From Singulisphaera sp. GP187 (GTDB lineage Bacteria > Planctomycetota > Phycisphaerae > Phycisphaerales > SM1A02), in NCBI GenBank assembly GCA_945871915.1, contig CAMBXO010000005.1, forward strand, positions 1-64,000: 64,000 nucleotides of DNA. The letters run 5' to 3'. Position 1 is the stretch's first letter. Each line of letters opens with the position of its first letter. The notes beneath the pieces were generated by a model. It was not told the DNA's origin. It saw only the letters and a list, made by a program, of their open reading frames with translations, and searched no databases. Positions 1 through 64,000 of the stretch are shown piece after piece. The translations under genes and the position numbers were made by a program.

Positions 1-939
1 GCCAAGAAGTGCGAAGGCTCCAGGTGCTGGCACGGCTGCAAAGGTGAAGAACTGACTCGCTTTGTAACTTGCCGTGATCGCACCGCTAAAGGTGGTTCCA
101 CTGTTGTCGCTGGTGGTGCTTCCGTGGCGACCAGTCATGTTGCCTTGGAACTGCATCGTGATTGCCTCGGTTGAGCCGGTGACATCAATCGCGAAGCGAC
201 CAATCATGAAATGGAAATCCAGTGTCGAACCGGCCATTCCGTTCGATACACCGGTACCGACAGCGGCTGCACGACCTTGCAGAATTTCGCCTTTGCTATT
301 GAGGTCATTTCGATTCAGCGTGCTGCCCAAATAGGCAAGACCAGCCTTAGTACCACCAGGCGCCCAGATGGCGTTGTAAACACTCAGGCGTGCAAAGGGG
401 TTCTGCGCAGCAGCGGATCCGCTGTAAGCACCAGAACCAACGCCCGTTGGAAGCCAGCCTCCGTTGAAGCCGTTGTTGATGTAATTGCTATTTGCAACGG
501 TGTATTGCGCAAAGTCGGTTGCACCCGTAATGGCACCTGCGCCAGCGATATCTTTTACGGAGCCAGCAAGATTGGTTACGGTTGCGCCCTGTTGGCGAGC
601 GCCTGCGGTGACAAAACTGTCCCAAGCCTTGCCGCTGGTGTTGGTTGGAGCCCAACTGCTGTTGTCAGTTTGCACAAAGATGTCGCTGGTGACGGCGGCC
701 CCAGTGCGGACAGCTTTGCTGGTGGCCAAGATAAATTCGAACGAGGACAAACCTGTGAGCGGATTACCGACATCCGACACATTGCTGTTGCTGCTCTTAA
801 GGTAAATGTCTAGGACTGAGTAGGTGCGTCCGCCATCTGCAATGGTGTAGGTATCCGCCACCATGGTGGGAGACACTGTTGCAAAGGCGCTCGAGGTAAT
901 TGCGAGTGCCGAAGCCGACAGAACAAAACGAGTGTTCAT
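1..939 (-). CDS. Secreted PEP-CTERM-like protein, truncated by the window edge
   Basis: The frame is open from an ATG at 939 down to base 1 (313 codons, no stop), so the C-terminus lies outside the window. The first about 20 residues (MNTRFVLSASALAITSSAFA) form a signal peptide with an A-x-A-like end. The body is rich in Ser, Thr, Ala, Gly and Asn and has no catalytic motif I recognise. The last visible residues, VPAPGAFALLG, match the start of the PEP-CTERM sorting signal (Pro-Glu/Ala-Pro, then a hydrophobic helix) as it appears in planctomycetes. A purine-rich ribosome site (gggaaagggaaagaa) abuts the ATG. The protein is probably exported and processed by an exosortase-type system. Its function is otherwise unknown. 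Confidence 0.8.
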   Translation of the reverse strand, partial: MNTRFVLSASALAITSSAFATVSPTMVADTYTIADGGRTYSVLDIYLKSSNSNVSDVGNPLTGLSSFEFILATSKAVRTGAAVTSDIFVQTDNSSWAPTNTSGKAWDSFVTAGARQQGATVTNLAGSVKDIAGAGAITGATDFAQYTVANSNYINNGFNGGWLPTGVGSGAYSGSAAAQNPFARLSVYNAIWAPGGTKAGLAYLGSTLNRNDLNSKGEILQGRAAAVGTGVSNGMAGSTLDFHFMIGRFAIDVTGSTEAITMQFQGNMTGRHGSTTSDNSGTTFSGAITASYKASQFFTFAAVPAPGAFALLG

Positions 940-1181
940 TTCTTTCCCTTTCCCTCTCTTCAGGAGGAATCAAATTGTTGTCAGGAGTTTCTCTCCCCTG
1001 AACCGACAGCCACAATGCTGAAGGAGCAGTTCCCTGACGAGTGATCTTCCGAACAATGCGTTTCAATGGTTCCGTTTGAAAGCGCGTAAATCGAAAAATG
1101 AGTTCGAAATGGGAAAAGTTGGATGGACGAATGGCTAGAGGACTGCAAAACGCCAGTTTCCACGCCTGCCGCCCAGTATTA
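940..1181. other. Intergenic region between miaB and the PEP-CTERM-like gene
   Basis: This stretch of 242 bases has no convincing gene. It must hold the promoter of the leftward PEP-CTERM-like gene and the end of the miaB transcript. An imperfect inverted repeat (about 979-999, arms tcagg/cctga around a purine/pyrimidine centre) could form a hairpin, but no T-run follows in either direction, so I do not call it a terminator. Confidence 0.5.
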
Positions 1182-2768
1182 TTAGTCAGCGGTTTGGACG
1201 GTTTCTGCACCCGTTTGGATGCACTTTCCGTTGAGCAGCAAAGCCGAAGCCGATTCAAGTCGCACTTGAACCACGCGTCCAATCATGGATTCGGCCTGCA
1301 TGTTGGGCGGCGCATCCAATGCAACAATCAAATCTCCGGGTGTATGCCCCCGCATGGCTCGTCGTGTGGGTGTTGCGAGTCGATTGTTCCATTTCAACTC
1401 AACTCTGGATGCTTGGTGCGGTGGTGCCGGCATTTCCGCAAAGACCTCTTCAATCAGAACTGGCACCGTACGACCGACCCATGCCGCATGCACCCGTTCA
1501 CTGGTCTGTGTCTGAACGGCAAGCAACTGATTGTTTCGCCATCGCTTCACTTCTTCGGGGACATCGTCTGGAAATCGCGTGATGGCCGTGGTCCCCGGCC
1601 GCGGCGAATACTTGAAAATGAAATTGTTCTTAAATGGAAGTGACCGAACCAAATCGCAGGTCGCTTCAAAGTCTGCGTCGGTTTCGCCGGGGAATCCAAC
1701 GATCATATCGCCCGCAAGTGTTGCGTCTGGCAGTATTTCAAAGACGCTCGCCACAAACGCCTCGTACTGGCCACGGGTGTAACCGCGATTCATGAAACCC
1801 AGAATGCGATCGCTACCGCTTTGAGCGGGAGCATGGAGATATCTGCAAATGCGAGGGCAATCTCGCATCACTTCCAGCACATCTCGACCGAAATCTCGCG
1901 GGTAACTGGTCACAAAGCGAAGTCGCTGAATCGCCGGCACTTCATCGTGAATTCGCTGCAAAAGGCGAGCAAAGGTGGTGACGCGACTTCCAGCGGGAAT
2001 GGCCTTGCGAAAGGCTGCCAACCCCGGCCCCACCTGCGGAGCCTCGCGACCCTGCACCGTGATGGCTGCCCCGTGTTCATAACGGTAGTGATTGACGGTT
2101 TGCCCTAGAAGCGTGACCTCAATGGCACCGGCATCGGCGAGTTGGCGGCACTCATCCACCACGGAATCAGGGGGGCGATGCACCTCGGCACCACGAGTAT
2201 TGGGAACCACGCAGTAGGTGCAGAACTTGTTGCACCCTCTGGTAATGCGTACCTGCGCCGTATGGCGTAATCGCCCCGCGATGGCCGGATCAAAGGCCCT
2301 CGAGAGATCAAGCGTTTCAAGATCGTCTTGCACCGCACTCAGCACGGCACTTCGACGGGTTCGATTGCCCGCAAGGGCTACCCGTTCCGCCTGACTTGCC
2401 GCCTCGCTGCGTCGCGCGGCATCCAGCAGAGCCGGCAGCCGATCCAGTTCGCCAGGGCCGCACATCACATCCACTTGTGGAAAGCGGCGAAGCATGTCCA
2501 CACCATCTCGCTCGGCCATGCACCCGATGACCCCAAGTAAGAGTTTTTCGCCGGCCGCCTTTCGCATTCCGATCAACCCAATGCGGCTGTACGCCTTGCT
2601 TTCGGCATGCTCTCGAACGGAACACGTATTGAACAGAATCACCTGTGCGTCTTCAGGTTGTTCCACCATTCTGTAGCCCACACGGGTGAGCTGCCCTCGC
2701 ACCAATTCCGAGTCCAGCTCATTCATCTGGCAGCCAAAAGTCTCGAGGTAAACGGGGGTACCGATCAT
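1182..2768 (-). CDS. miaB: tRNA-2-methylthio-N6-dimethylallyladenosine synthase (MiaB)
   Basis: Radical-SAM methylthiotransferase that adds the 2-methylthio group to i6A37 of tRNAs reading UNN codons. The N-terminal UPF0004 domain carries the three cluster cysteines at about residues 13 (GCQMNELDSE), 49 (NTCSVREHAE) and 83 (GCMAERDG). The radical-SAM motif CNKFCTYC is at about 179-186, and a TRAM-like tail follows. The 528 residues are longer than usual (about 450-480). The extra length includes an insertion after the HRPPDSVVDECRQL segment, with GREAPQVGPG in it. The ATG at 2768 is chosen because MIGTPVYLETFGC matches the family N-terminus; a longer open frame upstream is unrelated. It diverges from ftsW. 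Confidence 0.93.
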   Translation of the reverse strand: MIGTPVYLETFGCQMNELDSELVRGQLTRVGYRMVEQPEDAQVILFNTCSVREHAESKAYSRIGLIGMRKAAGEKLLLGVIGCMAERDGVDMLRRFPQVDVMCGPGELDRLPALLDAARRSEAASQAERVALAGNRTRRSAVLSAVQDDLETLDLSRAFDPAIAGRLRHTAQVRITRGCNKFCTYCVVPNTRGAEVHRPPDSVVDECRQLADAGAIEVTLLGQTVNHYRYEHGAAITVQGREAPQVGPGLAAFRKAIPAGSRVTTFARLLQRIHDEVPAIQRLRFVTSYPRDFGRDVLEVMRDCPRICRYLHAPAQSGSDRILGFMNRGYTRGQYEAFVASVFEILPDATLAGDMIVGFPGETDADFEATCDLVRSLPFKNNFIFKYSPRPGTTAITRFPDDVPEEVKRWRNNQLLAVQTQTSERVHAAWVGRTVPVLIEEVFAEMPAPPHQASRVELKWNNRLATPTRRAMRGHTPGDLIVALDAPPNMQAESMIGRVVQVRLESASALLLNGKCIQTGAETVQTAD

Positions 2769-2852
2769 GGGGGGAAACGAGTCTACGGTGTTGTTGGTGG
2801 CGGGAGAGCGTTTTTGCCCTTGTCTAAGGCTCTTGGTCGATATGCACAACCT

Positions 2853-4070
2853 ATGCGTGCAGGCCAAAGCCTTCTGTTTCTTGTGATCGCGCTTCTGGTA
2901 ACGGGAACGGTGCTGGTGAACAGTGCCGGTCTTTCGTCCGCCGGCGGCGAAGGAACCACGCTGCAGGAATTGCTTGTTGGTCGAAACATGTTGTTCGCTG
3001 TGGCGGCTGTTCTGTCGTTATGGGTGGGAACCAAGATTCAAGTGGATGGTTTGTTTACCCGCCGAGGACTCTCAAGCCCCATGCCGTGGCTGCTGGGTGT
3101 GATGTGTGTGGGTCTACTGTTGGTTCATGTTCCGGGCATTGGTCGTCAAGTCAATGGTGCAAACCGTTGGATCACCGTTGGCCCCATCGGTCTTCAACCA
3201 AGCGAGATTGCCAAGTGGGGCATGCCGTTTCTTGTTGCGTGGCACTGCTGCAGGCGAACCGGTGCGCTGGGAGAATTTTGGCGAGGCTTTATTCCACCCT
3301 TTGTTCTGGTCAGCGCCGTTGCCGGACTGATTGCACTTGAAGACCTTGGCACGGCGGTGCTCATCATGCTGGTGGCGTTGGCCATGTTGGTTGCGGCGGG
3401 TGTTCGATTGTGGCATGTCGGGCTGCTGCTTCCCGCAGCATTGACCGGTTTCGTTGCCTTGGTGCTCACGAGTCCGTATCGCGTGAATCGAATCTTGGCC
3501 TACATCGATCCATTCGCTGATTCGCAGGGAAAGGGTTATCACATTATTCAAAGCATGGCCGCGATTGCTGGCGGTGGATTGCCAGGCCGAGGGCTTGGTA
3601 ATGGAATTCAAAAGTTTGGGTATTTGCCGGAAGCCACAACGGATTTCATTTACTCCATCGCGTGTGAAGAACTTGGCATCGGCGGGGCCATCGGCATCAT
3701 TGCGTTGTTTGCATTGCTTGCGTTGACGGGGTTGTCGATTGCAACCAGCAGCGCCAAATCCCAGAGTGCGGACGGGATCGTGCAACGGATTCCATTGACC
3801 ACCAATTTTGAATCGCTGGTTGCATTGGGCATCACGCTGACCGTCAGCCTGCAGGCATTGATTAATGTGGCTGTGGTTACTGGGTTGGCTCCAACCAAGG
3901 GCATCGCGTTGCCACTAATTTCACGGGGCGGAACCGGTTGGATTCTGACGGCATTCAGTTTGGGCATGGTTGCATCCATCGCCAAAGTGAGTGAACGGCG
4001 GCGCCGCTCGCTTGAAATGGCTGGAGTGGTTCAACCGGAGCGTTCGACTATGGAACCGCACCCTGTGTGA
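2853..4070 (+). CDS. ftsW: Cell-division lipid II polymerase FtsW (SEDS family)
   Basis: SEDS-family peptidoglycan glycosyltransferase, an integral membrane protein that polymerises lipid II at the septum with a partner class B PBP. The 405 residues contain about ten hydrophobic segments, beginning with SLLFLVIALLVTGTVLV. Conserved SEDS features are visible: VNGANRWI near residue 100, GKGYHIIQSMAAIAGGG, and the C-terminal PLISRGGT signature. FtsW rather than RodA is inferred from the adjacent murG, 7 bases downstream. The start at 2853 (MRAGQS) puts the first membrane helix near the N-terminus. The open frame continues upstream, but that part overlaps miaB. Confidence 0.9.
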   Translation: MRAGQSLLFLVIALLVTGTVLVNSAGLSSAGGEGTTLQELLVGRNMLFAVAAVLSLWVGTKIQVDGLFTRRGLSSPMPWLLGVMCVGLLLVHVPGIGRQVNGANRWITVGPIGLQPSEIAKWGMPFLVAWHCCRRTGALGEFWRGFIPPFVLVSAVAGLIALEDLGTAVLIMLVALAMLVAAGVRLWHVGLLLPAALTGFVALVLTSPYRVNRILAYIDPFADSQGKGYHIIQSMAAIAGGGLPGRGLGNGIQKFGYLPEATTDFIYSIACEELGIGGAIGIIALFALLALTGLSIATSSAKSQSADGIVQRIPLTTNFESLVALGITLTVSLQALINVAVVTGLAPTKGIALPLISRGGTGWILTAFSLGMVASIAKVSERRRRSLEMAGVVQPERSTMEPHPV

Positions 4071-4077
4071 GTGAGGC

Positions 4078-5208
4078 ATGTCCACCGTGGCGTCGCGAAA
4101 CGAAACAGGATGCATCGCCTTCGCGGGCGGCGGGTCGGGAGGGCATCTCAGCCCCGGTCTTGCAATCGCTGAACGCGTCTTGACGATTTCGCATTCGACG
4201 GGAACGCTCTTTCTTTGCAGCCAACGGGAGATTGATTCGGTGATGCTGCACGAGGCCGGTGCCAAGTTTGTACAAATCCCCGCACAGCCACTCTCGCTTC
4301 AGCCTTTGAAATTGCTGCGATTCATGCAAGCGTGGCCAGGAGCAAAGCGTGTGGCGCATGAAGCGTTGAAGGAGTTTGGCGTGCAACATGTTGTCAGTCT
4401 TGGCGGATTTGTCACGGCGCCGGTTGTACAAAGTGCGCTCCAAGCTGGCGTGCCCGTGACTCTGTTGAATTTGGATTGCACACCGGGAAGGGCCAATCGG
4501 TGGGTGGCTCGCCGAGCCACTCGCGTGTGGAGCGCCGTGCACGCGAAAAATCTTCCCCAATGGGATGGTGAGGTCACAGGCTTCCCCGTTCGACGAAGCG
4601 CGGTGTCTTCGGGGGATGTTGCCGAGTGTCGTGTGCAACTTGGTCTAGAGGCCACGCGGCGAACGCTTCTGGTGACCGGCGCATCGCAAGGGGCCACCTC
4701 GCTCAATCTCTTTCTTCCGCACTTTGCCGAGCAGCACGCTTCGTTACTGGACGGGTGGCAGATTCTTCATCTCGCCGGTTCGATGTCAGACACTCAGATT
4801 TTGGCGTTGAGCCATCGCTACACCGCTGCGGGCGTTCGATCTCGCGTGATGCCGTTTCTGCATCGCATGGGGTTGGCGTGGGGAGCGGCCGACTTGGCGA
4901 TTTCTCGTGCAGGAGCCAATAGCGTGGCGGAGGTCGAATTGAATTGCGTGCCGTGCCTCTTTGTGCCCTATCCCTATCACCGAGACTTGCATCAGCGTGA
5001 AAACGCTCGAGCCCTTGTCGAGGAAGGGGCCGCCGCCATGGCTCGAGACGCCATCGATCCTGCAGCCAACATGGGTTCTATGGGGAAATTGTTGGAAACG
5101 CTGATTGCCGATGGACCGACGCGTGATCGCATGCGGGCGGCGCTGCAGTCGCGGCCGCGAATCGATGCGGCTCAACTTCTGGCGCAGCGCATTCTGGCAT
5201 CTGCGTGA
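4078..5208 (+). CDS. murG: UDP-GlcNAc:undecaprenyl-PP-MurNAc-pentapeptide GlcNAc transferase (MurG)
   Basis: Adds GlcNAc to lipid I to make lipid II on the cytoplasmic face of the membrane. The N-terminal Rossmann loop AGGGSGGHLSPG lies at about residues 16-27. The acceptor-domain motif LGGFVTAPVV is near 105, and the C-terminal donor-binding region ISRAGANSVAEVE is near 277, followed by FVPYPYHRDLHQ. The length of 376 is normal. It sits directly behind ftsW with a 7-base gap, so the enzyme making lipid II and the polymerase using it are probably co-transcribed. Confidence 0.93.
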   Translation: MSTVASRNETGCIAFAGGGSGGHLSPGLAIAERVLTISHSTGTLFLCSQREIDSVMLHEAGAKFVQIPAQPLSLQPLKLLRFMQAWPGAKRVAHEALKEFGVQHVVSLGGFVTAPVVQSALQAGVPVTLLNLDCTPGRANRWVARRATRVWSAVHAKNLPQWDGEVTGFPVRRSAVSSGDVAECRVQLGLEATRRTLLVTGASQGATSLNLFLPHFAEQHASLLDGWQILHLAGSMSDTQILALSHRYTAAGVRSRVMPFLHRMGLAWGAADLAISRAGANSVAEVELNCVPCLFVPYPYHRDLHQRENARALVEEGAAAMARDAIDPAANMGSMGKLLETLIADGPTRDRMRAALQSRPRIDAAQLLAQRILASA

Positions 5209-5223
5209 TGACGAAGGCAAAGC

Positions 5224-6483
5224 ATGATTCGTGTGAGTGTTTCAAATGCGTACGATGCGCCAAAGATGATTCCGTCGCCGCTCTATCAAAGGCTTGAGTC
5301 GTGCGTGGCTGAACAAGCGAATCGGCTGCACGACAATGTGGCTAGAGCCGCACGTCCGGCCAGCGGCGACACGCCACCATGGGTGCCCGCGGTGGCATGG
5401 ATGGCCTACGGACCCGACGAGGGAGATGCATGCGTTCAAATTGCAGCGGATCTTGGTTCTCCCGCAGCGGAATACGCCGTAATTCGACGAGGTGTTGGCG
5501 TGATGGATGGCTGCCATCGGGGCACACTTCGAGTGCGGGGAACCGACCGTCTTTCGTTCTTCCAAAGAATGGTGACGCAGCACGTGCAGGACATGAAGCC
5601 CGGAAGTGTGCGTGAATCGTTCTGGCTGAATCGCAAGGGGCGAGTGCAGGCCGATCTTTTGCTCGCAGAGTTTTCGGATGTGATGCTGATCGATGTGGAT
5701 CGATTCGCCGCGGCCGTAACCGCTGCGGAGTTGAAAGAATTTGTGTTTGGTGAGGACATGCATATTGAAGATGCCGGGCAGTCCATTGGGCGACTCTCGC
5801 TTCACGGCTCGGCGGTTCTGTCCATCCTGATGACCTTGGGACTGGAGCAGGGCGCTCTCGCTGAAAATCTTTCGTGTGCCGCAATGCAACTTGGCGCGCA
5901 TGCCATCTTCCTTGCCCGGCGCGATCAAGCGGGAATTCTTGGAGTGGAATTGTTTGTGCCGGCCGGCAGTGAGCCGGAAGTTTTTGATGCGGTGCTGGCG
6001 GCGCGCGGAGAGGGGAGTTCGCCCATCCGCCCCATCGGTTGGCACGCGTTCAATGTGGCTCGGATCGAAGGCGGCACGCCGCTTTTTCGTGTGGACTTTG
6101 GCCAATCTGCATTGCCTCATGAGACTGGATTGCTTTCCAAGAGAGTGAGTTTCAAGAAGGGGTGCTACCTGGGGCAAGAAGTGGTGGCCCGCATGGAGAG
6201 TCTTGGGAAACCGAAACAGAAATTGGTGGCCCTTCGCATGGAGCAGGATGTTCTTCCGGTGTGCGGCGCCGTAGTGCATGTGGAAGCCGCGGATGGCGAG
6301 CCCATTGGAACGATTACCAGTAGCGCCCCCTCGCCCATGCTGAGCAATGCGTGCGTGGCCTTTGCGTCGATCAAGAATGCGTGGTGTGAACCCGGCCATC
6401 GAGTGCGAGTGGCCGCCGAGGGCGCATGGGCCAGCGCGGTGGTGCAGCCGACTTTGAGATTTCTTCCGGGTGGTACCCCATGA
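5224..6483 (+). CDS. Folate-binding protein YgfZ/GcvT family
   Basis: Homologue of the tetrahydrofolate-binding YgfZ/IBA57 proteins, which help repair or assemble certain Fe-S enzymes. The diagnostic motif KKGCYLGQEVVARM is at about residues 310-323. The upstream part has GcvT-fold features (RGTDRLSFFQRMVTQHV). At 419 residues it is longer than E. coli YgfZ (326), mainly from an extra N-terminal segment. The start at 5224 follows a gaaggcaaagc ribosome site; an ATG at 5266 is an alternative. Its stop overlaps the next start as ATGA (6480-6483). MiaB, an Fe-S enzyme of the type YgfZ supports, lies nearby but is not in the same operon. Confidence 0.85.
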   Translation: MIRVSVSNAYDAPKMIPSPLYQRLESCVAEQANRLHDNVARAARPASGDTPPWVPAVAWMAYGPDEGDACVQIAADLGSPAAEYAVIRRGVGVMDGCHRGTLRVRGTDRLSFFQRMVTQHVQDMKPGSVRESFWLNRKGRVQADLLLAEFSDVMLIDVDRFAAAVTAAELKEFVFGEDMHIEDAGQSIGRLSLHGSAVLSILMTLGLEQGALAENLSCAAMQLGAHAIFLARRDQAGILGVELFVPAGSEPEVFDAVLAARGEGSSPIRPIGWHAFNVARIEGGTPLFRVDFGQSALPHETGLLSKRVSFKKGCYLGQEVVARMESLGKPKQKLVALRMEQDVLPVCGAVVHVEAADGEPIGTITSSAPSPMLSNACVAFASIKNAWCEPGHRVRVAAEGAWASAVVQPTLRFLPGGTP

Positions 6484-6620
6484 ACATGCAGATTGAGCCG
6501 GAAGCGGTGCTGTTTTTGGGCGGTGCGGTGCTGACCGTTCTTGTCACGATTGCAGTGGGTGTGTTGGTGCGGCGAGCGTTTCGCGAGGAACGGTTGCGGG
6601 AAGAGAAAGAGCGTCGATGA
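6480..6620 (+). CDS. Small single-pass membrane protein (46 aa)
   Basis: Short gene whose ATG overlaps the preceding stop (ATGA at 6480-6483) and whose TGA overlaps the next start (ATGA at 6617-6620). One hydrophobic helix (VLFLGGAVLTVLVTIAVGVL, about residues 9-28) is followed by a highly charged tail RRAFREERLREEKERR. The topology is probably N-out with a basic cytoplasmic tail. I recognise no family. Tight coupling on both sides argues that it is translated rather than spurious. Confidence 0.7.
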   Translation: MNMQIEPEAVLFLGGAVLTVLVTIAVGVLVRRAFREERLREEKERR

Positions 6621-7504
6621 GCCGCGCTGAATTGGTTCGAGTGACCGAAGTCGGTCCGCGCGACGGATTGCAGAATGAAGACGGGGTCGTTTCGGTCGCC
6701 GACAAAGTTGCGTTCGTCAATGCATTGATTGCTGCGGGGTTTCCCGAGGTTGAAGTCACCAGCTTTGTCAGCGCCGCGCGCGTGCCGCAATTGGCTGATG
6801 GCGCCGACGTGATGCAGCGCGTGCAGCGGCGAGCGGGAACACTGCTGTCGGTCTTGGTTCCTAATGAGCGGGGTTTGGCGGCGGCCCTTGAGGCGAAGGC
6901 TGACAAGGTTTCCGTTTTTGTAAGTGCAAGCGAGGGCTTCAGTCAGAAAAATGTGAATGCGTCGATTGATGTGTGTTTGCAGCGGCTTCGGCCCGTTGTG
7001 CAGCAGGCTCGAGCGGCGGGGCTTCCGGTTCGCGGATATGTGAGTTGCGTGGTGCGATGTCCCTTTGACGGAGCGGTGCAACCGTCCAGTGTGCGGCGAG
7101 TGAGTGAGCAACTGCTTGAAATGGGCTGCACCGAAATCGACTTGGGTGACACGATCGGTGCGGCGGAACCGGAACACATTTCTTGTCTACTGGCCGCAAT
7201 GCAGTCGCTATGCGAGCCGGCGTTACTTACGTTGCATCTGCATGACACGGCTGGCAAAGCCGCCGCGTGCGTGGAGCGAGCGTTGCAGTGCGGCCTTCGA
7301 AGTTTCGATAGCAGCGTTGGGGGTTTGGGTGGCTGTCCGTTTGCACCTGGAGCCCCTGGAAATATTGCAACTGAAACGCTGCTTGCCACGCTGGAACGCC
7401 TTGGATTTCGCCACGGTATTGACCAAGCCGCCGTGGCTGCGGCAGGTGGTGCAATGCGTGAAACCTTGAAACGAGTCCAAAGGGCGTCTGCTGGAAAGTC
7501 CTAG
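6617..7504 (+). CDS. Hydroxymethylglutaryl-CoA lyase
   Basis: HMG-CoA lyase of the DRE-TIM metallolyase family, cleaving HMG-CoA to acetoacetate and acetyl-CoA in leucine catabolism. The N-terminal substrate/metal loop GPRDGLQNE is at residues 13-21, the metal-binding LHLHDT near 208-213, and the catalytic-cysteine loop GGLGGCPFAPGAPGN near 234-248. The 295-residue length is normal. No other leucine-degradation genes are in view. Its start overlaps the small membrane-protein gene, so it is the third gene of a coupled ygfZ-small protein-lyase run. Confidence 0.9.
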   Translation: MSRAELVRVTEVGPRDGLQNEDGVVSVADKVAFVNALIAAGFPEVEVTSFVSAARVPQLADGADVMQRVQRRAGTLLSVLVPNERGLAAALEAKADKVSVFVSASEGFSQKNVNASIDVCLQRLRPVVQQARAAGLPVRGYVSCVVRCPFDGAVQPSSVRRVSEQLLEMGCTEIDLGDTIGAAEPEHISCLLAAMQSLCEPALLTLHLHDTAGKAAACVERALQCGLRSFDSSVGGLGGCPFAPGAPGNIATETLLATLERLGFRHGIDQAAVAAAGGAMRETLKRVQRASAGKS

Positions 7505-7531
7505 AGGGTCGGACTTCGAGTTTCAAAGGCA

Positions 7532-7560
7532 TTGGAAGAAACGCAGGATTTGGTTACACT
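7532..7560 (+). promoter_or_regulatory. Predicted sigma-70-type promoter of rpsR
   Basis: TTGGAA (7532-7537) and TACACT (7555-7560) are separated by exactly 17 bases, about 62 bases before the rpsR start. Position and spacing fit a housekeeping promoter. The call is by eye only. Confidence 0.5.
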
Positions 7561-7572
7561 GCACGGCTCGTC

Positions 7573-7591
7573 GCCTCCGAACGTCGGAGGC
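7573..7591 (+). promoter_or_regulatory. Perfect hairpin in the rpsR 5' leader
   Basis: GCCTCCG (7573-7579) pairs perfectly with CGGAGGC (7585-7591) around the 5-base loop AACGT. It lies between the predicted transcription start (about 7567) and the rpsR start codon and is not followed by a T-run. It may be an autoregulatory ribosomal-protein leader element. Confidence 0.5.
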
Positions 7592-7622
7592 TCTCACCAT
7601 CGAGAACCAGGACGCACACACT

Positions 7623-7838
7623 ATGTCACAGTTCAACGCACCATCCGAACGCCGCACGATCAAGGGCCCAGTCGATTACAAGAACGCGGACGAATTGCGC
7701 CGCATGATGACCGGCAACGGGAAGATCATTGGCCGCAAGCGACTTCAGTTGCCAGCAGGCGAGCAGAAGATTCTTGCAGTCGCCATCAAGCGTGCTCGCC
7801 ACATGGCCTTGCTGCCATTCACGAACGCAACAAGTTGA
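7623..7838 (+). CDS. rpsR: 30S ribosomal protein S18
   Basis: Small-subunit protein S18 (71 aa), which pairs with S6 on the platform of the 30S subunit. The family signature is clear in the second half: GKIIGRKRLQLPAGEQKILA, then the basic helix IKRARHMALLPF. The gene stands alone: the usual partners rpsF and rplI are not in this window. It has its own predicted promoter and a hairpin leader, and it is convergent with a TPR gene. Confidence 0.92.
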   Translation: MSQFNAPSERRTIKGPVDYKNADELRRMMTGNGKIIGRKRLQLPAGEQKILAVAIKRARHMALLPFTNATS

Positions 7839-7851
7839 ATTTGGAAGTGCG

Positions 7852-7888
7852 TCACGCGCAGGTTGCCACGGCTGTTTCGTGCGCGTGA
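7852..7888. terminator. Inverted repeat between convergent rpsR and TPR genes
   Basis: TCACGCGCA (7852-7860) is exactly complementary to TGCGCGTGA (7880-7888) across a 19-base loop, in the 50 bases between two convergent stop codons. No long T-run follows, so this is a candidate bidirectional terminator or RNA end-protecting hairpin. Confidence 0.4.
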
Positions 7889-9247
7889 TTACCCAACGCG
7901 CTGGAAGCCCACCAACCGCAGGGAACGCGTGATCCATATGCGCACCCACAAGCGTCGCAATCCGGCATCTCTGGGATGGTCAGCCAAACCACGTCGCACC
8001 CAGGATTGGGCTTCAGACAATGTGCCTTGCTGCAATGCAGAGAGTGCAAGGTTGTACGCCGCTGCACGATCGGTGGAATCCACCTCGTGCAGCGACCGAC
8101 TGGCTTGATCGCCACCCGGTAAATCGTGCGATTCGTACCTGCTTCGTGCAAGGCGACGCAGCACCGCAGCGTCTTGGGCGCATGCAGGAAAGCGAAGAGC
8201 GGCGGTAAGCGTGCGAGCGGCCAATTCTGGTCGGCCGGCACGCAACATAAGGTCGGCAAGTGAGAGAGCGGCCTGCGGTTGATCCAGCCGAGGGTCACTC
8301 TCTGGTGGAACCCGCTCAGCGTGGATTTCCAGAAGTCGGGCGGCTTCGTTGAATTCGCCTCGTTCCAGTTTCGCGTGCGCCAATTCGATGCGAAGCGACG
8401 GATTCTCTGAATCCAAACGCAGGGCGTGTTCGAGTTCGATGCAAGCTTCATCGAGTCGCCGCGCCCCAAGAGCCAGCGAGCCCACACGCCATCGGGCCTC
8501 GGCACTTTCAGGATCCAGTTCAACGGCCCGGCGAAATTTTTCGGCCGCCTCGGGAACGCGGCTCATGCGCACCAGCACATCTCCAAAGGCAAGCCATGCA
8601 TGCACATCGCCTGGGTGGTGGCGCGTTTCTTCCGTGAGCAATTCAATGGCACGATGCGGCTGCCCGCTGTCGGCGGCAATCTGCGCCAATTGCACACGCA
8701 CTCGTGCAAGGGCTGGTTCCAGTCGAAGCGCTTCACGCAAACTCCATGCAGCTCGATCTCGTTTGCCTTCAGCAAGCAAGACCGCCGCCATGGCTTGAAG
8801 CGAAGCGGGAGCGGCTTCGACATGCTGTTGCGCCAAGTAAAAGGCAAGGCTTGCATCGTCTAGTCGACCGAGTCGACGCAACGACTCAATGCGGAGTGCC
8901 CACGCGGCGTCGAGGTCAGGCTTGCAATTGGTTGCCTCTTCTGCCCATTTCAATGAAAGTTGCCAACGATCCAGCGCCGCCGCGGCCACCGCTGCGGCCA
9001 CGCGTGGTTCCGCGTGATCTGGTGACCGATCGCTGGCACTCTCGAAACAATGGAGCGCTTCGTCAGTGCGACCAAGCGCCTGAAGAGTGACCCCCAAATT
9101 CATTCTCCACGCGCCGCGTTCGGGCTCAAGTTCGATGGCCTGTCGCAAGAACGATTCCGCATCCGTGAAGCGACCCTTTTGAAAGTGCTCTCGCGCTTTG
9201 TCGATCAGCTGTTCAACGCGATGCTCTGGATCCTGCCACTCGTTCAT
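7889..9247 (-). CDS. TPR-repeat protein
   Basis: A 452-residue soluble protein built almost entirely of tetratricopeptide repeats. Repeat-like units with the W-L-G-Y-A-P pattern recur about every 34 residues, for example FQKGRFTDAESFLRQAIELE near the start and FGDVLVRMSRVPEAAEKFRR mid-protein. There is no signal peptide or enzymatic domain, so it is probably a protein-interaction scaffold. The start at 9247 (MNEWQDPEH) is preferred over an in-frame upstream codon at 9271. Partners are unknown. Confidence 0.8.
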   Translation of the reverse strand: MNEWQDPEHRVEQLIDKAREHFQKGRFTDAESFLRQAIELEPERGAWRMNLGVTLQALGRTDEALHCFESASDRSPDHAEPRVAAAVAAAALDRWQLSLKWAEEATNCKPDLDAAWALRIESLRRLGRLDDASLAFYLAQQHVEAAPASLQAMAAVLLAEGKRDRAAWSLREALRLEPALARVRVQLAQIAADSGQPHRAIELLTEETRHHPGDVHAWLAFGDVLVRMSRVPEAAEKFRRAVELDPESAEARWRVGSLALGARRLDEACIELEHALRLDSENPSLRIELAHAKLERGEFNEAARLLEIHAERVPPESDPRLDQPQAALSLADLMLRAGRPELAARTLTAALRFPACAQDAAVLRRLARSRYESHDLPGGDQASRSLHEVDSTDRAAAYNLALSALQQGTLSEAQSWVRRGLADHPRDAGLRRLWVRIWITRSLRLVGFQRVG

Positions 9248-9328
9248 GGAACAAGCATAGGGCCAAGGCAATTCAGAAGGGAAATGCTTTGCATGAAATT
9301 CGCACCCGTGCCGAGGCGCCAGATCGAG

Positions 9329-10345
9329 TCAATACACCTCGATCATGCACCGATGCGTTGGACGAACCCGTCGCTTCAGATGCTCTTCGGTCCACTCTCG
9401 CGGCGGAACATCGGCAATCACTTCATCCACGGTGAGGTAGCCTGTGCCGAGACCCTTCTCGCCCAAGATGCGAAAGAGACCCATTTGCATGCCTGCAAGA
9501 CCGCAAATGTAAATCAGCGTGCGAGGATTTCGAAGCATGCTGTCGTAATGGTCGCCCAAGCGGCGCTCCAGAAACTGGTGGGTGTATTCCCCCTTGCCGC
9601 CGTCGTTTCGCAATTCACGGCTGATGACGGGGTGATAATGAAAATTGGAATGGTGAAGTGACAGCTCCTTGAAAAGGTCGTCGTACAACAGGTCGGTGGT
9701 GTAGGGACTGCCCATGACCAACTCAATGCGACTGGTGCATTTCTTCCAATCGGCCCTCCACGGGCTGTCCGCTGGTGGACCCTGAAGCAATTCCATGGCC
9801 ATACCCCGAAACGGTGCGATGCCGGTACCGGTGGCTAAGAAAAGAAAGTCGTGTTGGGACGGATCTTCTGGAAGGACAAAGCGCTTCCCCGCGGGGCCAG
9901 AAAACGAAACGGAGTCGCCCGGTTGTAAATCGCAGAGGTAATTGCTGCAAACCCCAAGAAAAAGGCGGTGATCGCTCAATGGATCGCTCTTTCTTTGGGG
10001 CGAACGCTCGCTGATGAGGCGCTTGGGCGTTGTGGCCAGAACTCGGCCGTGACCATCTTCGCCCCATGTTGGGCTGGCAATGGAATACAAGCGAACTTTT
10101 TCCGGCTTGCCAAATGCATCAAGACCAGGTGGCAGCACACCGAAACTCTGACCAGAGCGGAAATTGCCCGCCATCTCGGTTCCGCTGACATCAATGCAGA
10201 CATGCCGCACAAAACTGGCGGACTTGCCCTTCATGCACAGGCCGTTACTGACCACGGTTCCATGTGCGGGGGCGGTCGGCGGAATGAGATGCATCTTCAC
10301 TTCGGGCAGGGTGGGCTCGCCCACAAGATGCACGGCATTTTTCAT
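9329..10345 (-). CDS. Plant-type ferredoxin-NADP+ reductase
   Basis: FAD-dependent oxidoreductase exchanging electrons between ferredoxin/flavodoxin and NADP(H). The FAD-binding signature RLYSIAS is near residue 85, and the second flavin/phosphate segment GVCSNYLCDLQPGDS near 135. The NADP-binding loop FLATGTGIAPFRG is near 180, YICGLAGMQMG is near the end, and the protein finishes with a C-terminal Tyr (MIEVY), as in chloroplast-type FNRs. The 338 residues include about 40 extra N-terminal residues. The start at 10345 (MKNAVH) leaves about 100 bases to the divergent murA. Confidence 0.82.
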   Translation of the reverse strand: MKNAVHLVGEPTLPEVKMHLIPPTAPAHGTVVSNGLCMKGKSASFVRHVCIDVSGTEMAGNFRSGQSFGVLPPGLDAFGKPEKVRLYSIASPTWGEDGHGRVLATTPKRLISERSPQRKSDPLSDHRLFLGVCSNYLCDLQPGDSVSFSGPAGKRFVLPEDPSQHDFLFLATGTGIAPFRGMAMELLQGPPADSPWRADWKKCTSRIELVMGSPYTTDLLYDDLFKELSLHHSNFHYHPVISRELRNDGGKGEYTHQFLERRLGDHYDSMLRNPRTLIYICGLAGMQMGLFRILGEKGLGTGYLTVDEVIADVPPREWTEEHLKRRVRPTHRCMIEVY

Positions 10346-10364
10346 GGACGATATCGTAGTGGCG

Positions 10365-10385
10365 TGCAGGGATTGTGTCCCTGCA
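10365..10385. promoter_or_regulatory. 21-bp perfect palindrome in the FNR-murA divergent region
   Basis: TGCAGGGA (10365-10372) and TCCCTGCA (10378-10385) are perfect inverted repeats around TTGTG. The element lies about 20 bases upstream of the FNR start and 60 bases upstream of murA, a place where a regulator could affect both promoters. It could also form an RNA hairpin in either transcript. Confidence 0.4.
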
Positions 10386-10445
10386 GATGGCTGCTGACCG
10401 ATGGAGAGAGTTCTTCTCCTACCGACTCTGACAAGGAACGACTCC

Positions 10446-11810
10446 ATGGAATTTTTTCGTATCGAAGGCGGTCGCAGACTCTCCGGACGCGTGCGAATTG
10501 AGGGGGCCAAGAATGCCGCGCTGCCGCTGATGGCCGCAAGTCTTCTGACCGACCAACCCGTCACACTTCGCAATATCAGGCCGCTGGCGGACATTGCCAA
10601 CATGGGTCGGCTGCTTGAGGAACTTGGTGTGGACATCAAGCCGGTTCCTGGCGGGTTGACCATGCAGAGCGTGGATGAGAACCGAGTTCATGCTCGTTAT
10701 GACATTGTGCGAACCATGCGAGCAAGCATTTGTGTGCTTGGACCCATGCTGGCTCGCCGTCGTCAGGCGCGCGTGAGCATGCCAGGTGGGTGCGCGTTTG
10801 GTCATCGCCCCGTCGATTTGCACTTGCGCGGATTGGAGGCACTCGGCGCAAAGATCGAATTGAAAGGCGGAGACATTCTTGCATCGGCAGATCGCCTGAA
10901 GGGTGACACCGTTTTTCTGGGTGGACCGTTTGGCAGCACGGTGCTTGGCACGGCCAATGTGATGAGCGCGGCGGTGCTTGCAAGCGGTCGATCCACCATT
11001 GAGTGTGCGGCATGCGAGCCGGAAATTGTGGAGTTGGCCAACATGCTCAACTCCATGGGGGCTCGCATTTCCGGTGCGGGTTCGCCGCGGTTAGTCATTG
11101 ATGGCGTTGAGGAACTGAGTGGAATCAACCATGTGGTGATGCCCGATCGCATTGTGGCCGGCACCTATGCCGTGGCCGCCGCCATCACCAATGGCGATGT
11201 CATTCTGGACGATTTCCCTTATGACGCGCTGCTGGCAACCGTCAACCATTGCCGAGAGATTGGCGTGCATATTCAGCGTGTTTCGGGTGACGATCCAACG
11301 CGCTGCACGGTGCGGGTGACCAGTGAACGCAATCTCAAGCCGACCACCATCACCACGCAGCCGCACCCGGGATTTCCTACGGACTTGCAGGCCCAGTTGA
11401 TGGCGCTGGTGTGCATGGCCGAGGGCAACAGTGTGATCACCGAGAAGATTTATCCCGAACGGTTTATGCATGTGGCCGAGCTCATGCGGATGGGTGCGCA
11501 GTTGTATCGACAGGGGCCCACCGTGGTGGTTGCCGGCGGTGGCAAACTGATCGGTGCGCCGGTGATGGCCAGTGATTTGCGAGCCAGCGCGAGTCTGGTG
11601 CTGGCAGGTCTTGCGGCCGAAGGCGAGACGATTGTTCATCGCGTGTACCACCTTGATCGCGGCTATCACCAAATGGAAGAAACGCTCAACGCCCTCGGCG
11701 GGCGTGTGGAGCGCATCAAAGAAGAGAAGCCCGCGGCTGCTGAGACGGATGGTTTACGAGGCGAGGGAGTTTCCACCATGTCGGCGCAGTTCGTGCAAGA
11801 CGATCGCTAA
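10446..11810 (+). CDS. murA: UDP-N-acetylglucosamine 1-carboxyvinyltransferase (MurA)
   Basis: First committed step of peptidoglycan synthesis: transfer of enolpyruvate from PEP to UDP-GlcNAc. The catalytic cysteine, which is the fosfomycin target, is present as Cys116 in [11 protein letters not shown]. The N-terminal [20 protein letters not shown] is typical. Its 454 residues exceed the usual about 420. The surplus is a C-terminal tail (from about [12 protein letters not shown] onward) that runs 57 bases into the convergent trmH-like gene. The ATG at 10446 is chosen because aaggaacgactcc precedes it and the product begins at the family N-terminus. Confidence 0.93.
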
Positions 11811-12599
11811 CGCGGTTGACACATTCAGGCTTGGCGGGCCTTCGCCCTCGGCAGCAAGCGGATCAAGGCTTGACTCAATTTCCACGCACGTGTCACAGGC
11901 GTTCAGGATTTCTGCGCCAACGCCGCGACCTTCTGCACCGACAACAATTGCATTGCGAAGGGCGGGCCGCCATGCGTGGAGCGGGGTGGCAGACGCAGAT
12001 TGTTCCACTGCGGTGCAGGTCCATCCGGCTTCTTGCAACTGCTTCACCGCCGTGAGTGAATCGGGAACACATGCGAAGGGGACACCAAACACGCGGCCCA
12101 TGCTGATGCGAATGCACTTCCGACCGAGTGGATCAGCACAGCCCGGCCCCAGCACGACCGCCGAGGCTCCGAGGCACGCCACATTTCGAAAGAGCGATCC
12201 GATGTTGTCCACATGCACCACGCCGTCGGCGACCACGATGCAACCTTGATCCGCATGGTGCACAGCCAGCAATTGAGCGAGTGGTTGCCCGGTCTGATGC
12301 ACTCCCAGAGCCAAGGCTCCATGGTGAAAGCGATATCCGCTGTGCAGTGCAATGTCTTCCATACTTCCCTGCACGATGGGGCATTGCACGGCTTCGGCCA
12401 GCGGTACAAGGGACGCAACATGTTCGGGTGCAAGCAGAACACTGACGGGTTGCCAAGTTCCATGCCGGCAGGCTCGAAGAAACCTGGCAACGCATCGAGG
12501 GCTTTCGACAAGGAAGAGATTGTGCGAGCCACGCAAGTCGGCATCGCGAACATTTCGGTAGGGGGCCAGTGAGGCGTCGTCGCTCCACAGGGCCGTCAT
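11754..12599 (-). CDS. TrmH/SpoU-family RNA 2'-O-ribose methyltransferase
   Basis: SPOUT-class methyltransferase acting on a tRNA or rRNA ribose; the exact target cannot be read from sequence. The SPOUT motifs are visible: motif 1 HVDNIGSLFRNVACLGASAV near residue 130, motif 2 around IVVGAEGRGVGAEIL near 230, and motif 3 [15 protein letters not shown] near 265, consistent with the trefoil knot. The N-terminal part (about 100 aa) resembles a substrate-binding domain. Its 3' end overlaps murA by 57 bases. The start at 12599 follows the upstream mlaD-like stop by a single base, so it is probably the last gene of the mce operon. Confidence 0.85.
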   Translation of the reverse strand: MTALWSDDASLAPYRNVRDADLRGSHNLFLVESPRCVARFLRACRHGTWQPVSVLLAPEHVASLVPLAEAVQCPIVQGSMEDIALHSGYRFHHGALALGVHQTGQPLAQLLAVHHADQGCIVVADGVVHVDNIGSLFRNVACLGASAVVLGPGCADPLGRKCIRISMGRVFGVPFACVPDSLTAVKQLQEAGWTCTAVEQSASATPLHAWRPALRNAIVVGAEGRGVGAEILNACDTCVEIESSLDPLAAEGEGPPSLNVSTALAIVLHELRRHGGNSLAS

Positions 12600-12600
12600 G

Positions 12601-13914
12601 TCACGGCTGCTGTGAAAATGAAATGAGGCGCTCGATGGCACTTCGGAACTGTGCCACCGCATCGGCGGCCTGTTGCTGCAAGGTGGCGCTCATCACGGGA
12701 TCGATCGGTTGCACACTGTGGGCTAAAGAGTCCAAGGCATCGCATGCATGACGCAGTGAACCGGTGGCCGTGGCAAGTTGGCTGGCGGCTTCCAACCGTT
12801 GCAATCGAGTCTCGGTTTCCTCATTGGGTTTCCCAAAGAGTGCTTTCAGCAGTGAGCCCAGCAAATCATCGAAACTTCGAGAAACTTGCCCACCCATCAA
12901 TGAGGCATCGGCCATGCAGAACCGGTACGCCTCCATGGAGGTTCGACCGGCGTCAGAGAGTTGCGTCCATTGGGCCTTGGCACGCGTCCACTCACGAGTG
13001 GCTTGATCGCTGAGTGTTTCAAATCGAGGAGTCAAATCTTGGTCCATGCGATCCTTCAACACCTTCAAGTCGGCCTCCACTGCATCGGCGTCCGCGGAGC
13101 CGGACTTCCACGCGTGCTGAATGTTGGCAGTCAACGATGGCGGATCGGCTGGTTCAGTCGAATCGCTCAGACCAAACTTTGCAGCAAGACTCTGGAGTTG
13201 CGTTCGGATGGGTTCAAAGAGTTTGTGAAATCGCTCGTAGTCTGGATTGATTTGCGCGCGGAGCGCAACCACATTGCCTTGAATCTCGTTCCACTGCGTT
13301 TCAATTTTGGGAATGAGATTCTCGGAGTAATAACTTCGCAACGCTGCCGAACGGCTTGGAAGCGTTTCAAGTTGCGCGGCAACCGTGGTTCCCACAAGGC
13401 CACACAATCCGACATCTGGTGAGGCGGCAACCAAGACCGTGCCTTCTGGCAGTGGCACGCGGACGCGAATGCCGGTCGGATCGCTGCCCATCGTCAGGAT
13501 TCCGGTTTCGAGAATGACCAGCGACACATCGCCACCCAGAATGGAAGCGTTCCGTGCAATCTTGGCACCGAACCAGAGTTTGATGGTTGGATCAAGTTCG
13601 AACGTGACCAGCGTTCCACGGCTTTTTTTGCGGGTCTCAGCCTCCACGGATTCTCCAACCGTGGCGCCTGCGGGGACTTCACCTGATTCGACACGCGTGA
13701 CCCGGCCCCACACCAGTCCCCCAATGGTGACTGGAGTCCCTCGCTCAATGCCAGAGGCATCTTGTCCCACCTGAAATCCCAGTCGATACATGTTGCGCTG
13801 TCCCCACTGGTGGAGCGAGACAAAGCAGAGTGCTGCGGAGACGCCAAGGATCAGAGAGAGCGTGACGAATCCGACTCGAGTTTCGCGGATGGGATTCGGT
13901 TCATGCGCCGACAT
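12601..13914 (-). CDS. MlaD/MCE-domain protein 2
   Basis: One N-terminal membrane helix (VGFVTLSLILGVSAALCFVS, residues 14-33) is followed by an MCE domain with the GIERGTPVTIGGLVWGRVTR pattern, typical of periplasmic lipid-binding MlaD-like subunits. The rest (about 250 aa) is mainly helical and charged, probably coiled-coil. It is 5 bases downstream of a second MCE gene and 1 base upstream of the TrmH gene. No permease or ATPase of an Mla/Mce transporter is adjacent. The function is inferred to be envelope lipid transport. Confidence 0.75.
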   Translation of the reverse strand: MSAHEPNPIRETRVGFVTLSLILGVSAALCFVSLHQWGQRNMYRLGFQVGQDASGIERGTPVTIGGLVWGRVTRVESGEVPAGATVGESVEAETRKKSRGTLVTFELDPTIKLWFGAKIARNASILGGDVSLVILETGILTMGSDPTGIRVRVPLPEGTVLVAASPDVGLCGLVGTTVAAQLETLPSRSAALRSYYSENLIPKIETQWNEIQGNVVALRAQINPDYERFHKLFEPIRTQLQSLAAKFGLSDSTEPADPPSLTANIQHAWKSGSADADAVEADLKVLKDRMDQDLTPRFETLSDQATREWTRAKAQWTQLSDAGRTSMEAYRFCMADASLMGGQVSRSFDDLLGSLLKALFGKPNEETETRLQRLEAASQLATATGSLRHACDALDSLAHSVQPIDPVMSATLQQQAADAVAQFRSAIERLISFSQQP

Positions 13915-13919
13915 GGGTG

Positions 13920-15182
13920 CTACTTCGCTTCGCCACCCTGCGATGCCGGCGCGTTGAGAACGTCATACAGCCGGCGCTGCGCTTGGTCGTAGCGACTCAT
14001 GGCATCCACGACTTCGCTTTGCACTTGCTTGCGAAATGCTTCGTCTTTCTCCAATCGCCCCGGCATGGCTTGCACCGCCTGCTGCAAGCTTTCGCCGGCA
14101 ACTCGCAAATCCTCGGTCGCCATGGCAAAGCTTCGGGCAGCGTCATAGAGATTCTCATGGGCCATTTCGCCGGGCTTGGGTTGATAGAGCAACTTCCATG
14201 GGCTGTGCCGAACTTCGATCGCGGCCAATTTGAGTTGCGATGCAACCTGGCGACTGTCTTCAAGGAAGGTCGCAAGATTTGGCAGGTCATAGATAAGTGC
14301 ATCTTGGACTTCCTGCAGGCTGATGGCCAGCGAATCTGCTGCGGTGGCGCCGCGATCCAGCAATTTCTGCAGAGCAGGCACTCCCTTTGTCTTTAAGTCT
14401 TCGGACATGTTGCGAGCATTGGCCAGCGTGATCACGGCGTCATCCATGAATCGATTGATTCGAGGTTCGTTCTCCTGCAACAGGTGATCCGCGCGGCCTG
14501 TGAATCCTGAGGTACTAGTCAGCGTGTCCCCGATGGGCTTTCGCCAGGTTTCGTAATCACCCTTGAAAGCCGCAATCGTGGTATTGAGATTGGTGAGCAT
14601 GGGAGAAATATTCGCGGTGTATTCCTTTGGAAGCGTGTCGTGAAACCATGCAACCGTTCCAGCAAGATCCGCAATGATTTGCTTGGCCCGCTCCGCATTC
14701 TCCGGGCCCACAAGACTGGCCAGCATGCCGCTGCCCTCGATCGCAGGAATGGCGCCGCCAACGGGCACCTCGGCCGCACCGGGATCGCCGACGCTAATGA
14801 AATTAATGCTCGCTGAATTACCAAGCAGACTTGGAACTCGAATCACTTTGGCGCTCGATTGCGGTTTGTCTGCAGACCAGTACAGCGGGACCACGGAACT
14901 CAATTCAATGTTGACCCGGATGCCTTTGAGCTGATTCAGCCCATGGTCAATCTGCGGCGTGAGCGACACCACTTCGCCAGCAATCACGCCGCCAACGCGA
15001 ACATCACTTCCCTGATTGAGCCCGGACACGCCATCGGCCGTTGTAAAGTCGATCGCATAGGTGTGTTGTGTGCCAAAGAGATTGACTTTGAGCAGAACAA
15101 AGGTGACCGTGAGAAAAAGGGCAACCGTCGTGACGACAAAGATGCCGGCGCGGACGCTGTTGAGAGGTCCAGATTCAGCCAT
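13920..15182 (-). CDS. MlaD/MCE-domain protein 1
   Basis: Same architecture as its downstream neighbour: a transmembrane helix (AGIFVVTTVALFLTVTFVLL, about residues 12-31), an MCE domain with DGVSGLNQGSDVRVGGVIAG near residue 48, then a long helical region with ENAERAKQIIADL and a coiled-coil-prone C-terminal half. The two products are probably paralogous and may form a mixed ring or needle anchored in the inner membrane. Start ATG at 15182, 102 bases downstream of rho. Confidence 0.78.
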   Translation of the reverse strand: MAESGPLNSVRAGIFVVTTVALFLTVTFVLLKVNLFGTQHTYAIDFTTADGVSGLNQGSDVRVGGVIAGEVVSLTPQIDHGLNQLKGIRVNIELSSVVPLYWSADKPQSSAKVIRVPSLLGNSASINFISVGDPGAAEVPVGGAIPAIEGSGMLASLVGPENAERAKQIIADLAGTVAWFHDTLPKEYTANISPMLTNLNTTIAAFKGDYETWRKPIGDTLTSTSGFTGRADHLLQENEPRINRFMDDAVITLANARNMSEDLKTKGVPALQKLLDRGATAADSLAISLQEVQDALIYDLPNLATFLEDSRQVASQLKLAAIEVRHSPWKLLYQPKPGEMAHENLYDAARSFAMATEDLRVAGESLQQAVQAMPGRLEKDEAFRKQVQSEVVDAMSRYDQAQRRLYDVLNAPASQGGEAK

Positions 15183-15284
15183 CGAGGAAGGGTAACGAAG
15201 TCACGCAATGACTGCAGACTGTTATGCAATAACTGCAGCCTGTTTCGCAAAGACCGCACTCATTGCAGGGTGCACGCCAGCGTT

Positions 15285-16424
15285 TCACGCGGTCGCAGTT
15301 GCCTGCGGACCACCGACCATGCTTGCATTGGTGGGATATCGCTTCAAGGCCGAAAGCAATTGTTCAATTTGCACATGGGGTGGCAGGCTCAGCAGCCGGC
15401 GGCGAAGGGCGGTGACCGTTTTGAGTTCGGACTCTGACAGCATCAGATGCTCTTTGCGTGTGCCGCTTGCGGCCAAGTTGATTGCAGGGAAGAGTCTCTT
15501 TTCACTGATCGTGCGATCCAAAATCAGTTCCATGTTGCCAGTGCCTTTGAACTCCTCGAAAATAATTTGATCGGCTCGGCTGCCCGTATCCACAAGGCAC
15601 GAAGCGATGATGGTGAGCGAGCCACCCTCCTCGCAGCGACGTGCGGCACCGAAAAGTTGTTTGGGAACTTCCAGTGCTCGATTGTCCAATCCACCGCTCA
15701 TGGTTCGGCCGCCTGAAGCAAATCGGCGATTGTTATTAAACGCCCGGCCAACACGGGTGAGCGAATCCAAAAGCACCACCACATCTTTGCCCGCTTCCAC
15801 CATGCGCTTGGCTCGCTCGATGGCCAGCATGCCCAGTGAGGTGTGTCGCTCAACATCCTGATCATTGCTGCTTGCAAGCACATGTGCGGGAACATTTCGC
15901 TTGAAGTCCGTCACTTCTTCGGGTCGCTCGTCGATCAACAGTGCGATCAACTCCACCGTGGGATGATTGCGCTTGATTCCAAAGGCAAGGTTTTGCAACA
16001 GAATGGTTTTGCCCGCCTTGGGTGGCGCCACGATCAGGCCGCGGGTTCCAAATCCGATGGGGCAGAAGAGATCGATCAAGCGGCACGCCGGCGGACAGCC
16101 GGGATATTCCAGACTGATTCGAGGGGCGGGATCGAGTGCGGTTAATTCCGCGAACACTTTTCGGCTGGCATAGTCGCCGGGGACAAGTCCCTCCACCTGC
16201 AGAACATTGACGGCCACTGGCTTGATTCCGTTTGGACGATTGGGGGCCTGTCGCTCTTCGATTTCGACGGTGACTTCTTGCCCGGGGCGCAAGTGAAATC
16301 TTTGAACCAATTCAAAAGGCACATAGGGGTCATTCGGGTTTTCAACAAGCCCGTTGCTGAATTGTCGAATGCGTCCATCACCGCCTGCCGGAGGCAGTTC
16401 AAGGATCCCTGTAAGGGTGTTCAT
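15285..16424 (-). CDS. rho: Transcription termination factor Rho
   Basis: Hexameric RNA helicase that terminates transcription. The RNA-binding OSB fold begins at the N-terminus (MNTLTGILELPPAGGDGRIR), with no extended N-terminal domain. The ATPase core has the Walker A APPKAGKTILLQ near residue 140, Walker B DVVVLLDSLTRVGRAFN near 215, and the Q/R-loop region FEEFKGTGNMELILDR near 300. Its 379 residues make it a compact Rho. The start at 16424 is supported by ggaac a few bases upstream; longer in-frame starts exist. The bicyclomycin-site region was not examined residue by residue. Confidence 0.92.
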   Translation of the reverse strand: MNTLTGILELPPAGGDGRIRQFSNGLVENPNDPYVPFELVQRFHLRPGQEVTVEIEERQAPNRPNGIKPVAVNVLQVEGLVPGDYASRKVFAELTALDPAPRISLEYPGCPPACRLIDLFCPIGFGTRGLIVAPPKAGKTILLQNLAFGIKRNHPTVELIALLIDERPEEVTDFKRNVPAHVLASSNDQDVERHTSLGMLAIERAKRMVEAGKDVVVLLDSLTRVGRAFNNNRRFASGGRTMSGGLDNRALEVPKQLFGAARRCEEGGSLTIIASCLVDTGSRADQIIFEEFKGTGNMELILDRTISEKRLFPAINLAASGTRKEHLMLSESELKTVTALRRRLLSLPPHVQIEQLLSALKRYPTNASMVGGPQATATA

Positions 16425-16568
16425 GCTGTCGTTCCAAAGTGCCACGAAATTCTCTGTGAACTGGACGACCCATCCATGGATCGATTGCCGACGGGCCCTC
16501 GTGGACCCCATCTCCAGTTCAATTTGTGGCAGGCGTCAAAGTGGAAACCCTTGACACCCGGTAGTGAA

Positions 16569-17558
16569 TCATGCGGCGGCTTCCAAGTCAAGCAGGTTCT
16601 TGGAAACTTCGGCGGCGGTTGCGGCATTGGCCAAAAGCAGGGCCACATTGGCCTGCAACGACTTTCCGTGGGTCAATGTGCACAATGTGGCAAGCAAGAA
16701 GGGTGTGAGGGCTGCTCCGGAAATCCGCTGGTCACGGGCCTGCTGTGTTGCACTTTCCATCGCCTGTTCAAAGACCTGCCTCTCCAATGCAAAGGCTTTG
16801 GGACATGGTTGAACCGTTAGCACGGCTGACCTGAGACCAAGTTTCCAATGAGCCATCGCCGCCGCCGCGACATCTCTTGGGGTCTCGACCCTTGCCGCAA
16901 CCGGCAGAGTGACATCAGGGACACAGGTGAAACATGGAAAGTGCTGGGTGCCAAGCCCAAGTACGGGAACGCCCAAGGAGTCGAGGCATTCGAGCGTGGC
17001 TGGAAGATCGAGAATGTTTTTCGCGCCGGCACAGACAACAACGACGGGTGCGTTGGCGAGTGCCGCGAGGTCTGCACTGACATCCAGATGTTTGGCCCAT
17101 CCTTGGTGCACGCCTCCAATACCACCAGTTGCAAAACACTTCACGCCACTTGCAAGACATGCTGTCAACGTTGCGGCAACAGTGAGCCCGCCGGTTGCAC
17201 GATTGGCGATGGCCGCACCAAGATCGCGCGAACTCAATTTCAGTGCGTTGCGATCACTGCCAAGGCGATCAAGATCATGGTCCGAAAGTCCCGCACGCAA
17301 TGTGCCATCAAGGAGAGCCATCGTGGCTGGCACGGCACCGACGGCGCGCACACAGCGTTCCATGGCGAGGATGAGTGCAATGTTGGCTGGTGCGTGCGCA
17401 TCCCAATGAACGTCTCCAACATGCGACAGTTCAGGAATCGATTCACGGGGAAGGCCGTGGGTCACCACAGCGGTTTCAAGAGCGACCACCGGGCGATGCT
17501 CGGCGAGCGCGGTGGCGACCTCGTCATGCAATTCAATGCAGGGCTTCGACTTTTTCAT
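16569..17558 (-). CDS. psuG: Pseudouridine-5'-phosphate glycosidase (PsuG)
   Basis: Cleaves pseudouridine 5'-phosphate to uracil and ribose 5-phosphate. Family features: ALETAVVTHGLP (residues 26-37, substrate loop), VGAVPATMALLDG near 75, and the conserved CFATGGIGGVHQG near 136 preceding the active-site region. The 329 residues are normal. Its ATG overlaps the stop of the upstream DEAD-box helicase (TGATG, 17556-17560), indicating translational coupling. The kinase partner psuK is not visible here. Confidence 0.85.
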   Translation of the reverse strand: MKKSKPCIELHDEVATALAEHRPVVALETAVVTHGLPRESIPELSHVGDVHWDAHAPANIALILAMERCVRAVGAVPATMALLDGTLRAGLSDHDLDRLGSDRNALKLSSRDLGAAIANRATGGLTVAATLTACLASGVKCFATGGIGGVHQGWAKHLDVSADLAALANAPVVVVCAGAKNILDLPATLECLDSLGVPVLGLGTQHFPCFTCVPDVTLPVAARVETPRDVAAAAMAHWKLGLRSAVLTVQPCPKAFALERQVFEQAMESATQQARDQRISGAALTPFLLATLCTLTHGKSLQANVALLLANAATAAEVSKNLLDLEAAA

Positions 17559-18901
17559 CAACGACGGCGTGTAGCCACTCGGCCACCAAGCCGCTTGGGC
17601 GGAAGCCCCGACGGAACTACGCCGCCTGGATACTTTGTTGGATCGGCCGCATTGGTTGCAGGCGTTTGAGTTTCGTAGCGATTGCGAGTCACAGCGAGTT
17701 CGTCCTTGCGTTTGGCCTCAAGGTCTCGCCGGGCAGCCACTTCACCTGGAACCGGTCCGGCAACAAAATCCGCGTATTCCTTTCGGGGAATTTCGACATT
17801 GGTGAGCATTTCAATGCTGGTCAACAATTCGCCCTGATCTGGACACACCAAAGTCCATGCGATGCCTCGGCGGCCGGCTCGAGCGGTGCGGCCGATGCGA
17901 TGCACATACACCTCGGGGTCTTCGGGTATGTCGTAGTTGATGACATGGCTAATGTCATCAACGTCCAGACCGCGAGCCGCAAGATCGCTTGCAATCAATA
18001 CAGGCAACTCGCCGCTGCGAAGCTTGGCCATCACTTTGTCGCGGGCATTTTGATACATGTCACCGTGGATCGGATGCGCGTCGATGCCCTTCTTCTGAAG
18101 ATAAGCGGCCACTTCGTCCACGGTTCGCTTGGTCCTGCAGAACACCACCGTGAGCTCGGGCGTTTCGTGAGTGAGCAAGTGATGCAGCAGCCGCCGTTTT
18201 TCCCAATGCTCCACCGTCAGGTAACTCTGATCGACTTGGCTCACCGTGAGGCTTTTCTCGGTGCTCACAATCTTTTCCGCATCTCGCATGTAACTCCGAG
18301 CGAGTTTTTCAATTTCGGGACTGATGGTCGCCGACACAAATATCGTTTGCGGATGCTGCTTCATGGATCCAAGAATCCGGCGAATGTCATCTCGAAATCC
18401 GATGTCCAGCATGCGATCCACTTCGTCCAGCACCGCCATCTTCACTTGGTTGTAGGGAAGCAGGCCCCGTTCGTGCATGTCCATCACTCGGCCCGGAGTC
18501 CCCACAATAATGGCCGGCCCCTTTTTCAATTTGGTGGCCTGTGCATTCACCGAGTTGCCGCCGTACACCGCAACCACCGCGTGACCGCTGTGGCGAGCAA
18601 ATTCATGGATTTCTTTCGAAACCTGAATGGCCAGTTCTCGAGTGGGCACCAAGACCAATCCGGAAAAAGGAGCATCCGAAGGAAGCCGTGCGAGCATGGG
18701 AAGCGAGAAAGCAGCGGTCTTGCCGGTGCCGGTCTTGGCCTGTCCAAGGCAATCCCTGCCAGAAAGGGCAACCGGCAGCAGCGCCGATTGGATTTTGGTG
18801 GGGTGTTGGTAGCCCTTGGCTTCAAGAGCCAAGAGCAGCGGGGCGGGAAGGCCGAGATCGGCAAACCGCACATGAACATCGAAAGTTTCAGAGTTGGACA
18901 T
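17558..18901 (-). CDS. DEAD-box ATP-dependent RNA helicase
   Basis: 447 residues with the complete superfamily 2 set: Q-motif region (GYQHPTKIQ), motif I AKTGTGKT near residue 53, Ia PTRELA, Ib GTPGR, motif II as DEVD instead of DEAD (VLDEVDRMLDIGF), motif III SAT, then the C-terminal ARGLDVDDI and HRIGRTARAG. The C-terminal tail is short and charged, without a recognisable RNA-binding domain. Likely roles are ribosome assembly or RNA turnover. It is the first gene of a pair with psuG. The start codons of this gene and divergent alr are 55 bases apart. Confidence 0.9.
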   Translation of the reverse strand: MSNSETFDVHVRFADLGLPAPLLLALEAKGYQHPTKIQSALLPVALSGRDCLGQAKTGTGKTAAFSLPMLARLPSDAPFSGLVLVPTRELAIQVSKEIHEFARHSGHAVVAVYGGNSVNAQATKLKKGPAIIVGTPGRVMDMHERGLLPYNQVKMAVLDEVDRMLDIGFRDDIRRILGSMKQHPQTIFVSATISPEIEKLARSYMRDAEKIVSTEKSLTVSQVDQSYLTVEHWEKRRLLHHLLTHETPELTVVFCRTKRTVDEVAAYLQKKGIDAHPIHGDMYQNARDKVMAKLRSGELPVLIASDLAARGLDVDDISHVINYDIPEDPEVYVHRIGRTARAGRRGIAWTLVCPDQGELLTSIEMLTNVEIPRKEYADFVAGPVPGEVAARRDLEAKRKDELAVTRNRYETQTPATNAADPTKYPGGVVPSGLPPKRLGGRVATRRR

Positions 18902-18956
18902 GATTTGGGTCGATCGGTGATGGTAAGCGAAGCCGAGAGACGATACAACGGAGGCC

Positions 18957-20207
18957 GTGCAACCCCGAAGTGAAGTGCATGTCGACTTGTCGGCCATCGA
19001 CCACAATCTGGCGCTGATCCGAAGCATGATTGCTCCGGGGAGTCGGCTGGCCGCAGTCGTGAAGGCCGATGCGTATGGACTCGGTGCGGCCCGGATTGCT
19101 CGCCGCATGGCTTCGCATGTGGACTTGATGATCGTCTTCGGTTTGGATGAAGCCGAAGTGGTGCATGCCGCGGCACCCACCACACCCTTGCTGGCCATGA
19201 TGCCGATCGATGGCATTGATCCAGGCGGAATCGCGCATGAACTTTTGCTCAAGGGGCTTCTGCACTTGGTGGCCCACGATGCACAGCAGGTTGCATTGCT
19301 GGAGCGAGTGGCCAACGAACTCGGCGTTCGCATTCCCCTGCACATCGAAGTGGACACCGGACTGGGTCGAGGTGGTTCTTTGCCAGAGCAGGCCTTACGG
19401 TTGGTGGCCGCCATCAAAGAGAGTGCGCATCTTTCGGTCGCCGGGGCACTCACGCACTACGCCAATGCGGGCGGAAGCGAAGCGGCTTCCGATATTCAGC
19501 GAACCCGTTTTGAATCATGGATTGCGTCGGCCAATCTTCCACCGGAGTGCGTGGTGCATTCCGCCAGCACCTTTGCGGCGATTCGACATGATCGCTTTCA
19601 CCATCAGATGGTTCGCATTGGACTCGGATGGACGGGTCTTGCATTTGAGGGAACAAGAGACGGGAAATTTCTTTCGCTCGTTCGTTCTTTGCGTCCGGTG
19701 TTTAGTTGGCGAAGCCGTGTGATGCAGGTTCGCAACCTTCCTGCACAGGCAACCGTGGGCTATGGAAGTCGGTGGGTTGCTCGCGTTCCCAGCGTGATTG
19801 GCTTGTTGCCTGTTGGGTATGCCGATGGCTACCCCTTGCTGCCGATGGATCCACGCACGTTGCGTCCGCCGCAATCAGAACGGCGCATTGTGCGGGTGGC
19901 TCGATCTCACTCGGAGTGGGAAGTGGTGCCCGTTATTGGTGCGGTCAGCATGGATCAGATTGCAATCGATCTCACCACGGTCGCGTCGGTGCTTGCAGAT
20001 GGTGGACGAGGTGCAACGGTGGAACTGGTTTCGGCCGATCCAGCTGCCCCGAATCACGCCGCTCGATTGGCGGCCATGACCGGTCAGCATGTCTACGAAT
20101 TTATGTGCGGCATTCCCGCTCGCGTACCGCGGATGTATACCGCTGCGGAAGAACCGATTCAGGTTCCGGCTGTCGACAAAGAAGTTGTGGCGCGGCAGGC
20201 TTCCTGA
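18957..20207 (+). CDS. alr: Alanine racemase
   Basis: PLP enzyme producing D-alanine for peptidoglycan. The PLP lysine lies in VVKADAYGLGA (residues 34-44). The catalytic-tyrosine region TVGYGSRWVA is at about 265, with PVGYADGYP close by. The C-terminal beta domain ends in YEFMCGIPARVPRMY. The 416 residues are slightly long because of a short C-terminal tail. The start is a GTG at 18957, preceded by the good ribosome site ggaggcc; the product then begins with the canonical EVHVDLSAIDHNL. Confidence 0.92.
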   Translation: MQPRSEVHVDLSAIDHNLALIRSMIAPGSRLAAVVKADAYGLGAARIARRMASHVDLMIVFGLDEAEVVHAAAPTTPLLAMMPIDGIDPGGIAHELLLKGLLHLVAHDAQQVALLERVANELGVRIPLHIEVDTGLGRGGSLPEQALRLVAAIKESAHLSVAGALTHYANAGGSEAASDIQRTRFESWIASANLPPECVVHSASTFAAIRHDRFHHQMVRIGLGWTGLAFEGTRDGKFLSLVRSLRPVFSWRSRVMQVRNLPAQATVGYGSRWVARVPSVIGLLPVGYADGYPLLPMDPRTLRPPQSERRIVRVARSHSEWEVVPVIGAVSMDQIAIDLTTVASVLADGGRGATVELVSADPAAPNHAARLAAMTGQHVYEFMCGIPARVPRMYTAAEEPIQVPAVDKEVVARQAS

Positions 20208-20303
20208 CTCGCGGCGAGGGGATCGCCTACAGTGTGACTCGTGACAAGCGTTGCCTCACTCGACACACCTGTGTTCACACATCGACCGCCATCGACGGCG
20301 GTC

Positions 20304-21131
20304 ATGCGCCTTGGCGTTGTTCGATACTTGAATACGCGACCCTTGATCGCGGGTCTTGAATCGCTTGCGGGATTGCATTTGCGAAAAGAAGTGCCTGCCG
20401 AACTGATCGGAACGCTTGAACGAGGTGAGACGGACGCGGCACTGTGCTCAAGCATTGACTTTCAGCGAGCCGATCGAGACATGGTCATTCTGCCGGTCGG
20501 GCTGCTTGGGTGTGACGGCCCAACGCTCACGGTGCAAGTGTTTTCGCAGGTTCCCTTGGCCAGCGTGCGGCGGCTTCACGCAGATTCTGAAAGCCACACC
20601 AGCTGCGTGCTGGCGTCGATTCTCTTTTCAGAGTGCTTCGGCACGAACATCGAGATCGTGGATGGGGTTGCGGCGCAGCCGAGTGACATGGAGGCGGTGC
20701 TGCTGATTGGAGACAAGGCGGTTCTTGCACCGCCAGATGCCGAGCGGTTTTCTTATCGCATGGATCTTGGAGAGGCATGGCATTCGGTCACCGGGCTGCC
20801 ATTTACCTTTGCGTGCTGGATGGCTCCAATTCCAGAAACGGAGACGGCGCGAAAGAGGCTGGAGACTTTATCGCATGTGTTGGATCATCAAAGGCGACAC
20901 AATGCGACCCGGATCGCCTCGCTGGCTGCCATCGAGGGTCGTGAACATGGTTGGCCAGCCGATCTCAGTCAGCACTATCTCTGCACATTGCTTCGATTTG
21001 AATGGAACGCCTCGCAACAAGCGGGGTTGGAATTGTTCTGGTCCAAGGCTGCCGCAGCCTCGCACTTGAATCGCGTGAAGCCATTGAAATTGCTGGAGAT
21101 TCCGTGCCGCCAAAGGCTCGACTCCGTCTAG
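20304..21131 (+). CDS. mqnA: Chorismate dehydratase (MqnA, futalosine pathway)
   Basis: Periplasmic-binding-protein-like fold enzyme converting chorismate to 3-(1-carboxyvinyl)oxybenzoate, the first step of the futalosine route to menaquinone. The N-terminal LGVVRYLNTRPLIAGL is diagnostic, with SSIDFQRADRDMVILPVGLLG typical of the family further on. The start at ATG 20304 gives the family N-terminus; an in-frame GTG at 20241 would add 21 residues. Its 3' end overlaps the next gene by about 28 bases. No other mqn genes are seen, so the pathway is scattered. Confidence 0.82.
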   Translation: MRLGVVRYLNTRPLIAGLESLAGLHLRKEVPAELIGTLERGETDAALCSSIDFQRADRDMVILPVGLLGCDGPTLTVQVFSQVPLASVRRLHADSESHTSCVLASILFSECFGTNIEIVDGVAAQPSDMEAVLLIGDKAVLAPPDAERFSYRMDLGEAWHSVTGLPFTFACWMAPIPETETARKRLETLSHVLDHQRRHNATRIASLAAIEGREHGWPADLSQHYLCTLLRFEWNASQQAGLELFWSKAAAASHLNRVKPLKLLEIPCRQRLDSV

Positions 21132-22753
21132 CAGCCGTTTCGCACCTGGAGCGGCAACTTGAGTTTGCGCCCAGCGCAGCGCTGCGTCGTATCGCCCGTG
21201 CAGCGGAGAGTTTGACGCGGACCATTCACGGCGATCAACTCTTCAGCGAGGCATGGCTGGTGGAGCATGTGACCCGCTTCAAAAGCCGAGACGCCGATAC
21301 CACGAAATCACTTGTGGGTAAGGCACTCGCCATGGATCTTTCGGCGCTGGCCTTACGGCTGTCGGAGCGGGCACCGCTGCGAGCAGACGACTTGCCCGGT
21401 GGAGCGGTTGTTCTGAAGGATGCAGCACAGTCATTAGGTGTGAGCGAACGATCGCTGCAACGATGGAAGCGGCAGGGGCTGGCCATGGTTCGCATTGCAT
21501 CCCACGGAGGCTCGCGAACGGCAGTCTCTGGCGACGCGGTGGCGTGGTGCAGGAAAACGCTTCTGCCTCATGCTAGGAGCAACGATCGAGATCCGCACAG
21601 GCATGCTCGCATGCTGGCGTGCGCCGCCAATCTTGCGAAGCCCGGTGAATCGCTGCACGCGTTGGCTCGCCGAGTGGTTGCAGAAACTGGTGGATCGATT
21701 GCTACGGCACGGCGTGTTGTGGCGCTGGCCGAACGGCGTGGAACGATTTCACGGATGGGTCGCCGAACCGCCGTTCGTCCACACCTTCGAGAGACGGCGT
21801 GGCGAGCGTGGCGGCGCGGTCTTGGTTTGGCGGACATTTCTCAGGCTGTGTCTCGAAGTGATTCGGCAACCATGCGACTGGTGCGACGGGAGCGACGAGA
21901 TCGACTTCGGAAAGTGCGTATGAAGGTGGAGCCGCTTGCGTCATTTGCAAAGGACCAGAATGGAATTCTTTCTCTTGAGCCAAAGTCCGTGCGATCTGGT
22001 CTCAGTTGTGAGGTGTGGCCAGCCGAGGGGCAAGCGTTTTTGAAGCGGTTTTTCCCGAGCCAATTGGACACGGATCGGCCACGAGCCGCCGACGCGCAGC
22101 GTGTGGTGGCCTTGCGGTGGCTGGTGTGGAAGACTGGCCGTGATCTTGTGGCCTTGAACGGGTCAGACCCTGGTGAACAACTGGATGTCATCGAAACGCG
22201 ACTCCGCTGGGCCGCACGAATTCGGTTGTCATTGATTGAGCGGGCGCTCCCGGGTGCTCTGTCGAGATTGCAAGCGATGCATGGTGGACCGTTGTCGAGT
22301 CTTCCGCCCGTTTCTTTGCGGCGAGCGTTGGCGGCCGCAGTCGCTGCGTCCTGTCATGTTGTTGACGCTGCCATGGTGGGCAGTCAGGTGATGGAGCGTC
22401 TGCGGCTTACATCTCTTGCGGCCAAGGCGGTGGAACAAGCCGTGACTGGCGCCGCATGGCTGAGTTCTCCACGCAACCACGACGAAACGGTTGTGGCGAT
22501 TTCCACAACGTGGCGAGAGCGAAGCGTGCCGTGGTGCCATGTCATTCCGCTGCGGGATGATGTGGCCGCAGCGGCCTGTGCCAGCGATCTTCCTGGAGCA
22601 CGGTTGCTTGTTCTTCGCTTTGGATGGGATGGCTGTGCACCGCACACGGCCAAAGAAGCGGCTGCCACAGTTGCACTTGATTCGCGACAGGCGGCGCAAC
22701 TTGCAGCCAAGGCCTTTCGAAGCCTTCGCCGAGTTGTTGCAGCCAATGAATGA
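21104..22753 (+). CDS. Large HTH protein, possibly a divergent sigma-like regulator
   Basis: 549 residues. Residues about 10-70 are a helical block (HLERQLEFAPSAALRRIARA ... FSEAWLVEHVTRF). A helix-turn-helix of MerR/sigma-4 style follows near residue 110 (DAAQSLGVSERSLQRWKRQG) and a second HTH-like stretch near 190. The remainder is Arg/Ala-rich helices (for example RWAARIRLSLIERALPGALS) that loosely resemble sigma-70 region 2/3. From general knowledge, planctomycetes carry sigma-like proteins with such an N-terminal block; this assignment is inference. The GTG start at 21104 has ctggag just upstream. The longer frame from 21002 overlaps mqnA by 130 bases and is less likely. Confidence 0.6.
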   Translation: MPPKARLRLAAVSHLERQLEFAPSAALRRIARAAESLTRTIHGDQLFSEAWLVEHVTRFKSRDADTTKSLVGKALAMDLSALALRLSERAPLRADDLPGGAVVLKDAAQSLGVSERSLQRWKRQGLAMVRIASHGGSRTAVSGDAVAWCRKTLLPHARSNDRDPHRHARMLACAANLAKPGESLHALARRVVAETGGSIATARRVVALAERRGTISRMGRRTAVRPHLRETAWRAWRRGLGLADISQAVSRSDSATMRLVRRERRDRLRKVRMKVEPLASFAKDQNGILSLEPKSVRSGLSCEVWPAEGQAFLKRFFPSQLDTDRPRAADAQRVVALRWLVWKTGRDLVALNGSDPGEQLDVIETRLRWAARIRLSLIERALPGALSRLQAMHGGPLSSLPPVSLRRALAAAVAASCHVVDAAMVGSQVMERLRLTSLAAKAVEQAVTGAAWLSSPRNHDETVVAISTTWRERSVPWCHVIPLRDDVAAAACASDLPGARLLVLRFGWDGCAPHTAKEAAATVALDSRQAAQLAAKAFRSLRRVVAANE

Positions 22754-22756
22754 GAT

Positions 22757-23230
22757 TCAGCGCTTGCTGAACTGGAAGCGTTTGCGGGCGCCAGATTGGC
22801 CGTACTTCTTCCGTTCAACCTTGCGGGCATCTCGGGTGAGCATGTTGTGCTCCCGAAGCACCGTTTCCTGTGTTGGGTCGTAGGCCATCACGGCTCGAGC
22901 CAACGCCAGCAACACAGCGCCCGCTTGTCCGGTGACGCCGCCACCGGTGCAGGTGGCTTTCAAATCAAGCGAACCCTTGAGTCCAGTCTTTTCCAGAACG
23001 GCAAGAATGTTTTTGCGATCTCGTTCGATCACAAAGAATTCTTCGAGTGGTCGTTCATTGACCAGCAATTCGCCCTTCCCTGGCTTCACGCGAAGTCGAG
23101 CCGTGCTTGTCTTGCGGCGACCAGTGGCCCACCACCATCCGAAGCGGTCAGCGGATTCCTGTGCTCGAATGGGTCGAACAGCAGTGCCGATGGAGGCGGT
23201 CGTTGGGGCGGTAGCGGTAAAGGTGGTCAT
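22757..23230 (-). CDS. rpsI: 30S ribosomal protein S9
   Basis: S9 of the small subunit, whose basic C-terminal tail reaches the P-site tRNA. The signature is ATGRRKTSTARLRVKPGKGE near residues 35-54, then TGGGVTGQAGAVLLALARA and the classic end KKYGQSGARKRFQFSKR. At 157 residues it carries about 27 more N-terminal residues than the usual 130. The gap to rplM is 2 bases, the standard L13-S9 operon. It is convergent with the HTH gene, with 3 bases between stop codons. Confidence 0.95.
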   Translation of the reverse strand: MTTFTATAPTTASIGTAVRPIRAQESADRFGWWWATGRRKTSTARLRVKPGKGELLVNERPLEEFFVIERDRKNILAVLEKTGLKGSLDLKATCTGGGVTGQAGAVLLALARAVMAYDPTQETVLREHNMLTRDARKVERKKYGQSGARKRFQFSKR

Positions 23231-23232
23231 GC

Positions 23233-23697
23233 TCAGGCTGTCTTCTTGTTCTTGAGTCGAGATTTTACGACAAGTTCTTTGGGTTGTTGGGCGGCATGTG
23301 GATGCTCGGCGCCTTTGAACACCTTCAGGCGGCGACGCATCGTGCTCCCCAAAGGCCCTCGCGGCAACATTCGGATAATCGCTTCTTCAACCATGACCAC
23401 TGGATCATTGGCCATCAGGGTTCGATAGGTTCGAACGCGAAGGCCGCCTGCATAGCCGCTCCATTTGCGGAGCGTCTTCTGATCGGCTTTGCGGCCAGTG
23501 AGTTCAACGGCGGATGCATTGGTGACAACAACCGCCTCGCCACAATCCACATTGGGTGTGTAATCAGGGCGATGCTTGCCCATCAGCACTGTGGCAACTT
23601 GCGTGGCAAGTCGACCAAGCACCTTGCCGCTTGCATCCACATGACGCCATGTCAGCTTGTTCGTACCGGGCTTTATGAATGTGGTCTGGCGTGGCAT
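23233..23697 (-). CDS. rplM: 50S ribosomal protein L13
   Basis: L13, an early-assembly protein of the large subunit. Typical segments: WRHVDASGKVLGRLATQVA near residue 17, MGKHRPDYTPNVDCGEAVVV, and RMLPRGPLGSTMRRRLKVF near 110. The length of 154 is slightly longer than E. coli (142), with a basic tail. It is the first gene of the rplM-rpsI operon and has a recognisable promoter upstream. Confidence 0.95.
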   Translation of the reverse strand: MPRQTTFIKPGTNKLTWRHVDASGKVLGRLATQVATVLMGKHRPDYTPNVDCGEAVVVTNASAVELTGRKADQKTLRKWSGYAGGLRVRTYRTLMANDPVVMVEEAIIRMLPRGPLGSTMRRRLKVFKGAEHPHAAQQPKELVVKSRLKNKKTA

Positions 23698-23733
23698 GGG
23701 TATCTTTCTTTGGCGCTTTGGGGCGGACGGATA

Positions 23734-23761
23734 AGGATATAAAAATGCCGCGTACTGTCAA
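23734..23761 (-). promoter_or_regulatory. Predicted rplM-rpsI promoter
   Basis: On the minus strand a perfect -35 TTGACA (23761-23756) is followed after 16 bases by the -10-like TATCCT (23739-23734), in an A/T-rich patch. This puts the transcript start roughly 30 bases before the rplM ATG (23697). It is the clearest housekeeping promoter in the window. Confidence 0.65.
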
Positions 23762-23826
23762 GCGGATTTAAAGAAGTGCCCCAAGGCAGAACGCGTGAGT
23801 TCATCTGGCGGTTAGGCTTGAAAACC

Positions 23827-25206
23827 ATGGTTCAGAGCCGCCACAACGCATTGATCTGGCTTCTTCTGGTGCTGCTTCCAGCCCTGTGGATCGGCATTGG
23901 CGTTGCACATGATGCCCAGTTGGAGGAAGTGCCCAACGACCAAGTGGATGAAATGCCACCGCCTCTCTTGAGTCCGATCACTTCGATTCAGGGTCGTCTG
24001 ATTTTTCTGATGGGTGGTGAGGCACTTTCTGAGCCCGACCCTTTAGGGACTCGTCCAATGTCGCAGTTGGCGGCGGCCATTCTTTTGGCGCAGGCACACC
24101 ATGCGGACGAAGCACAAGAACAATTTTCCAAAGCCTGTGCCGCAACATACGACGCGCCGGAACCAGACTTGGCCAACGCCGTGCATGCTGTGATCGAAGC
24201 GTTTGCATTGAAGAAGCACTCTCCAGCGGAACCAGTTGCGGTTACATCAGAGCAGTGGTCGATTCTTGAATCTCGACTGGAATGGTTCGGTCAAATGGCC
24301 AAGGCCCAACTCACCGGTGATGCCAACGCAACGCAAGAATTGGATGCTCGAAGCGGGGCTTTGTTGCTCACCATTCTTGCCGCCGGGGGCTGGTTCTTGA
24401 TGGCTGGACTCGCCGGCCTTGTCTGCATTGTGGTCTTGGGATGGCTGGCATTCACCGGCCGGATCACCAGTTCCATTCATGCCGATCGCTCCGTGCGTGC
24501 CGTACTTGGCGAAACATTTCTTGTGTGGATGATTCTCTTCCTTGGTTTGCGATGGGCGGCCTCAGCATTATTGGTTAGCGACGAACCCGACGCCATGCAG
24601 ATGTGGCTCTCCGTTGTGTTGTCGTTCGCAAGTCTTGCCTCGTTGGCGTGGGCACGATGGCGAGGCGTGACGTGGTCGTCATTGCGAAAAGCTGCGGGCA
24701 TTCAGTTTTCTGGCGGGCTTCTGCGTTTGGCCGGATTGAGTTCGATCAGTTATGCAACGGCTTTGCCATGCATGGCCGTTGGTGTGGCGATCGGTCAATT
24801 CCTTTCAACCATTCTGGAAGGCCAGAACTTTCAAGACATGTCGCACCCGGTGCAGGAGATGCTGCCAAGCGCCGGGCTCCCATTGTTGATCGCGCTTTTC
24901 TTTGTGGCAACTGTTGCGGCACCCATTGTTGAGGAGATCGTGTTTCGGGGATTGCTCTACGGGCATGTCCGGCAGCAGACATGGAAGTGGCCGAAATGGT
25001 TGTCGATCATGGCGGCGATGCTTTTCAGTGCAACTCTCTTTGCCGCCATTCATCCGCAAGGTGTGCTAGCAGTGCCAGCCCTTGCAGGTGTCTCCATTGG
25101 GTTTTGCATCACGCGCGAATGGTCAGGAAGCGTGGTGCCCGGAATGGTCGCCCACGGATTTCACAACGGTGTGTTGCTGGCGTTGAATCTTTTGCTCAAC
25201 GCGTAA
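23827..25206 (+). CDS. CPBP-family intramembrane metalloprotease
   Basis: 459-residue polytopic membrane protein. The C-terminal third is an Abi/CPBP (CAAX protease and bacteriocin-processing) domain with its three motifs: EEIVFRGLLYGH (EExxxR), ATLFAAIH (FxxxH) and MVAHGFHN (HxxxN). The N-terminal half has a membrane segment at residues 8-28, a soluble helical region of about 150 residues with tandem-helix character (AAAILLAQAHHADEAQEQFS), then further membrane helices. Substrates are unknown. The ATG at 23827 is chosen because the hydrophobic helix starts just after it. It converges on the kinase gene with 10 bases between stops. Confidence 0.82.
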   Translation: MVQSRHNALIWLLLVLLPALWIGIGVAHDAQLEEVPNDQVDEMPPPLLSPITSIQGRLIFLMGGEALSEPDPLGTRPMSQLAAAILLAQAHHADEAQEQFSKACAATYDAPEPDLANAVHAVIEAFALKKHSPAEPVAVTSEQWSILESRLEWFGQMAKAQLTGDANATQELDARSGALLLTILAAGGWFLMAGLAGLVCIVVLGWLAFTGRITSSIHADRSVRAVLGETFLVWMILFLGLRWAASALLVSDEPDAMQMWLSVVLSFASLASLAWARWRGVTWSSLRKAAGIQFSGGLLRLAGLSSISYATALPCMAVGVAIGQFLSTILEGQNFQDMSHPVQEMLPSAGLPLLIALFFVATVAAPIVEEIVFRGLLYGHVRQQTWKWPKWLSIMAAMLFSATLFAAIHPQGVLAVPALAGVSIGFCITREWSGSVVPGMVAHGFHNGVLLALNLLLNA

Positions 25207-25216
25207 GCCAGCAGAA

Positions 25217-28200
25217 TTACCGCGTGGGCGATGGAGAGGCTGACGATCCAAGTTGCACAATGAGATCTCGGATCGCCAAGGCATCGGTAGGGGACATGCC
25301 CGAACGCTCTGCGTTGAGTTTCTCCAGTGCACCGGCTTGTCCAGATTCGGCGAGCCAACCAGCCACTTTGTTCTGAAGTGTTGCGATCCCGTGCAGCGTG
25401 GCGGTGCGTCGAGTGACGAACGTGGACTTTGGCTCCGCTCGTATCAGTTTCACCACGCCGCTTGAACCACCGCACGCCAGCAGGTTGCCGTTATGCGACA
25501 TGGAAATGCTCTGCACCGTTCCAATGCCAAGCGTCAGCACAGCAAGTTCCTTGCCGCTCTGCGCATTCCAAAGGCGAACCGATCCATCGCGTGATCCCGA
25601 GGCGATGGTTTGTCCGCTTAAGTCAAAGGCAACGGATTCAACTTCGCTTTCGTGACCCTGGCACAGGGCACTCTGCTTGCGTGAAGTGACATCCCACACG
25701 CGAAGGGTGCGATCGTAGGAAGCTGTGGCAATGGTCTTGCCGTCCGCTGCAAATGCAAGTGCGTGAACCGGGCCCTGGTGACCACTGAGCAATCCAAGTT
25801 CCTGCCGAGTGTCCAAGTCCCACATTCGCACAATGCCATCGGCATCCGCCGACGCCAGCACGCGGCCGCTCGGGGAAAAGCACAGTGCATACACACTCGC
25901 CGTGTGGCCCTTGAATTGTGCAAAGACTTTTTGGCTTTCCACATCCCAGAATTGCACCAACCGATCTTCGCCCGCAGTGGCCAAGGTGCGACCATCGGGC
26001 GAGAAAGCAACGGCAAACAGCGGATTTCCGCTGGCGATCAATGGGTGTTGCAATTGCCCGGTGGCTGAATTCCAAATCGACAATGCACCATTGCGTGACG
26101 CGCAGGCAAGTCGCTTTCCACCGGGACTGAATCCAATCGCCTGCACCGCGTCGCCACGCCCAGATCCAGCAAGCACCGCGAGTCGAAGCGACGCATCGGC
26201 GTCCCAAAGTTGAATCGATCCATTCTCACCTGACACCGCAACAAGGCCGGATGGTTCTGGTGCACACGCCACTGCATACACCGGCGAGTTGGAAACCTTC
26301 CATGTTTCATCTGTCATGTCGGACGTCGAGTCCCAAATGCGTAGAGCGCCGTCGGTTGAACCATTGGCCCACGACTTTCCGTCCGGCGCAAAAGTCAAAC
26401 AGGTTGCGTGCATTCGATCGACCTGGCTCTGCGGCAAGGCAAGGCCTGTGGACGGATCGGCTTGAATGCAACCATTGCTTGTTGCCACCACCAATGCAGC
26501 GGACGTGCTGGGAGCCCCGCGAGGAGCAAACGCAATTCCGTGAATCGATGCACCAAGCGGCGTGGCGGCTCGTTGTGTCCAGTCGAGCGTATTCCAAAGT
26601 GTGAGCGTTCCATCCGTTGAACCATCGGCAAGTGTGCCACCATCTGCACTAAAAGCCACGCAGGTCAGAGCATCGGGGTGGTTGTCCAGTGTGTGCAGCA
26701 GCGATCCGTTGGCGGGATCCCACACGCGAACCGTCTTGTCGGCTGATGCACTGGCCAGTTGCAATCCGCTTGGACTAAACGAAACGGAACGAACAGCCTT
26801 GTCATGCCCGTTGAGTGTGTAGGTGCAGCCATGCGACAGAACATTCCACAGGCGTACCGATCGATCGGCAGATGCCGACGCCAAAGATTTTCCATCCGGC
26901 GAAAATGAAATCGAGCGCACCGCGGCGGAATGTCCCTTGAGTTCACCGAGCGGCAGTCCGCCCTGACTCAACGGATCCCAGAGTCGAATGGAGTTGTCAT
27001 CACCGCCAGAGGCCAGCGTGCGACCATCGGGACTGAAGGCCAACGTGTTCACGCGACTTCCGTGCCCCTTGAGTTCGGCCAAGGCGGTTCCGCTTTGCGA
27101 ATTCCAAAGTCGAATCACCTCATCATCTCCCGCCGTTGCAATCGTTCGCCCATCCGGGCTGATGGCCACGGCGTTGATGGGTGAATCATGAGCTGCAATC
27201 AACAGCAATTCAGGATGCAGCGACGCCAGCAACAGTTGCATCTCCAAGCGACGGTTGACCTGCGCGATGTTCAGTCCGGCAATCGATTCGACTTCGTGTG
27301 AAACAATGTCGCCTCGATGGTCCGTCATGGCCGCCGTGCCTCGCCGAACGGCACTGACATAACTCTCAGAGGTCAAGTGTGCCAGCGCGGCATCGCTCCG
27401 AGTGCGGGCTTGCTCGGCTTCCGTTCCGCGCGAGCGAGCTTCCTGCAGGGCGGCCTCGGTCTTCACTTGTTCGCTCGCAATGGCGGCATTGGTGCGTTCC
27501 AAGTCCATGGCCAGTCTTCCAACAACCACCAGTGCGATGGCCAGAACACCAAACGCAGCAAGAATGGCCGAGGTCACCACGCGGTGACGCCGTGCAAAGC
27601 GGCGAAGCGTTTCGGCCACACCCGGCGCGCGAGCAGTGATGGCTTCACCATCTAAGTAGTGCGAGATGTCCTGTGCAAGACCGCTGGCATTTCCATATCG
27701 CTTGGCCCGATCCTTGGCCATGGCCTTGCCGACGATCACCTCCAAGTCGCCGCCAAGCGATGAATCATCGGTGGAAAGTCGCTGCGGATCCTCCTCACGA
27801 ACAATGCGAGCGGCCTCATGGATCGCCAACTTTCGCAGGGAATACGGAAGCCGATTGGCCAGCAATTCATACAGCACCACACCGAGGGCATACACATCGG
27901 TGCGAATGTCCAGGTCATGCGGGTCCGCATCAAATTGCTCCGGGCTCATGTACTGCACCGTGCCGATCAACTGCCCAACATCCGTTTGCATGGTGGTGGC
28001 TGCCATGTCGCTATCGGTGGTGCGAGCCACTCCAAAGTCGATCACTTTCACATGCCCCGAACCGTCCACCAGAATGTTGGTTGGTTTCAGATCGCGGTGA
28101 ATCACACCTCGTTCATGACCATGCGACACGGCCTCACAGGCCTTCTGAAAAAGTTTCAGGCGGGCACGCGTATCCAGTACATGATCCCTCGCATACTCGG

Positions 28201-28603
28201 TGATGGGCTTGGCATTGCTGATGTATTCCATGGCAAACCACGGAACCGCTTCGCCGGATTCGGGATCCGTCCAGTTTCCAACTTCATAAATCTGTGCGAT
28301 GCCGGCGTGCTTCAGGCGTGCAAGCACCTGCGCCTCAAATTCAAACCGCTTCAGCGCGCTGCGACTGGTGACACCTTTGCTCATCACCTTGATGGCCACG
28401 GTGCGACGGGGGTTTTCTTGGCGTGCTTCAAACACCTTGCCCATGCCACCTGAGCCGATGAGTCGCTTGATAATGAATCCACCAAGGCGGGAACCCTCTT
28501 GCAAACGCGAGGGCGTTGGCTTCTGAGGCGACATGGGTGTGAGATTCGTTCGATCAGGGTCCTGATCGTGGCGTGAAGAAGAAGTCGGCGGTTCGGGTGT
28601 CAT
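25217..28603 (-). CDS. Membrane Ser/Thr protein kinase with two WD40 propellers
   Basis: 1128 residues. The Hanks-type kinase domain spans about residues 42-310: glycine loop IGSGGMGKVFEA, VAIK lysine at about 72, catalytic loop HRDLKPTN near 172, DFGVAR, and MSPEQF. A transmembrane helix (SAILAAFGVLAIALVVVGRL) near residue 350 is followed by a coiled-coil stretch rich in Ala, Glu and Arg. I then count about 14 WD40 repeats, most ending in W(D/N) (for example FSPDGRTLASGGDDNSIRLW), which fits two seven-bladed propellers outside the cytoplasm. Such kinase-WD40 fusions are characteristic of planctomycetes. The ligand is unknown. Confidence 0.92.
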   Translation of the reverse strand: MTPEPPTSSSRHDQDPDRTNLTPMSPQKPTPSRLQEGSRLGGFIIKRLIGSGGMGKVFEARQENPRRTVAIKVMSKGVTSRSALKRFEFEAQVLARLKHAGIAQIYEVGNWTDPESGEAVPWFAMEYISNAKPITEYARDHVLDTRARLKLFQKACEAVSHGHERGVIHRDLKPTNILVDGSGHVKVIDFGVARTTDSDMAATTMQTDVGQLIGTVQYMSPEQFDADPHDLDIRTDVYALGVVLYELLANRLPYSLRKLAIHEAARIVREEDPQRLSTDDSSLGGDLEVIVGKAMAKDRAKRYGNASGLAQDISHYLDGEAITARAPGVAETLRRFARRHRVVTSAILAAFGVLAIALVVVGRLAMDLERTNAAIASEQVKTEAALQEARSRGTEAEQARTRSDAALAHLTSESYVSAVRRGTAAMTDHRGDIVSHEVESIAGLNIAQVNRRLEMQLLLASLHPELLLIAAHDSPINAVAISPDGRTIATAGDDEVIRLWNSQSGTALAELKGHGSRVNTLAFSPDGRTLASGGDDNSIRLWDPLSQGGLPLGELKGHSAAVRSISFSPDGKSLASASADRSVRLWNVLSHGCTYTLNGHDKAVRSVSFSPSGLQLASASADKTVRVWDPANGSLLHTLDNHPDALTCVAFSADGGTLADGSTDGTLTLWNTLDWTQRAATPLGASIHGIAFAPRGAPSTSAALVVATSNGCIQADPSTGLALPQSQVDRMHATCLTFAPDGKSWANGSTDGALRIWDSTSDMTDETWKVSNSPVYAVACAPEPSGLVAVSGENGSIQLWDADASLRLAVLAGSGRGDAVQAIGFSPGGKRLACASRNGALSIWNSATGQLQHPLIASGNPLFAVAFSPDGRTLATAGEDRLVQFWDVESQKVFAQFKGHTASVYALCFSPSGRVLASADADGIVRMWDLDTRQELGLLSGHQGPVHALAFAADGKTIATASYDRTLRVWDVTSRKQSALCQGHESEVESVAFDLSGQTIASGSRDGSVRLWNAQSGKELAVLTLGIGTVQSISMSHNGNLLACGGSSGVVKLIRAEPKSTFVTRRTATLHGIATLQNKVAGWLAESGQAGALEKLNAERSGMSPTDALAIRDLIVQLGSSASPSPTR

Positions 28604-28747
28604 GAAGGACGGCGGCCCATTGCTGAACTCAATTCTGACATGTTGCCGGTGGGTGTGTGCAGGCGGGTGCAGGCTTCCTGTCCGATCGGCCACCACGGGA
28701 TCCGTCTGCGCGGTCTGTGCAGGTGGCTGGCGTGCCTCCTGCGAATC

Positions 28748-29377
28748 TCAGGTGAGTTCAACGGTCCAGTAAGCCTCGTCAAGAAAGGCCTTCCAACTTT
28801 GGTAGCGAGGACTTCCCAGTCGCAACGAGATCGCTGGATTGCGCTTTGGCTTGACGGCTGATCGAACCAACTTGATTCCCGCTTCAGCCGGAGTACGACC
28901 GCCCTTGCGAGCGTTGCATTTGACGCAGGCGCACACAAGGTTCTCCCATGTATTGCCACCACCTTGCACGCGGGGCACCACATGATCCAGCGTGAGTTCC
29001 TTGGTGCTGAAATGCTTGCCGCAATACTGGCAACGATTGCTATCTCGTGCATAGATGTTGCGGCGATTCAGTTTGACCTGCTCCTTGGGAAAGCGGTCGT
29101 AGCCAAGAAGCCGAATGATCTTTGGAACTGCAATCACTAGGCGAGTGGTGCGAAGCCAATCGTGCTCTTCCATCTCAAATTCACGCTGAAATTCGGCTGC
29201 TTCGGACCAACTGGCAAGGTTGTAATTCAGGTAGGCACCGTTCTCCACGGAAATGACTTCGGCAACCTGCTTGCACAACAGGGTGAAGGCCCGCCTCGCA
29301 TCCACAACGCGAATAGCGCCGTAGAGTCGATTGAGTACCAGCACGCGAGAGTCGAGAGCAGAGACCAGTGCAGTCAT
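28748..29377 (-). CDS. HNH endonuclease family protein
   Basis: 209 residues. The HNH/zinc core is CQYCGKHFSTKELTLDHVVP (about residues 117-136) with NTWENLVCACVKCNARKGG after it, giving paired CxxC motifs and the H-N-H residues. The N-terminal part (about 100 aa) is the conserved extension seen in single-copy HNH proteins of planctomycetes and cyanobacteria, so this is more likely a housekeeping nuclease or repair protein than a mobile homing enzyme. A perfect AGGAGG ribosome site lies 9 bases before the ATG (29377). Confidence 0.85.
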   Translation of the reverse strand: MTALVSALDSRVLVLNRLYGAIRVVDARRAFTLLCKQVAEVISVENGAYLNYNLASWSEAAEFQREFEMEEHDWLRTTRLVIAVPKIIRLLGYDRFPKEQVKLNRRNIYARDSNRCQYCGKHFSTKELTLDHVVPRVQGGGNTWENLVCACVKCNARKGGRTPAEAGIKLVRSAVKPKRNPAISLRLGSPRYQSWKAFLDEAYWTVELT

Positions 29378-29490
29378 CCGAACGAACCTCCTGTGATGCC
29401 CTGTGGATCCTCCAAGGGTTGCAGGAGTCTACATCGCAGATGCCAAGGAGCAATTGCGCAGTGCAAAGGTTATGCAAGGTTCTCAGGTTT

Positions 29491-30186
29491 TCAGACCTTG
29501 CAACCAAGCCAGGCGAGTTGTTCGGGCAATCTCTGCGGCATCACAACGATGGGAGTCTCGGCTGGCACGTGGTCTTTGATCAGTTGCAGCACCTGATCGC
29601 GGGGAAGGATTCCATCTCCCAGAGCCACTGGAGCGAGCAAATTGTGTTGATCGATCGGACCAAGATCTTGCAGAAGAACAATGGCTGCACGCGGCCCGAG
29701 TGTGGAGAAAATTCGTTCAAGATGATCCGGGAGGTCTTTCACCATGTCGGGCGAAATCAAGTCCGCAGGAGCCAGCGAAATGTGCAGTCCAATCCCTGCG
29801 TTCTCTCGAAGCAGGCGCATGCATCCCGGCACATCGCTGAGCACATGGCGATGGTGAGGCCGCAGGCAGAGAGCCTGCGCGGAATTTCGCAAGGTGGTGG
29901 TGGCCGCCTGCACGAAAGCATCGAGCGAAGATCGGCCAGGGCTCATCCAGTTCGGCGGGTGGATTGCAAAGGGTTCTTCTGCAAGCGTTCCGCTCCAACA
30001 CCAGAGTCGCGAGGAAGGCGTCTCAACGGTGGCTACCCATGTGGGATGCAAGGGATTCCCGTCAATCCACGCGGCGGCAACGCGGTCGGGTTCTCCCAAC
30101 TTGCACACAAGCCCATCGCATGCAGGCGCTGTCGCCTTGGCAAGGCTTGCCATTGTTCGTGCGTCATGCATGACATGCAGGTTCAC
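29491..30186 (-). CDS. Uncharacterised protein, possibly sugar-isomerase-like TIM barrel
   Basis: 231 residues without a clear family motif. The middle contains LCLRPHHRHVLSDVPGCMRL and GIGLHISLAPADLISPDMV, and the C-terminal part has IVLLQDLG then LGDGILPRDQVLQL. This resembles the metal-site strands and closing G-D/E-G turn of xylose-isomerase-like TIM barrels, but the match is by eye. The start is a GTG at 30186; an ATG at 30171 is an alternative. It diverges from the DUF1080 gene with about 36 bases between starts. Confidence 0.5.
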   Translation of the reverse strand: MNLHVMHDARTMASLAKATAPACDGLVCKLGEPDRVAAAWIDGNPLHPTWVATVETPSSRLWCWSGTLAEEPFAIHPPNWMSPGRSSLDAFVQAATTTLRNSAQALCLRPHHRHVLSDVPGCMRLLRENAGIGLHISLAPADLISPDMVKDLPDHLERIFSTLGPRAAIVLLQDLGPIDQHNLLAPVALGDGILPRDQVLQLIKDHVPAETPIVVMPQRLPEQLAWLGCKV

Positions 30187-30222
30187 GCCACAAGAGTAAT
30201 GCCCTGCGTTACGCTTTCCAGA

Positions 30223-31587
30223 ATGCGACGAATCCTTCTTCTCCTTTTCGTGGTTCTCATTCGGTCCGCGATGGCGCAGTCATCCGCAGCGGGTGAGGCG
30301 GACGGTTTCAAGTCCATCTTCAATGGAGTGGACCTCGATGGATGGGTGAATGTGAATTGCAGTCCGAATACTTTTGTGGTCAAGAACGGCGAGCTGATGT
30401 GCAGCGGCAAGCCCACGGGCATTCTTCGCACGGAATCGATCTATCGCAATTTTGTTTTTGAAATGGAATGGATGCACGAGGCACCGCAGGGCAACAGCGG
30501 GTTGTTCATCTGGAGCGATCCGCTTCCGGCGAGGGGGCAGCCCTTTACGCGCAGTGTGGAAGTGCAGGTGATGCTCACCGATGATGTGAAAGATGAGAAG
30601 GGGAATCTTCTCTACACCGGGCAGGGGGATATTTTTTCCATTCATGGTGCCAGCATGCAGCCTGATCGACCGCATCCAATGGGATGGGAGCGATGTTTGC
30701 CTGCCGAACGCCGCACCAAGCCAGCAGGTGAATGGAACGCCTATCGAGTGACGGCGAACAACGGCGTTTTGAAACTGGAAGTGAATGGCAAAGAAGTCAG
30801 CGGCGCTTCGGCCATCGTGCCGCGCGAAGGATTTATTTGCCTTGAAAGTGAAGGCACGCCGATTCGCTTTCGCAATATTCGCCTCAAGGCGTTGCCCGAC
30901 GGCCCGGCCCTGTCGCCCATAGAGAAGTGCAAGCCCGATGAGGGATTTGTAAGTCTGTTCGATGGAACGCTCAATGGATGGCGGGAACAGAATGGCATGC
31001 AGGGACACTGGACGCCGCAAGACTGGCGGCTGGTGTATGACGGTCGTGGCGAAACTCTTTGGAACACTCGCGTGTTTGAGGACTTTGAGTTGATCTGTGA
31101 TTGGCGGTGGACCGGTGCAAGTGTCAAGGCGCAGGTTCCTGTGATTCGGCCTGATGGAACCATTCCGGTGGATGCACAGGGAAAACAGCAAACGGTTGAG
31201 GTGGATGATTACGGCGATTGCGGAATTCTTCTTCGCGGCAGTGACAAGGCGCAGGTCAATATCTGGAGTTGGCCGATCGGGAGCGGCGAGGTGTACGGAT
31301 ATCGCAACGATGTCAACTTGCCGCAGGCCATTCGCGCCGCCGTCACACCAAGCCAGCGGGCCGACGCGCCGGCGGGCAAGTGGAATCGCTTTCGCATTCG
31401 GCTGCAGGGAGATCGTTTGACGGTGGTCCTCAACGATCTTGCCGTGATCAACAACGCCGAATTGCCGGGCATTCCAATGAAAGGCCCGCTTGGCCTGCAG
31501 CACCACGGCGCAGCGATCGAGTTTGCAAATATTTATGTTCGCGAACTTCCCCGCGAAGTTTCAGCGGCTGTCAAGCGTTCGGAGTGA
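30223..31587 (+). CDS. Secreted protein with two DUF1080 (3-keto-disaccharide hydrolase) domains
   Basis: 454 residues with a signal peptide (MRRILLLLFVVLIRSAMAQS). Two tandem DUF1080/3-keto-disaccharide-hydrolase-type jelly-roll domains are seen. The first has FKSIFNGVDLDGWV near residue 28 and FVFEMEWMHEAPQGNSGLFI. The second has FVSLFDGTLNGWREQNG near 243 and CGILLRGSDKAQVNIW. Each ends in the characteristic FRNIRLK or FANIYVREL strand. DUF1080 proteins are greatly expanded in planctomycetes and linked to polysaccharide breakdown. The last 17 bases overlap convergent queD. Confidence 0.85.
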   Translation: MRRILLLLFVVLIRSAMAQSSAAGEADGFKSIFNGVDLDGWVNVNCSPNTFVVKNGELMCSGKPTGILRTESIYRNFVFEMEWMHEAPQGNSGLFIWSDPLPARGQPFTRSVEVQVMLTDDVKDEKGNLLYTGQGDIFSIHGASMQPDRPHPMGWERCLPAERRTKPAGEWNAYRVTANNGVLKLEVNGKEVSGASAIVPREGFICLESEGTPIRFRNIRLKALPDGPALSPIEKCKPDEGFVSLFDGTLNGWREQNGMQGHWTPQDWRLVYDGRGETLWNTRVFEDFELICDWRWTGASVKAQVPVIRPDGTIPVDAQGKQQTVEVDDYGDCGILLRGSDKAQVNIWSWPIGSGEVYGYRNDVNLPQAIRAAVTPSQRADAPAGKWNRFRIRLQGDRLTVVLNDLAVINNAELPGIPMKGPLGLQHHGAAIEFANIYVRELPREVSAAVKRSE

Positions 31588-31954
31588 CGGCGTCGTTGCC
31601 GCGATACGAACACCGGCTGGTGCAGGTTTCTTGGACCACCACTTCGCAAAGCAATGGAAGCGATTTCTTGAGTCGATCCCAAATCCATTTGGCAACCAAT
31701 TCGCTTGTTGGATTTTCTAGGCCGTGGATTTCATTCAGGCAGCGGTGATCCAATTCCCGCTCGATGGGTTCGGTGGCCCGCTTGATGTCTGCAAAATCCA
31801 TCAAGTAACCCTTGGCGGCGTCGACCTCGCCTTCCACCGAAATTTCAATTGAGAAACTGTGGCCATGCATGCGACGGCATTTGTGGTCCGGTGGAAAGCA
31901 TGGCAGCCAGTGAGCCGCTTCAAAGCCAAAGGTTTTGGAAAGTCGAACCACCAT
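31571..31954 (-). CDS. queD: 6-carboxy-5,6,7,8-tetrahydropterin synthase (QueD)
   Basis: Converts 7,8-dihydroneopterin triphosphate to 6-carboxytetrahydropterin in queuosine/7-deazaguanine synthesis. It is a short pterin-synthase fold (127 aa) with the zinc histidines in FEAAHWLP (residues 11-18) and HGHSF, and the catalytic Cys in CRRMHGHSF. The glutamate-containing end is VVVQETCTSRCSY. Alternatively it could act as 6-pyruvoyltetrahydropterin synthase, but bacteria usually use QueD. It lies just downstream of the rplS terminator hairpin. Confidence 0.85.
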   Translation of the reverse strand: MVVRLSKTFGFEAAHWLPCFPPDHKCRRMHGHSFSIEISVEGEVDAAKGYLMDFADIKRATEPIERELDHRCLNEIHGLENPTSELVAKWIWDRLKKSLPLLCEVVVQETCTSRCSYRGNDAVTPNA

Positions 31955-31977
31955 GTGGGTCGCCGGCGTGAGTCAAA

Positions 31978-32007
31978 GGGGACGGCGCGGCGTCGTGCGC
32001 CGTCCCC
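31978..32007 (-). terminator. Strong hairpin terminator after rpsP-trmD-rplS
   Basis: An 11-bp perfect stem, GGGGACGGCGC (31978-31988) with GCGCCGTCCCC (31997-32007) and an 8-base loop, starts 6 bases after the rplS stop. Read on the minus strand it is followed by TTTGACTC, a weak U-tract. It should end most operon transcripts; queD would need readthrough or its own promoter in the remaining 23 bases. Confidence 0.7.
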
Positions 32008-32013
32008 ATTGAA

Positions 32014-32499
32014 CTACTTCGTCTTGGCCTTCTTGCCTTCTCGTTTCGGGGCTGCAGGTGCAGGGGCCGCGGCGTCCGCAGAATCCGCCTGATCACCAAT
32101 CGTGTCGGTCGCAGCCAGCGCGGCTTCGAGCCCCTTGAGACCGCGGCGCTGATCTCGCAAGCGACGGCTCTTACCGGTTCGATCCCGCAGGTAATACAGT
32201 TTGGCCCGGCGAGCATCCGCGCGCCGAACAATATCGATTTTGCTGAGGCGTGGCGAATGAAGTGGAAAAATTCGTTCCACACCCTCGTTGGCCACGATGC
32301 GGCGCACCGTGATGGTCGCATTCACGCCGCGACCCTTCTGTGCAATCAGCACGCCTTGGAAAATCTGCACGCGCTCCTTGTCGCCTTCGATGATCTTGTA
32401 GTGCACATCGATGGTGTCGCCTACGGAGAAGGCGGGGAAGTGCCCGGCGGCCTTCATCTGGTTGGCAGTTGTTTGTTCGATCGTTAGTTGGCGGTTCAT
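32014..32499 (-). CDS. rplS: 50S ribosomal protein L19
   Basis: L19 at the 30S-50S interface. Residues 1-115 match the family: [72 protein letters not shown]. The C-terminal 45 residues are an Ala/Pro/Lys-rich low-complexity tail not found in most L19 proteins. The start at 32499 (MNRQLTIEQ) is chosen because upstream codons lie in the trmD gene. It is separated from trmD by 88 bases containing two hairpins. Confidence 0.95.
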
Positions 32500-32516
32500 C
32501 ACACGTCTCTCAATCT

Positions 32517-32567
32517 GGATCCGCATGCGGATCCCAATGTCCCGTGCAGCCTTCCGAATCCTTCGGA
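32517..32567 (-). promoter_or_regulatory. Two hairpins in the trmD-rplS intercistronic leader
   Basis: A perfect 18-base palindrome GGATCCGCATGCGGATCC (32517-32534) lies 17 bases before the rplS start. A second hairpin, TCCGAA/TTCGGA (32553-32567), lies behind it. Together they fill the 88-base gap between trmD and rplS. They may be an L19 autoregulatory leader or an RNA processing site that lets rplS be expressed more strongly than trmD. Confidence 0.45.
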
Positions 32568-32587
32568 GGACGCCGCGTGGGCTCAGA

Positions 32588-33313
32588 TCACTTGGGTTCT
32601 TCACGACCCAGGGGTGATCGTTCCATCAGATCCGGACGACGCATCTGCGTTCGGCGGATCGTCTGCTCGCGTCGCCATGCTTCAATTGCAGCATGGTCAC
32701 CCGAGAGCAGAACCTCGGGAACATTCCGACCGCGCCACGAGCGCGGGCGGGTGTAGTGAGGGCAATCCAAAAGCGGATTGCCTTGCTCGTCGCGGCGGCT
32801 GAAGGAATCCTCCGCGGCCGAGCGATCGTGGCCAAGCACCTGTGGCAGGAGCCGGACCACTGCGTCCACAACGATCAGTGCCGGCAATTCTCCACCCGAC
32901 ACGGTGAAGTCGCCGACGCTGATTTCGAGAGGGCGAAGTTCTTCAATCGCCCGCTCGTCAATGCCCTCGTAGTGGCCGGCGATCAGCAGCAATCTGGGCT
33001 GCTGAGCAAGCCATTCCACGCGGGATTGCCGCAAGGGTTCTCCTTGCGGCGTAAGCAGCACGCGGCACGCTGCTTGCGTATCCAGTTTTTCAACCGCCTC
33101 GACCGCGTCGACGAGGGGGTCACACAAAAACACCATGCCGGGTCCGCCGCCAAAGGGTCGATCGTCCACCTTGTGGTGGGAATCGGTGGCCCAGTCACGG
33201 ATATTGTGCAGGAAATACTGCACCGATCCGTTTGCGGCGGCCCGTCCGAGGATGCTGGCGGCAAGTGGTGCCGTCATCATCTCCGGAAAAATCGAAAGGA
33301 GGTCGATGCGCAT
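32588..33313 (-). CDS. trmD: tRNA (guanine-N1)-methyltransferase (TrmD)
   Basis: SPOUT methyltransferase making m1G37, which prevents +1 frameshifting. N-terminal [13 protein letters not shown] is canonical. The knot is recognisable in [18 protein letters not shown] near 50, [14 protein letters not shown] near 110 and [20 protein letters not shown] near 133. The length of 241 is normal. It belongs to the conserved rpsP-trmD-rplS operon; rimM, which usually sits between rpsP and trmD, is missing here. Confidence 0.95.
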
Positions 33314-33337
33314 CGCGCGGCCTCCACAAAGAAGGGC

Positions 33338-33715
33338 TCAGCCCTCCTTTTTCTCCTCAGTCTTCTCAGCAGTTGGTGCGGCAGCATCCTTGGCTGGAGC
33401 CGCTTCAGCAGCGGGCTTCGGATGACGGCTCACCATGCTTCGAACCTTGAGAGCCTTGATGGCCGCTGCAGGAATGGTTCCGCCAGCTTTCTTCACAAGA
33501 TTGGCAACGGTCAGACTCGGCTGAGCGCCCTTTGAAAACCAATGTTGCACTCGCTCAAGATTGATCAAGTACTGCTTGCCTTCGGGGGCACCGGGATCGA
33601 ACCACCCCAACTCTTCAATCACAGCGCCATCACGTGGGGCGCGCTTATCGGTGGCACAGAGACGATAGAACGGTTTATGAATCCGTCCGAAACGCTTGAA
33701 ACGCAGAACAACCAT
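33338..33715 (-). CDS. rpsP: 30S ribosomal protein S16
   Basis: S16 of the small subunit. The conserved N-terminal MVVLRFKRFGRIHKPFYRLC, then RAPRDGAVIEELGWFDP and VQHWFSKGAQPSLTVANLV, is followed by a Lys/Ala/Glu/Pro-rich tail of about 30 residues, so the total is 125 instead of about 80-90. First gene of the operon, with 24 bases to trmD. A longer in-frame upstream start (34090) would overlap the M50 gene and is rejected. Confidence 0.95.
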   Translation of the reverse strand: MVVLRFKRFGRIHKPFYRLCATDKRAPRDGAVIEELGWFDPGAPEGKQYLINLERVQHWFSKGAQPSLTVANLVKKAGGTIPAAAIKALKVRSMVSRHPKPAAEAAPAKDAAAPTAEKTEEKKEG

Positions 33716-33899
33716 TGGAGAACCTCGTCGGCCGTCGTCGCGGGACGCGCCAGCCACTTTGGCCAGCTCGCCAATCCCGGGTGTCGGTGGAGCAACCCGA
33801 TTCGGGTCACTGTGCCGACACCTTATGAACGGACAGGTGCGAATCGACAAGTGTAGCGAAATCGAGCCCACCCACCAAGGGGGTTGATGATTCAAACTT

Positions 33900-34562
33900 T
33901 CAGCCGACCCACAGGGCGACTTGGTTGGCCCATTGGATGGACCACATGCGGCACGCATGCTCGATGGGGGCGAAAAACCCAAGCATTCCAAAGGCAAAAA
34001 TGGCGATCCATCCAAATTGCTGGGCCTGCGGGCTTTCAATGATCGGCCGCAGTGGTGCGAAAAGTCCTGCAAAAACTTTGCTGCCATCAAGTGGCGGAAA
34101 CGGAAGCATGTTGAATGCGGCCAGAAATAAATTCAGCCATCCACCCGTGAGAAGGAACACTTGAAGATTGTCATAGGCAGGTGTGGAGGATGGCCCCTTG
34201 ACTATCCACACACCAAGAGCCGTGAGTGTGAGTGCCGCAAGAAGAATGTTCATCGCGGGGCCGGCCGCACTCACCAGCACATCGCCCAGCCGTTTCATTC
34301 GGAACTTCCACGGGGCAACTGGCATTTGTCCCCATGCGAAACCCACCAAAAGAAAAAACAGAAGCGAGGTGCCGCCCATGTGAACCAGTGGATTGAAATT
34401 CATGTGACCCGCGTGGCGCGGCGTGTCATCGCCTTGCCACATGGCCGCCCATCCGTGCGCCAGTTCGTGCAGCATCACACTGACCAGAACCCAGAACACC
34501 CAACTTGAAAGCAACACGGGGCTGCGTTCCCAAAGATCATGCATCCACCAGCCGCTTGCCAT
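33900..34562 (-). CDS. M50-family site-2-type membrane metalloprotease
   Basis: 220-residue polytopic membrane protein with the zinc motif HELAH (about residues 32-36) inside VSVMLHELAHGWAAM and the second motif NMLPFPPLDGSKV near 160, typical of S2P/SpoIVFB-like peptidases of the short site-2 branch. The middle carries SAAGPAMNILLAALTLTALG. It could process a membrane-bound regulator by intramembrane cleavage. No PDZ or CBS domain is present. It lies 21 bases downstream of the amidohydrolase gene on the same strand. Confidence 0.85.
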   Translation of the reverse strand: MASGWWMHDLWERSPVLLSSWVFWVLVSVMLHELAHGWAAMWQGDDTPRHAGHMNFNPLVHMGGTSLLFFLLVGFAWGQMPVAPWKFRMKRLGDVLVSAAGPAMNILLAALTLTALGVWIVKGPSSTPAYDNLQVFLLTGGWLNLFLAAFNMLPFPPLDGSKVFAGLFAPLRPIIESPQAQQFGWIAIFAFGMLGFFAPIEHACRMWSIQWANQVALWVG

Positions 34563-34583
34563 GGCAGCAGGATAGTGATTGCG

Positions 34584-36125
34584 TTAGGTGGCGTAGGAAA
34601 GTTCACCGCCGTGCATGCACCACCGAACTTTGGGCGGATGCGTAACCCAATTGCAGCGGAAGGGGTCGCGGTCGAGTGAAACCAAGTCGGCGGACAGGCC
34701 GGGTGCAAGGCGACCCGTTCGATTGTCGCATCGCAAACACCGTGCGGCGTCGATCGTGTAAGCGCGCAGCGCGCTGTCGGGCGAGAGATTTTCCTGCGGT
34801 TGGCAGGGGTCGTTGCCGGCATCCAAACTGGTGATGGCCGTGCGCATGCCCGCGAGAACATCGGGCGGCACAATCGGCCAATCGCTTCCAAAGGCAAGCA
34901 TGCCTCCAGCCGCGGCGATGGAGCGGAACGCAAAGAAGCGATCGCTTCGATCGGCTCCGAGTGCAATGGGAAGCGTGGCGGCGTCAAAGAATTTGTGCAG
35001 TGGTTGCATGCTGGCCCAGCGACCTTTCATACGGTGAAGATCAGCAGGATGAATGGTCTGTGCGTGTTCAAAGCGAATCTCGGCACGCGAGGTCGGCCTT
35101 CGAAGTTCGACTGCGTCGGCCGCGTCAAGGGCAACCCGCAAGGCCGCGTCACCGATCGCGTGCATACTCATTGTGAAACCGCGTCGCACGCCCTCATCCA
35201 GCCACTGCTGCAACACTCCGCGTTCCGCAAGTTCGACCAGCATTCCGAAGTTGCTTGGATCATCGGTGTAGGGTTCCAACATGCGAGCCGTGCGGCTGCC
35301 GAGAGTTCCATCGATGAATGACTTGAATCCAATGATGGCCAGTGCATCATCGCTTTGAATGCAATTGGCAAGATTCCAGTCAAGGGGCCACTCGCGATCT
35401 AAGAGAGTGGCTCGGATTCGAAGTGGAAGTTCGCGACGAAGCGGATCAATCGCTTCGGCAAGATCGCGCGCGTAGTCCATGGTGCCAACGGTCGCGATGC
35501 CGTGTGCGGCGAGCGCACGCGATGCGGCGCGCACACCTTCGCGACGCTCCTGAACGGTTGACTCGGGGACACATGATTTGGCCCACTGCCACGCGGCCTG
35601 TTCAAGAAACAGGCCCGTTGGCGCACCAGTTGCGTCTCGCTCCACGCGACCGCCGGGAGGGTTTTCACGCAGATCAAATCGAGTGGCCACCAATCGAAGC
35701 GCGGCTCGATTCAGCACGCACGCATGCTGATCCATTCGCCATGCGATCGCGGGGCGGTCGGCGAGCGGGCCAAACCAGTCGGCATGTGGCATGCCTCCGC
35801 CCCAACGGGTTTGATCCCATCCGTGTGCCTTCAGCCACCGGCCTGGTTGCAGGGTTTGATGTGCTGCGGCGATTGCCTCAGAAAATTGTTCTCGCGAACC
35901 AGCGTGTGAGAGATTGGTTTCAGTGAGTGACAATCCACCAAGCGTCAGGTGAAGGTGCGAGTCAATAAATGCCGGGCCAACCCACGGGCCACCGTCAAGG
36001 TCGTGGTCGGCGGATCCGCTGTCCAGCGTTTCGATCCGTGCGTTGTCGACCACCAATGATCTCGCTAGTGGTCGTGCTTCGTCGGCGGTCCAAATGTTTT
36101 CGGCTCTTACTCGAATGCGCGGCAT
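34584..36125 (-). CDS. Amidohydrolase family 3 (YtcJ-like)
   Basis: 513-residue metal-dependent hydrolase of the amidohydrolase_3 group. The HxH metal motif is AFIDSHLHLTLGG near residue 56. The metal ligands of the C-terminal half are SMHAIGDAAL near 330 and FGSDWPIVPPDVLAG near 418. The short N-terminal ENIWTADEARP strand is typical of composite beta domains. Substrate is unknown. The start at 36125 (MPRIRVRAENI) is 17 bases from the divergent lipoprotein start. Confidence 0.8.
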   Translation of the reverse strand: MPRIRVRAENIWTADEARPLARSLVVDNARIETLDSGSADHDLDGGPWVGPAFIDSHLHLTLGGLSLTETNLSHAGSREQFSEAIAAAHQTLQPGRWLKAHGWDQTRWGGGMPHADWFGPLADRPAIAWRMDQHACVLNRAALRLVATRFDLRENPPGGRVERDATGAPTGLFLEQAAWQWAKSCVPESTVQERREGVRAASRALAAHGIATVGTMDYARDLAEAIDPLRRELPLRIRATLLDREWPLDWNLANCIQSDDALAIIGFKSFIDGTLGSRTARMLEPYTDDPSNFGMLVELAERGVLQQWLDEGVRRGFTMSMHAIGDAALRVALDAADAVELRRPTSRAEIRFEHAQTIHPADLHRMKGRWASMQPLHKFFDAATLPIALGADRSDRFFAFRSIAAAGGMLAFGSDWPIVPPDVLAGMRTAITSLDAGNDPCQPQENLSPDSALRAYTIDAARCLRCDNRTGRLAPGLSADLVSLDRDPFRCNWVTHPPKVRWCMHGGELSYAT

Positions 36126-36142
36126 GGGAGTATCGTAGAGAG

Positions 36143-36757
36143 ATGAAATGGACCGTTCGATTGCTGCGTCCGTTTGTGTTGATCCTTGCAACCGCGTGCG
36201 GTGATGGGGTTCCGCAGCCCAAGCCACCAACGCCGGTTCGTTCGGCATCGTCATCTCCATCTTCAGAAGTGCAAAGCATCAGCACGGCAGCCAGCGATCC
36301 GGCCGTCATGCAATGCGGCGAGTTGGAATTTCCTAAACCACCTGAATGGGAATGGGTGAAGCCAGCCGTTGCATTTCGAACGCTGCAGTATCGAGTTCCG
36401 CACGCGGCGGGTGATGGCGAATTGATCGTGAGTGCCTTTGCGATTGGTGACGGCGGTGGCGTGCAGGCCAACATTGACCGGTGGCAGAAGCAGTTTCAGG
36501 GTGCGGATGGAATGGCCGTTGAAGTGACCAAGTCAGAACGCACGGTGGCGGGAATTCAAGTGACTCGTGCGGATTGCGCCGGATTGTTTTTGGGAATGGG
36601 AATGGAAAAAGGAAAACCTGGCATGGCACAGTTAGGGGCAATCGTGCAGGGGCCACAGCAGATGATTTTTATTCGACTGATTGGTCCGCAGGCAACGGTT
36701 GACGCATGGCGAAGTGCGTTCGAGCGAATGATCGACGGGCTGGTGGTGGAGAAGTGA
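36143..36757 (+). CDS. Probable lipoprotein of unknown function
   Basis: 204 residues. The N-terminal hydrophobic segment with FVLILATACGD looks like a lipobox (A-T-A-C at about residues 15-18), so the mature protein would be anchored to a membrane. It is followed by a Pro/Ser-rich linker and a C-terminal domain of about 130 residues (VPHAAGDGELIVSAFAIGDG, then LGAIVQGPQQMIFIRLIG). I recognise no family. Confidence 0.7.
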   Translation: MKWTVRLLRPFVLILATACGDGVPQPKPPTPVRSASSSPSSEVQSISTAASDPAVMQCGELEFPKPPEWEWVKPAVAFRTLQYRVPHAAGDGELIVSAFAIGDGGGVQANIDRWQKQFQGADGMAVEVTKSERTVAGIQVTRADCAGLFLGMGMEKGKPGMAQLGAIVQGPQQMIFIRLIGPQATVDAWRSAFERMIDGLVVEK

Positions 36758-36788
36758 GGGTGGGGGGGCAAATAACAACCCCCGTCCC
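36758..36788. terminator. G-tract/C-tract hairpin between convergent genes
   Basis: GGGTGGGGGGG (36758-36768) faces CCCCCGTCCC (36779-36788) across an A-rich loop, directly after the lipoprotein stop and just before the dismutase stop. It could form a bidirectional terminator hairpin for the two convergent genes. The G-tract might also form other structures. Confidence 0.45.
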
Positions 36789-36791
36789 TGG

Positions 36792-37544
36792 TTATTGGAA
36801 GCGGGTGTTGACTTCGTTCCAGTTCACCACATCCCACCAACTCTTGAGATAGTCGGCGCGGCGATTCTGGTACTTCAAGTAGTACGCGTGTTCCCACACA
36901 TCCACGCCCAACAGCGGCTTGCCAATGGCATCCACCAATCCGGTCATCAGCGGATTGTCTTGATTGGGTGTGCTCATGATCGCCAGCGACCCATCCGGTT
37001 TCTTGATCAGCCACGACCAGCCACTTCCGAATCGTTTCATGCCGGCATCTGCAAGTTTGGCCTTGAAGTCATTGAGATTTCCAAACGCCTTGTCAATGGC
37101 CGCCGCAAGCGGTGCGCTCGGTGCTCCACCTTTGCCCGCAGGCGCCATCAACACCCAGAACAGCGAGTGATTGAAATGCCCGCCGCCATTGTTTCGCACC
37201 GCACCCTTGATTGAATCTGGAAGCGACCCAACACCCGCGCAGATTTCTTCGATGCTCTTTGATTGCAAATCCGCGTGTCCTTCCAACGCCTTATTCAAAT
37301 TGTCCACATACGCCTGATGGTGCTTGGTGCGATGAATGTTCATCGTGAGCGCATCGATGGATGGTTCAAGGGCATTCTCTGCATACGGCAAGGCTGGAAG
37401 TGTGAAAGGCATGAAGTGCTCCTGATGTTGTTGGTTTGAAAAGTGTGCCAATCCGCGAGAACCGCTTCCGAATGCCGCAAGGGCACCAAGCCCGGCAAGC
37501 GAGCCCTTGAGAAAATCCCTCCGTGGGGCAAGGGGTTCGGGCAT
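36792..37544 (-). CDS. Superoxide dismutase (Fe/Mn), possible Tat-exported form
   Basis: Converts superoxide to H2O2 and O2. The Fe/Mn-SOD core begins at [20 protein letters not shown]. Metal ligands are His in [12 protein letters not shown], His in [11 protein letters not shown], and Asp/His in [18 protein letters not shown]. The sequence pattern favours Mn or cambialistic use. The long form (250 aa, ATG 37544) has a twin-arginine signal ([18 protein letters not shown]). An internal ATG at 37412 has AGGAG six bases upstream and would give a 206-residue cytoplasmic form. Both may be made. Confidence 0.9.
37419..37423 (-). promoter_or_regulatory. Strong internal ribosome site in sodA/B-like gene
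   Basis: AGGAG (on the minus strand) ends 6 bases before the in-frame ATG at 37412, which starts exactly at the mature SOD domain ([12 protein letters not shown]). It is much better than anything before the ATG at 37544, so it may be the main start or a second one. Confidence 0.55.
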
Positions 37545-37615
37545 GTGCAGACGATAGGGTTGGTTGACTCACTCCGCCACCGGCCGCGAATCGGCGGTGT
37601 GCGTAGGCTTCGTGC

Positions 37616-38659
37616 ATGCAAGGTGAGGACCGAGCCATGGATGCCGCAGCGAATCGAGCAGGCGAGGGGTTGCGAACCGCCGAAGATGCTCTTCGATTTG
37701 CACTGGATCGCGGTGATTTGGTTGAGCGAACCAAATCACTTCGGCATCGCCTGCGAACGGTTCTGGAAGCGGTGAATGCGATGCATTGGATGGTGCATCG
37801 AGATGCCGCCGGAGATGTGGGCCAGCATGTTCACGGCTCGCGAGAACATGATCGCCAGGGTGTGCGAGGGGTTGCGATCGCTGCCATGAAGCGTTCCATC
37901 GAGGCTCTTCGATCGCTTGAAGAGTTTGGAAAGTTGACCGAGGGATCGCTCGCTCGAGAGTGTGCGGCGCTTCGGTATGCCGCGTATGACCTTGAACGAG
38001 ATGTCATGCTTGCATTTGGTTCACCGCACCGCCGTCAGCCGCGGCTGTGTTTGCTGATCACGGAATCGCTTTGCACACTTCCGTGGAGGGACACACTCAA
38101 AGCCGCCATCGATGGTGGCGTGGACATGGTGCAGGTACGAGAAAAAGATTTTACTCCTCGCGCCCTCCTGCAACGGGTACGCGAGGTGATGGCCCTTGCC
38201 AAGCCACGGGGCGTTGGCGTGATTGTGAATGACTCTCTTGATGTGGCGATTGCCGCGCGCGCTGATGGTGTGCATCTTGGTCGCGACGACTTGCCATTGA
38301 TCGAAGCTCGTCGCATTGCGGGGCCTGAGTTGTTACTTGGCGCCACGGCTCATGACCTTTGTGAAGCGGCCTCTGCAATCGAAGCCGGCGCGGATGTGCT
38401 TGGCATTGGAGCCATGTTTGCCACACCGCTCAAGCCCGGTCAACACGCGAGTGGTCCCGGGTTTCTCAAGGAATTCATCGAGCGATTCCCTCGCACGCCC
38501 CATGTGGCCATCGGCGGAATCCATTCTGGAAACATGGAGGCGCTCACGGCGGTCGGTGTACGGGGCGTGGCCGTTTGTTCGGCCATCTGTTCATCCAAGG
38601 ATCCGGCTTCGGCGGCGGCAGCGATGTGTGCGGCGATGGCGGGTGTGTGCCAACCATGA
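37616..38659 (+). CDS. thiE: Thiamine-phosphate synthase with N-terminal ThiD2-like domain
   Basis: 347 residues in two parts. Residues about 1-125 contain AMDAAANRAGEGLRTAEDAL and AMKRSIEALRSLEEFGKL, the pattern of the N-terminal domain of cyanobacterial-type ThiE (ThiD2 family, HMP-phosphate kinase-related). Residues about 140-345 are the TMP synthase barrel with LCLLITESLC, VDMVQVREKDFTPRAL, GVIVNDSLDVAIAARADGVH, LGRDDLP and IGAMFATPLKPG (phosphate loop GGIHSGN later). It joins HMP-PP and thiazole phosphate. The stop overlaps the next start (ATGA). Confidence 0.85.
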   Translation: MQGEDRAMDAAANRAGEGLRTAEDALRFALDRGDLVERTKSLRHRLRTVLEAVNAMHWMVHRDAAGDVGQHVHGSREHDRQGVRGVAIAAMKRSIEALRSLEEFGKLTEGSLARECAALRYAAYDLERDVMLAFGSPHRRQPRLCLLITESLCTLPWRDTLKAAIDGGVDMVQVREKDFTPRALLQRVREVMALAKPRGVGVIVNDSLDVAIAARADGVHLGRDDLPLIEARRIAGPELLLGATAHDLCEAASAIEAGADVLGIGAMFATPLKPGQHASGPGFLKEFIERFPRTPHVAIGGIHSGNMEALTAVGVRGVAVCSAICSSKDPASAAAAMCAAMAGVCQP

Positions 38660-39477
38660 GTCGCGCACTGGCCCAGCTGACCCTGCTGGGAACAGGAACC
38701 AGTTCAGGAATTCCGGTGATTGGCTGCCGCTGCGACACCTGTACCAGCAGCGATGCCAAAGATCGTCGGCTTCGCACGGGGGCCTTGCTCCGCTTTACAT
38801 GCGATCAGGGAGAGCGGCGAGCAATCCTTCTGGATGTTCCCCCTGATCATCGCGAGCAAAGTCTGCGGGTGGGATTGGATCGTTGTGATGGCATCGTTCT
38901 GACGCATGCGCACGTAGATCATATTTTTGGCCTCGACGAAGTTCGTCGTTACAACGCGCTGATGCGACGCGCGATTCCTGTGTACGGTGATGATCCAACA
39001 TGGGATCAGTTGCATCGGGTCTATCGCCACATTCTTAGTCCCCAGGAAAATGTCAATGACAGCTTTGTCGCCGAGTTACAGGCGCACCGAGTGCGCCACG
39101 GTGACAGGGTGAATCTGCATGGAGTTCAAGCCACGGCATTTACGTTGTGGCACGGCAACTTGGCGATTCTTGGTTGGCGATTCGATGGACCGACCGACGA
39201 CCCGCTCTTTCCGCTGGCCTATTGCACGGATGTGAATCGCATTCCATCGGAAAGTCAGCCGATGCTCATTGGGGTCCGCACGTTGGTGCTGGACATGCTG
39301 CGACCGCGGCCTCATGACACCCATTTCACATGCGACGAGGCGATTGAAACGGCCCGACAGATCGGTGCCGATCGAACCGTCTTTGTGCACATGACCCATG
39401 ACATTCGCCACGAACCAGTGAACGCGGGGCTTCCGCCCTCCATGCGACTTGGGTTTGACGGCATGACGCTGCCGTGA
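38656..39477 (+). CDS. MBL-fold phosphodiesterase (PhnP-like)
   Basis: 273 residues. N-terminal LTLLGTGTSSGIPVIGCRCD followed by CDTCTSSDAKDRRLR gives the PhnP-like cysteine-containing zinc site. The metallo-beta-lactamase motif is THAHVDHIFGLDEVR near residue 85, with later metal ligands in the FVHMTHDIRH region. PhnP acts on cyclic ribose phosphodiesters; this homologue's substrate is unknown and no phn genes are near. Its ATG overlaps the thiE stop (38656-38659). Confidence 0.8.
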   Translation: MSRALAQLTLLGTGTSSGIPVIGCRCDTCTSSDAKDRRLRTGALLRFTCDQGERRAILLDVPPDHREQSLRVGLDRCDGIVLTHAHVDHIFGLDEVRRYNALMRRAIPVYGDDPTWDQLHRVYRHILSPQENVNDSFVAELQAHRVRHGDRVNLHGVQATAFTLWHGNLAILGWRFDGPTDDPLFPLAYCTDVNRIPSESQPMLIGVRTLVLDMLRPRPHDTHFTCDEAIETARQIGADRTVFVHMTHDIRHEPVNAGLPPSMRLGFDGMTLP

Positions 39478-39567
39478 TGGATCGGCGGGGTCGCCGAACC
39501 CACATGTCCAATGGCATCGTTTCTCTGCATGCTGCAGTGAAGATGATTCGGCTAACATCTCGACCCC

Positions 39568-40446
39568 ATGGCACAGATCCGAGAGATCAAGAAGCGAATC
39601 GTTGCGGTCCGGACCATCCGCCGCATTACCAAAACGATGCAGATGATCGCAACCGCCAAATTCACGGCGAGCCTGTCTCGCGCCAAGGCTGGGCGACCCT
39701 ATATGGAGCGCATTCGGCAATTGGTGGCCGAAGTGGCGGCCCGCGCTGGCGACACATCGCATCCGCTTTGCATGCCACAGCCCAAGCCATCCAAGCGAGA
39801 ATTGATTCTTGTGGTCAGCAGCGATCGCGGTCTGTGCGGCGCCTACAACGGACACATCTTTCGCTCCGCTCTGAAAGCCATCAAGGCTTCGGCTGCGGCG
39901 GGCAATCATGTGGAAGTCGAAGTGGTTGGCAAGAAGGCGCTCGCCTTTCTCAAGTTTCAAAAGATTGCAGTCGCTCAGCGACATGTCTTTGGTGATAAGC
40001 CGCAGTTTGCACAGGTGGAACCACTGGCCCAGCGATTGATTGATGACTACCTCGCGGGCAAATTCGATTCCTGCCGCGTGGTGTTTATGCAATTCATCAG
40101 TGCCAGCAAGCAAGTGCCCGAAGTCATGCAATTGCTTCCCATGAGTCTCCCCGTTGCGCCGCAGACAACGGCGGCAAAATCTGCGATGGGTTTGTATGAG
40201 TTCAGTCCTACGGCGGATGAATTGCTCGGCGAATTACTGCCGCGGGCCGTCAAGGTGAGTTTGTTTCAAGCCATCATTGATGCCATTGTGAGTGAGAATG
40301 TCATGCGAATGGTGGCCATGAAAAGTGCCACGGACAACGCTGCGGGTCTTGGTCGAACACTGCATCGCAATTACAACCGCGCGCGACAGGCTCGCATCAC
40401 CACCGAACTCACGGAAATTGTTTCCGGCGCTGCTGCGCTGGCGTAA
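39568..40446 (+). CDS. atpG: ATP synthase gamma subunit
   Basis: Central stalk of F1. N-terminal QIREIKKRIVAVRTIRRITK and TMQMIATAKF are canonical. SSDRGLCGAYNG is near residue 88, and the C-terminal coiled coil TDNAAGLGRTLHRNYNRARQ near 260 inserts in the alpha/beta ring. The 292-residue length is normal. It stands alone: atpA before it and atpD and atpC after it, as in ordinary atp operons, are absent here. Confidence 0.93.
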   Translation: MAQIREIKKRIVAVRTIRRITKTMQMIATAKFTASLSRAKAGRPYMERIRQLVAEVAARAGDTSHPLCMPQPKPSKRELILVVSSDRGLCGAYNGHIFRSALKAIKASAAAGNHVEVEVVGKKALAFLKFQKIAVAQRHVFGDKPQFAQVEPLAQRLIDDYLAGKFDSCRVVFMQFISASKQVPEVMQLLPMSLPVAPQTTAAKSAMGLYEFSPTADELLGELLPRAVKVSLFQAIIDAIVSENVMRMVAMKSATDNAAGLGRTLHRNYNRARQARITTELTEIVSGAAALA

Positions 40447-40455
40447 GCCCGGCCG

Positions 40456-40959
40456 TCAATTGGCGGACGGTTTATTCGGCGGAGGCTGCGCCGCGGTCTG
40501 TGCGGACGAAGGCGCATCAGCGGGAACCGCCACACCGGTTTCCACATCGTTGCCATCTCGCTTCCAGGCTTTCAGTCCACCTTCCAGGGTGAATACATTG
40601 TCAAAACCAATTTCCATCAGTCGCTTGCTTGCGGCCTTGCCGATGGTGTCTTCCCAATCGCTGTCATACACAATGAATTGGTCATACCCCTTCAGAATGA
40701 GTTCGGCCTCGTTGCTCATGCGCGGAAACGGAAGACTGATCGCGCCGGGAATGTGACCGGCCGCAAACAATTCTGGAGTCCGCGGATCCACCCACACCGT
40801 ATTCAGTTTTTTATCAAAGAGTCCTGGAGTGGTATTCACCTTTTCAACGGCCTGAAAGGGCGTTACGAAAACCAAATCCCGATCACTGGTCTTTCGCGTG
40901 CAGCCTGCACACACCACACACGATGCGATGGCCAGAGAAACGATTCTTCGAAGGAGCAT
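40456..40959 (-). CDS. Rhodanese-domain lipoprotein lacking the catalytic cysteine
   Basis: 167 residues. The signal peptide ends in a lipobox (VVCAGCTRK), so the product is a membrane-attached periplasmic lipoprotein. The rhodanese fold is seen in VWVDPRTPELFAAGHIPGAI and LEGGLKAWKRDG. In the loop where active rhodaneses have C-x3-G-x-R-S, this protein reads FIVYDSDWEDTIGKAA, with Asp/Ser in place of cysteine. It probably has a binding or structural role rather than sulfur transfer. The Pro/Ala-rich end is low-complexity. Confidence 0.8.
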   Translation of the reverse strand: MLLRRIVSLAIASCVVCAGCTRKTSDRDLVFVTPFQAVEKVNTTPGLFDKKLNTVWVDPRTPELFAAGHIPGAISLPFPRMSNEAELILKGYDQFIVYDSDWEDTIGKAASKRLMEIGFDNVFTLEGGLKAWKRDGNDVETGVAVPADAPSSAQTAAQPPPNKPSAN

Positions 40960-41051
40960 GGTCTGATTGTGACCGTCAGACCTTCGCAGGGCAACTCGCA
41001 CATTCGGTGTGCTGTTGGCCTTTGGCCCATGATTCGTAGGATGCCGGTCTC

Positions 41052-41864
41052 ATGATTCAGGCTCTGCTGGTTCTCATGCTCGCAACGGTTCTTCCCATTG
41101 GGAATACCGAACAAGTTCGCGTTCACGGTGTTGCGTGGCATCGATTACCTGATGGCCGCGCCGCCATGGTGGTTCGCTTTCATGTGAAGCCAGGGTGGCA
41201 CATGTTCTGGACGAATCCCGGTGATTCGGGTGCACCACCTGAAGTGAAAGCAATCCTGCCTGCAGGTTGGAAGTTGGGCGAGCCCATTTGGCCGCGGCCT
41301 CGCATTCTGGATGACGACCACGAAACGGTATTTGTGCATGAAGGCGAGTGGGCGTGGCTGTTGCCAATTCACAGCGATTCAGCAGGAGCCACGCCGAATT
41401 TCGAAGTGGAATTGCAACTGAAATGGATGGCCTGCCAGGACGCATGTGTTGTTGGGCGAACGAGCGTGCGAGTGGCCGCACCGACTGGCGACCTCACGCC
41501 ACTTCCACATCAGATGGATGGTGGTTCGTATCCCACCACACTCGCCGCCGGAGACAGTGCCAAAGTTGTGGACCATGTCCTGCACCTTGACCTTGCGGAC
41601 ACCGGTCATGGTTCCGCCACTTTTCTTCAAGGTGTTGATCCCGGAGTGGATGTCGTTGGATCCAATCCGGTTGCATGCACGGTCGAGCAGGGGCGGATCA
41701 CATTGGCAAACGATTTACGCATTCGCGCCAACAATGCAAGGGGAAAGCCCTTGGCGATTCATGGGCTGGTGCTTCTGGGAACCAAGATCAGCGATCCATG
41801 CATTGCCATTCGCCTTCCCATTTCCGATACAAACGATCCCGTTCAAGGGCAACCGAGCCACTAG
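41052..41864 (+). CDS. Secreted protein with DsbD N-terminal-like domain
   Basis: 270 residues with a signal peptide (MIQALLVLMLATVLPIG). The body resembles the DsbD alpha-like domain: PGWHMFWTNPGDSGAPPEV near residue 47, PAGWKLGEPIWPRPR, and LKWMACQDACVVG near 125, where Cys-x3-Cys fits the DsbD-alpha redox site. A role in receiving electrons or carrying disulfides in the periplasm is inferred. The membrane part of DsbD is absent. A redoxin gene follows 43 bases later. Confidence 0.72.
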   Translation: MIQALLVLMLATVLPIGNTEQVRVHGVAWHRLPDGRAAMVVRFHVKPGWHMFWTNPGDSGAPPEVKAILPAGWKLGEPIWPRPRILDDDHETVFVHEGEWAWLLPIHSDSAGATPNFEVELQLKWMACQDACVVGRTSVRVAAPTGDLTPLPHQMDGGSYPTTLAAGDSAKVVDHVLHLDLADTGHGSATFLQGVDPGVDVVGSNPVACTVEQGRITLANDLRIRANNARGKPLAIHGLVLLGTKISDPCIAIRLPISDTNDPVQGQPSH

Positions 41865-41907
41865 CCTGTCGGGGCGTGGGTACGCTTTCAACAAAGGAAT
41901 TTCCACC

Positions 41908-42573
41908 ATGAAAAAGAATTGCCTGCTCTCCATGTTTGCTGCGTCCGTCCTTGCACTCGGTGCCGTGGCCATTGCCGCGAATAGCGAACAGGACAAGAAA
42001 CCATCAAAGGAAGTCAAAGCAGAGAAAGCCGAAATCGGCAAGCCCGCGCCGGCGTTCACGCTTACAACCGCAGAGGGCAAGAGTGTTTCACTCTCCGACT
42101 TTGCAGGCAAGACCGTTGTGCTGGAATGGTTCAGCCCCTATTGCCCATGGAGCGGCATGGAAAGCGACGACAGTTACTGGAGCACCGGGCGTGCGGCCAA
42201 AGTGGTGAGTGGCATCAAACAGGCCGATCCCGATGCTGTTTATTTGTGCATCAACAGCAACTTTGACGGCTATGACGGAAAGAGTGCTTCAGAGAATGGC
42301 AAGGACAGTATGGCCATCGTTGGCTCCGTCGGGGTTCCAGTTCTCTTGGATCTCACGGGCGTTGTCGGCAAAGCGTACGGAGCCAAAAGCACGCCGCATG
42401 TTTTTATTGTGAACACCAAGGGTGTGCTGGCTTACATCGGTGCGCCAACCACCAAGGACGGCAAGGAATTGTTTGCAGTTGAAGCCGTCAAAGCGATCAA
42501 AGAAGGCAAGGATCCCAAGCCTGCTGAAACCAAGAATTACGGTTGCGGTGTGAAGTATCAGAAGAAGGCGTGA
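41908..42573 (+). CDS. Secreted thioredoxin-fold redoxin (AhpC/TSA-like)
   Basis: 221 residues. Signal peptide CLLSMFAASVLALGAVAIAA, a Lys/Glu-rich linker, then a thioredoxin fold starting at IGKPAPAFTLTTAEGKSVSL and FAGKTVVLEWFSPYCPWSG. Only one cysteine lies in the usual N-terminal active-site position (PYCPWSG), so it resembles a single-Cys peroxiredoxin/ResA hybrid rather than a CxxC oxidoreductase. Further Cys occur in VYLCINSN and near the C-terminus (NYGCGVKY). The ribosome site is aaaggaatttccacc. With the preceding DsbD-like gene it suggests a periplasmic redox function. Confidence 0.75.
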   Translation: MKKNCLLSMFAASVLALGAVAIAANSEQDKKPSKEVKAEKAEIGKPAPAFTLTTAEGKSVSLSDFAGKTVVLEWFSPYCPWSGMESDDSYWSTGRAAKVVSGIKQADPDAVYLCINSNFDGYDGKSASENGKDSMAIVGSVGVPVLLDLTGVVGKAYGAKSTPHVFIVNTKGVLAYIGAPTTKDGKELFAVEAVKAIKEGKDPKPAETKNYGCGVKYQKKA

Positions 42574-42597
42574 CGACGACTCTCTGGTGTTCGCTGC

Positions 42598-43710
42598 TCA
42601 GCCCTGTCCGGTGGGCATGATCACATAAGTGAACTCTTGACCCACTCGGAAAACGCCGGGCTGGTTTGGAGCCTTCATTTCCAGTGTGATCTCTTCGCTG
42701 TCAACAAGTCGCAGCGCCTCAGTGATGTACCCAGGATTGAAAACGATTTCGATGGGCTGACCTTGGTATCCATCAATGGACATGATGATCTCAGCCTCGC
42801 CAACTTCGGGTGAACTTCCGCTGATCTTCAGTTCGGTGGCGGTGAACCCCAGTTTCACACCCTTGGATTGTTCGGTGGTCAGAATGCCGGCTCGCCGCAC
42901 GCTTGCCAGGAGTTGCTGCACATTACAGGTGACCTTTCGATCATGCTCCTTGGGAATGACATCTTCAAAGGGCGGAAAGGTGCCGTCGATCAAGTTGGTT
43001 GTCAGTCGAGCGGCGTCCGGACCCTGCCCAACAGTAAACGAGAGTCGCCCGTCAAGGCGCGCCACCGCCACCACATCATCCGGCTGGGACGCCAGGCGAT
43101 TCAACAGACTCATGGCCTTGGGGGGCACAATGGCGATCGTGTCCGCATCACTTCCGCTGGTGCAATCGCCTTTGGTGACCACAAGGCGACGACCATCGGT
43201 TGCCACCAATCGAAGCCGCTTTCCCTTGCGTTCCATCAACACGCCACCCATGGCAAAGCGTGTGCTTTCGGTTGCAGCAGCGAACACGCTTCGCACTATA
43301 AGTTTGCGAAGGATTTCCGCGGTCACGGAAAATTCCACCGTGGACTTGGATTCTTTCTGGGATGGAAACTCCTTGGGATCAAACCCAAGAATGTGAAACT
43401 TCATTTTCTCCGCCCAAATCGTGAGCGCGTGCTTGGCAACTTCCATGCGAACGGTGGTTCCGGCACACTCGCCGATGACTTCGGCCAACTTTTTTGCAGG
43501 AACAAGCGCCTCGCCGGGCTCTTTCACTTCGACGGCGGCCACAGGCACTTCCACGGAAATGTCCTTGTCCGAGGCATGCAACGTGAGGCATCCGTCGCGT
43601 GCGGTCATCTTGATGCATGAGAGAGCGGGCACGGCGGTTCGGGCAGCCACCACTTGCTGAGCAATTTGCACGGCCGCCAACAGAACGGCCCGGTCGCAGA
43701 TAAGTTTCAT
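42598..43710 (-). CDS. dnaN: DNA polymerase III beta sliding clamp
   Basis: Ring-shaped processivity factor. The 370 residues are the standard length, with three clamp domains. Typical segments are MKLICDRAVLLAAVQIAQQV, STRFAMGGVLMERKGKRLRL (near 148), ATDGRRLVVTKGD, GTFPPFEDVIP (near 245) and the C-terminal TYVIMPTGQG with the M-P-x hydrophobic pocket residues. dnaA, recF and gyrB are not next to it, so this is not a canonical oriC locus. Confidence 0.94.
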   Translation of the reverse strand: MKLICDRAVLLAAVQIAQQVVAARTAVPALSCIKMTARDGCLTLHASDKDISVEVPVAAVEVKEPGEALVPAKKLAEVIGECAGTTVRMEVAKHALTIWAEKMKFHILGFDPKEFPSQKESKSTVEFSVTAEILRKLIVRSVFAAATESTRFAMGGVLMERKGKRLRLVATDGRRLVVTKGDCTSGSDADTIAIVPPKAMSLLNRLASQPDDVVAVARLDGRLSFTVGQGPDAARLTTNLIDGTFPPFEDVIPKEHDRKVTCNVQQLLASVRRAGILTTEQSKGVKLGFTATELKISGSSPEVGEAEIIMSIDGYQGQPIEIVFNPGYITEALRLVDSEEITLEMKAPNQPGVFRVGQEFTYVIMPTGQG

Positions 43711-43846
43711 TCAAAGAGCCTGTCTGAAATGGGTTGATTCCAAGGCTGCACCAGCCTCTGCGGGCAGTGTAGCGGTGTTCAAACGGGTGTGATCGCGGCG
43801 TGGACAGTTTGCGACCGTGTGCAAAAGGTAAACTGACCTTTCTCCT

Positions 43847-44218
43847 ATGGTGCTTCGCATTCTTCGGTGGACGAATCGCGCCTACGCATTTGTTGCGTTG
43901 GCTGTGTACATGCTGGCATTTGTTGTGGCGTTTGTGTGCATGTTCAGCTTTCCCGTTGGGGCATTGATTCTGGTGGTGCTTGGAGTGCTCAGTCTGGCGT
44001 TTGTTGCATTAGGTCGAGATGTCTTACAGGCGCTGGAACGCTGGATGAGTCGCCGCGCACTCTCGCAAGGTCGATGTCCGGCATGCACCACCGGTCCCAT
44101 GTCGCTCGTACTGCAGGGAACCATTCAGCAATGCCGCGGTTGTGGTGCAAAGTTTGAACCAGACGGCTCGGAGACTCAAATGCTTGAGAGCGAAGAGGCC
44201 AACAAGGTCGCTGCATAG
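43847..44218 (+). CDS. Small membrane protein with C-terminal zinc ribbon
   Basis: 123 residues. Two hydrophobic helices (FVALAVYMLAFVVAFVCMF and VGALILVVLGVLSLAFVALG, about residues 15-55) precede a cytoplasmic part with CPACTTGPMSLVL...QQCRGCG, two CxxC pairs of a zinc ribbon. No family name can be given. It diverges from dnaN. Confidence 0.65.
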   Translation: MVLRILRWTNRAYAFVALAVYMLAFVVAFVCMFSFPVGALILVVLGVLSLAFVALGRDVLQALERWMSRRALSQGRCPACTTGPMSLVLQGTIQQCRGCGAKFEPDGSETQMLESEEANKVAA

Positions 44219-44287
44219 CGGGCAAGACCGCGAGCCAATCAATCTTGCGAAGCGCCAACATTTCAGATGTGCAACGCTGCGATTGAT

Positions 44288-44872
44288 TCAGTCTGGCTTG
44301 ACCGAGGCAAGCAATTCCATGCATTGCTTGGCAAGGCTTGCATGGCCGGCAAAAACCACCATTTCGCCGCGAGGCATGATTTCCACCACCAGCGGTGCCC
44401 CATCGCTGCAGAGCGTCAGACCGTGATCGGTGTCCTTGGCATTCTTCAAGAGATTCTTCACAAGATCCCTGAGCGTGTGCGCATTGGCTGGTCCAAACAC
44501 CAGTGGATCACGCTTATTCATTTCGATACTGGCGCTGGTGTCCACTTCTCGCCATGCCAGATTGCTAGCCATGCCATCGCTCACCGCATCAAAGATCTCT
44601 CGCCATCTTCCCACCGGAAATGCGAAAGTTTGTTGCAGATGCATTTTGTGAACGAGCGCCTCGATGAAGTTGGCCAATGCATTGCGAGGCACTCGCTGAA
44701 TCGTCGATGGAAGATCTCCGACTTCGGGGTGGTCGTCCGCGGCGATGTCGATCACCACAAGCGAATCATTCTCCGCAAGTTCAAGCCGCAGTTCTTTGGG
44801 TGTTTCGACAGTCTTCACGACGCCTTGGCGCCGCAGGTCTGCCCACGCTTCTTCAAGTTCGACGAATTCCAC
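44288..44872 (-). CDS. Uncharacterised protein
   Basis: About 194 residues, mixed alpha/beta, with no family I know. Visible segments include VELEEAWADLRRQGVVKTVE, LVVIDIAADDHPEVGDLPST, NALANFIEALVHKMHLQQTF and VVEIMPRGEMVVFAGHASLA. The start is uncertain. The chosen GTG at 44872 avoids overlap with the divergent phosphatase gene; in-frame starts at 44956 and 44995 would overlap it. Convergent with the zinc-ribbon gene. Confidence 0.55.
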   Translation of the reverse strand: MEFVELEEAWADLRRQGVVKTVETPKELRLELAENDSLVVIDIAADDHPEVGDLPSTIQRVPRNALANFIEALVHKMHLQQTFAFPVGRWREIFDAVSDGMASNLAWREVDTSASIEMNKRDPLVFGPANAHTLRDLVKNLLKNAKDTDHGLTLCSDGAPLVVEIMPRGEMVVFAGHASLAKQCMELLASVKPD

Positions 44873-44949
44873 GGGTGTCTCGATTGCCCAGAAGGGGCAT
44901 GTGCAATGTAGCCGCGATTGCTCGAAAGGGAAGGGGTCGAGGATGTACC

Positions 44950-45435
44950 ATGGCACGAATGCGAACGATTCTGTTTCTTTGCACTGGCAATACATGCCGC
45001 TCGCCCATGGCTGAGGCGATCGCACGGCATGCACTGGACCATGGTGAAGTTGCAGGTGTGGTGGGAACGGTCTTTGTTGCTAGTGCAGGCGTTGCAGCGG
45101 GGGAAGGTTCTCCCATGAGCGACGAGGCAGTTGAGGCACTTGAGGCGTTGGGTATTCAGCATCACGGAACAAGTAAACCGGTGACCGCCGACATGCTTCG
45201 AAAGGCAGACCGAGTTCTGGCCATGACAGAGTCCCATCGGAATTCAGCCAGGCGACTGCTTGGGCATGATGAAGCGGCCAAAGCTCGCGTGGAACTGCTT
45301 GATCCGCAAGGAGATGTGGAAGATCCGATAGGTCTAGGATCGAACACATACCTCGTACTTGCCAAGCGATTACGCAAACTTATTCCCAAGCGGCTCTCAG
45401 AAGTTTTGATTGAGCACGCGAGCCGGTCAAAGTGA
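44950..45435 (+). CDS. Low-molecular-weight protein-tyrosine phosphatase family
   Basis: 161 residues. The P-loop CTGNTCRSPMAEA (residues 11-23; Cys-x5-Arg-Ser) gives the thiol-phosphate catalysis typical of LMW-PTP and the related arsenate reductases. The general-acid Asp is in the DVEDPIG loop near residue 120. Substrate is unknown; similar genes often dephosphorylate Ser/Thr/Tyr or Arg-phosphate proteins. rpiB starts 7 bases after its stop, so the two are probably co-transcribed. Confidence 0.85.
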   Translation: MARMRTILFLCTGNTCRSPMAEAIARHALDHGEVAGVVGTVFVASAGVAAGEGSPMSDEAVEALEALGIQHHGTSKPVTADMLRKADRVLAMTESHRNSARRLLGHDEAAKARVELLDPQGDVEDPIGLGSNTYLVLAKRLRKLIPKRLSEVLIEHASRSK

Positions 45436-45442
45436 AATCTCG

Positions 45443-45898
45443 ATGAACATTGCACTTGGATCAGATCACCGCGGAAACCATGTGGCCTTGGCGCTGATGC
45501 ACCAGTTGCGAGCCGAGGGTCATACCGTGGCGATGCTGGGTGAGTGCAGTGGCGCGGCATGTGACTACCCGGATATTGCATGGATTGTGGCCAGTTCGGT
45601 TGCCAAGGGCGATTCGGATCGCGGAATTCTGATTTGCGGTACCGGCATCGGAATGTGCATCGCGGCCAACAAGCTCAAGGGCATTCGAGCAGCTTTGGCG
45701 CAGGATGAACTTAGCGCCCAACTCAGCCGCACGCACAATGATGCCAATGTGCTTTGCCTCAGTGCTGACTTGATTGGTCAGACGCTGGTGAAGCGCATCG
45801 TGGATGTGTGGTTTCGCACCGCCTTTGATGGCGGGCGGCATGAGCGACGGCTCAACAAGATTTCCAAAATGGAAAATGGCCTCGACCCTTCGGCGTAG
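45443..45898 (+). CDS. rpiB: Ribose-5-phosphate isomerase B
   Basis: Interconverts ribulose 5-phosphate and ribose 5-phosphate. 151 residues: MNIALGSDHRGNHVALAL at the start (substrate phosphate loop), SDRGILICGTGIGMCIAANK near 58-77, and ALAQDELSAQLSRTHNDANV with the catalytic region. The length matches RpiB/LacAB. It follows the phosphatase gene by 7 bases and converges on the aminopeptidase gene with 6 bases between stops. An rpiB-phosphatase pair is common, as in glyA-rpiB-ywlE clusters of Bacillus. Confidence 0.9.
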   Translation: MNIALGSDHRGNHVALALMHQLRAEGHTVAMLGECSGAACDYPDIAWIVASSVAKGDSDRGILICGTGIGMCIAANKLKGIRAALAQDELSAQLSRTHNDANVLCLSADLIGQTLVKRIVDVWFRTAFDGGRHERRLNKISKMENGLDPSA

Positions 45899-45904
45899 GG
45901 GCGA

Positions 45905-47368
45905 TCAGGCGTGTGACCACTGTCGCACAAGTTCCACAATCGTTCGAACGCCAAAGCCGGTGGGGCCTCTTACAAATTGATCGTTTGCGCTGTCCACGGC
46001 GGCCACGCCAGCGATATCAAGGTGACACCACGGCACCAACGGATCCACAAAGTATGAAAGGAACGCAGCACCCTGAATTGGATGCGCTCCGCGATTGGCC
46101 GCCGAATTCAGAATGTCGGCGTGCTGGCTCCGCATGTTGTCGCGATGTTCCTTCCACAAGGGCAGACGCCAAACTTTCTCGCCAGTGGTGGTACTTGCGT
46201 CTTCCACCCTGCGCCGCAATCCATCACTCTCGCAAAACATGCCGGCACTGAAATGTCCAAGGGCCACCACCACGCCACCTGTGAGCGTGGCCATGTCAAT
46301 GATTGCGGTTGGCTTGAGTTTTTCGCAGGCGTAACTCAGGGCATCCGCAAGAACCAATCGCCCCTCCGCATCCGTGTTGGTGACTTCAACCGTGACACCG
46401 TTGTGCATGGTGATAATGTCATCGGGGCGATAGGAGTCATCACTCACCATGTTTTCTGCAGCGGGCAGAACCGCCGTGACCCGCATCGGTAACTTCATTG
46501 CGGCAATGGCCTGCATGGCGCCAAGCACATTGGTTCCACCGCTCTTGTCGTACTTCATGCCCAGCATGCCGTTATTCACTTTGAGCGAATAGCCGCCGGT
46601 GTCGAAAGTGATTGTCTTTCCAACCAGAATCAGATGTTCCTTTCGGCAACTGCGTGCCACCGTGCGTGGCTTGTATTCCACGATAATCATTTGAGGTTTG
46701 GCAGCACTGCCACGGCCAACATTCACCAACCCGCCCATGCCCAGCCGTTGTGCTTGCGCATAGCTGATGCTGCGAACTCGAAGACCAAGGCCCAGTTTCC
46801 GTGCTTGCCGCTCCATCCATGCCGGCGTGCAAACGTTGGGAGGTGTGGCACCCATGCGACGAGCGGCATTGACAGCCGTTGCCACCTTCACACCAACGGC
46901 CATGCCCTTTGCAAATCCAGCATCCGGACTACTGATGGAAAGTTTCTTGAGTGATGCGGATCGCTTGCTTGCTGTTCCATCAAAGAAGTCCACACGCCAC
47001 GCTGCGATCATCAACGCTTCAGCAAATGCTTGCCCAAGGACGCGTGCTTCAAAGTGACGAGCGTCCAGTCCAACCGGAGCATGAACCGAAATTCCAATGA
47101 CACCTCGTCGATGCAGCACTTTGGCAAGACGTGACGAAGCTTTGCGTAGCGTTGAGAGAGCAAACTCCCGTCGCGAACCAAGACCCACAACCAGATCGCG
47201 TGCGCCGGCGGGAACGCATTCACCCACTTCTGCCTGAAAGCCGGGGGTTGAGCGAGCCGCATCCAATGCAGCGGCGCCTCGTGCGCCCTTTGGTGGTTTT
47301 TCGCCAGCGAATGCAAAGTGCACTTGAAGTGGCTTAGACGACGTGGCAAGTTGGATCGATCGGTACAT
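45905..47368 (-). CDS. pepA: Leucyl aminopeptidase (M17 family)
   Basis: Hexameric, two-metal cytosolic exopeptidase releasing N-terminal amino acids. 487 residues: a variable N-terminal domain (residues 1-160), then the catalytic domain with the metal/catalytic GKTITFDTGGYSLK near 250, KYDKSGGTNVLGAM, and the M17 signature NTDAEGRLVLADA near 334. HLDIAGVAAVD lies near the end. In some bacteria PepA also binds DNA; this cannot be judged here. The start at 47368 diverges from mnmG by 64 bases. Confidence 0.92.
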   Translation of the reverse strand: MYRSIQLATSSKPLQVHFAFAGEKPPKGARGAAALDAARSTPGFQAEVGECVPAGARDLVVGLGSRREFALSTLRKASSRLAKVLHRRGVIGISVHAPVGLDARHFEARVLGQAFAEALMIAAWRVDFFDGTASKRSASLKKLSISSPDAGFAKGMAVGVKVATAVNAARRMGATPPNVCTPAWMERQARKLGLGLRVRSISYAQAQRLGMGGLVNVGRGSAAKPQMIIVEYKPRTVARSCRKEHLILVGKTITFDTGGYSLKVNNGMLGMKYDKSGGTNVLGAMQAIAAMKLPMRVTAVLPAAENMVSDDSYRPDDIITMHNGVTVEVTNTDAEGRLVLADALSYACEKLKPTAIIDMATLTGGVVVALGHFSAGMFCESDGLRRRVEDASTTTGEKVWRLPLWKEHRDNMRSQHADILNSAANRGAHPIQGAAFLSYFVDPLVPWCHLDIAGVAAVDSANDQFVRGPTGFGVRTIVELVRQWSHA

Positions 47369-47432
47369 GGTTCGATGAGTGTAAGGACCCGCATCGTTTC
47401 GCAGGGGAGCGAAGTCCCGCTAGGCTCCTTGC

Positions 47433-49388
47433 ATGAACGGCCGTTGTCGAGTGCTGGTGGTTGGGGGCGGGCATGCAGGTGTTGAAGCCGCTGCGGCTGC
47501 CTCTCGCGCCCTTGGCAGTGGTGCGGAAGTCTGGATGATCAGTATGGACCCGGCCCGCATTGGAGCCATGAGTTGCAATCCGGCGATTGGTGGATTGGCC
47601 AAGGGGCAGATTGTTCGTGAGATTGATGCTCTTGGCGGCATCATGGGAATTGCTGCGGATCATGCGGGCATTCAATTCAAGATGCTCAATGCCAGCAAAG
47701 GTCCAGCGGTTCGAGGCCCCCGCGCTCAGTGCGACAAGGAGGCGTATCTCGCCGAAGTGCAGCGACTTCTTGCAGGTCACGGCGTTTCGGTTTTGCAGGG
47801 ACTGGTGGAACGCATCGTGGTTGAGAACGGTCGTTGCATGGGTGTGCAATTGCAATCGGACGCACGGGTCTGGAAGCCATCTCAAGAATGCATCGAATGG
47901 AATCACAACGGCGAGCAACGAGCCAAGCCCGTGTTCGTGCCCGATGTCACCGCCGCTTCACCGGGTTGTGTCATTCGTGCGGATGCAGTCATTCTGACCA
48001 CTGGCACATTCATGCGTGCCTTGATGCACACAGGTGAAACACGAACCGCTGGCGGTCGAGTGGGTGAGGGCGTGGCGGCTGGAATTTCTGCGGCGCTGGT
48101 TGAACTTGGTTTTGAATTAGGGCGACTGAAGACCGGTACGCCACCACGGCTTCGGCGGGGAAGCATTGACTGGGAGTCGCTGCCGCCACAGTTCGGTGAC
48201 GAGCATCCGCACATGTTTAGCTTTCTGCCCGCCCACACGATGGCGTGTGGACGCTTTCCTCACCTTCGTCAAGTGGAGTGTCGCCAAACGCACACCACAC
48301 ACGCAATGCATGAACTGATCCGCGCCAATTTGCATCGCGCGCCCATGTATGCCGGCGCTATGGAGACCAAGCAAGGCCCTCGCTATTGCCCCAGTGTGGA
48401 GGACAAGGTGGTTCGCTTTGCCGATCGCGAGAGTCACGCCGTTTTTCTGGAGCCCGAATGTCTGCACACCGACGAGGTGTATTGCAATGGCATCAGCACC
48501 AGTCTTCCGGCTGAGATTCAGGAGCCGCTGGTGCATGCCATGCCCGGTTGTGAACGGGCGCAGATTCTTCGGCATGGGTATGCCGTCGAGTACGACATGG
48601 TGTGGCCGCATCAGATTGATGCAACGGCCGAAACCAAATTGGTTTCCGGATTTTATTTGGCTGGACAGATCAACGGAACCAGCGGCTATGAAGAGGCGGC
48701 TGGACAGGGTTTGATTGCAGGAGTGAATGCGGCACGCCGCGTCATGGGCTTGGACGGTCTTCGGATCGGTCGAGATCAGGGCTACCTAGGGGTGCTCATG
48801 GATGATCTTGTTGTGCGGCAGCCTCGAGAGCCCTATCGAATGTTTACCAGTCGCGCCGAACATCGACTGAGTCTTCGCAGCGATAACGCAGACGAGCGAC
48901 TCACTCCGATTGGTCGACAGTATGGTTTGGTGAATGACATGCGATGGAGTGCATTTGAAGTGGATCGAGATGCACGGGTTCATGTGCATGCAGCATTGCA
49001 ACGGGCAAAAATCGACGGGCAGAGTGCAGCACTTTGGGCGCGGCGAGGCGACGCGACGTTGCAGCGATTGGCCGAAAGCCTGCCGGCACCGCCTGATTCA
49101 GCGCATCTTGACCGCGTGATGACCGACCTTCGATATGCCGGGTACCTCGTGCGGCAACACGCCGAGATTCGCAGGCAGCACGAAAGCGAACACATTCCAA
49201 TTCCGCCGAGCTTTGATTCCACGCAAGTCAAGGGACTTCGGACCGAAGCGCGTGAAGTGATCGGTCGGTTTCGACCCGCAACGCTGGGACAGGCCTCGCG
49301 CCTTGCTGGTGTGAATCCATCGGATGTCGCACTGGTCGCTCTCTGGCTTCGACGCGGTAGTCTTGCCGCGTGCCACACGCCGCCGTAG
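47433..49388 (+). CDS. mnmG: tRNA uridine-5-carboxymethylaminomethyl modification enzyme MnmG (GidA)
   Basis: FAD enzyme that with MnmE makes cmnm5U34 in tRNA anticodons. 651 residues, normal length. VVGGGHAGVEAAAAA (FAD loop) is at residues 9-23, SCNPAIGGLAKGQIVREIDA near 49, and GQINGTSGYEEAAGQG near 410, with ASRLAGVNPSD near the C-terminus. Its TAG stop (49386-49388) lies inside the 5' acceptor stem of the downstream tRNA-Thr gene. Confidence 0.95.
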   Translation: MNGRCRVLVVGGGHAGVEAAAAASRALGSGAEVWMISMDPARIGAMSCNPAIGGLAKGQIVREIDALGGIMGIAADHAGIQFKMLNASKGPAVRGPRAQCDKEAYLAEVQRLLAGHGVSVLQGLVERIVVENGRCMGVQLQSDARVWKPSQECIEWNHNGEQRAKPVFVPDVTAASPGCVIRADAVILTTGTFMRALMHTGETRTAGGRVGEGVAAGISAALVELGFELGRLKTGTPPRLRRGSIDWESLPPQFGDEHPHMFSFLPAHTMACGRFPHLRQVECRQTHTTHAMHELIRANLHRAPMYAGAMETKQGPRYCPSVEDKVVRFADRESHAVFLEPECLHTDEVYCNGISTSLPAEIQEPLVHAMPGCERAQILRHGYAVEYDMVWPHQIDATAETKLVSGFYLAGQINGTSGYEEAAGQGLIAGVNAARRVMGLDGLRIGRDQGYLGVLMDDLVVRQPREPYRMFTSRAEHRLSLRSDNADERLTPIGRQYGLVNDMRWSAFEVDRDARVHVHAALQRAKIDGQSAALWARRGDATLQRLAESLPAPPDSAHLDRVMTDLRYAGYLVRQHAEIRRQHESEHIPIPPSFDSTQVKGLRTEAREVIGRFRPATLGQASRLAGVNPSDVALVALWLRRGSLAACHTPP

Positions 49389-49451
49389 CTCAATTGGTAG
49401 AGCACTTGATTTGTAATCATGAGGTTGTCGGTTCAAGTCCGATCGGCGGCT
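49379..49451 (+). tRNA. tRNA-Thr (anticodon TGT)
   Basis: 73-base cloverleaf. Acceptor stem GCCGCCG (49379-49385) pairs with CGGCGGC (49444-49450), with discriminator T. D arm GCTC-AATTGGTA-GAGC. Anticodon arm loop TTTGTAA, anticodon TGT, so it is a threonine tRNA reading ACA/ACG. T arm loop is TTCAAGT. The anticodon stem has one T-T mismatch. CCA is not encoded. It overlaps the last 10 bases of mnmG. Confidence 0.93.
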
Positions 49452-49479
49452 CTATTTCTCACACAAAGACGGTCTGCTC

Positions 49480-51483
49480 ATGAGAATGCAGATGCGTGTG
49501 CAAGTCCTTTGCGGACTTCTTGTCGCTATTTCCGTCATGGCGGTTGGATTGTCGGTGGCCCGGCTCATGCGTTGGCAACTGGCTGACCAGACAAGCGATT
49601 GGACGGCGGCAATTACGGCCATGGTTGCGAGCGATCTTGAAGAGGATCATCTGACCCCTCATGACTTGGAGGCCGTTCCTGAGTCCGAGGCGAAGGTGCA
49701 TGAACGCTTCGAACGATTGGGCAGAGTCTTAAGCGAAGTCAAAGGCGACGGTGTCACACTCAAACTCTTGGTCCCTGACGCGGATCGGTGGAAAATCCGA
49801 ATGCGAGCCGGAATTCCAATTTCTGGAGCTCGAGTTCTGTCATTCGATCCGCTTTCGGTCACGCCGTTGGAGGGGTCTGAGCCGCTCTCCATGGATCATT
49901 CCGTGACCGGCTGGTACGAAGCGGAGGGGTTGAGGGCATTCGCATCTGCAACACCATTGAAAAACAAGTCGGGAGTTGTTGCCCTCACGATAGGCGACCT
50001 TGTTGTGTCGGAATATCTACAGGCACTCTTTTGGGTGGTGATCGGCGTGATGCTTTTTGTGGTGGGTCTCTCGGTGCCGGTTGCATGGTGGGTTACGCGT
50101 CGACTGGTTAAGCCGATCTCGGCGCTGAGTGACTTTGTCCACCGATTGGATCAGGGAGATTTCCATGCACGACTGGAACCCTTTGGTCCGCCCGAACTCA
50201 AGCGGCTCATGGTGGATTCGATCACCATGGCCAGAAACTTGGAAGACCGTTCATCGCTGGCTCGACATAACAAGCAGCTCTCGCATGAAGTTCATTCGGA
50301 AAAAGAACGCATGGCTGCTTTCGAGGCCACTGAAGTGGACTTCGCCGAACTTGCCGATCTTGACTTGCTCTTACGGCGAACCGTAGAAAGCATTCAGCGA
50401 ACGCTTGGGTGCGAATGTGTGTTGGTGCTTGTCAAAGATGAGAGTGGTCTTGTGGTGTCTCAGGCGAAATGCGATTCCATTCCCGAACTGGCTGCCGCCC
50501 TGCGAGGGCAGTCGCCGGCCGCAGCGGCTTGGGCCATAGATCGCATTGGTGAGTATGAAGAAATTAGATTGGATCAAGCCGCCGAAGCCGGTCTGGATGC
50601 ACTTTCCAACTCTTTGTTCGCCAAAAAACCGCTGTACTGTCTGCCCATGAAATCGGGTGCGGGCGAAGTGCTGGGGGCGTTTGTGGTGGTGGGGCCGAAA
50701 CAGTCGTCGAATGATTCAGAGACAACTTTCACGGATCGTGATGCACAGAGCTTGCGTCACTCCGCGGCGTTTGTTTCCATGGCGCTTGAGCGAAGAGATT
50801 TCACAGATCAATTGTTGTGGAGAATGATCCGCATGGCCGAGACGCGAGATCCTCGTGAGACCGCCGCGCATGTTCGGCGTGTGAGTGGCATTAGCCTTGA
50901 ACTCTTCGATGGCTGGGCACATCGTCACGGCGTGCGAGATGAAGATGCGCAATTTGCTCGCAGTTCGCTTCGAACGGCGGCCATGCTGCACGATATTGGC
51001 AAGGTCGGAATTAGCGATGCCATCTTGAAGAAGCCCGGGAAACTCACCGATGAGGAATACCGGTCCATGAAACACCACACGGTGTTGGCAGCGGCCATGC
51101 TTCCTGGAAAATCTCCGCAAGACGAGGCGTCACGCGAAGTGGCCTTGCATCATCATGAGCGATGGGACGGCTGCGGGTATCCCGGAGCGGTGGATTACTC
51201 CACGGTGGCTGACAATGTGGTTGGCCTGCTTGAGATGCCACTGCCAGAGAAGGGGCTGAAGGGGTATGACATTCCATTGTTTGCACGCATTGTGGCCATT
51301 GCAGATGTGTTTGATGCGTTGAGCAGTCGCCGCGCGTACAAAGAACCGTGGCCGGAGTTCAAGGTGGTGGAGACCATTACGGCAGAGTCCGGCAAGGGAT
51401 TTGATCCCGACTTGGTCGAGATTTTTCTCCAACGCCTTCATCGAATCAAGGCTGTGTGGAGTGCGTATCCGGATCCACAGTGA
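49480..51483 (+). CDS. Membrane HD-GYP domain protein with HAMP and GAF-like region
   Basis: 667 residues. Two membrane segments (about residues 7-30 and 182-210, VVIGVMLFVVGLSVPVAWWV) enclose a periplasmic sensor of about 150 residues. HAMP follows (KPISALSDFVHRLDQGDF). A GAF-like region covers about residues 285-440 (TLGCECVLVLVKDESG). The C-terminal HD-GYP domain has HDIGKVGISDAILKKPG and HHERWDGCGYPG, all key residues intact, so c-di-GMP hydrolysis is plausible. The last 38 bases overlap arnT on the other strand. Confidence 0.88.
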   Translation: MRMQMRVQVLCGLLVAISVMAVGLSVARLMRWQLADQTSDWTAAITAMVASDLEEDHLTPHDLEAVPESEAKVHERFERLGRVLSEVKGDGVTLKLLVPDADRWKIRMRAGIPISGARVLSFDPLSVTPLEGSEPLSMDHSVTGWYEAEGLRAFASATPLKNKSGVVALTIGDLVVSEYLQALFWVVIGVMLFVVGLSVPVAWWVTRRLVKPISALSDFVHRLDQGDFHARLEPFGPPELKRLMVDSITMARNLEDRSSLARHNKQLSHEVHSEKERMAAFEATEVDFAELADLDLLLRRTVESIQRTLGCECVLVLVKDESGLVVSQAKCDSIPELAAALRGQSPAAAAWAIDRIGEYEEIRLDQAAEAGLDALSNSLFAKKPLYCLPMKSGAGEVLGAFVVVGPKQSSNDSETTFTDRDAQSLRHSAAFVSMALERRDFTDQLLWRMIRMAETRDPRETAAHVRRVSGISLELFDGWAHRHGVRDEDAQFARSSLRTAAMLHDIGKVGISDAILKKPGKLTDEEYRSMKHHTVLAAAMLPGKSPQDEASREVALHHHERWDGCGYPGAVDYSTVADNVVGLLEMPLPEKGLKGYDIPLFARIVAIADVFDALSSRRAYKEPWPEFKVVETITAESGKGFDPDLVEIFLQRLHRIKAVWSAYPDPQ

Positions 51484-53149
51484 TGGATCGCAGCGTCAGC
51501 ACGGTAAGACTTCGATCGGTCAACTGGGATTGCACCTGCGTTGAAAATCGTTTGGCAAGGCCTGCCGCACGATCTGTTCCCAACGCGAGTGTGACGGATC
51601 CTTCTGTGAGCCATTGCGGTAACAGGTTGCCCAGTTGTTCTACGCTGATCAGTCGCTGAGACTCTTGGGGAATTCCAAGTTCATTGTCAAATTCACCAGG
51701 GTCACCCAGAATCACGATGTCCGTTCGACCGGAAACCCAACCGATGGAATGTCCCATTGGGTTGATTGCCACCACTCGAATGGAATTTCGTAAGGCATCT
51801 TCCGCTTGTTGCAGAATGTCCCATGGTGCCTTGGTGGGGGAGAGCAGTGCAGTGGGCATGAACACGTGAACGCAGGCCAACAACGGAACGGCGACCCATG
51901 CGGTTCGCACCAGCCATTGCACAGCCGCGGTTGCTTGATGTGCAAACTCGTCAAGCCACGACCACGCCAAGAACACAATTCCAAAGAGAAACCATCGGGT
52001 GGTGGAGTGATCGAGCCAAAGGATTGGAGCCCCCCAATGGAGCCAATCCGCTAGGGCGAATGCAAACATGGCCACCGCCAAGCATCGCACAATCCATTGA
52101 ACCCACCATGTCGCACGGTCACGAGACGTGGAAGTTCCCTCTCGCCACTGCAACAGTCCGATGGACAACATCACAGCGATTGCAGGAAAGAGTGGCAAGA
52201 CATAAGTAGGCAACTTCCCTTTGCTCAGGCTCATGGCCAAGAGTGGTGGAACGATCCAGCACCAGCAAAACCGTAGCCCGCTCCGCAGGGCCAGGTGGCC
52301 GCGGAGTGCTTTCCATGCGCGAGGGGCAATCAGGATCCAGAATGTGCTGCCACCAAGTAGCACCACCGACAGAAGCCACCACGGTTGCAGGTGCTGATTG
52401 CTATCGGGAGACGCGAATCGCCGGACATGTTCGACAAGCACAAAGTAATTCCAAAATTCAGGTTCACTCTGATGCAGTTTCCATGCGAGCGGGCCAGCGG
52501 AGAGTGTTGCCCCAAGCAGTGGAAGCCACGGCATGGTGAACACATCACGCCATCGCTTCTGCCAGCACAGATAAGTAAACGCAGCCAGCGCGGGAATGGC
52601 TAGTCCCAACAGACCCTTGGTCAAGAAAGCCAACCCGGCCGCCACACCGCTGGCCACTAGCCACGCCGCACGCGGTCGGTGAGTGGATTCTGTTGCAACA
52701 AAAAAGAATGCAATGGCCAGCGTGGTCCACGCTGTAAAGATGGAGTCGAAAATCGCAACCGTTCCAATGACCATAGGAAACACCATCGTGAGTTGCACCA
52801 TGGCAGCCAGTGGCGCGGAGACTCGTCGCGAAGTCATTTTCGAAGCCACCATGCCTGCAGCAAGGGCGGTGATCAGTGATGCGATTGCCGATGGGAGTCG
52901 GATGGCAAAGGCGTTGTGCCCAAAGGTGGCCACGCTTGCCGCGATGCACCATGTGCCAAACGGTGGCTTCTCAAAATAGGTGAAGCCCAGCATGCGAAGT
53001 TTGAACCACTCGCCGCTGGCCAGCATTTCGGTGGCCATGGCGCCGTAGCGAGCTTCATCCGGCGTCACCATGGGTCGAGCCCATAGCAGGGCGAGATACA
53101 ACACCACAAAGATCAAGCCGACCTGAATCCACAACCTCCTCTGGCTCAT
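51446..53149 (-). CDS. arnT: Undecaprenyl-phosphate-L-Ara4N transferase-like glycosyltransferase (ArnT)
   Basis: GT-C (GT83) membrane glycosyltransferase that moves L-Ara4N from undecaprenyl phosphate to lipid A. 567 residues with about 12 hydrophobic helices. The catalytic first loop is MVTPDEARYGAMATEMLASG, followed by WFKLRMLGFTYFEKPPFGTW, close to E. coli ArnT. A periplasmic C-terminal part follows. The start ATG at 53149 avoids the extra codon at 53152. Last gene of the arnBCADT run; a generic ArnT/PMT-like transferase is the alternative if it stood alone. Confidence 0.85.
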   Translation of the reverse strand: MSQRRLWIQVGLIFVVLYLALLWARPMVTPDEARYGAMATEMLASGEWFKLRMLGFTYFEKPPFGTWCIAASVATFGHNAFAIRLPSAIASLITALAAGMVASKMTSRRVSAPLAAMVQLTMVFPMVIGTVAIFDSIFTAWTTLAIAFFFVATESTHRPRAAWLVASGVAAGLAFLTKGLLGLAIPALAAFTYLCWQKRWRDVFTMPWLPLLGATLSAGPLAWKLHQSEPEFWNYFVLVEHVRRFASPDSNQHLQPWWLLSVVLLGGSTFWILIAPRAWKALRGHLALRSGLRFCWCWIVPPLLAMSLSKGKLPTYVLPLFPAIAVMLSIGLLQWREGTSTSRDRATWWVQWIVRCLAVAMFAFALADWLHWGAPILWLDHSTTRWFLFGIVFLAWSWLDEFAHQATAAVQWLVRTAWVAVPLLACVHVFMPTALLSPTKAPWDILQQAEDALRNSIRVVAINPMGHSIGWVSGRTDIVILGDPGEFDNELGIPQESQRLISVEQLGNLLPQWLTEGSVTLALGTDRAAGLAKRFSTQVQSQLTDRSLTVLTLRSITVDPDTHSTQP

Positions 53150-53218
53150 CACTCGGCGAGTTTATGCGATGCAATCCGATCAGGCGTTCTGCGGATACTC
53201 CCGGAGAGGATGGCGCGA

Positions 53219-54109
53219 TCAGGGTGCAGCGCCAACGCAGACCCATCCTTCACGACCCGCGATCGCGCCTCGTTTCACATGTCCCGTGGGATACGAGGAA
53301 AATTGCTTGAGCCAATCACAGAGTGGCTCAAAGGTGTGACCGGCAGCGATCGCGGAATCAAGAAATTGCTCAAACAAGGTCGCCTTCACGCCGCCTTCGC
53401 ACTCCGCGTGAATGGTGAGGACATGGGGTTTGTTGTCGGCCATCCGTGCAAGAAGAGACGCGTTCCACTTTGCGTCCGCATCTCTTTCGCGACGAACTCC
53501 CTCGTCGTAGGTGGGCAAGTCCACCGGGACTTGCAATTGCGTCAACGCGGTGCCTTTCACCATCGGGAAAAATGGCGAAGCGATTCCGCGAGCGTCGCTT
53601 CGATAGCGAAAGGCATGGGAGGCTGGCAATGAAAGCAATCGTTCATCCAGCCGCCAGCCCGGAGCCGCAGCGGTTTCGGGTGGGCGGCGGTACACGCGTT
53701 CAAACGCTTCGATGGCTTTGTAAAGTTCGTCCTGCATCGCCGCCAGACTCAGCCGATCGGCACCCATCTGCCAACGGTGGTGATCCCATGCATGCACGCC
53801 TACTTCATGCCCGGCTTTTTCAGGCATGCGAAGCGTGTCAGCCAGATGATCCGAAATCACTGGCCCCGGCCACAGCGTTCCTCGCAACAAAATTTCCCAG
53901 CCATACAGGCTTGGCGCGCCGGAGCGAAGCATTTTGATTGCGAAGGCAGGCTTCAGTAATCGCCACGCATGCCGACCCATATTGTCCGGCCCCAGCGTGA
54001 CATACCACGTGGCCCGGATGCCGCGTTTCGTAAGCGTGTGCAGAAGACGTGGCACGCCGTCGCGTGTGCCGCGAAAAGTGTCCACATCAATACGAAGTCC
54101 AATGCTCAC
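53219..54109 (-). CDS. arnD: 4-deoxy-4-formamido-L-arabinose-phosphoundecaprenol deformylase (ArnD)
   Basis: Polysaccharide-deacetylase-fold (NodB/CE4) metal hydrolase removing the formyl group from undecaprenyl-phosphate-L-Ara4FN. 296 residues. The N-terminal GLRIDVDTFRGTRDGVPRLL is nearly the same as enterobacterial ArnD, with the metal Asp in VDTF. GPDNMGRHAWRLLKPAFAIK and VGVHAWDHHRWQ (His motif) follow. It lies 7 bases after arnA and 69 bases before arnT. Confidence 0.92.
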   Translation of the reverse strand: MSIGLRIDVDTFRGTRDGVPRLLHTLTKRGIRATWYVTLGPDNMGRHAWRLLKPAFAIKMLRSGAPSLYGWEILLRGTLWPGPVISDHLADTLRMPEKAGHEVGVHAWDHHRWQMGADRLSLAAMQDELYKAIEAFERVYRRPPETAAAPGWRLDERLLSLPASHAFRYRSDARGIASPFFPMVKGTALTQLQVPVDLPTYDEGVRRERDADAKWNASLLARMADNKPHVLTIHAECEGGVKATLFEQFLDSAIAAGHTFEPLCDWLKQFSSYPTGHVKRGAIAGREGWVCVGAAP

Positions 54110-54116
54110 GCGTTCA

Positions 54117-56159
54117 TTATCGCTTGTGTGCCGCGGCGGTCGTGGCGGCTGCTCGAACGTGTGGAGTGGCCGTTCCCGATACGGTCAGTCCATTGCTCTT
54201 GGCATGCTGCCGCAGAAACCAATCGAGCGTTCGCTCGACGCTTTGACGCGTGGTGATCGTGGGTTCCCAGCCAAGGTGAGTCTTGGCGTTGCGAATGCTG
54301 GGGCGACGATGCTGCACATCTTCGTAGCCCTGTCCGTAATACCGAGTGCTTTCCACTTCGGCAAAGCCTGCGAAGGGTGGATATAGGTTTCGCAACGGAT
54401 GGCGATCGAAGGCTTCCACCAGCATTTCGGCCAATTCGCGAATGCTGGCCTCATTCACCGGATTGCCAATGTTGAAGATGCGGCCATTGCACGCACCGTC
54501 CTTGTTGGCAATCACTCGCCACAACGCCTCGATGCCTTCGTCCACATCGGTAAAGCATCGCTTCTGCTCACCACCATCCACCAACAGAATGGGCGTGCCT
54601 TCAACAAGATTCAGAATCAATTGCGTGATCGCGCGGCTGCTTCCAATGCGAGCGGAGTCCAGTGAATCCAGCCGTGGGCCGATCCAATTGAAGGGGCGGA
54701 ACAGCGAGAATTGCAAGTTGCGCTGAAAGCCGTAGGCCCAGATCACTCGATCGAGCAATTGTTTGCTGGTGGAGTAGATCCATCGCTGCCGATGGATGGG
54801 GCCGGTCACGCAGGTGCTGGTCTCTTCGTCAAATTCTCCATCGGTGCACATGCCGTACACCTCGCTGGTGCTTGGAAAGACCAGACGCTTTTGAAAGCGC
54901 ACGCAGTCGCGGATCACGCGAAGATTTTCTTCGAAGTCCAGTTCGAACACTCGAAGCGGATTCCGCACATATTCGATCGGCGTGGCAATGGCGACCAGCG
55001 GAAGAATGACATCGCACTTTCGCACATGAAATTCCACCCATTCGCGGTTGATGCTGATGTCGCCCTCGACAAAGTGAAACCGCGGATGATCCATCAGCGT
55101 TCCCAAATTGTCTGAGTTCAGATCCATTCCGAAGACTTCATAGTTCTGATCCTGCAGGATTCGCTCGCTCAGGTGGCTGCCGATGAACCCGTTCACGCCA
55201 AGAATCAGCACGCGGGTTGGTTTGGAACTCTTGGTGCCAACGGAACCCTTGCCGAGTTTCATTTTTGGAACCAGATTGATTTCGCGAGCCAGTTGCTCGC
55301 CGCTTGCCCACAAGCCGTCGGCGGATTGCCCTTGAATAATTTCGATTGCCCCATTGCCGCACGCAATTGAAAGTGGATTCAGCGACAGCACTTCGCCGGG
55401 TGCGCCGGAACCGCGTGCGATAGCACTCTTCCACACAATAAATTTGCGGCCGCTGGCAAAGGTGAAGGCGCCAGGCCATGGATGTGCCACGCCTCGAGCG
55501 AGGTTGTGAATGGATTCCGCGCTGCAACTCCAATCGATTTCGCCATTCTCTGCACCGCGACGACCATTCACGGTTGCCTTGCTTTCATCCTGCGGTGTTC
55601 GCGAAGCCTTGCCTGATTTCACCAGAGGCAACGTCTCATCAAGCAGCGCTTCACTTTCGCGGGCCAACTGATAGGTGAGCGAACGGGCATCGGCCTCCGC
55701 GGCAATGGCGACTCGTCGCTGTGAAATGATGTCGCCGGTATCGGCCTTGTCCCCCATGTGATGCAGCGTGACGCCGGTTTCGTTTTCTCCATGCACCAGA
55801 ACCCAGTTGATGGGGCAACGCCCTCGATGCTTTGGAAGCAGCGAACTATGTAAGTTCAAACAGCCCGCTGGGAACAAGGCTCGAACGGACTTGGGAATCA
55901 AATTTCGATAATGGAAACTCAGCAGCAACTCAGGCTTCATGGCCTTGATGCGCTCAATCCAGATTGGATGATCGAGTTTCTCTGGTGCATGCACCGCAAT
56001 GCCATGTTCGGCTGCAAGTCGCGCCACGCTTGCGTACCAACTGCCCTCGTTGGGATCGTCTCGATGCGTGAACACCGCCACCACATCGAGTTGATTGCGA
56101 AGCGTTGCCCGAAGCGCCGCGGCGCCGATTTCGTGATATGCAAAGACAATGGTGCGCAT
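54117..56159 (-). CDS. arnA: Bifunctional UDP-Ara4N formyltransferase/UDP-GlcA decarboxylase (ArnA)
   Basis: 680 residues, both halves intact. Residues 1-300 are the 10-formyl-THF-dependent formyltransferase: [20 protein letters not shown] near 101, with the catalytic Asn/His pair. Residues about 320-660 form an SDR domain with [25 protein letters not shown], and [16 protein letters not shown] (Y-x3-K). It oxidatively decarboxylates UDP-glucuronic acid and N-formylates UDP-L-Ara4N. Coupled to arnC (12 bases) and arnD (7 bases). Confidence 0.93.
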
Positions 56160-56171
56160 GAATGGGTTTCC

Positions 56172-57152
56172 TTAGGAGTGAACGCGGTCGTGCGTCGTGC
56201 GAGTGGGTTCGCCGAGTGTTTCGCCCACGATCCGATCGAGAATGTAGCGGGGGCGTTCTCGCACATCGCTATGAATTCGGCCAACATATTCGCCCATCAA
56301 TCCCAGCGCCACAAATTGAGCGCCGACGAAGAAGAACAGAACGGCAAACAGGGTGAAAATTCCCTGCCCGGCCCATTCGGAGCCGTAGGCAAAGCGAAGC
56401 ACCAGCAGCAGGGCACCAAACACAATCGATAGAGACGAAATGCCAAGACCCATCCACGAGAGCAGGCGAAGTGGACCGGCGGTCATGCAGGTGAGCAGAT
56501 CAAATTGCAGATTGATCAGTTTCATAAATGAATACTTGCTGGTGCCAGCGGAACGCTCAGCATGACTGACCGGAATTTCTGTGACGCGCTTGGCAAACAG
56601 ATTGGCCAATACCGGAAGGAATGTGGTTCGTTCTCGGCAGGTCAGCATCGCATCAACCACTTGGCGTCGGTACCCGCGCAACATGCATCCATAGTCATGC
56701 AGGATCACCCCGGTGGAGTGCCGCACCATCAGGTTCACCATGCCACTAAAGAGTTTTCGAAACGTAGCGTCCTTGCGATCACTGCGAACGCTGCCCACCA
56801 CATCAAAGCCCTCATCCATCTTGGCCACAATCCGCCCGATTTCTTCAGGTGGATTCTGAAGGTCCGCATCAAGCGTGATCAGAATGTCACCGTGGGCGTT
56901 GGCAAATCCGCACAGAATGGCATTGTGCTGTCCGGCGTTTCGATACAGCAGTAACGCCTTCACTTCACCGGGATACGCCTGTGCAAAATCAGTCAACATC
57001 TCCGTGCTGCCATCTCGACTTCCGTCGTCTACCAACAGCAGTTCCCACGGGCGACCCAGCGCGCGACCCGCCGCAAGCGTGCGACGCACCAACTCCGGAA
57101 GGTTTTCCCGTTCGTTGTAGACCGGAATCACAATGCTGACGGACGAATTCAT
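56172..57152 (-). CDS. arnC: Undecaprenyl-phosphate 4-deoxy-4-formamido-L-arabinose transferase (ArnC)
   Basis: 326-residue GT2 (dolichyl-phosphate-mannose-synthase-like) transferase attaching L-Ara4FN to undecaprenyl phosphate. The nucleotide-binding site is VVIPVYNERENLPELV at the start and VDDGSRDGST near 42. DADLQNPPEEIGRIVAKMDE is near 98, and two membrane helices form the C-terminus (ISSLSIVFGALLLVLRF, TLFAVLFFFVGAQFVAL). Its ATG overlaps the arnB stop by 4 bases (57149-57152). Confidence 0.9.
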   Translation of the reverse strand: MNSSVSIVIPVYNERENLPELVRRTLAAGRALGRPWELLLVDDGSRDGSTEMLTDFAQAYPGEVKALLLYRNAGQHNAILCGFANAHGDILITLDADLQNPPEEIGRIVAKMDEGFDVVGSVRSDRKDATFRKLFSGMVNLMVRHSTGVILHDYGCMLRGYRRQVVDAMLTCRERTTFLPVLANLFAKRVTEIPVSHAERSAGTSKYSFMKLINLQFDLLTCMTAGPLRLLSWMGLGISSLSIVFGALLLVLRFAYGSEWAGQGIFTLFAVLFFFVGAQFVALGLMGEYVGRIHSDVRERPRYILDRIVGETLGEPTRTTHDRVHS

Positions 57153-58336
57153 CGAAGACCTCCAGCCACCGCCACGCGGCCGCGTGTGTTGGCCAGCGTT
57201 TCCTTGATGGCGTGAATCACATCCATCACATCAGCGTCTTGCATATCCGGAAACATAGGCAAGGTGCAGATGCGTTGGGAGTTCCATTCGGTGTTGGGCA
57301 ACTGGCCCATCCACTGGCCTCGGTTTTCTCGATACCAACGATGCGTGTGGCTGGCAACAAAGTGAATTCCAGTTCCAATGTTTCTGGCCTTCAAGCCCTC
57401 CATCAATTCCGTGCGTTCCATTCCGGATTTTCGTTCGTCCACTCGAACCACAAAAAGGTGGCGAGCGTGCCGATGACTCCACGCAGGATCGGCCAGTGGA
57501 AGAATGCCGTCGATTTCTGCAAGATGAGTGCGATACTGCTGGCTGATCGCTTCGCGGCGTGCGATCAACGCATCAAGCCGGGGCAACTGACGCAACGCCA
57601 GCACGGCATTCATATCTGGCAAGTTCTGCTTGAAGCCGGGTTGCTGCACTTCTGAGGTGGGGCTTCGACCTTGTTGAGCGCGATCGTGCGCATCCAATTC
57701 CAAACCATGGAATCGAAGGCGACGCACCGTGCGTGCCAAGGAGGCGTCGTTGGTGGTGAGCACGCCGCCCTCGCCACTGGTGATGTTCTTGATCGGATGC
57801 AGCGAGAAAATCGCGGAGTCGGTTCCGCCGATCTCGCGACCCTTGTACTGCGTGCCAATGGCGTGCGCGGCGTCTTCCAAAAGTGTCACGCCCTTGGCGC
57901 GGCAGATTGCTCGAATGCCATCAAGGTCTACAGGTGCACCGGCGTAATGCACTGGTATGACAACCTTCGTGCGCGGCGTGATCGCTGCGGCGATGGCATC
58001 AGGGCTTGCAAGGAGTGTGTCGCGATCCACATCTACAAACACATTCGTGGCGCCAAGCAACTCGACCATGTTGGGCGTACTCACCCAGGTCATGCTTGGA
58101 CCCACCACTTCGTCACCGGGTCCAACGCCGAGTGCCTTCAAGGCAAGGTGCATCAACGCCGTGCCGCTGGTTGCAGCGATTGCATGTACGGCACCGGTTC
58201 GCGTGGCGAACGCATCCTCAAGTGCAGCAACTTTTGGCCCCGTGGTAATCCAACCGCTTCGAAGCACCTCACTGATGGCGGCAATGTCCTCTTCGGTGAT
58301 GTTTGGCCTGCAAAAAGGCAGGAAGGTGTTCCGCAT
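57149..58336 (-). CDS. arnB: UDP-4-amino-4-deoxy-L-arabinose aminotransferase (ArnB)
   Basis: PLP-dependent DegT/DnrJ/EryC1 aminotransferase making UDP-L-Ara4N. 395 residues: FLPFCRPNITEEDIAAISEV near the start, SGWITTGPKVAALEDAFA, VVGPSMTWVSTPNMVE, LLEDAAHAIGTQYKG, and the PLP lysine in FSLHPIKNITSGEGG near 195. The start at 58336 (MRNTFLPF) fits E. coli ArnB. A longer in-frame start lies upstream within the Rrf2 intergenic region. First gene of the arn operon, divergent from an Rrf2 gene. Confidence 0.92.
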   Translation of the reverse strand: MRNTFLPFCRPNITEEDIAAISEVLRSGWITTGPKVAALEDAFATRTGAVHAIAATSGTALMHLALKALGVGPGDEVVGPSMTWVSTPNMVELLGATNVFVDVDRDTLLASPDAIAAAITPRTKVVIPVHYAGAPVDLDGIRAICRAKGVTLLEDAAHAIGTQYKGREIGGTDSAIFSLHPIKNITSGEGGVLTTNDASLARTVRRLRFHGLELDAHDRAQQGRSPTSEVQQPGFKQNLPDMNAVLALRQLPRLDALIARREAISQQYRTHLAEIDGILPLADPAWSHRHARHLFVVRVDERKSGMERTELMEGLKARNIGTGIHFVASHTHRWYRENRGQWMGQLPNTEWNSQRICTLPMFPDMQDADVMDVIHAIKETLANTRGRVAVAGGLR

Positions 58337-58498
58337 TCGTCCATAGTAGGGGAATGGCCCCTGTATTTCGAAAGCAACAGGCCGGGGGAGTGAATTTGAG
58401 GCATTTTGTGCTGCAAAGTGCATGGTCTGATCCAAAGCGGTCATAATTCGGATATCCCGCTCTTGATTCTTGAACCGGTTTCCGGTATCCCATTTGCC
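58337..58498. promoter_or_regulatory. Divergent promoter region between arnB and rrf2
   Basis: The 162 bases between the two start codons must hold promoters in both directions. A short ATA-N7-TAT element (about 58443-58455, ATAATTCGGATAT) is an imperfect palindrome that could be a regulator site, but this is weak. Confidence 0.3.
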
Positions 58499-58993
58499 AT
58501 GTACGGCAAGCAAACTGAACGAGCGATCTCGGCCATGAGCCGTCTTGCAGAAGTGTGGGATGGCGGCAAGACCCGGCTTTCGTCTGTGCAGATTGCGGAC
58601 AATCGAGCGTTGCCACGACCCATGGTGGCCAAACTTTTGACGGAACTTTCGCAAGCGGGATTGGTCACCGGTTCGCCAGGGCCCGGCGGGGGTTATGCCT
58701 TGTCGCGACCGCCAAAGGAAACAACGCTGCGGCAGGTTCACCAACTCTTTGAACGAGAAGACCTCAGCCGAACGTGTCCATTTGGTGGCGGCATTTGTGG
58801 GGCCGGGTCACCGTGCCCGATGCATCATCGGCTGGTGAGCATGCGTGAAAGTTTCGACGAGTATCTGAACGGCACCACCTTTGAGTGCTTTCGCGAAGCC
58901 GCGCAAGATCAGGGGCACAAGCCAGCGTTGACTGGTGCAGTCAACGGGCACCGCGAGAGTTGGCGTGCGCCGTTGACTCGCAAAGCGCATTGA
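58499..58993 (+). CDS. Rrf2-family transcriptional regulator, Fe-S type
   Basis: 164 residues. The winged HTH spans about residues 10-65 (RAISAMSRLAEVWDG, IADNRALPRPMVAKLLTELS, GPGGGYALSRPP), typical of IscR/NsrR/RirA. The C-terminal half has three cysteines, CPFGGGICGAGSPCP, at the place where Rrf2 regulators bind an Fe-S cluster. The cluster would let it respond to iron, oxygen or nitric oxide. The start at 58499 (MYGKQTERAI) fits the family. Confidence 0.85.
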   Translation: MYGKQTERAISAMSRLAEVWDGGKTRLSSVQIADNRALPRPMVAKLLTELSQAGLVTGSPGPGGGYALSRPPKETTLRQVHQLFEREDLSRTCPFGGGICGAGSPCPMHHRLVSMRESFDEYLNGTTFECFREAAQDQGHKPALTGAVNGHRESWRAPLTRKAH

Positions 58994-59082
58994 GCCCGTG
59001 ACGCCAAGTTGAGCGTGAAAAGTGAAAGTGGGGGCGCTGAATGTGAAACATGAATGAAAGTGGGGGGTGCTGCCGCGGAAAT

Positions 59083-59388
59083 TCAATCGCTTTCCGTTTC
59101 AAAGAGCAGGCCTCGCTCGACCACTGTGCGAAACTCTATGGGCCCCGGGAAGTTCTCGTAATCATCATTGGGATGCGTGTGAATCCACTCGACACATTGC
59201 ATCACGCAGGAAAACTGTGCGCGATCCCGCCAATCTTCGCCAAAGATGGTGTTGATACCCAGCCAAATATGTGCGTGGGCATTGCGATGAGCGAGCCCCG
59301 GATGCGGTTCGAGCTGTGATTGAATGGCCTCGGCCACCGCACGAACGCGAGCATTCACATCATGGAGCGAAGGCGATTGCACAGCCAC
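59083..59388 (-). CDS. Small uncharacterised protein
   Basis: About 101 residues with an unusual His/Trp-rich middle (GLAHRNAHAHIWLGINTIFG, then VEWIHTHPNDDYENFPGPIE). No family recognised and no signal peptide. The reading frame looks real because the composition is protein-like and no gene sits opposite. The start is unsure: a GTG at 59388 is chosen, and codons at 59391 or 59382 are possible. Confidence 0.45.
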   Translation of the reverse strand: MAVQSPSLHDVNARVRAVAEAIQSQLEPHPGLAHRNAHAHIWLGINTIFGEDWRDRAQFSCVMQCVEWIHTHPNDDYENFPGPIEFRTVVERGLLFETESD

Positions 59389-59478
59389 CAAAGTACCGCC
59401 ACAAGTCGCCCGAAGTGCAATGCATTGCCGACTCTCCGCGTGGTGGCTACCCTGCGATTCACGTCGGGGGGACAATCA

Positions 59479-59560
59479 GGGCGGATACTCAAGTGGTCAA
59501 CGAGGACAGACTGTAAATCTGTTGGCTTAGCCTTCGGGGGTTCGAATCCCTCTCCGCCCA
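59479..59560 (+). tRNA. tRNA-Tyr (anticodon GTA)
   Basis: 82-base tRNA. Acceptor stem GGGCGGA (59479-59485) pairs with TCCGCCC (59553-59559), discriminator A. Anticodon arm ACAGA-CTGTAAA-TCTGT has anticodon GTA. It has a long variable arm (class II, tyrosine type, around 59522-59536) and T-loop TTCGAAT. CCA is not encoded. Confidence 0.93.
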
Positions 59561-59570
59561 CTGCACTGTA

Positions 59571-59601
59571 AGAGAGCGGCACCCTTCGGGTGGCGCTCTC
59601 T
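59571..59601 (+). terminator. Intrinsic terminator after tRNA-Tyr
   Basis: AGAGAGCG and CGCTCTCT arms with inner GCACCC/GGGTG pairing around a TTCG loop (59571-59601), followed by TTCGTTT. A UUCG-capped hairpin 10 bases after the tRNA is a standard terminator. Confidence 0.75.
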
Positions 59602-59685
59602 TTCGTTTCGCGGGCGTCGAATCCCTTGCATCACTCCATGTTCTTTTTTCGAGCGGGTACGGAGCCGCGACGTCGCCGAGTCCGT

Positions 59686-60711
59686 TCAACCATAACCCAG
59701 CATGATCAGAGCAATATCGCCAAAGTCGACCATTCCGCTGCCGTCAAGATCTGCCGCGCAGGTGCACGGACCAAATTCGATCAATGCCAGCGCCACGTCG
59801 CCGAAGTCAACCACACCGCTGCAGTCAAGATCTTCAGCCACGCAGGGGGGAACCGTTTCAACTTCAATGTGCAATTGGGCGGCCTGTGCAAGTCCAAGAA
59901 CGACGAAGCCATTTTCCTTTGAATAGAACACTGGAAACGAGCCGCCCTGCTGCTGCACAATAGTGAGTGCACTGGCGGCGAAGAACACGCGACCCGCGTG
60001 CAGCCCCTGGCACAGGTAGGCCTGAATGCCGGGATCATTCACATCAACTTCAAAGTGCATGATGCTGTCACCGGGCACCAAGGCACCCGCGGCCAAACCG
60101 CTGATGGTGCCAGTGGCAAAGTTCCGCGCCTGAAACCCAAGCCGCGGATTATTTGAAACATCGCTCGGCGTACCGTCAACGTCCACCTCCGCGGCGAACG
60201 CGTTGCGCACGCCGGGATTCAAATAGCTCAGCCCGCCCTGAGCGAACACGGTTCCTTCGGCGAAGGTGTCGGCTGAGTGGCCGCCGCGAAACCCAACGCC
60301 GAAGAGCTCGACTGGCTGACCACTATCGCCGTCCACGGTGCGCCGCGAGTCGGTGCTTGGCAAGAACGTGGTCCAGTGATCTGGAGTTGGGTCGTAGTTG
60401 AACACCAAATTGTTCTGCACCTGGAGCGTCACTTCGGCGCTGGTCACGCGATACCCCGCCGCACTTCCACCTCGTGGAATCGCCAGATCGGTTTCAAATG
60501 CCAGAAGGATCTGCCCATCCCGCGCATCGAATTGCGAGGGCACCTCGCGATCGCTTCCAAACACGCTCATGGTCGCCCGGGTGCCGGGCGTGCTATTGAA
60601 TGGATACATCCACCGATCAAGCTGGGGCTGGTCAAACAGCACATCAAAAGTGTCGGCAAAAGTGTGTGCGGCGAATGCGACGACAAGGAAAATGTGCAGT
60701 GCGATACGCAT
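59686..60711 (-). CDS. Secreted protein with dockerin-like C-terminal repeats
   Basis: 341 residues. The signal peptide is RIALHIFLVVAFAAHTFA. The central 250 residues are beta-rich with no enzyme motif (VTSAEVTLQVQNNLVFNYDP). The C-terminal 55 residues contain two calcium-loop repeats, LDCSGVVDFGDVALALIEFG and LDGSGMVDFGDIALIMLGYG, joined by PCTC, the dockerin form found in Phycisphaera. These repeats usually bind surface partners or an anchoring signal. The start at 60711 is the first ATG; an upstream TTG exists at 60723. Confidence 0.75.
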   Translation of the reverse strand: MRIALHIFLVVAFAAHTFADTFDVLFDQPQLDRWMYPFNSTPGTRATMSVFGSDREVPSQFDARDGQILLAFETDLAIPRGGSAAGYRVTSAEVTLQVQNNLVFNYDPTPDHWTTFLPSTDSRRTVDGDSGQPVELFGVGFRGGHSADTFAEGTVFAQGGLSYLNPGVRNAFAAEVDVDGTPSDVSNNPRLGFQARNFATGTISGLAAGALVPGDSIMHFEVDVNDPGIQAYLCQGLHAGRVFFAASALTIVQQQGGSFPVFYSKENGFVVLGLAQAAQLHIEVETVPPCVAEDLDCSGVVDFGDVALALIEFGPCTCAADLDGSGMVDFGDIALIMLGYG

Positions 60712-60742
60712 TGTTTGTGGCAATAAGCGTACACTCTTTGCC

Positions 60743-61633
60743 TTGCTGAATCCACCAAAGCATCACAAATTCGCGCAGCGGAGGGCTTTCACACTTGTGG
60801 AACTGCTCGTCGTGATCGCGATCATCGGGCTTCTTGTGGGCTTGGCGGTCCCTGCACTCGGCAGGGTGCGCAACAAGACTGGTTCCATTCGCGAGCTGGC
60901 CGCACTGCGGGGCGTGATCACAGCGTGGAATCATTACGCCACGGATCAAAAGGGATGGCTGCTGCCCGGCTTCTACGGCATGGCGCCGTTGAATCCTTTG
61001 CCGGCATTCTATGAGGATGGCGAGCCGATTCCGGCAGACGTGTATGGCAGTCATCGCGCCGTTGTAGCGAGATGGCCCTATCGCCTTTCGAAGTATCTCG
61101 ACCACGATGCACATCACCTTGCCATAGACAGCGAATTGTCGCAGGTGGATGAATGCAGCCGTGGTGATCTGATGAAGAAGCTGTACTTCGGCAGCCTGTA
61201 TCCGGCGTTCGGCATGAACACCATGTGGGTTGGCGGCGATCAGGAACGCTACGGCTTCATGGACTCGGACATGGGTGGCAGGCCAAACCCCTTTTACAAG
61301 TTCTACGCATCACGCCTTTCGGGAATCAAGCATCCGGAACGCATCATCGTGTTCGCCAGCAGCCGAACCAATCAGAACGCGTGCGGTTCTGGCGCGGTGC
61401 GGGAGGGTTACTTTCGCCTCGAAAGCCCGCAGTGGCTCGGGCCACAATGGAACACACAATACGACGACACGCTTGCCAACAGCAGTGGCAATGTGAGTGC
61501 TCGCTGGCACGACCAAAGCGCGGTGGCAACCGTGAATGGCGGCGTGGAACTTGTGCCAATGGACCAGCTTCGCGACATGCGTCGATGGGCAGATCAAGCG
61601 ACCACCAGTGACTGGAAATTCAGGCCGAGGTAG
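60743..61633 (+). CDS. Prepilin-type cleavage/methylation domain protein
   Basis: 296 residues. RRAFTLVELLVVIAIIGLLV near residue 15-34 is the type II secretion/type IV pilin prepilin signal (cleavage before F, methylated Phe, Glu at +5). The C-terminal portion has a repetitive prepilin-like body with ARWHDQSAVATVNGGVELVP near the end, like the H-X9 proteins abundant in planctomycetes. The start is uncertain: the TTG at 60743 gives a 15-residue leader, while the ATG at 60692 would overlap the divergent dockerin gene. Confidence 0.75.
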   Translation: MLNPPKHHKFAQRRAFTLVELLVVIAIIGLLVGLAVPALGRVRNKTGSIRELAALRGVITAWNHYATDQKGWLLPGFYGMAPLNPLPAFYEDGEPIPADVYGSHRAVVARWPYRLSKYLDHDAHHLAIDSELSQVDECSRGDLMKKLYFGSLYPAFGMNTMWVGGDQERYGFMDSDMGGRPNPFYKFYASRLSGIKHPERIIVFASSRTNQNACGSGAVREGYFRLESPQWLGPQWNTQYDDTLANSSGNVSARWHDQSAVATVNGGVELVPMDQLRDMRRWADQATTSDWKFRPR

Positions 61634-61703
61634 GCGCAGTGAAAGGGTGTCGAATCCCTATTCGTCTAATGCAGCAGCCCGCACATCGTGAATCCACGCA
61701 GCT

Positions 61704-62063
61704 TTACTTTGTGGAGCGAAGTGCAACCCACGTCCACGCGGCCGCAGTGAGGTCAATGGCGGCAAACAACAAGAGACCCGGGCCAGCCATGTTGAGTACG
61801 ACCAACATCACCAGCATGGCGGCAGCGAATGAACGCCCAGCCACAGTCCAGGGGATAAAGCGATCCAGTCCCGTGCGTGCAACTTGGATGTAATAAAAGC
61901 CAATGATGGAGGCCAGCACGCCCACAACCCGAATCCACACATCGTCTCCGGCTGTCAATCCAAAGAGGTGCAGAATCTGCCTTGGCATCAAAATGAAACC
62001 AAGCCCGGGTGCGAAGAACATATAAAGACCGAATACAAACAGACTGACGCGAGCCTGACTCAT
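61704..62063 (-). CDS. Small four-helix membrane protein
   Basis: 119 residues with four hydrophobic helices (SLFVFGLYMFFAPGLGFILM; VVGVLASIIGFYYIQVA; FAAAMLVMLVVLNMAG; LLLFAAIDLTAAAWTWVAL). No family named. A GAGGAG ribosome site sits 6 bases before the ATG at 62063. Confidence 0.65.
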   Translation of the reverse strand: MSQARVSLFVFGLYMFFAPGLGFILMPRQILHLFGLTAGDDVWIRVVGVLASIIGFYYIQVARTGLDRFIPWTVAGRSFAAAMLVMLVVLNMAGPGLLLFAAIDLTAAAWTWVALRSTK

Positions 62064-62348
62064 GGGGTCACTCCTCTTGTGAATGTGGTTGGCTATGCTT
62101 CGAATTCTTTAGACGCAACACTTGTCGTGACAACAATCGAAAATGCATGAGGTGTTCGGAGCACCCGGCTCGCAACAGCCCCTTGCACTCGATGCATGAT
62201 TTTGTTGCTTCATCATTCATTCGGAACCGGCCCTTTCAAGTGTGTGTTGATGGCGTGAATCGTTTGTTGTTGCACGTGACCTTGCGGTCGATTCTTTCGC
62301 AGAAGTGCACATGCAATCCTAACTCACGCGATTGCTATCCTCCGAAAA
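62064..62348. other. 285-base intergenic region before the binding-protein gene
   Basis: No gene is visible. The region holds divergent promoters for the membrane protein and for the binding protein/kinase pair. ATGCATGA occurs twice (about 62142 and 62191), flanked by A/T runs. No clear -35/-10 pair was found. Confidence 0.4.
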
Positions 62349-63605
62349 ATGGCTTCGTTTCGAAATAAGTACGCACTCATGGCGGTGGCAGGGATTGGCT
62401 TGGTCGCCTGGCTTGCCTTCGACTATCTGATCGTGAATCGTGACCCGATCGTTGTCGGGATTCTTCACTCACAAACCGGTCCCATGGCGGTCAGCGAGAG
62501 TTCGATGATCGACGCTGAGGTGCTTGCGCTCGAGCAAGTCAACGCATCCGGTGGGCTCCTCGGTCGGAAGGTCGAGTGGTTGATTGCCGACGGCGCATCC
62601 GATTGGCCTCGCTTTGCCGAGCAGGCCCAACACCTCATTGTCGATGAACAAGTCTGTGTGGTCTTTGGGTGCTGGACCAGTGCAAGCCGCAAGAGCGTGC
62701 TACCAGTCTTTGAGAAACTCGATCACCTTTTGATTTATCCGATGGCCTACGAGGGCCTAGAGCAATCTGACCACGTCATCTATACGGGGGCGGCGCCGAA
62801 TCAGCAGATCACGCCCGCGGTGCAATGGTGCAACGAAAAACTTGGCGCCAAGCGATTCTTCCTGATTGGTTCTGATTACATCTGGCCTCACTGTGTCAAT
62901 GCAATCATTAGCGATCAGCTTGCTGGACTTGGTGCCCAGCGTGTGGGTGAGTTGTATGTGCCATTTGGCAGTACCGACTTGGCGGCAGCGGCCCGCGCGA
63001 TTGCGGCGGCCAAGCCGGATGTCGTACTGAGCAGTGTGGTGGGTGATTCAGCACTGGCACTTGCAAAGGAACTTCGCAAGGCCGGGATCCGTCTCGACCA
63101 GACGCCCGTGCTGACCTTCGCGCTCGCTGAAGATGAACTTCGATCGATTTCGCGTGAGGACATCGTGGGGACCTATGCCGCATGGAATTATTTCCAGAGC
63201 ATCGATCGACCTGAAAATAGGGAATTCGTTCGCGCGTTTAAAGAAAGATATGGTCAAGACCGATCCGTCTCAGATGTGATGAGCACCGCGTACAACAGTG
63301 TGATGCTGTGGGCGCAAGCGGTGCGAGAGTCGGGGACGACTGATGTGCAGCAGGTTCGATATGCCATTCGACATCAAAGTCTCAATGCACCGGAGGGCAT
63401 CATTGCCGTTGACCCGGCCACGCAGCACACCTGGCGGCCCGTTTCCATTGGGCGAATTCGACACGATGGGCAGTTCGACATTGTGTGGACCAGCAAGACC
63501 GCCGTGCGACCTGTTCCATTTCCGATGACACGAACGCGGAAGCAGTGGGAGGAATTCGTGAACGATCTCTACCAAGGATGGGGCGGAAAGTGGGCGGCAC
63601 CATGA
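62349..63605 (+). CDS. Membrane-anchored urea/amide-type substrate-binding protein
   Basis: 418 residues. Family of the Peripla_BP_5 urea/short-chain-amide proteins (UrtA, FmdD, AmiC): VGILHSQTGPMAVSESSMID near residue 38, VNASGGLLGRKVEWLIADGA, CVVFGCWTSASRKSVLPVFE, IYPMAYEGLEQSDHVIYTGA and FFLIGSDYIWPHCVNAIISD. The N-terminal helix (ALMAVAGIGLVAWLAFDYLI) has no cleavage site, so it stays membrane-tethered. The gene overlaps the kinase start (ATGA, 63602-63605) and no transporter genes follow in view. A ligand-sensing role with the kinase is inferred. Confidence 0.85.
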   Translation: MASFRNKYALMAVAGIGLVAWLAFDYLIVNRDPIVVGILHSQTGPMAVSESSMIDAEVLALEQVNASGGLLGRKVEWLIADGASDWPRFAEQAQHLIVDEQVCVVFGCWTSASRKSVLPVFEKLDHLLIYPMAYEGLEQSDHVIYTGAAPNQQITPAVQWCNEKLGAKRFFLIGSDYIWPHCVNAIISDQLAGLGAQRVGELYVPFGSTDLAAAARAIAAAKPDVVLSSVVGDSALALAKELRKAGIRLDQTPVLTFALAEDELRSISREDIVGTYAAWNYFQSIDRPENREFVRAFKERYGQDRSVSDVMSTAYNSVMLWAQAVRESGTTDVQQVRYAIRHQSLNAPEGIIAVDPATQHTWRPVSIGRIRHDGQFDIVWTSKTAVRPVPFPMTRTRKQWEEFVNDLYQGWGGKWAAP

Positions 63606-64000
63606 GTCCCGACATGCCCGCTGCGCACGCAAAGTTTGGAGTCCGTCGCTCGATCGCCGGTCGTCTTCTGCTTTGGTTCCTCGTTATCTCGCTTGTTCCC
63701 TGTGCTGTGCTGACAACGATTACAGCCCGTAGTGCGTCCCATGCTCGAGAGGAGGCGGTGCGAAACAACCTCATTCAACTGGCGGCTGAACGATCCAACG
63801 AACTTGAAACCTATGCGGTGGAGCGGATCGCAGACGCAACCATGCTTGCAACGGGTCCCATTGTCATCAGTGGCATGAAGGCCATCCTCTCGGGGGACCC
63901 CGCGCGGGCGGCTGAGGCCACGGCGAGTATCGGCGACATCGCCGCCAGGTTTGGCTACCTTGAATTTCTGCTGCTCGATGCGGCCGGAACGATTCGCTAC
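63602..64000 (+). CDS. Sensor histidine kinase, N-terminal part (truncated by window end)
   Basis: 133 codons open to the window end. N-terminal cytoplasmic tail, then a membrane helix (IAGRLLLWFLVISLVPCAVL, about residues 18-37) and an extracytoplasmic sensor segment starting RSASHAREEAVRNNLIQLAA. This matches the N-terminus of hybrid or simple kinases with a periplasmic cache-like domain. The kinase domains lie beyond the window, so the class is inferred from the coupled binding-protein gene. Confidence 0.7.
   Translation, partial: MSPDMPAAHAKFGVRRSIAGRLLLWFLVISLVPCAVLTTITARSASHAREEAVRNNLIQLAAERSNELETYAVERIADATMLATGPIVISGMKAILSGDPARAAEATASIGDIAARFGYLEFLLLDAAGTIRY

Follow-up and report, generated by a model that had tools for sequence, protein, structure and literature searches.

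A regulator gene facing the arn operon

The window, i.e., the whole stretch of 64,000 nucleotides that was analyzed, carries a gene for an Rrf2-family regulator (here rrf2) whose left flank is formed by the arn genes (Table 1). The first-pass annotation had proposed a regulator diverging from an arn operon, and this was borne out: the best NCBIfam models for the genes opposite were ArnB, ArnC, ArnA, ArnD and ArnT, all five genes are present and collinear, and only ArnA passes its NCBIfam cut-off. In enterobacteria the arn operon is under the control of PmrAB/PhoPQ, and the order in E. coli is arnB, C, A, D, T; the order here is the same, but the operon lies beside an Rrf2 gene. LpxC was detected in the genome (G000), which makes it plausible that the arn products act on lipid A. 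Position 58337, previously taken as the start of the regulator, proved to be the start codon of arnB, and the regulator starts at 58499. The distance of 162 bases between the two genes presupposes the arnB start at 58337 (161 intervening bases), and it shrinks to 54 bases if the in-frame ATG at 58444 is used. A sigma-70-like or promoter-like match was sought around the rrf2-arnB gap and none was found.

Table 1. Features of the rrf2-arn region (positions are those of the window)
Feature	Position	Strand	Description
rrf2	58499..58993	+	Rrf2-family regulator, 164 aa, ATG start; PF02082, 82.4 bits
Predicted rrf2 operator	58441..58472		Imperfect 32-base dyad, poor left half; top matrix score of the 64 kb window
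ATA-N7-TAT	58443..58455		Inside the predicted operator; once in the window
arnB	57149..58337 (alternative in-frame ATG 58444)	-	Aminotransferase; PF01041, 1.4e-117; best NCBIfam model ArnB, 558.6/631 bits, under cut-off
arnC	56172..57152	-	Best NCBIfam model ArnC, 455.6/529 bits, under cut-off
arnA	54117..56159	-	Bifunctional; NCBIfam ArnA, 1015 bits, cut-off 777
arnD	53219..54109	-	Sole NCBIfam match ArnD, 333.3/382 bits, under cut-off
arnT-like	51446..53152	-	Glycosyltransferase; sole NCBIfam match ArnT, 316.3/567 bits, under cut-off; PF02366

On its other side rrf2 lies tail-to-tail with a small ORF (59083-59475, minus strand), 89 bases from the rrf2 stop codon. Relatives of this ORF (55-62% identity) occupy the same place in four related loci (L002, L003, L004 and L006), and the copy in L002 gave no Pfam match at 1e-5.

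rrf2 is the sole PF02082 match in the whole genome (2.24 Mb in 20 contigs, 98% complete). Its product passes the curated cut-off of that family (30 bits) and falls 1.3 bits short of the cut-off of the NCBIfam Rrf2 superfamily model TIGR00738 (72 versus 73.3 bits). Cys93, Cys100, Cys106 and His109 were invariant in all 62 aligned sequences, and a fourth cysteine, Cys130, was not conserved; this supports the Fe-S-type Rrf2 regulator with three conserved cysteines that had been proposed at this locus. As to the further description "IscR/NsrR-like", the product scored 33.2 bits with the IscR equivalog model of NCBIfam (cut-off 207.55) and 23.2 bits with that of NsrR (cut-off 182), and with both cut-offs missed by far it is neither IscR nor NsrR proper.

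The ligands of IscR of E. coli are C92, C98, C104 and H107, with the spacing C-x5-C-x5-C. The rrf2 product has in common with IscR the Rrf2 family, the three cysteines and a histidine at +3 from the third of them, and differs in the first spacing, which is one residue longer (C-x6-C-x5-C), and in that its relatives are tied by position to respiratory genes. NsrR of Streptomyces is described as having three cysteines and Asp8 from the other monomer as the fourth ligand (PMC5411485). The rrf2 product shares the three cysteines and aligns to NsrR chain 5n07 with phmmer, but the position of Asp8 is occupied by Glu7 (Glu in 51 of the 62 sequences), and His109 is invariant in all 62. On the basis of the three cysteines plus histidine, the ligand set of IscR, and of Glu rather than Asp at the NsrR position, we infer that the rrf2 product would hold a [2Fe-2S] cluster of the IscR type.

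Neighbours of rrf2 in relatives and the history of the locus

One scan of GTDB genomes yielded 58 loci with relatives of rrf2, nearly all of them in metagenome-assembled genomes and from Planctomycetota or uncultured organisms, several from Phycisphaerae or Phycisphaerales. Neighbours were assigned with codon-usage gene calls, which missed rrf2 itself in some loci, and the nearest upstream gene was tallied. The divergent neighbour was a gene of the CcoN-CcoO fusion cluster, which encodes the low-oxygen respiratory enzyme cbb3 oxidase, in 17 of the 58 loci; in L005, the locus whose domains were checked, Pfam found COX1 and FixO in it, with CcoP and CcoG beyond. Five loci had a co-directed upstream gene from a cluster typed in L056 as NrfD-type and preceded there by Fe-S and cytochrome genes; two more (L042 and L057) had a co-directed one from a cluster that is COX3-type in L057. 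The arn genes were nearby in four (L002, L003, L004 and L006), the remaining loci had assorted other neighbours, and one of the 58 had no callable neighbour. Respiratory genes are hence the commonest neighbours of rrf2, not the sole ones. Control of arn by redox, iron or NO as a conserved arrangement is not supported by the relatives, where rrf2 lies mostly by other genes.

Five of these loci (L045, L053, L054, L056 and L058) have rrf2 directly downstream of a gene set with CXXCH, Fe-S and NrfD-type members (typed in L056), and in four of the five a molybdoenzyme-like ORF (by ORF reading) lies opposite, which suggests another respiratory regulon. In addition, a distant Rrf2-like ORF with 33% identity was observed near ccoN in G026 (L134:567-860, minus strand), so that a link to cbb3 may exist in more than a single Rrf2 branch.

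In Acidithiobacillus ferrooxidans an Rrf2 regulator, CtaR, has been proposed that lies next to oxidase biogenesis genes and is hypothesised to act on a terminal oxidase, and clustering of an Rrf2 gene with genes for cbb3 biogenesis is reported for T. denitrificans (PMC2754497). CtaR comes from another phylum than rrf2 and is likened to it here by description. MppG is another Rrf2 protein, in the report of which cbb3 is assigned to FnrL and CrpK (PMC4263372).

In a maximum-likelihood tree of 60 rows (L044, L051 and L033b were left out), the five arn-linked rrf2 rows formed a single clade with a support of 100/100, inside a larger clade of 33 rows (98/98) to which all 17 cbb3-linked rows belong. 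The search of 16 genomes of the genus found arnA (at least 72% identity, whole or partial) in 15 and a close rrf2 (at least 55% identity) in 12, and the two are linked in five, which constitute one subclade: rrf2 and arn share a locus in G000, G006, G008 and G012, and G010 has, at a contig end, a fragment of arnB some 3 kb away from rrf2. In the other seven genomes with both arnA and a close rrf2 these are on different contigs, most firmly in G014 (8 contigs), the others being fragmented, and no Rrf2 match was found in the approximately 1.9 kb upstream of arnB in G001, G013, G014 and G015. As compared by tblastn with the full protein, arnB had 80-84% identity within the arn clade and 73-74% in the unlinked members of the genus. 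A synteny survey had been set beforehand as the test of the proposed link; its outcome speaks largely against a general rrf2-arn link and is compatible with a lineage-restricted control, i.e., a shared control that is possible in a few species and does not amount to a conserved circuit.

Within the genus, cbb3 was found at full length in G001, G004, G014 and G015, and G011 has it split in two. It was not found in the arn-linked genomes G000, G006, G008, G010 and G012 (98, 98, 91, 77 and 95% complete, respectively), which gave just 20-22% matches; the best match in G000 (22%) is to another oxidase. The arn-linked loci themselves form a series. In L006 (G010) amt stands opposite rrf2, and beyond it come PII, an SDF symporter and arnB. 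Two amt ORF fragments (7132-7890, minus strand), the remains of a decaying ammonium transporter for whose first 180 or so residues no match was found, lie between rrf2 and arnB in L002 (G006) and keep them about 960 bases apart. In the window, L003 and L004 the gap is 161 (G000), 116 (G008) and 101 (G012) bases by the called starts, which leaves no room for the amt block. This series of an intact block, a broken amt and a short gap indicates that arn most likely became the neighbour of rrf2 through gene loss, and we infer that cbb3 would have gone before the decay and loss of the amt block.

A predicted operator and the search for targets

Upstream regions of rrf2 were submitted to a palindromic EM search from which the arn clade was excluded. 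The 54 non-arn loci provided 35 regions for training, and 19 were left out, either as near-duplicates or for a short upstream region (L013, L018, L021, L024, L026, L028, L030, L032, L036, L037, L038, L044, L047 and L051) or by choice (L039, L052, L054, L056 and L058). The search returned a dyad of roughly 28 bases, approximately GAATCAcGGA-N8-TCCtTgATTC, with a confident copy in 24 of the 35 regions, including loci with other neighbours, and none in the other 11. Its log-likelihood was 216.4, versus 66.6-78.6 in six dinucleotide shuffles and 104.6-134.2 in four further regions taken from these loci (27-35 sequences, with homology shared). The dyad differs from the published NsrR motif, gATGyAT-N5-ATrCATc (PMC1274295). 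The rrf2 product most likely binds this dyad in its own promoter region.

The gap of the window between rrf2 and arnB contains a predicted operator of rrf2 (58441-58472), a weak version of the dyad, which scored 15.8 bits with the matrix made without the arn clade, the best value of the 64 kb, and 16.8 bits with softer pseudocounts. The latter corresponds to a p of 2.1e-5 per position, i.e., about one site expected per 64 kb of the background used, and the chance of a site of such strength in a gap of about 160 bases is about 0.003 by simple product; the weight of this site therefore comes from its location in the gap and from its recurrence in three other, related, genomes, and not from its strength alone. 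In L002 and L003 the best site of the locus is at -58 relative to rrf2, as in the window, and in L004 the -58 site is second-best, behind a site at -25; L003 also has a strong -25 site. No good -58 site was found in L006, where the amt block is intact and the best site scored 10.7 bits at -17. Four of the five arn-clade genomes thus have the predicted operator on the arnB side of rrf2, upstream of the gene. The ATA-N7-TAT element to which attention had been drawn is indeed present, inside the better supported dyad, but as an operator on its own it was rejected, since it is at chance level (1 seen versus 0.67 expected; one or more in 50 of 100 shuffles).

Promoters of arnB and ccoN away from rrf2 were then scored. 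Left unscored were the arnB of L124, L129 and L131, where arnB reaches or runs off the contig end, and L138, without a CcoN match. The eight arnB upstream regions away from rrf2 (G001, G005, G009, G013-G016 and G058) gave 0.4-12.4 bits, none comparable to the site in the window; the best, at -397 in G014, had a region P of 0.019. Only G001, G013, G014 and G015 bear on the question of arnB, because only these four have a close rrf2. With ccoN away from rrf2, sites were observed in G024 (20.6 bits, region P 0.0048), G035 (14.4 bits, 0.013) and G026 (11.8 bits, 0.023), and no site in G023, G034, G036 and G040, so that the region P was below 0.05 in three of seven. In G024 the close rrf2 is 1.38 Mb from ccoN.

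The genomes were also scanned with a motif model, R1. Its best match was in the cbb3-rrf2 gap in G001, G004, G011, G014 and G015, and its sole match was there in G030 (E 0.084-0.46); G014 and G030 are outside the R1 training, and G001, G004, G011 and G015 are, or resemble, training row L055. There was no match in G005, G009 and G013, which have no cbb3-linked rrf2, nor in G006 and G010, and the ccoN sites of G024 and G035 were not among the R1 matches. In G008 and G012 the single genome-wide match was the rrf2-arnB gap, both sites being in the model training. A full scan of the window recovered 58441-58472 (10.2 bits, E 0.069), its own site being a training row, and the scan of G000, with 150 of 287 candidates scored, gave four weak matches (E 3.2-6.7), the window site not among them. 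An IUPAC pattern of the dyad with at most three mismatches matched in 17 of 18 genomes (0-18 matches per genome and strand, versus 0-2 with the reversed pattern), and among the matches listed is the cbb3-rrf2 gap of G014 (G014:C5:185670). In G000 the pattern occurred at 11 places, with matrix scores of 0.3-14.0 bits, all under the 16.8 bits of the window site, and nine of them fall within ORFs whose coding score is positive. The window site itself escapes the pattern, and this search is hence no proof that other targets are absent from G000; by R1 and the pattern no other target was found there, with searches so insensitive that neither recovers the window site genome-wide.

Several further matches were noted. 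One of the two pattern matches of G000 that fall outside ORFs of positive coding score is L154:1501-1526 (G000:C1:161737-161762), with 10.5 bits, and a strong dyad of 24.2 bits lies in G014 (L176:1501-1532) between phenylalanine-hydroxylase-like and DinB-like ORFs (by ORF reading). L160 and L179 were rejected as R1 sites, being inside coding frames that read as gpsA-like and cysteine-synthase-like. R1 gave 23 matches in G035; the six loci that were scored (L164, L171, L177, L183, L188 and L192) are made up of dispersed repeats of the GGAATCCGG type, which imitate the operator, and the G035 matches were discounted for this reason. The same repeats call for equal caution with the 14.4-bit ccoN site of G035. 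Altogether, cbb3 is the better supported candidate for an ancestral target, and nothing points to arn as one.

Possible control of arn by the regulator

We consider it likely that rrf2 encodes an autoregulated, ancestrally respiratory Fe-S regulator, and that its predicted operator now lies upstream of arnB as a result of gene loss. This rests on data drawn from sequence, namely homology, the conserved cysteines and histidine, synteny, the failure to find cbb3, the decay of amt, the motif and purifying selection. The rrf2 product would be an IscR-like Fe-S regulator and belong to a branch of the Rrf2 family found in Planctomycetota; its ancestral partner at the locus was most likely the divergent cbb3 oxidase operon. 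Depending on the state of its cluster (O2, iron or NO), the product would regulate both rrf2 and the divergently transcribed gene. After the loss of cbb3 in this lineage, rrf2 would have come to adjoin the amt-PII-symporter-arn block, and the loss of the first genes of this block would have left arnB as the gene facing rrf2. The regulator probably retains autoregulation through 58441-58472, and arn may be a new, captured target in a few species, given that about 103 bases separate the end of the operator from the arnB start codon at 58337.

It is quite plausible, though short of probable, that the two are passive neighbours, i.e., that the rrf2 product acts on its own gene, and perhaps on distant genes, and that the control of arn is unrelated to it. 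The site stays at -58 from rrf2 in four arn-clade genomes while its distance to arnB varies, and a confident upstream site accompanies most of the training loci even though the neighbours of rrf2 vary widely. A regulator of itself only is, however, unlikely to persist for long, and G000 offered no other target, albeit in insensitive searches.

More tentatively, the rrf2 product may control arnBCADT in this subclade, in which case the addition of aminoarabinose to lipid A would follow Fe-S status, O2 or NO. This would agree with the predicted operator being on the arnB side in all but one of the arn-clade genomes, with the short gaps of G008 and G012, where an arnB promoter would overlap or abut both predicted operators, with R1 having its single match in that gap in the same two genomes (from sites in the model), and with the presence of LpxC. 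The comparison of rrf2 between L003 and L004 is also consistent with it: dN was 0.014 and dS 0.31, so that rrf2 is under purifying selection, and the genomes of origin have no cbb3 match and no amt in the rrf2-arnB gap. Purifying selection means that the protein is kept and says nothing on what rrf2 regulates; autoregulation plus a captured or other target would explain it. On the other hand, the unlinked arnB promoters lack a comparable site, autoregulation alone accounts for the conservation of the site, and in G006 the amt remnant still separates rrf2 from arnB. A regulatory capture by deletion, with the loss of cbb3 and then of the amt block placing arn under an Fe-S respiratory regulator in a few Planctomycetota species, is accordingly plausible but less likely than not.

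Finally, it is unlikely that the dyad is no Rrf2 operator but a promoter or some other conserved element, because, even though conserved elements upstream of orthologues can be promoters and nearly all the sites are upstream of rrf2, it is symmetric, it scores above shuffles and other homologous regions, a strong copy lies upstream of the distant ccoN of G024, R1 is without a match in the three genomes that have no cbb3-linked rrf2, and the surroundings of the gap contain no sigma-70-like match.

The rrf2 product belongs to a known family; its operator is newly predicted, and its gene lies beside arn, most likely via gene loss, in one small clade. By title or start of abstract, the papers found on Planctomycetes and Rrf2 offered nothing on the control of cbb3 or arn, and those on arn nothing on control by Fe-S or IscR; a search for aminoarabinose in Planctomycetes came back empty. 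The rrf2 family is a candidate regulator of the cbb3 oxidase for Planctomycetota, for which no paper was found at the same depth, and the 28-base dyad provides a specific, newly predicted operator for an Rrf2 regulator. The series in which the block is intact, decaying or gone illustrates how the targets of a regulator may be lost and others come within its reach, and if the capture of arn is true, it would couple the charge of the outer membrane to O2, iron or NO.
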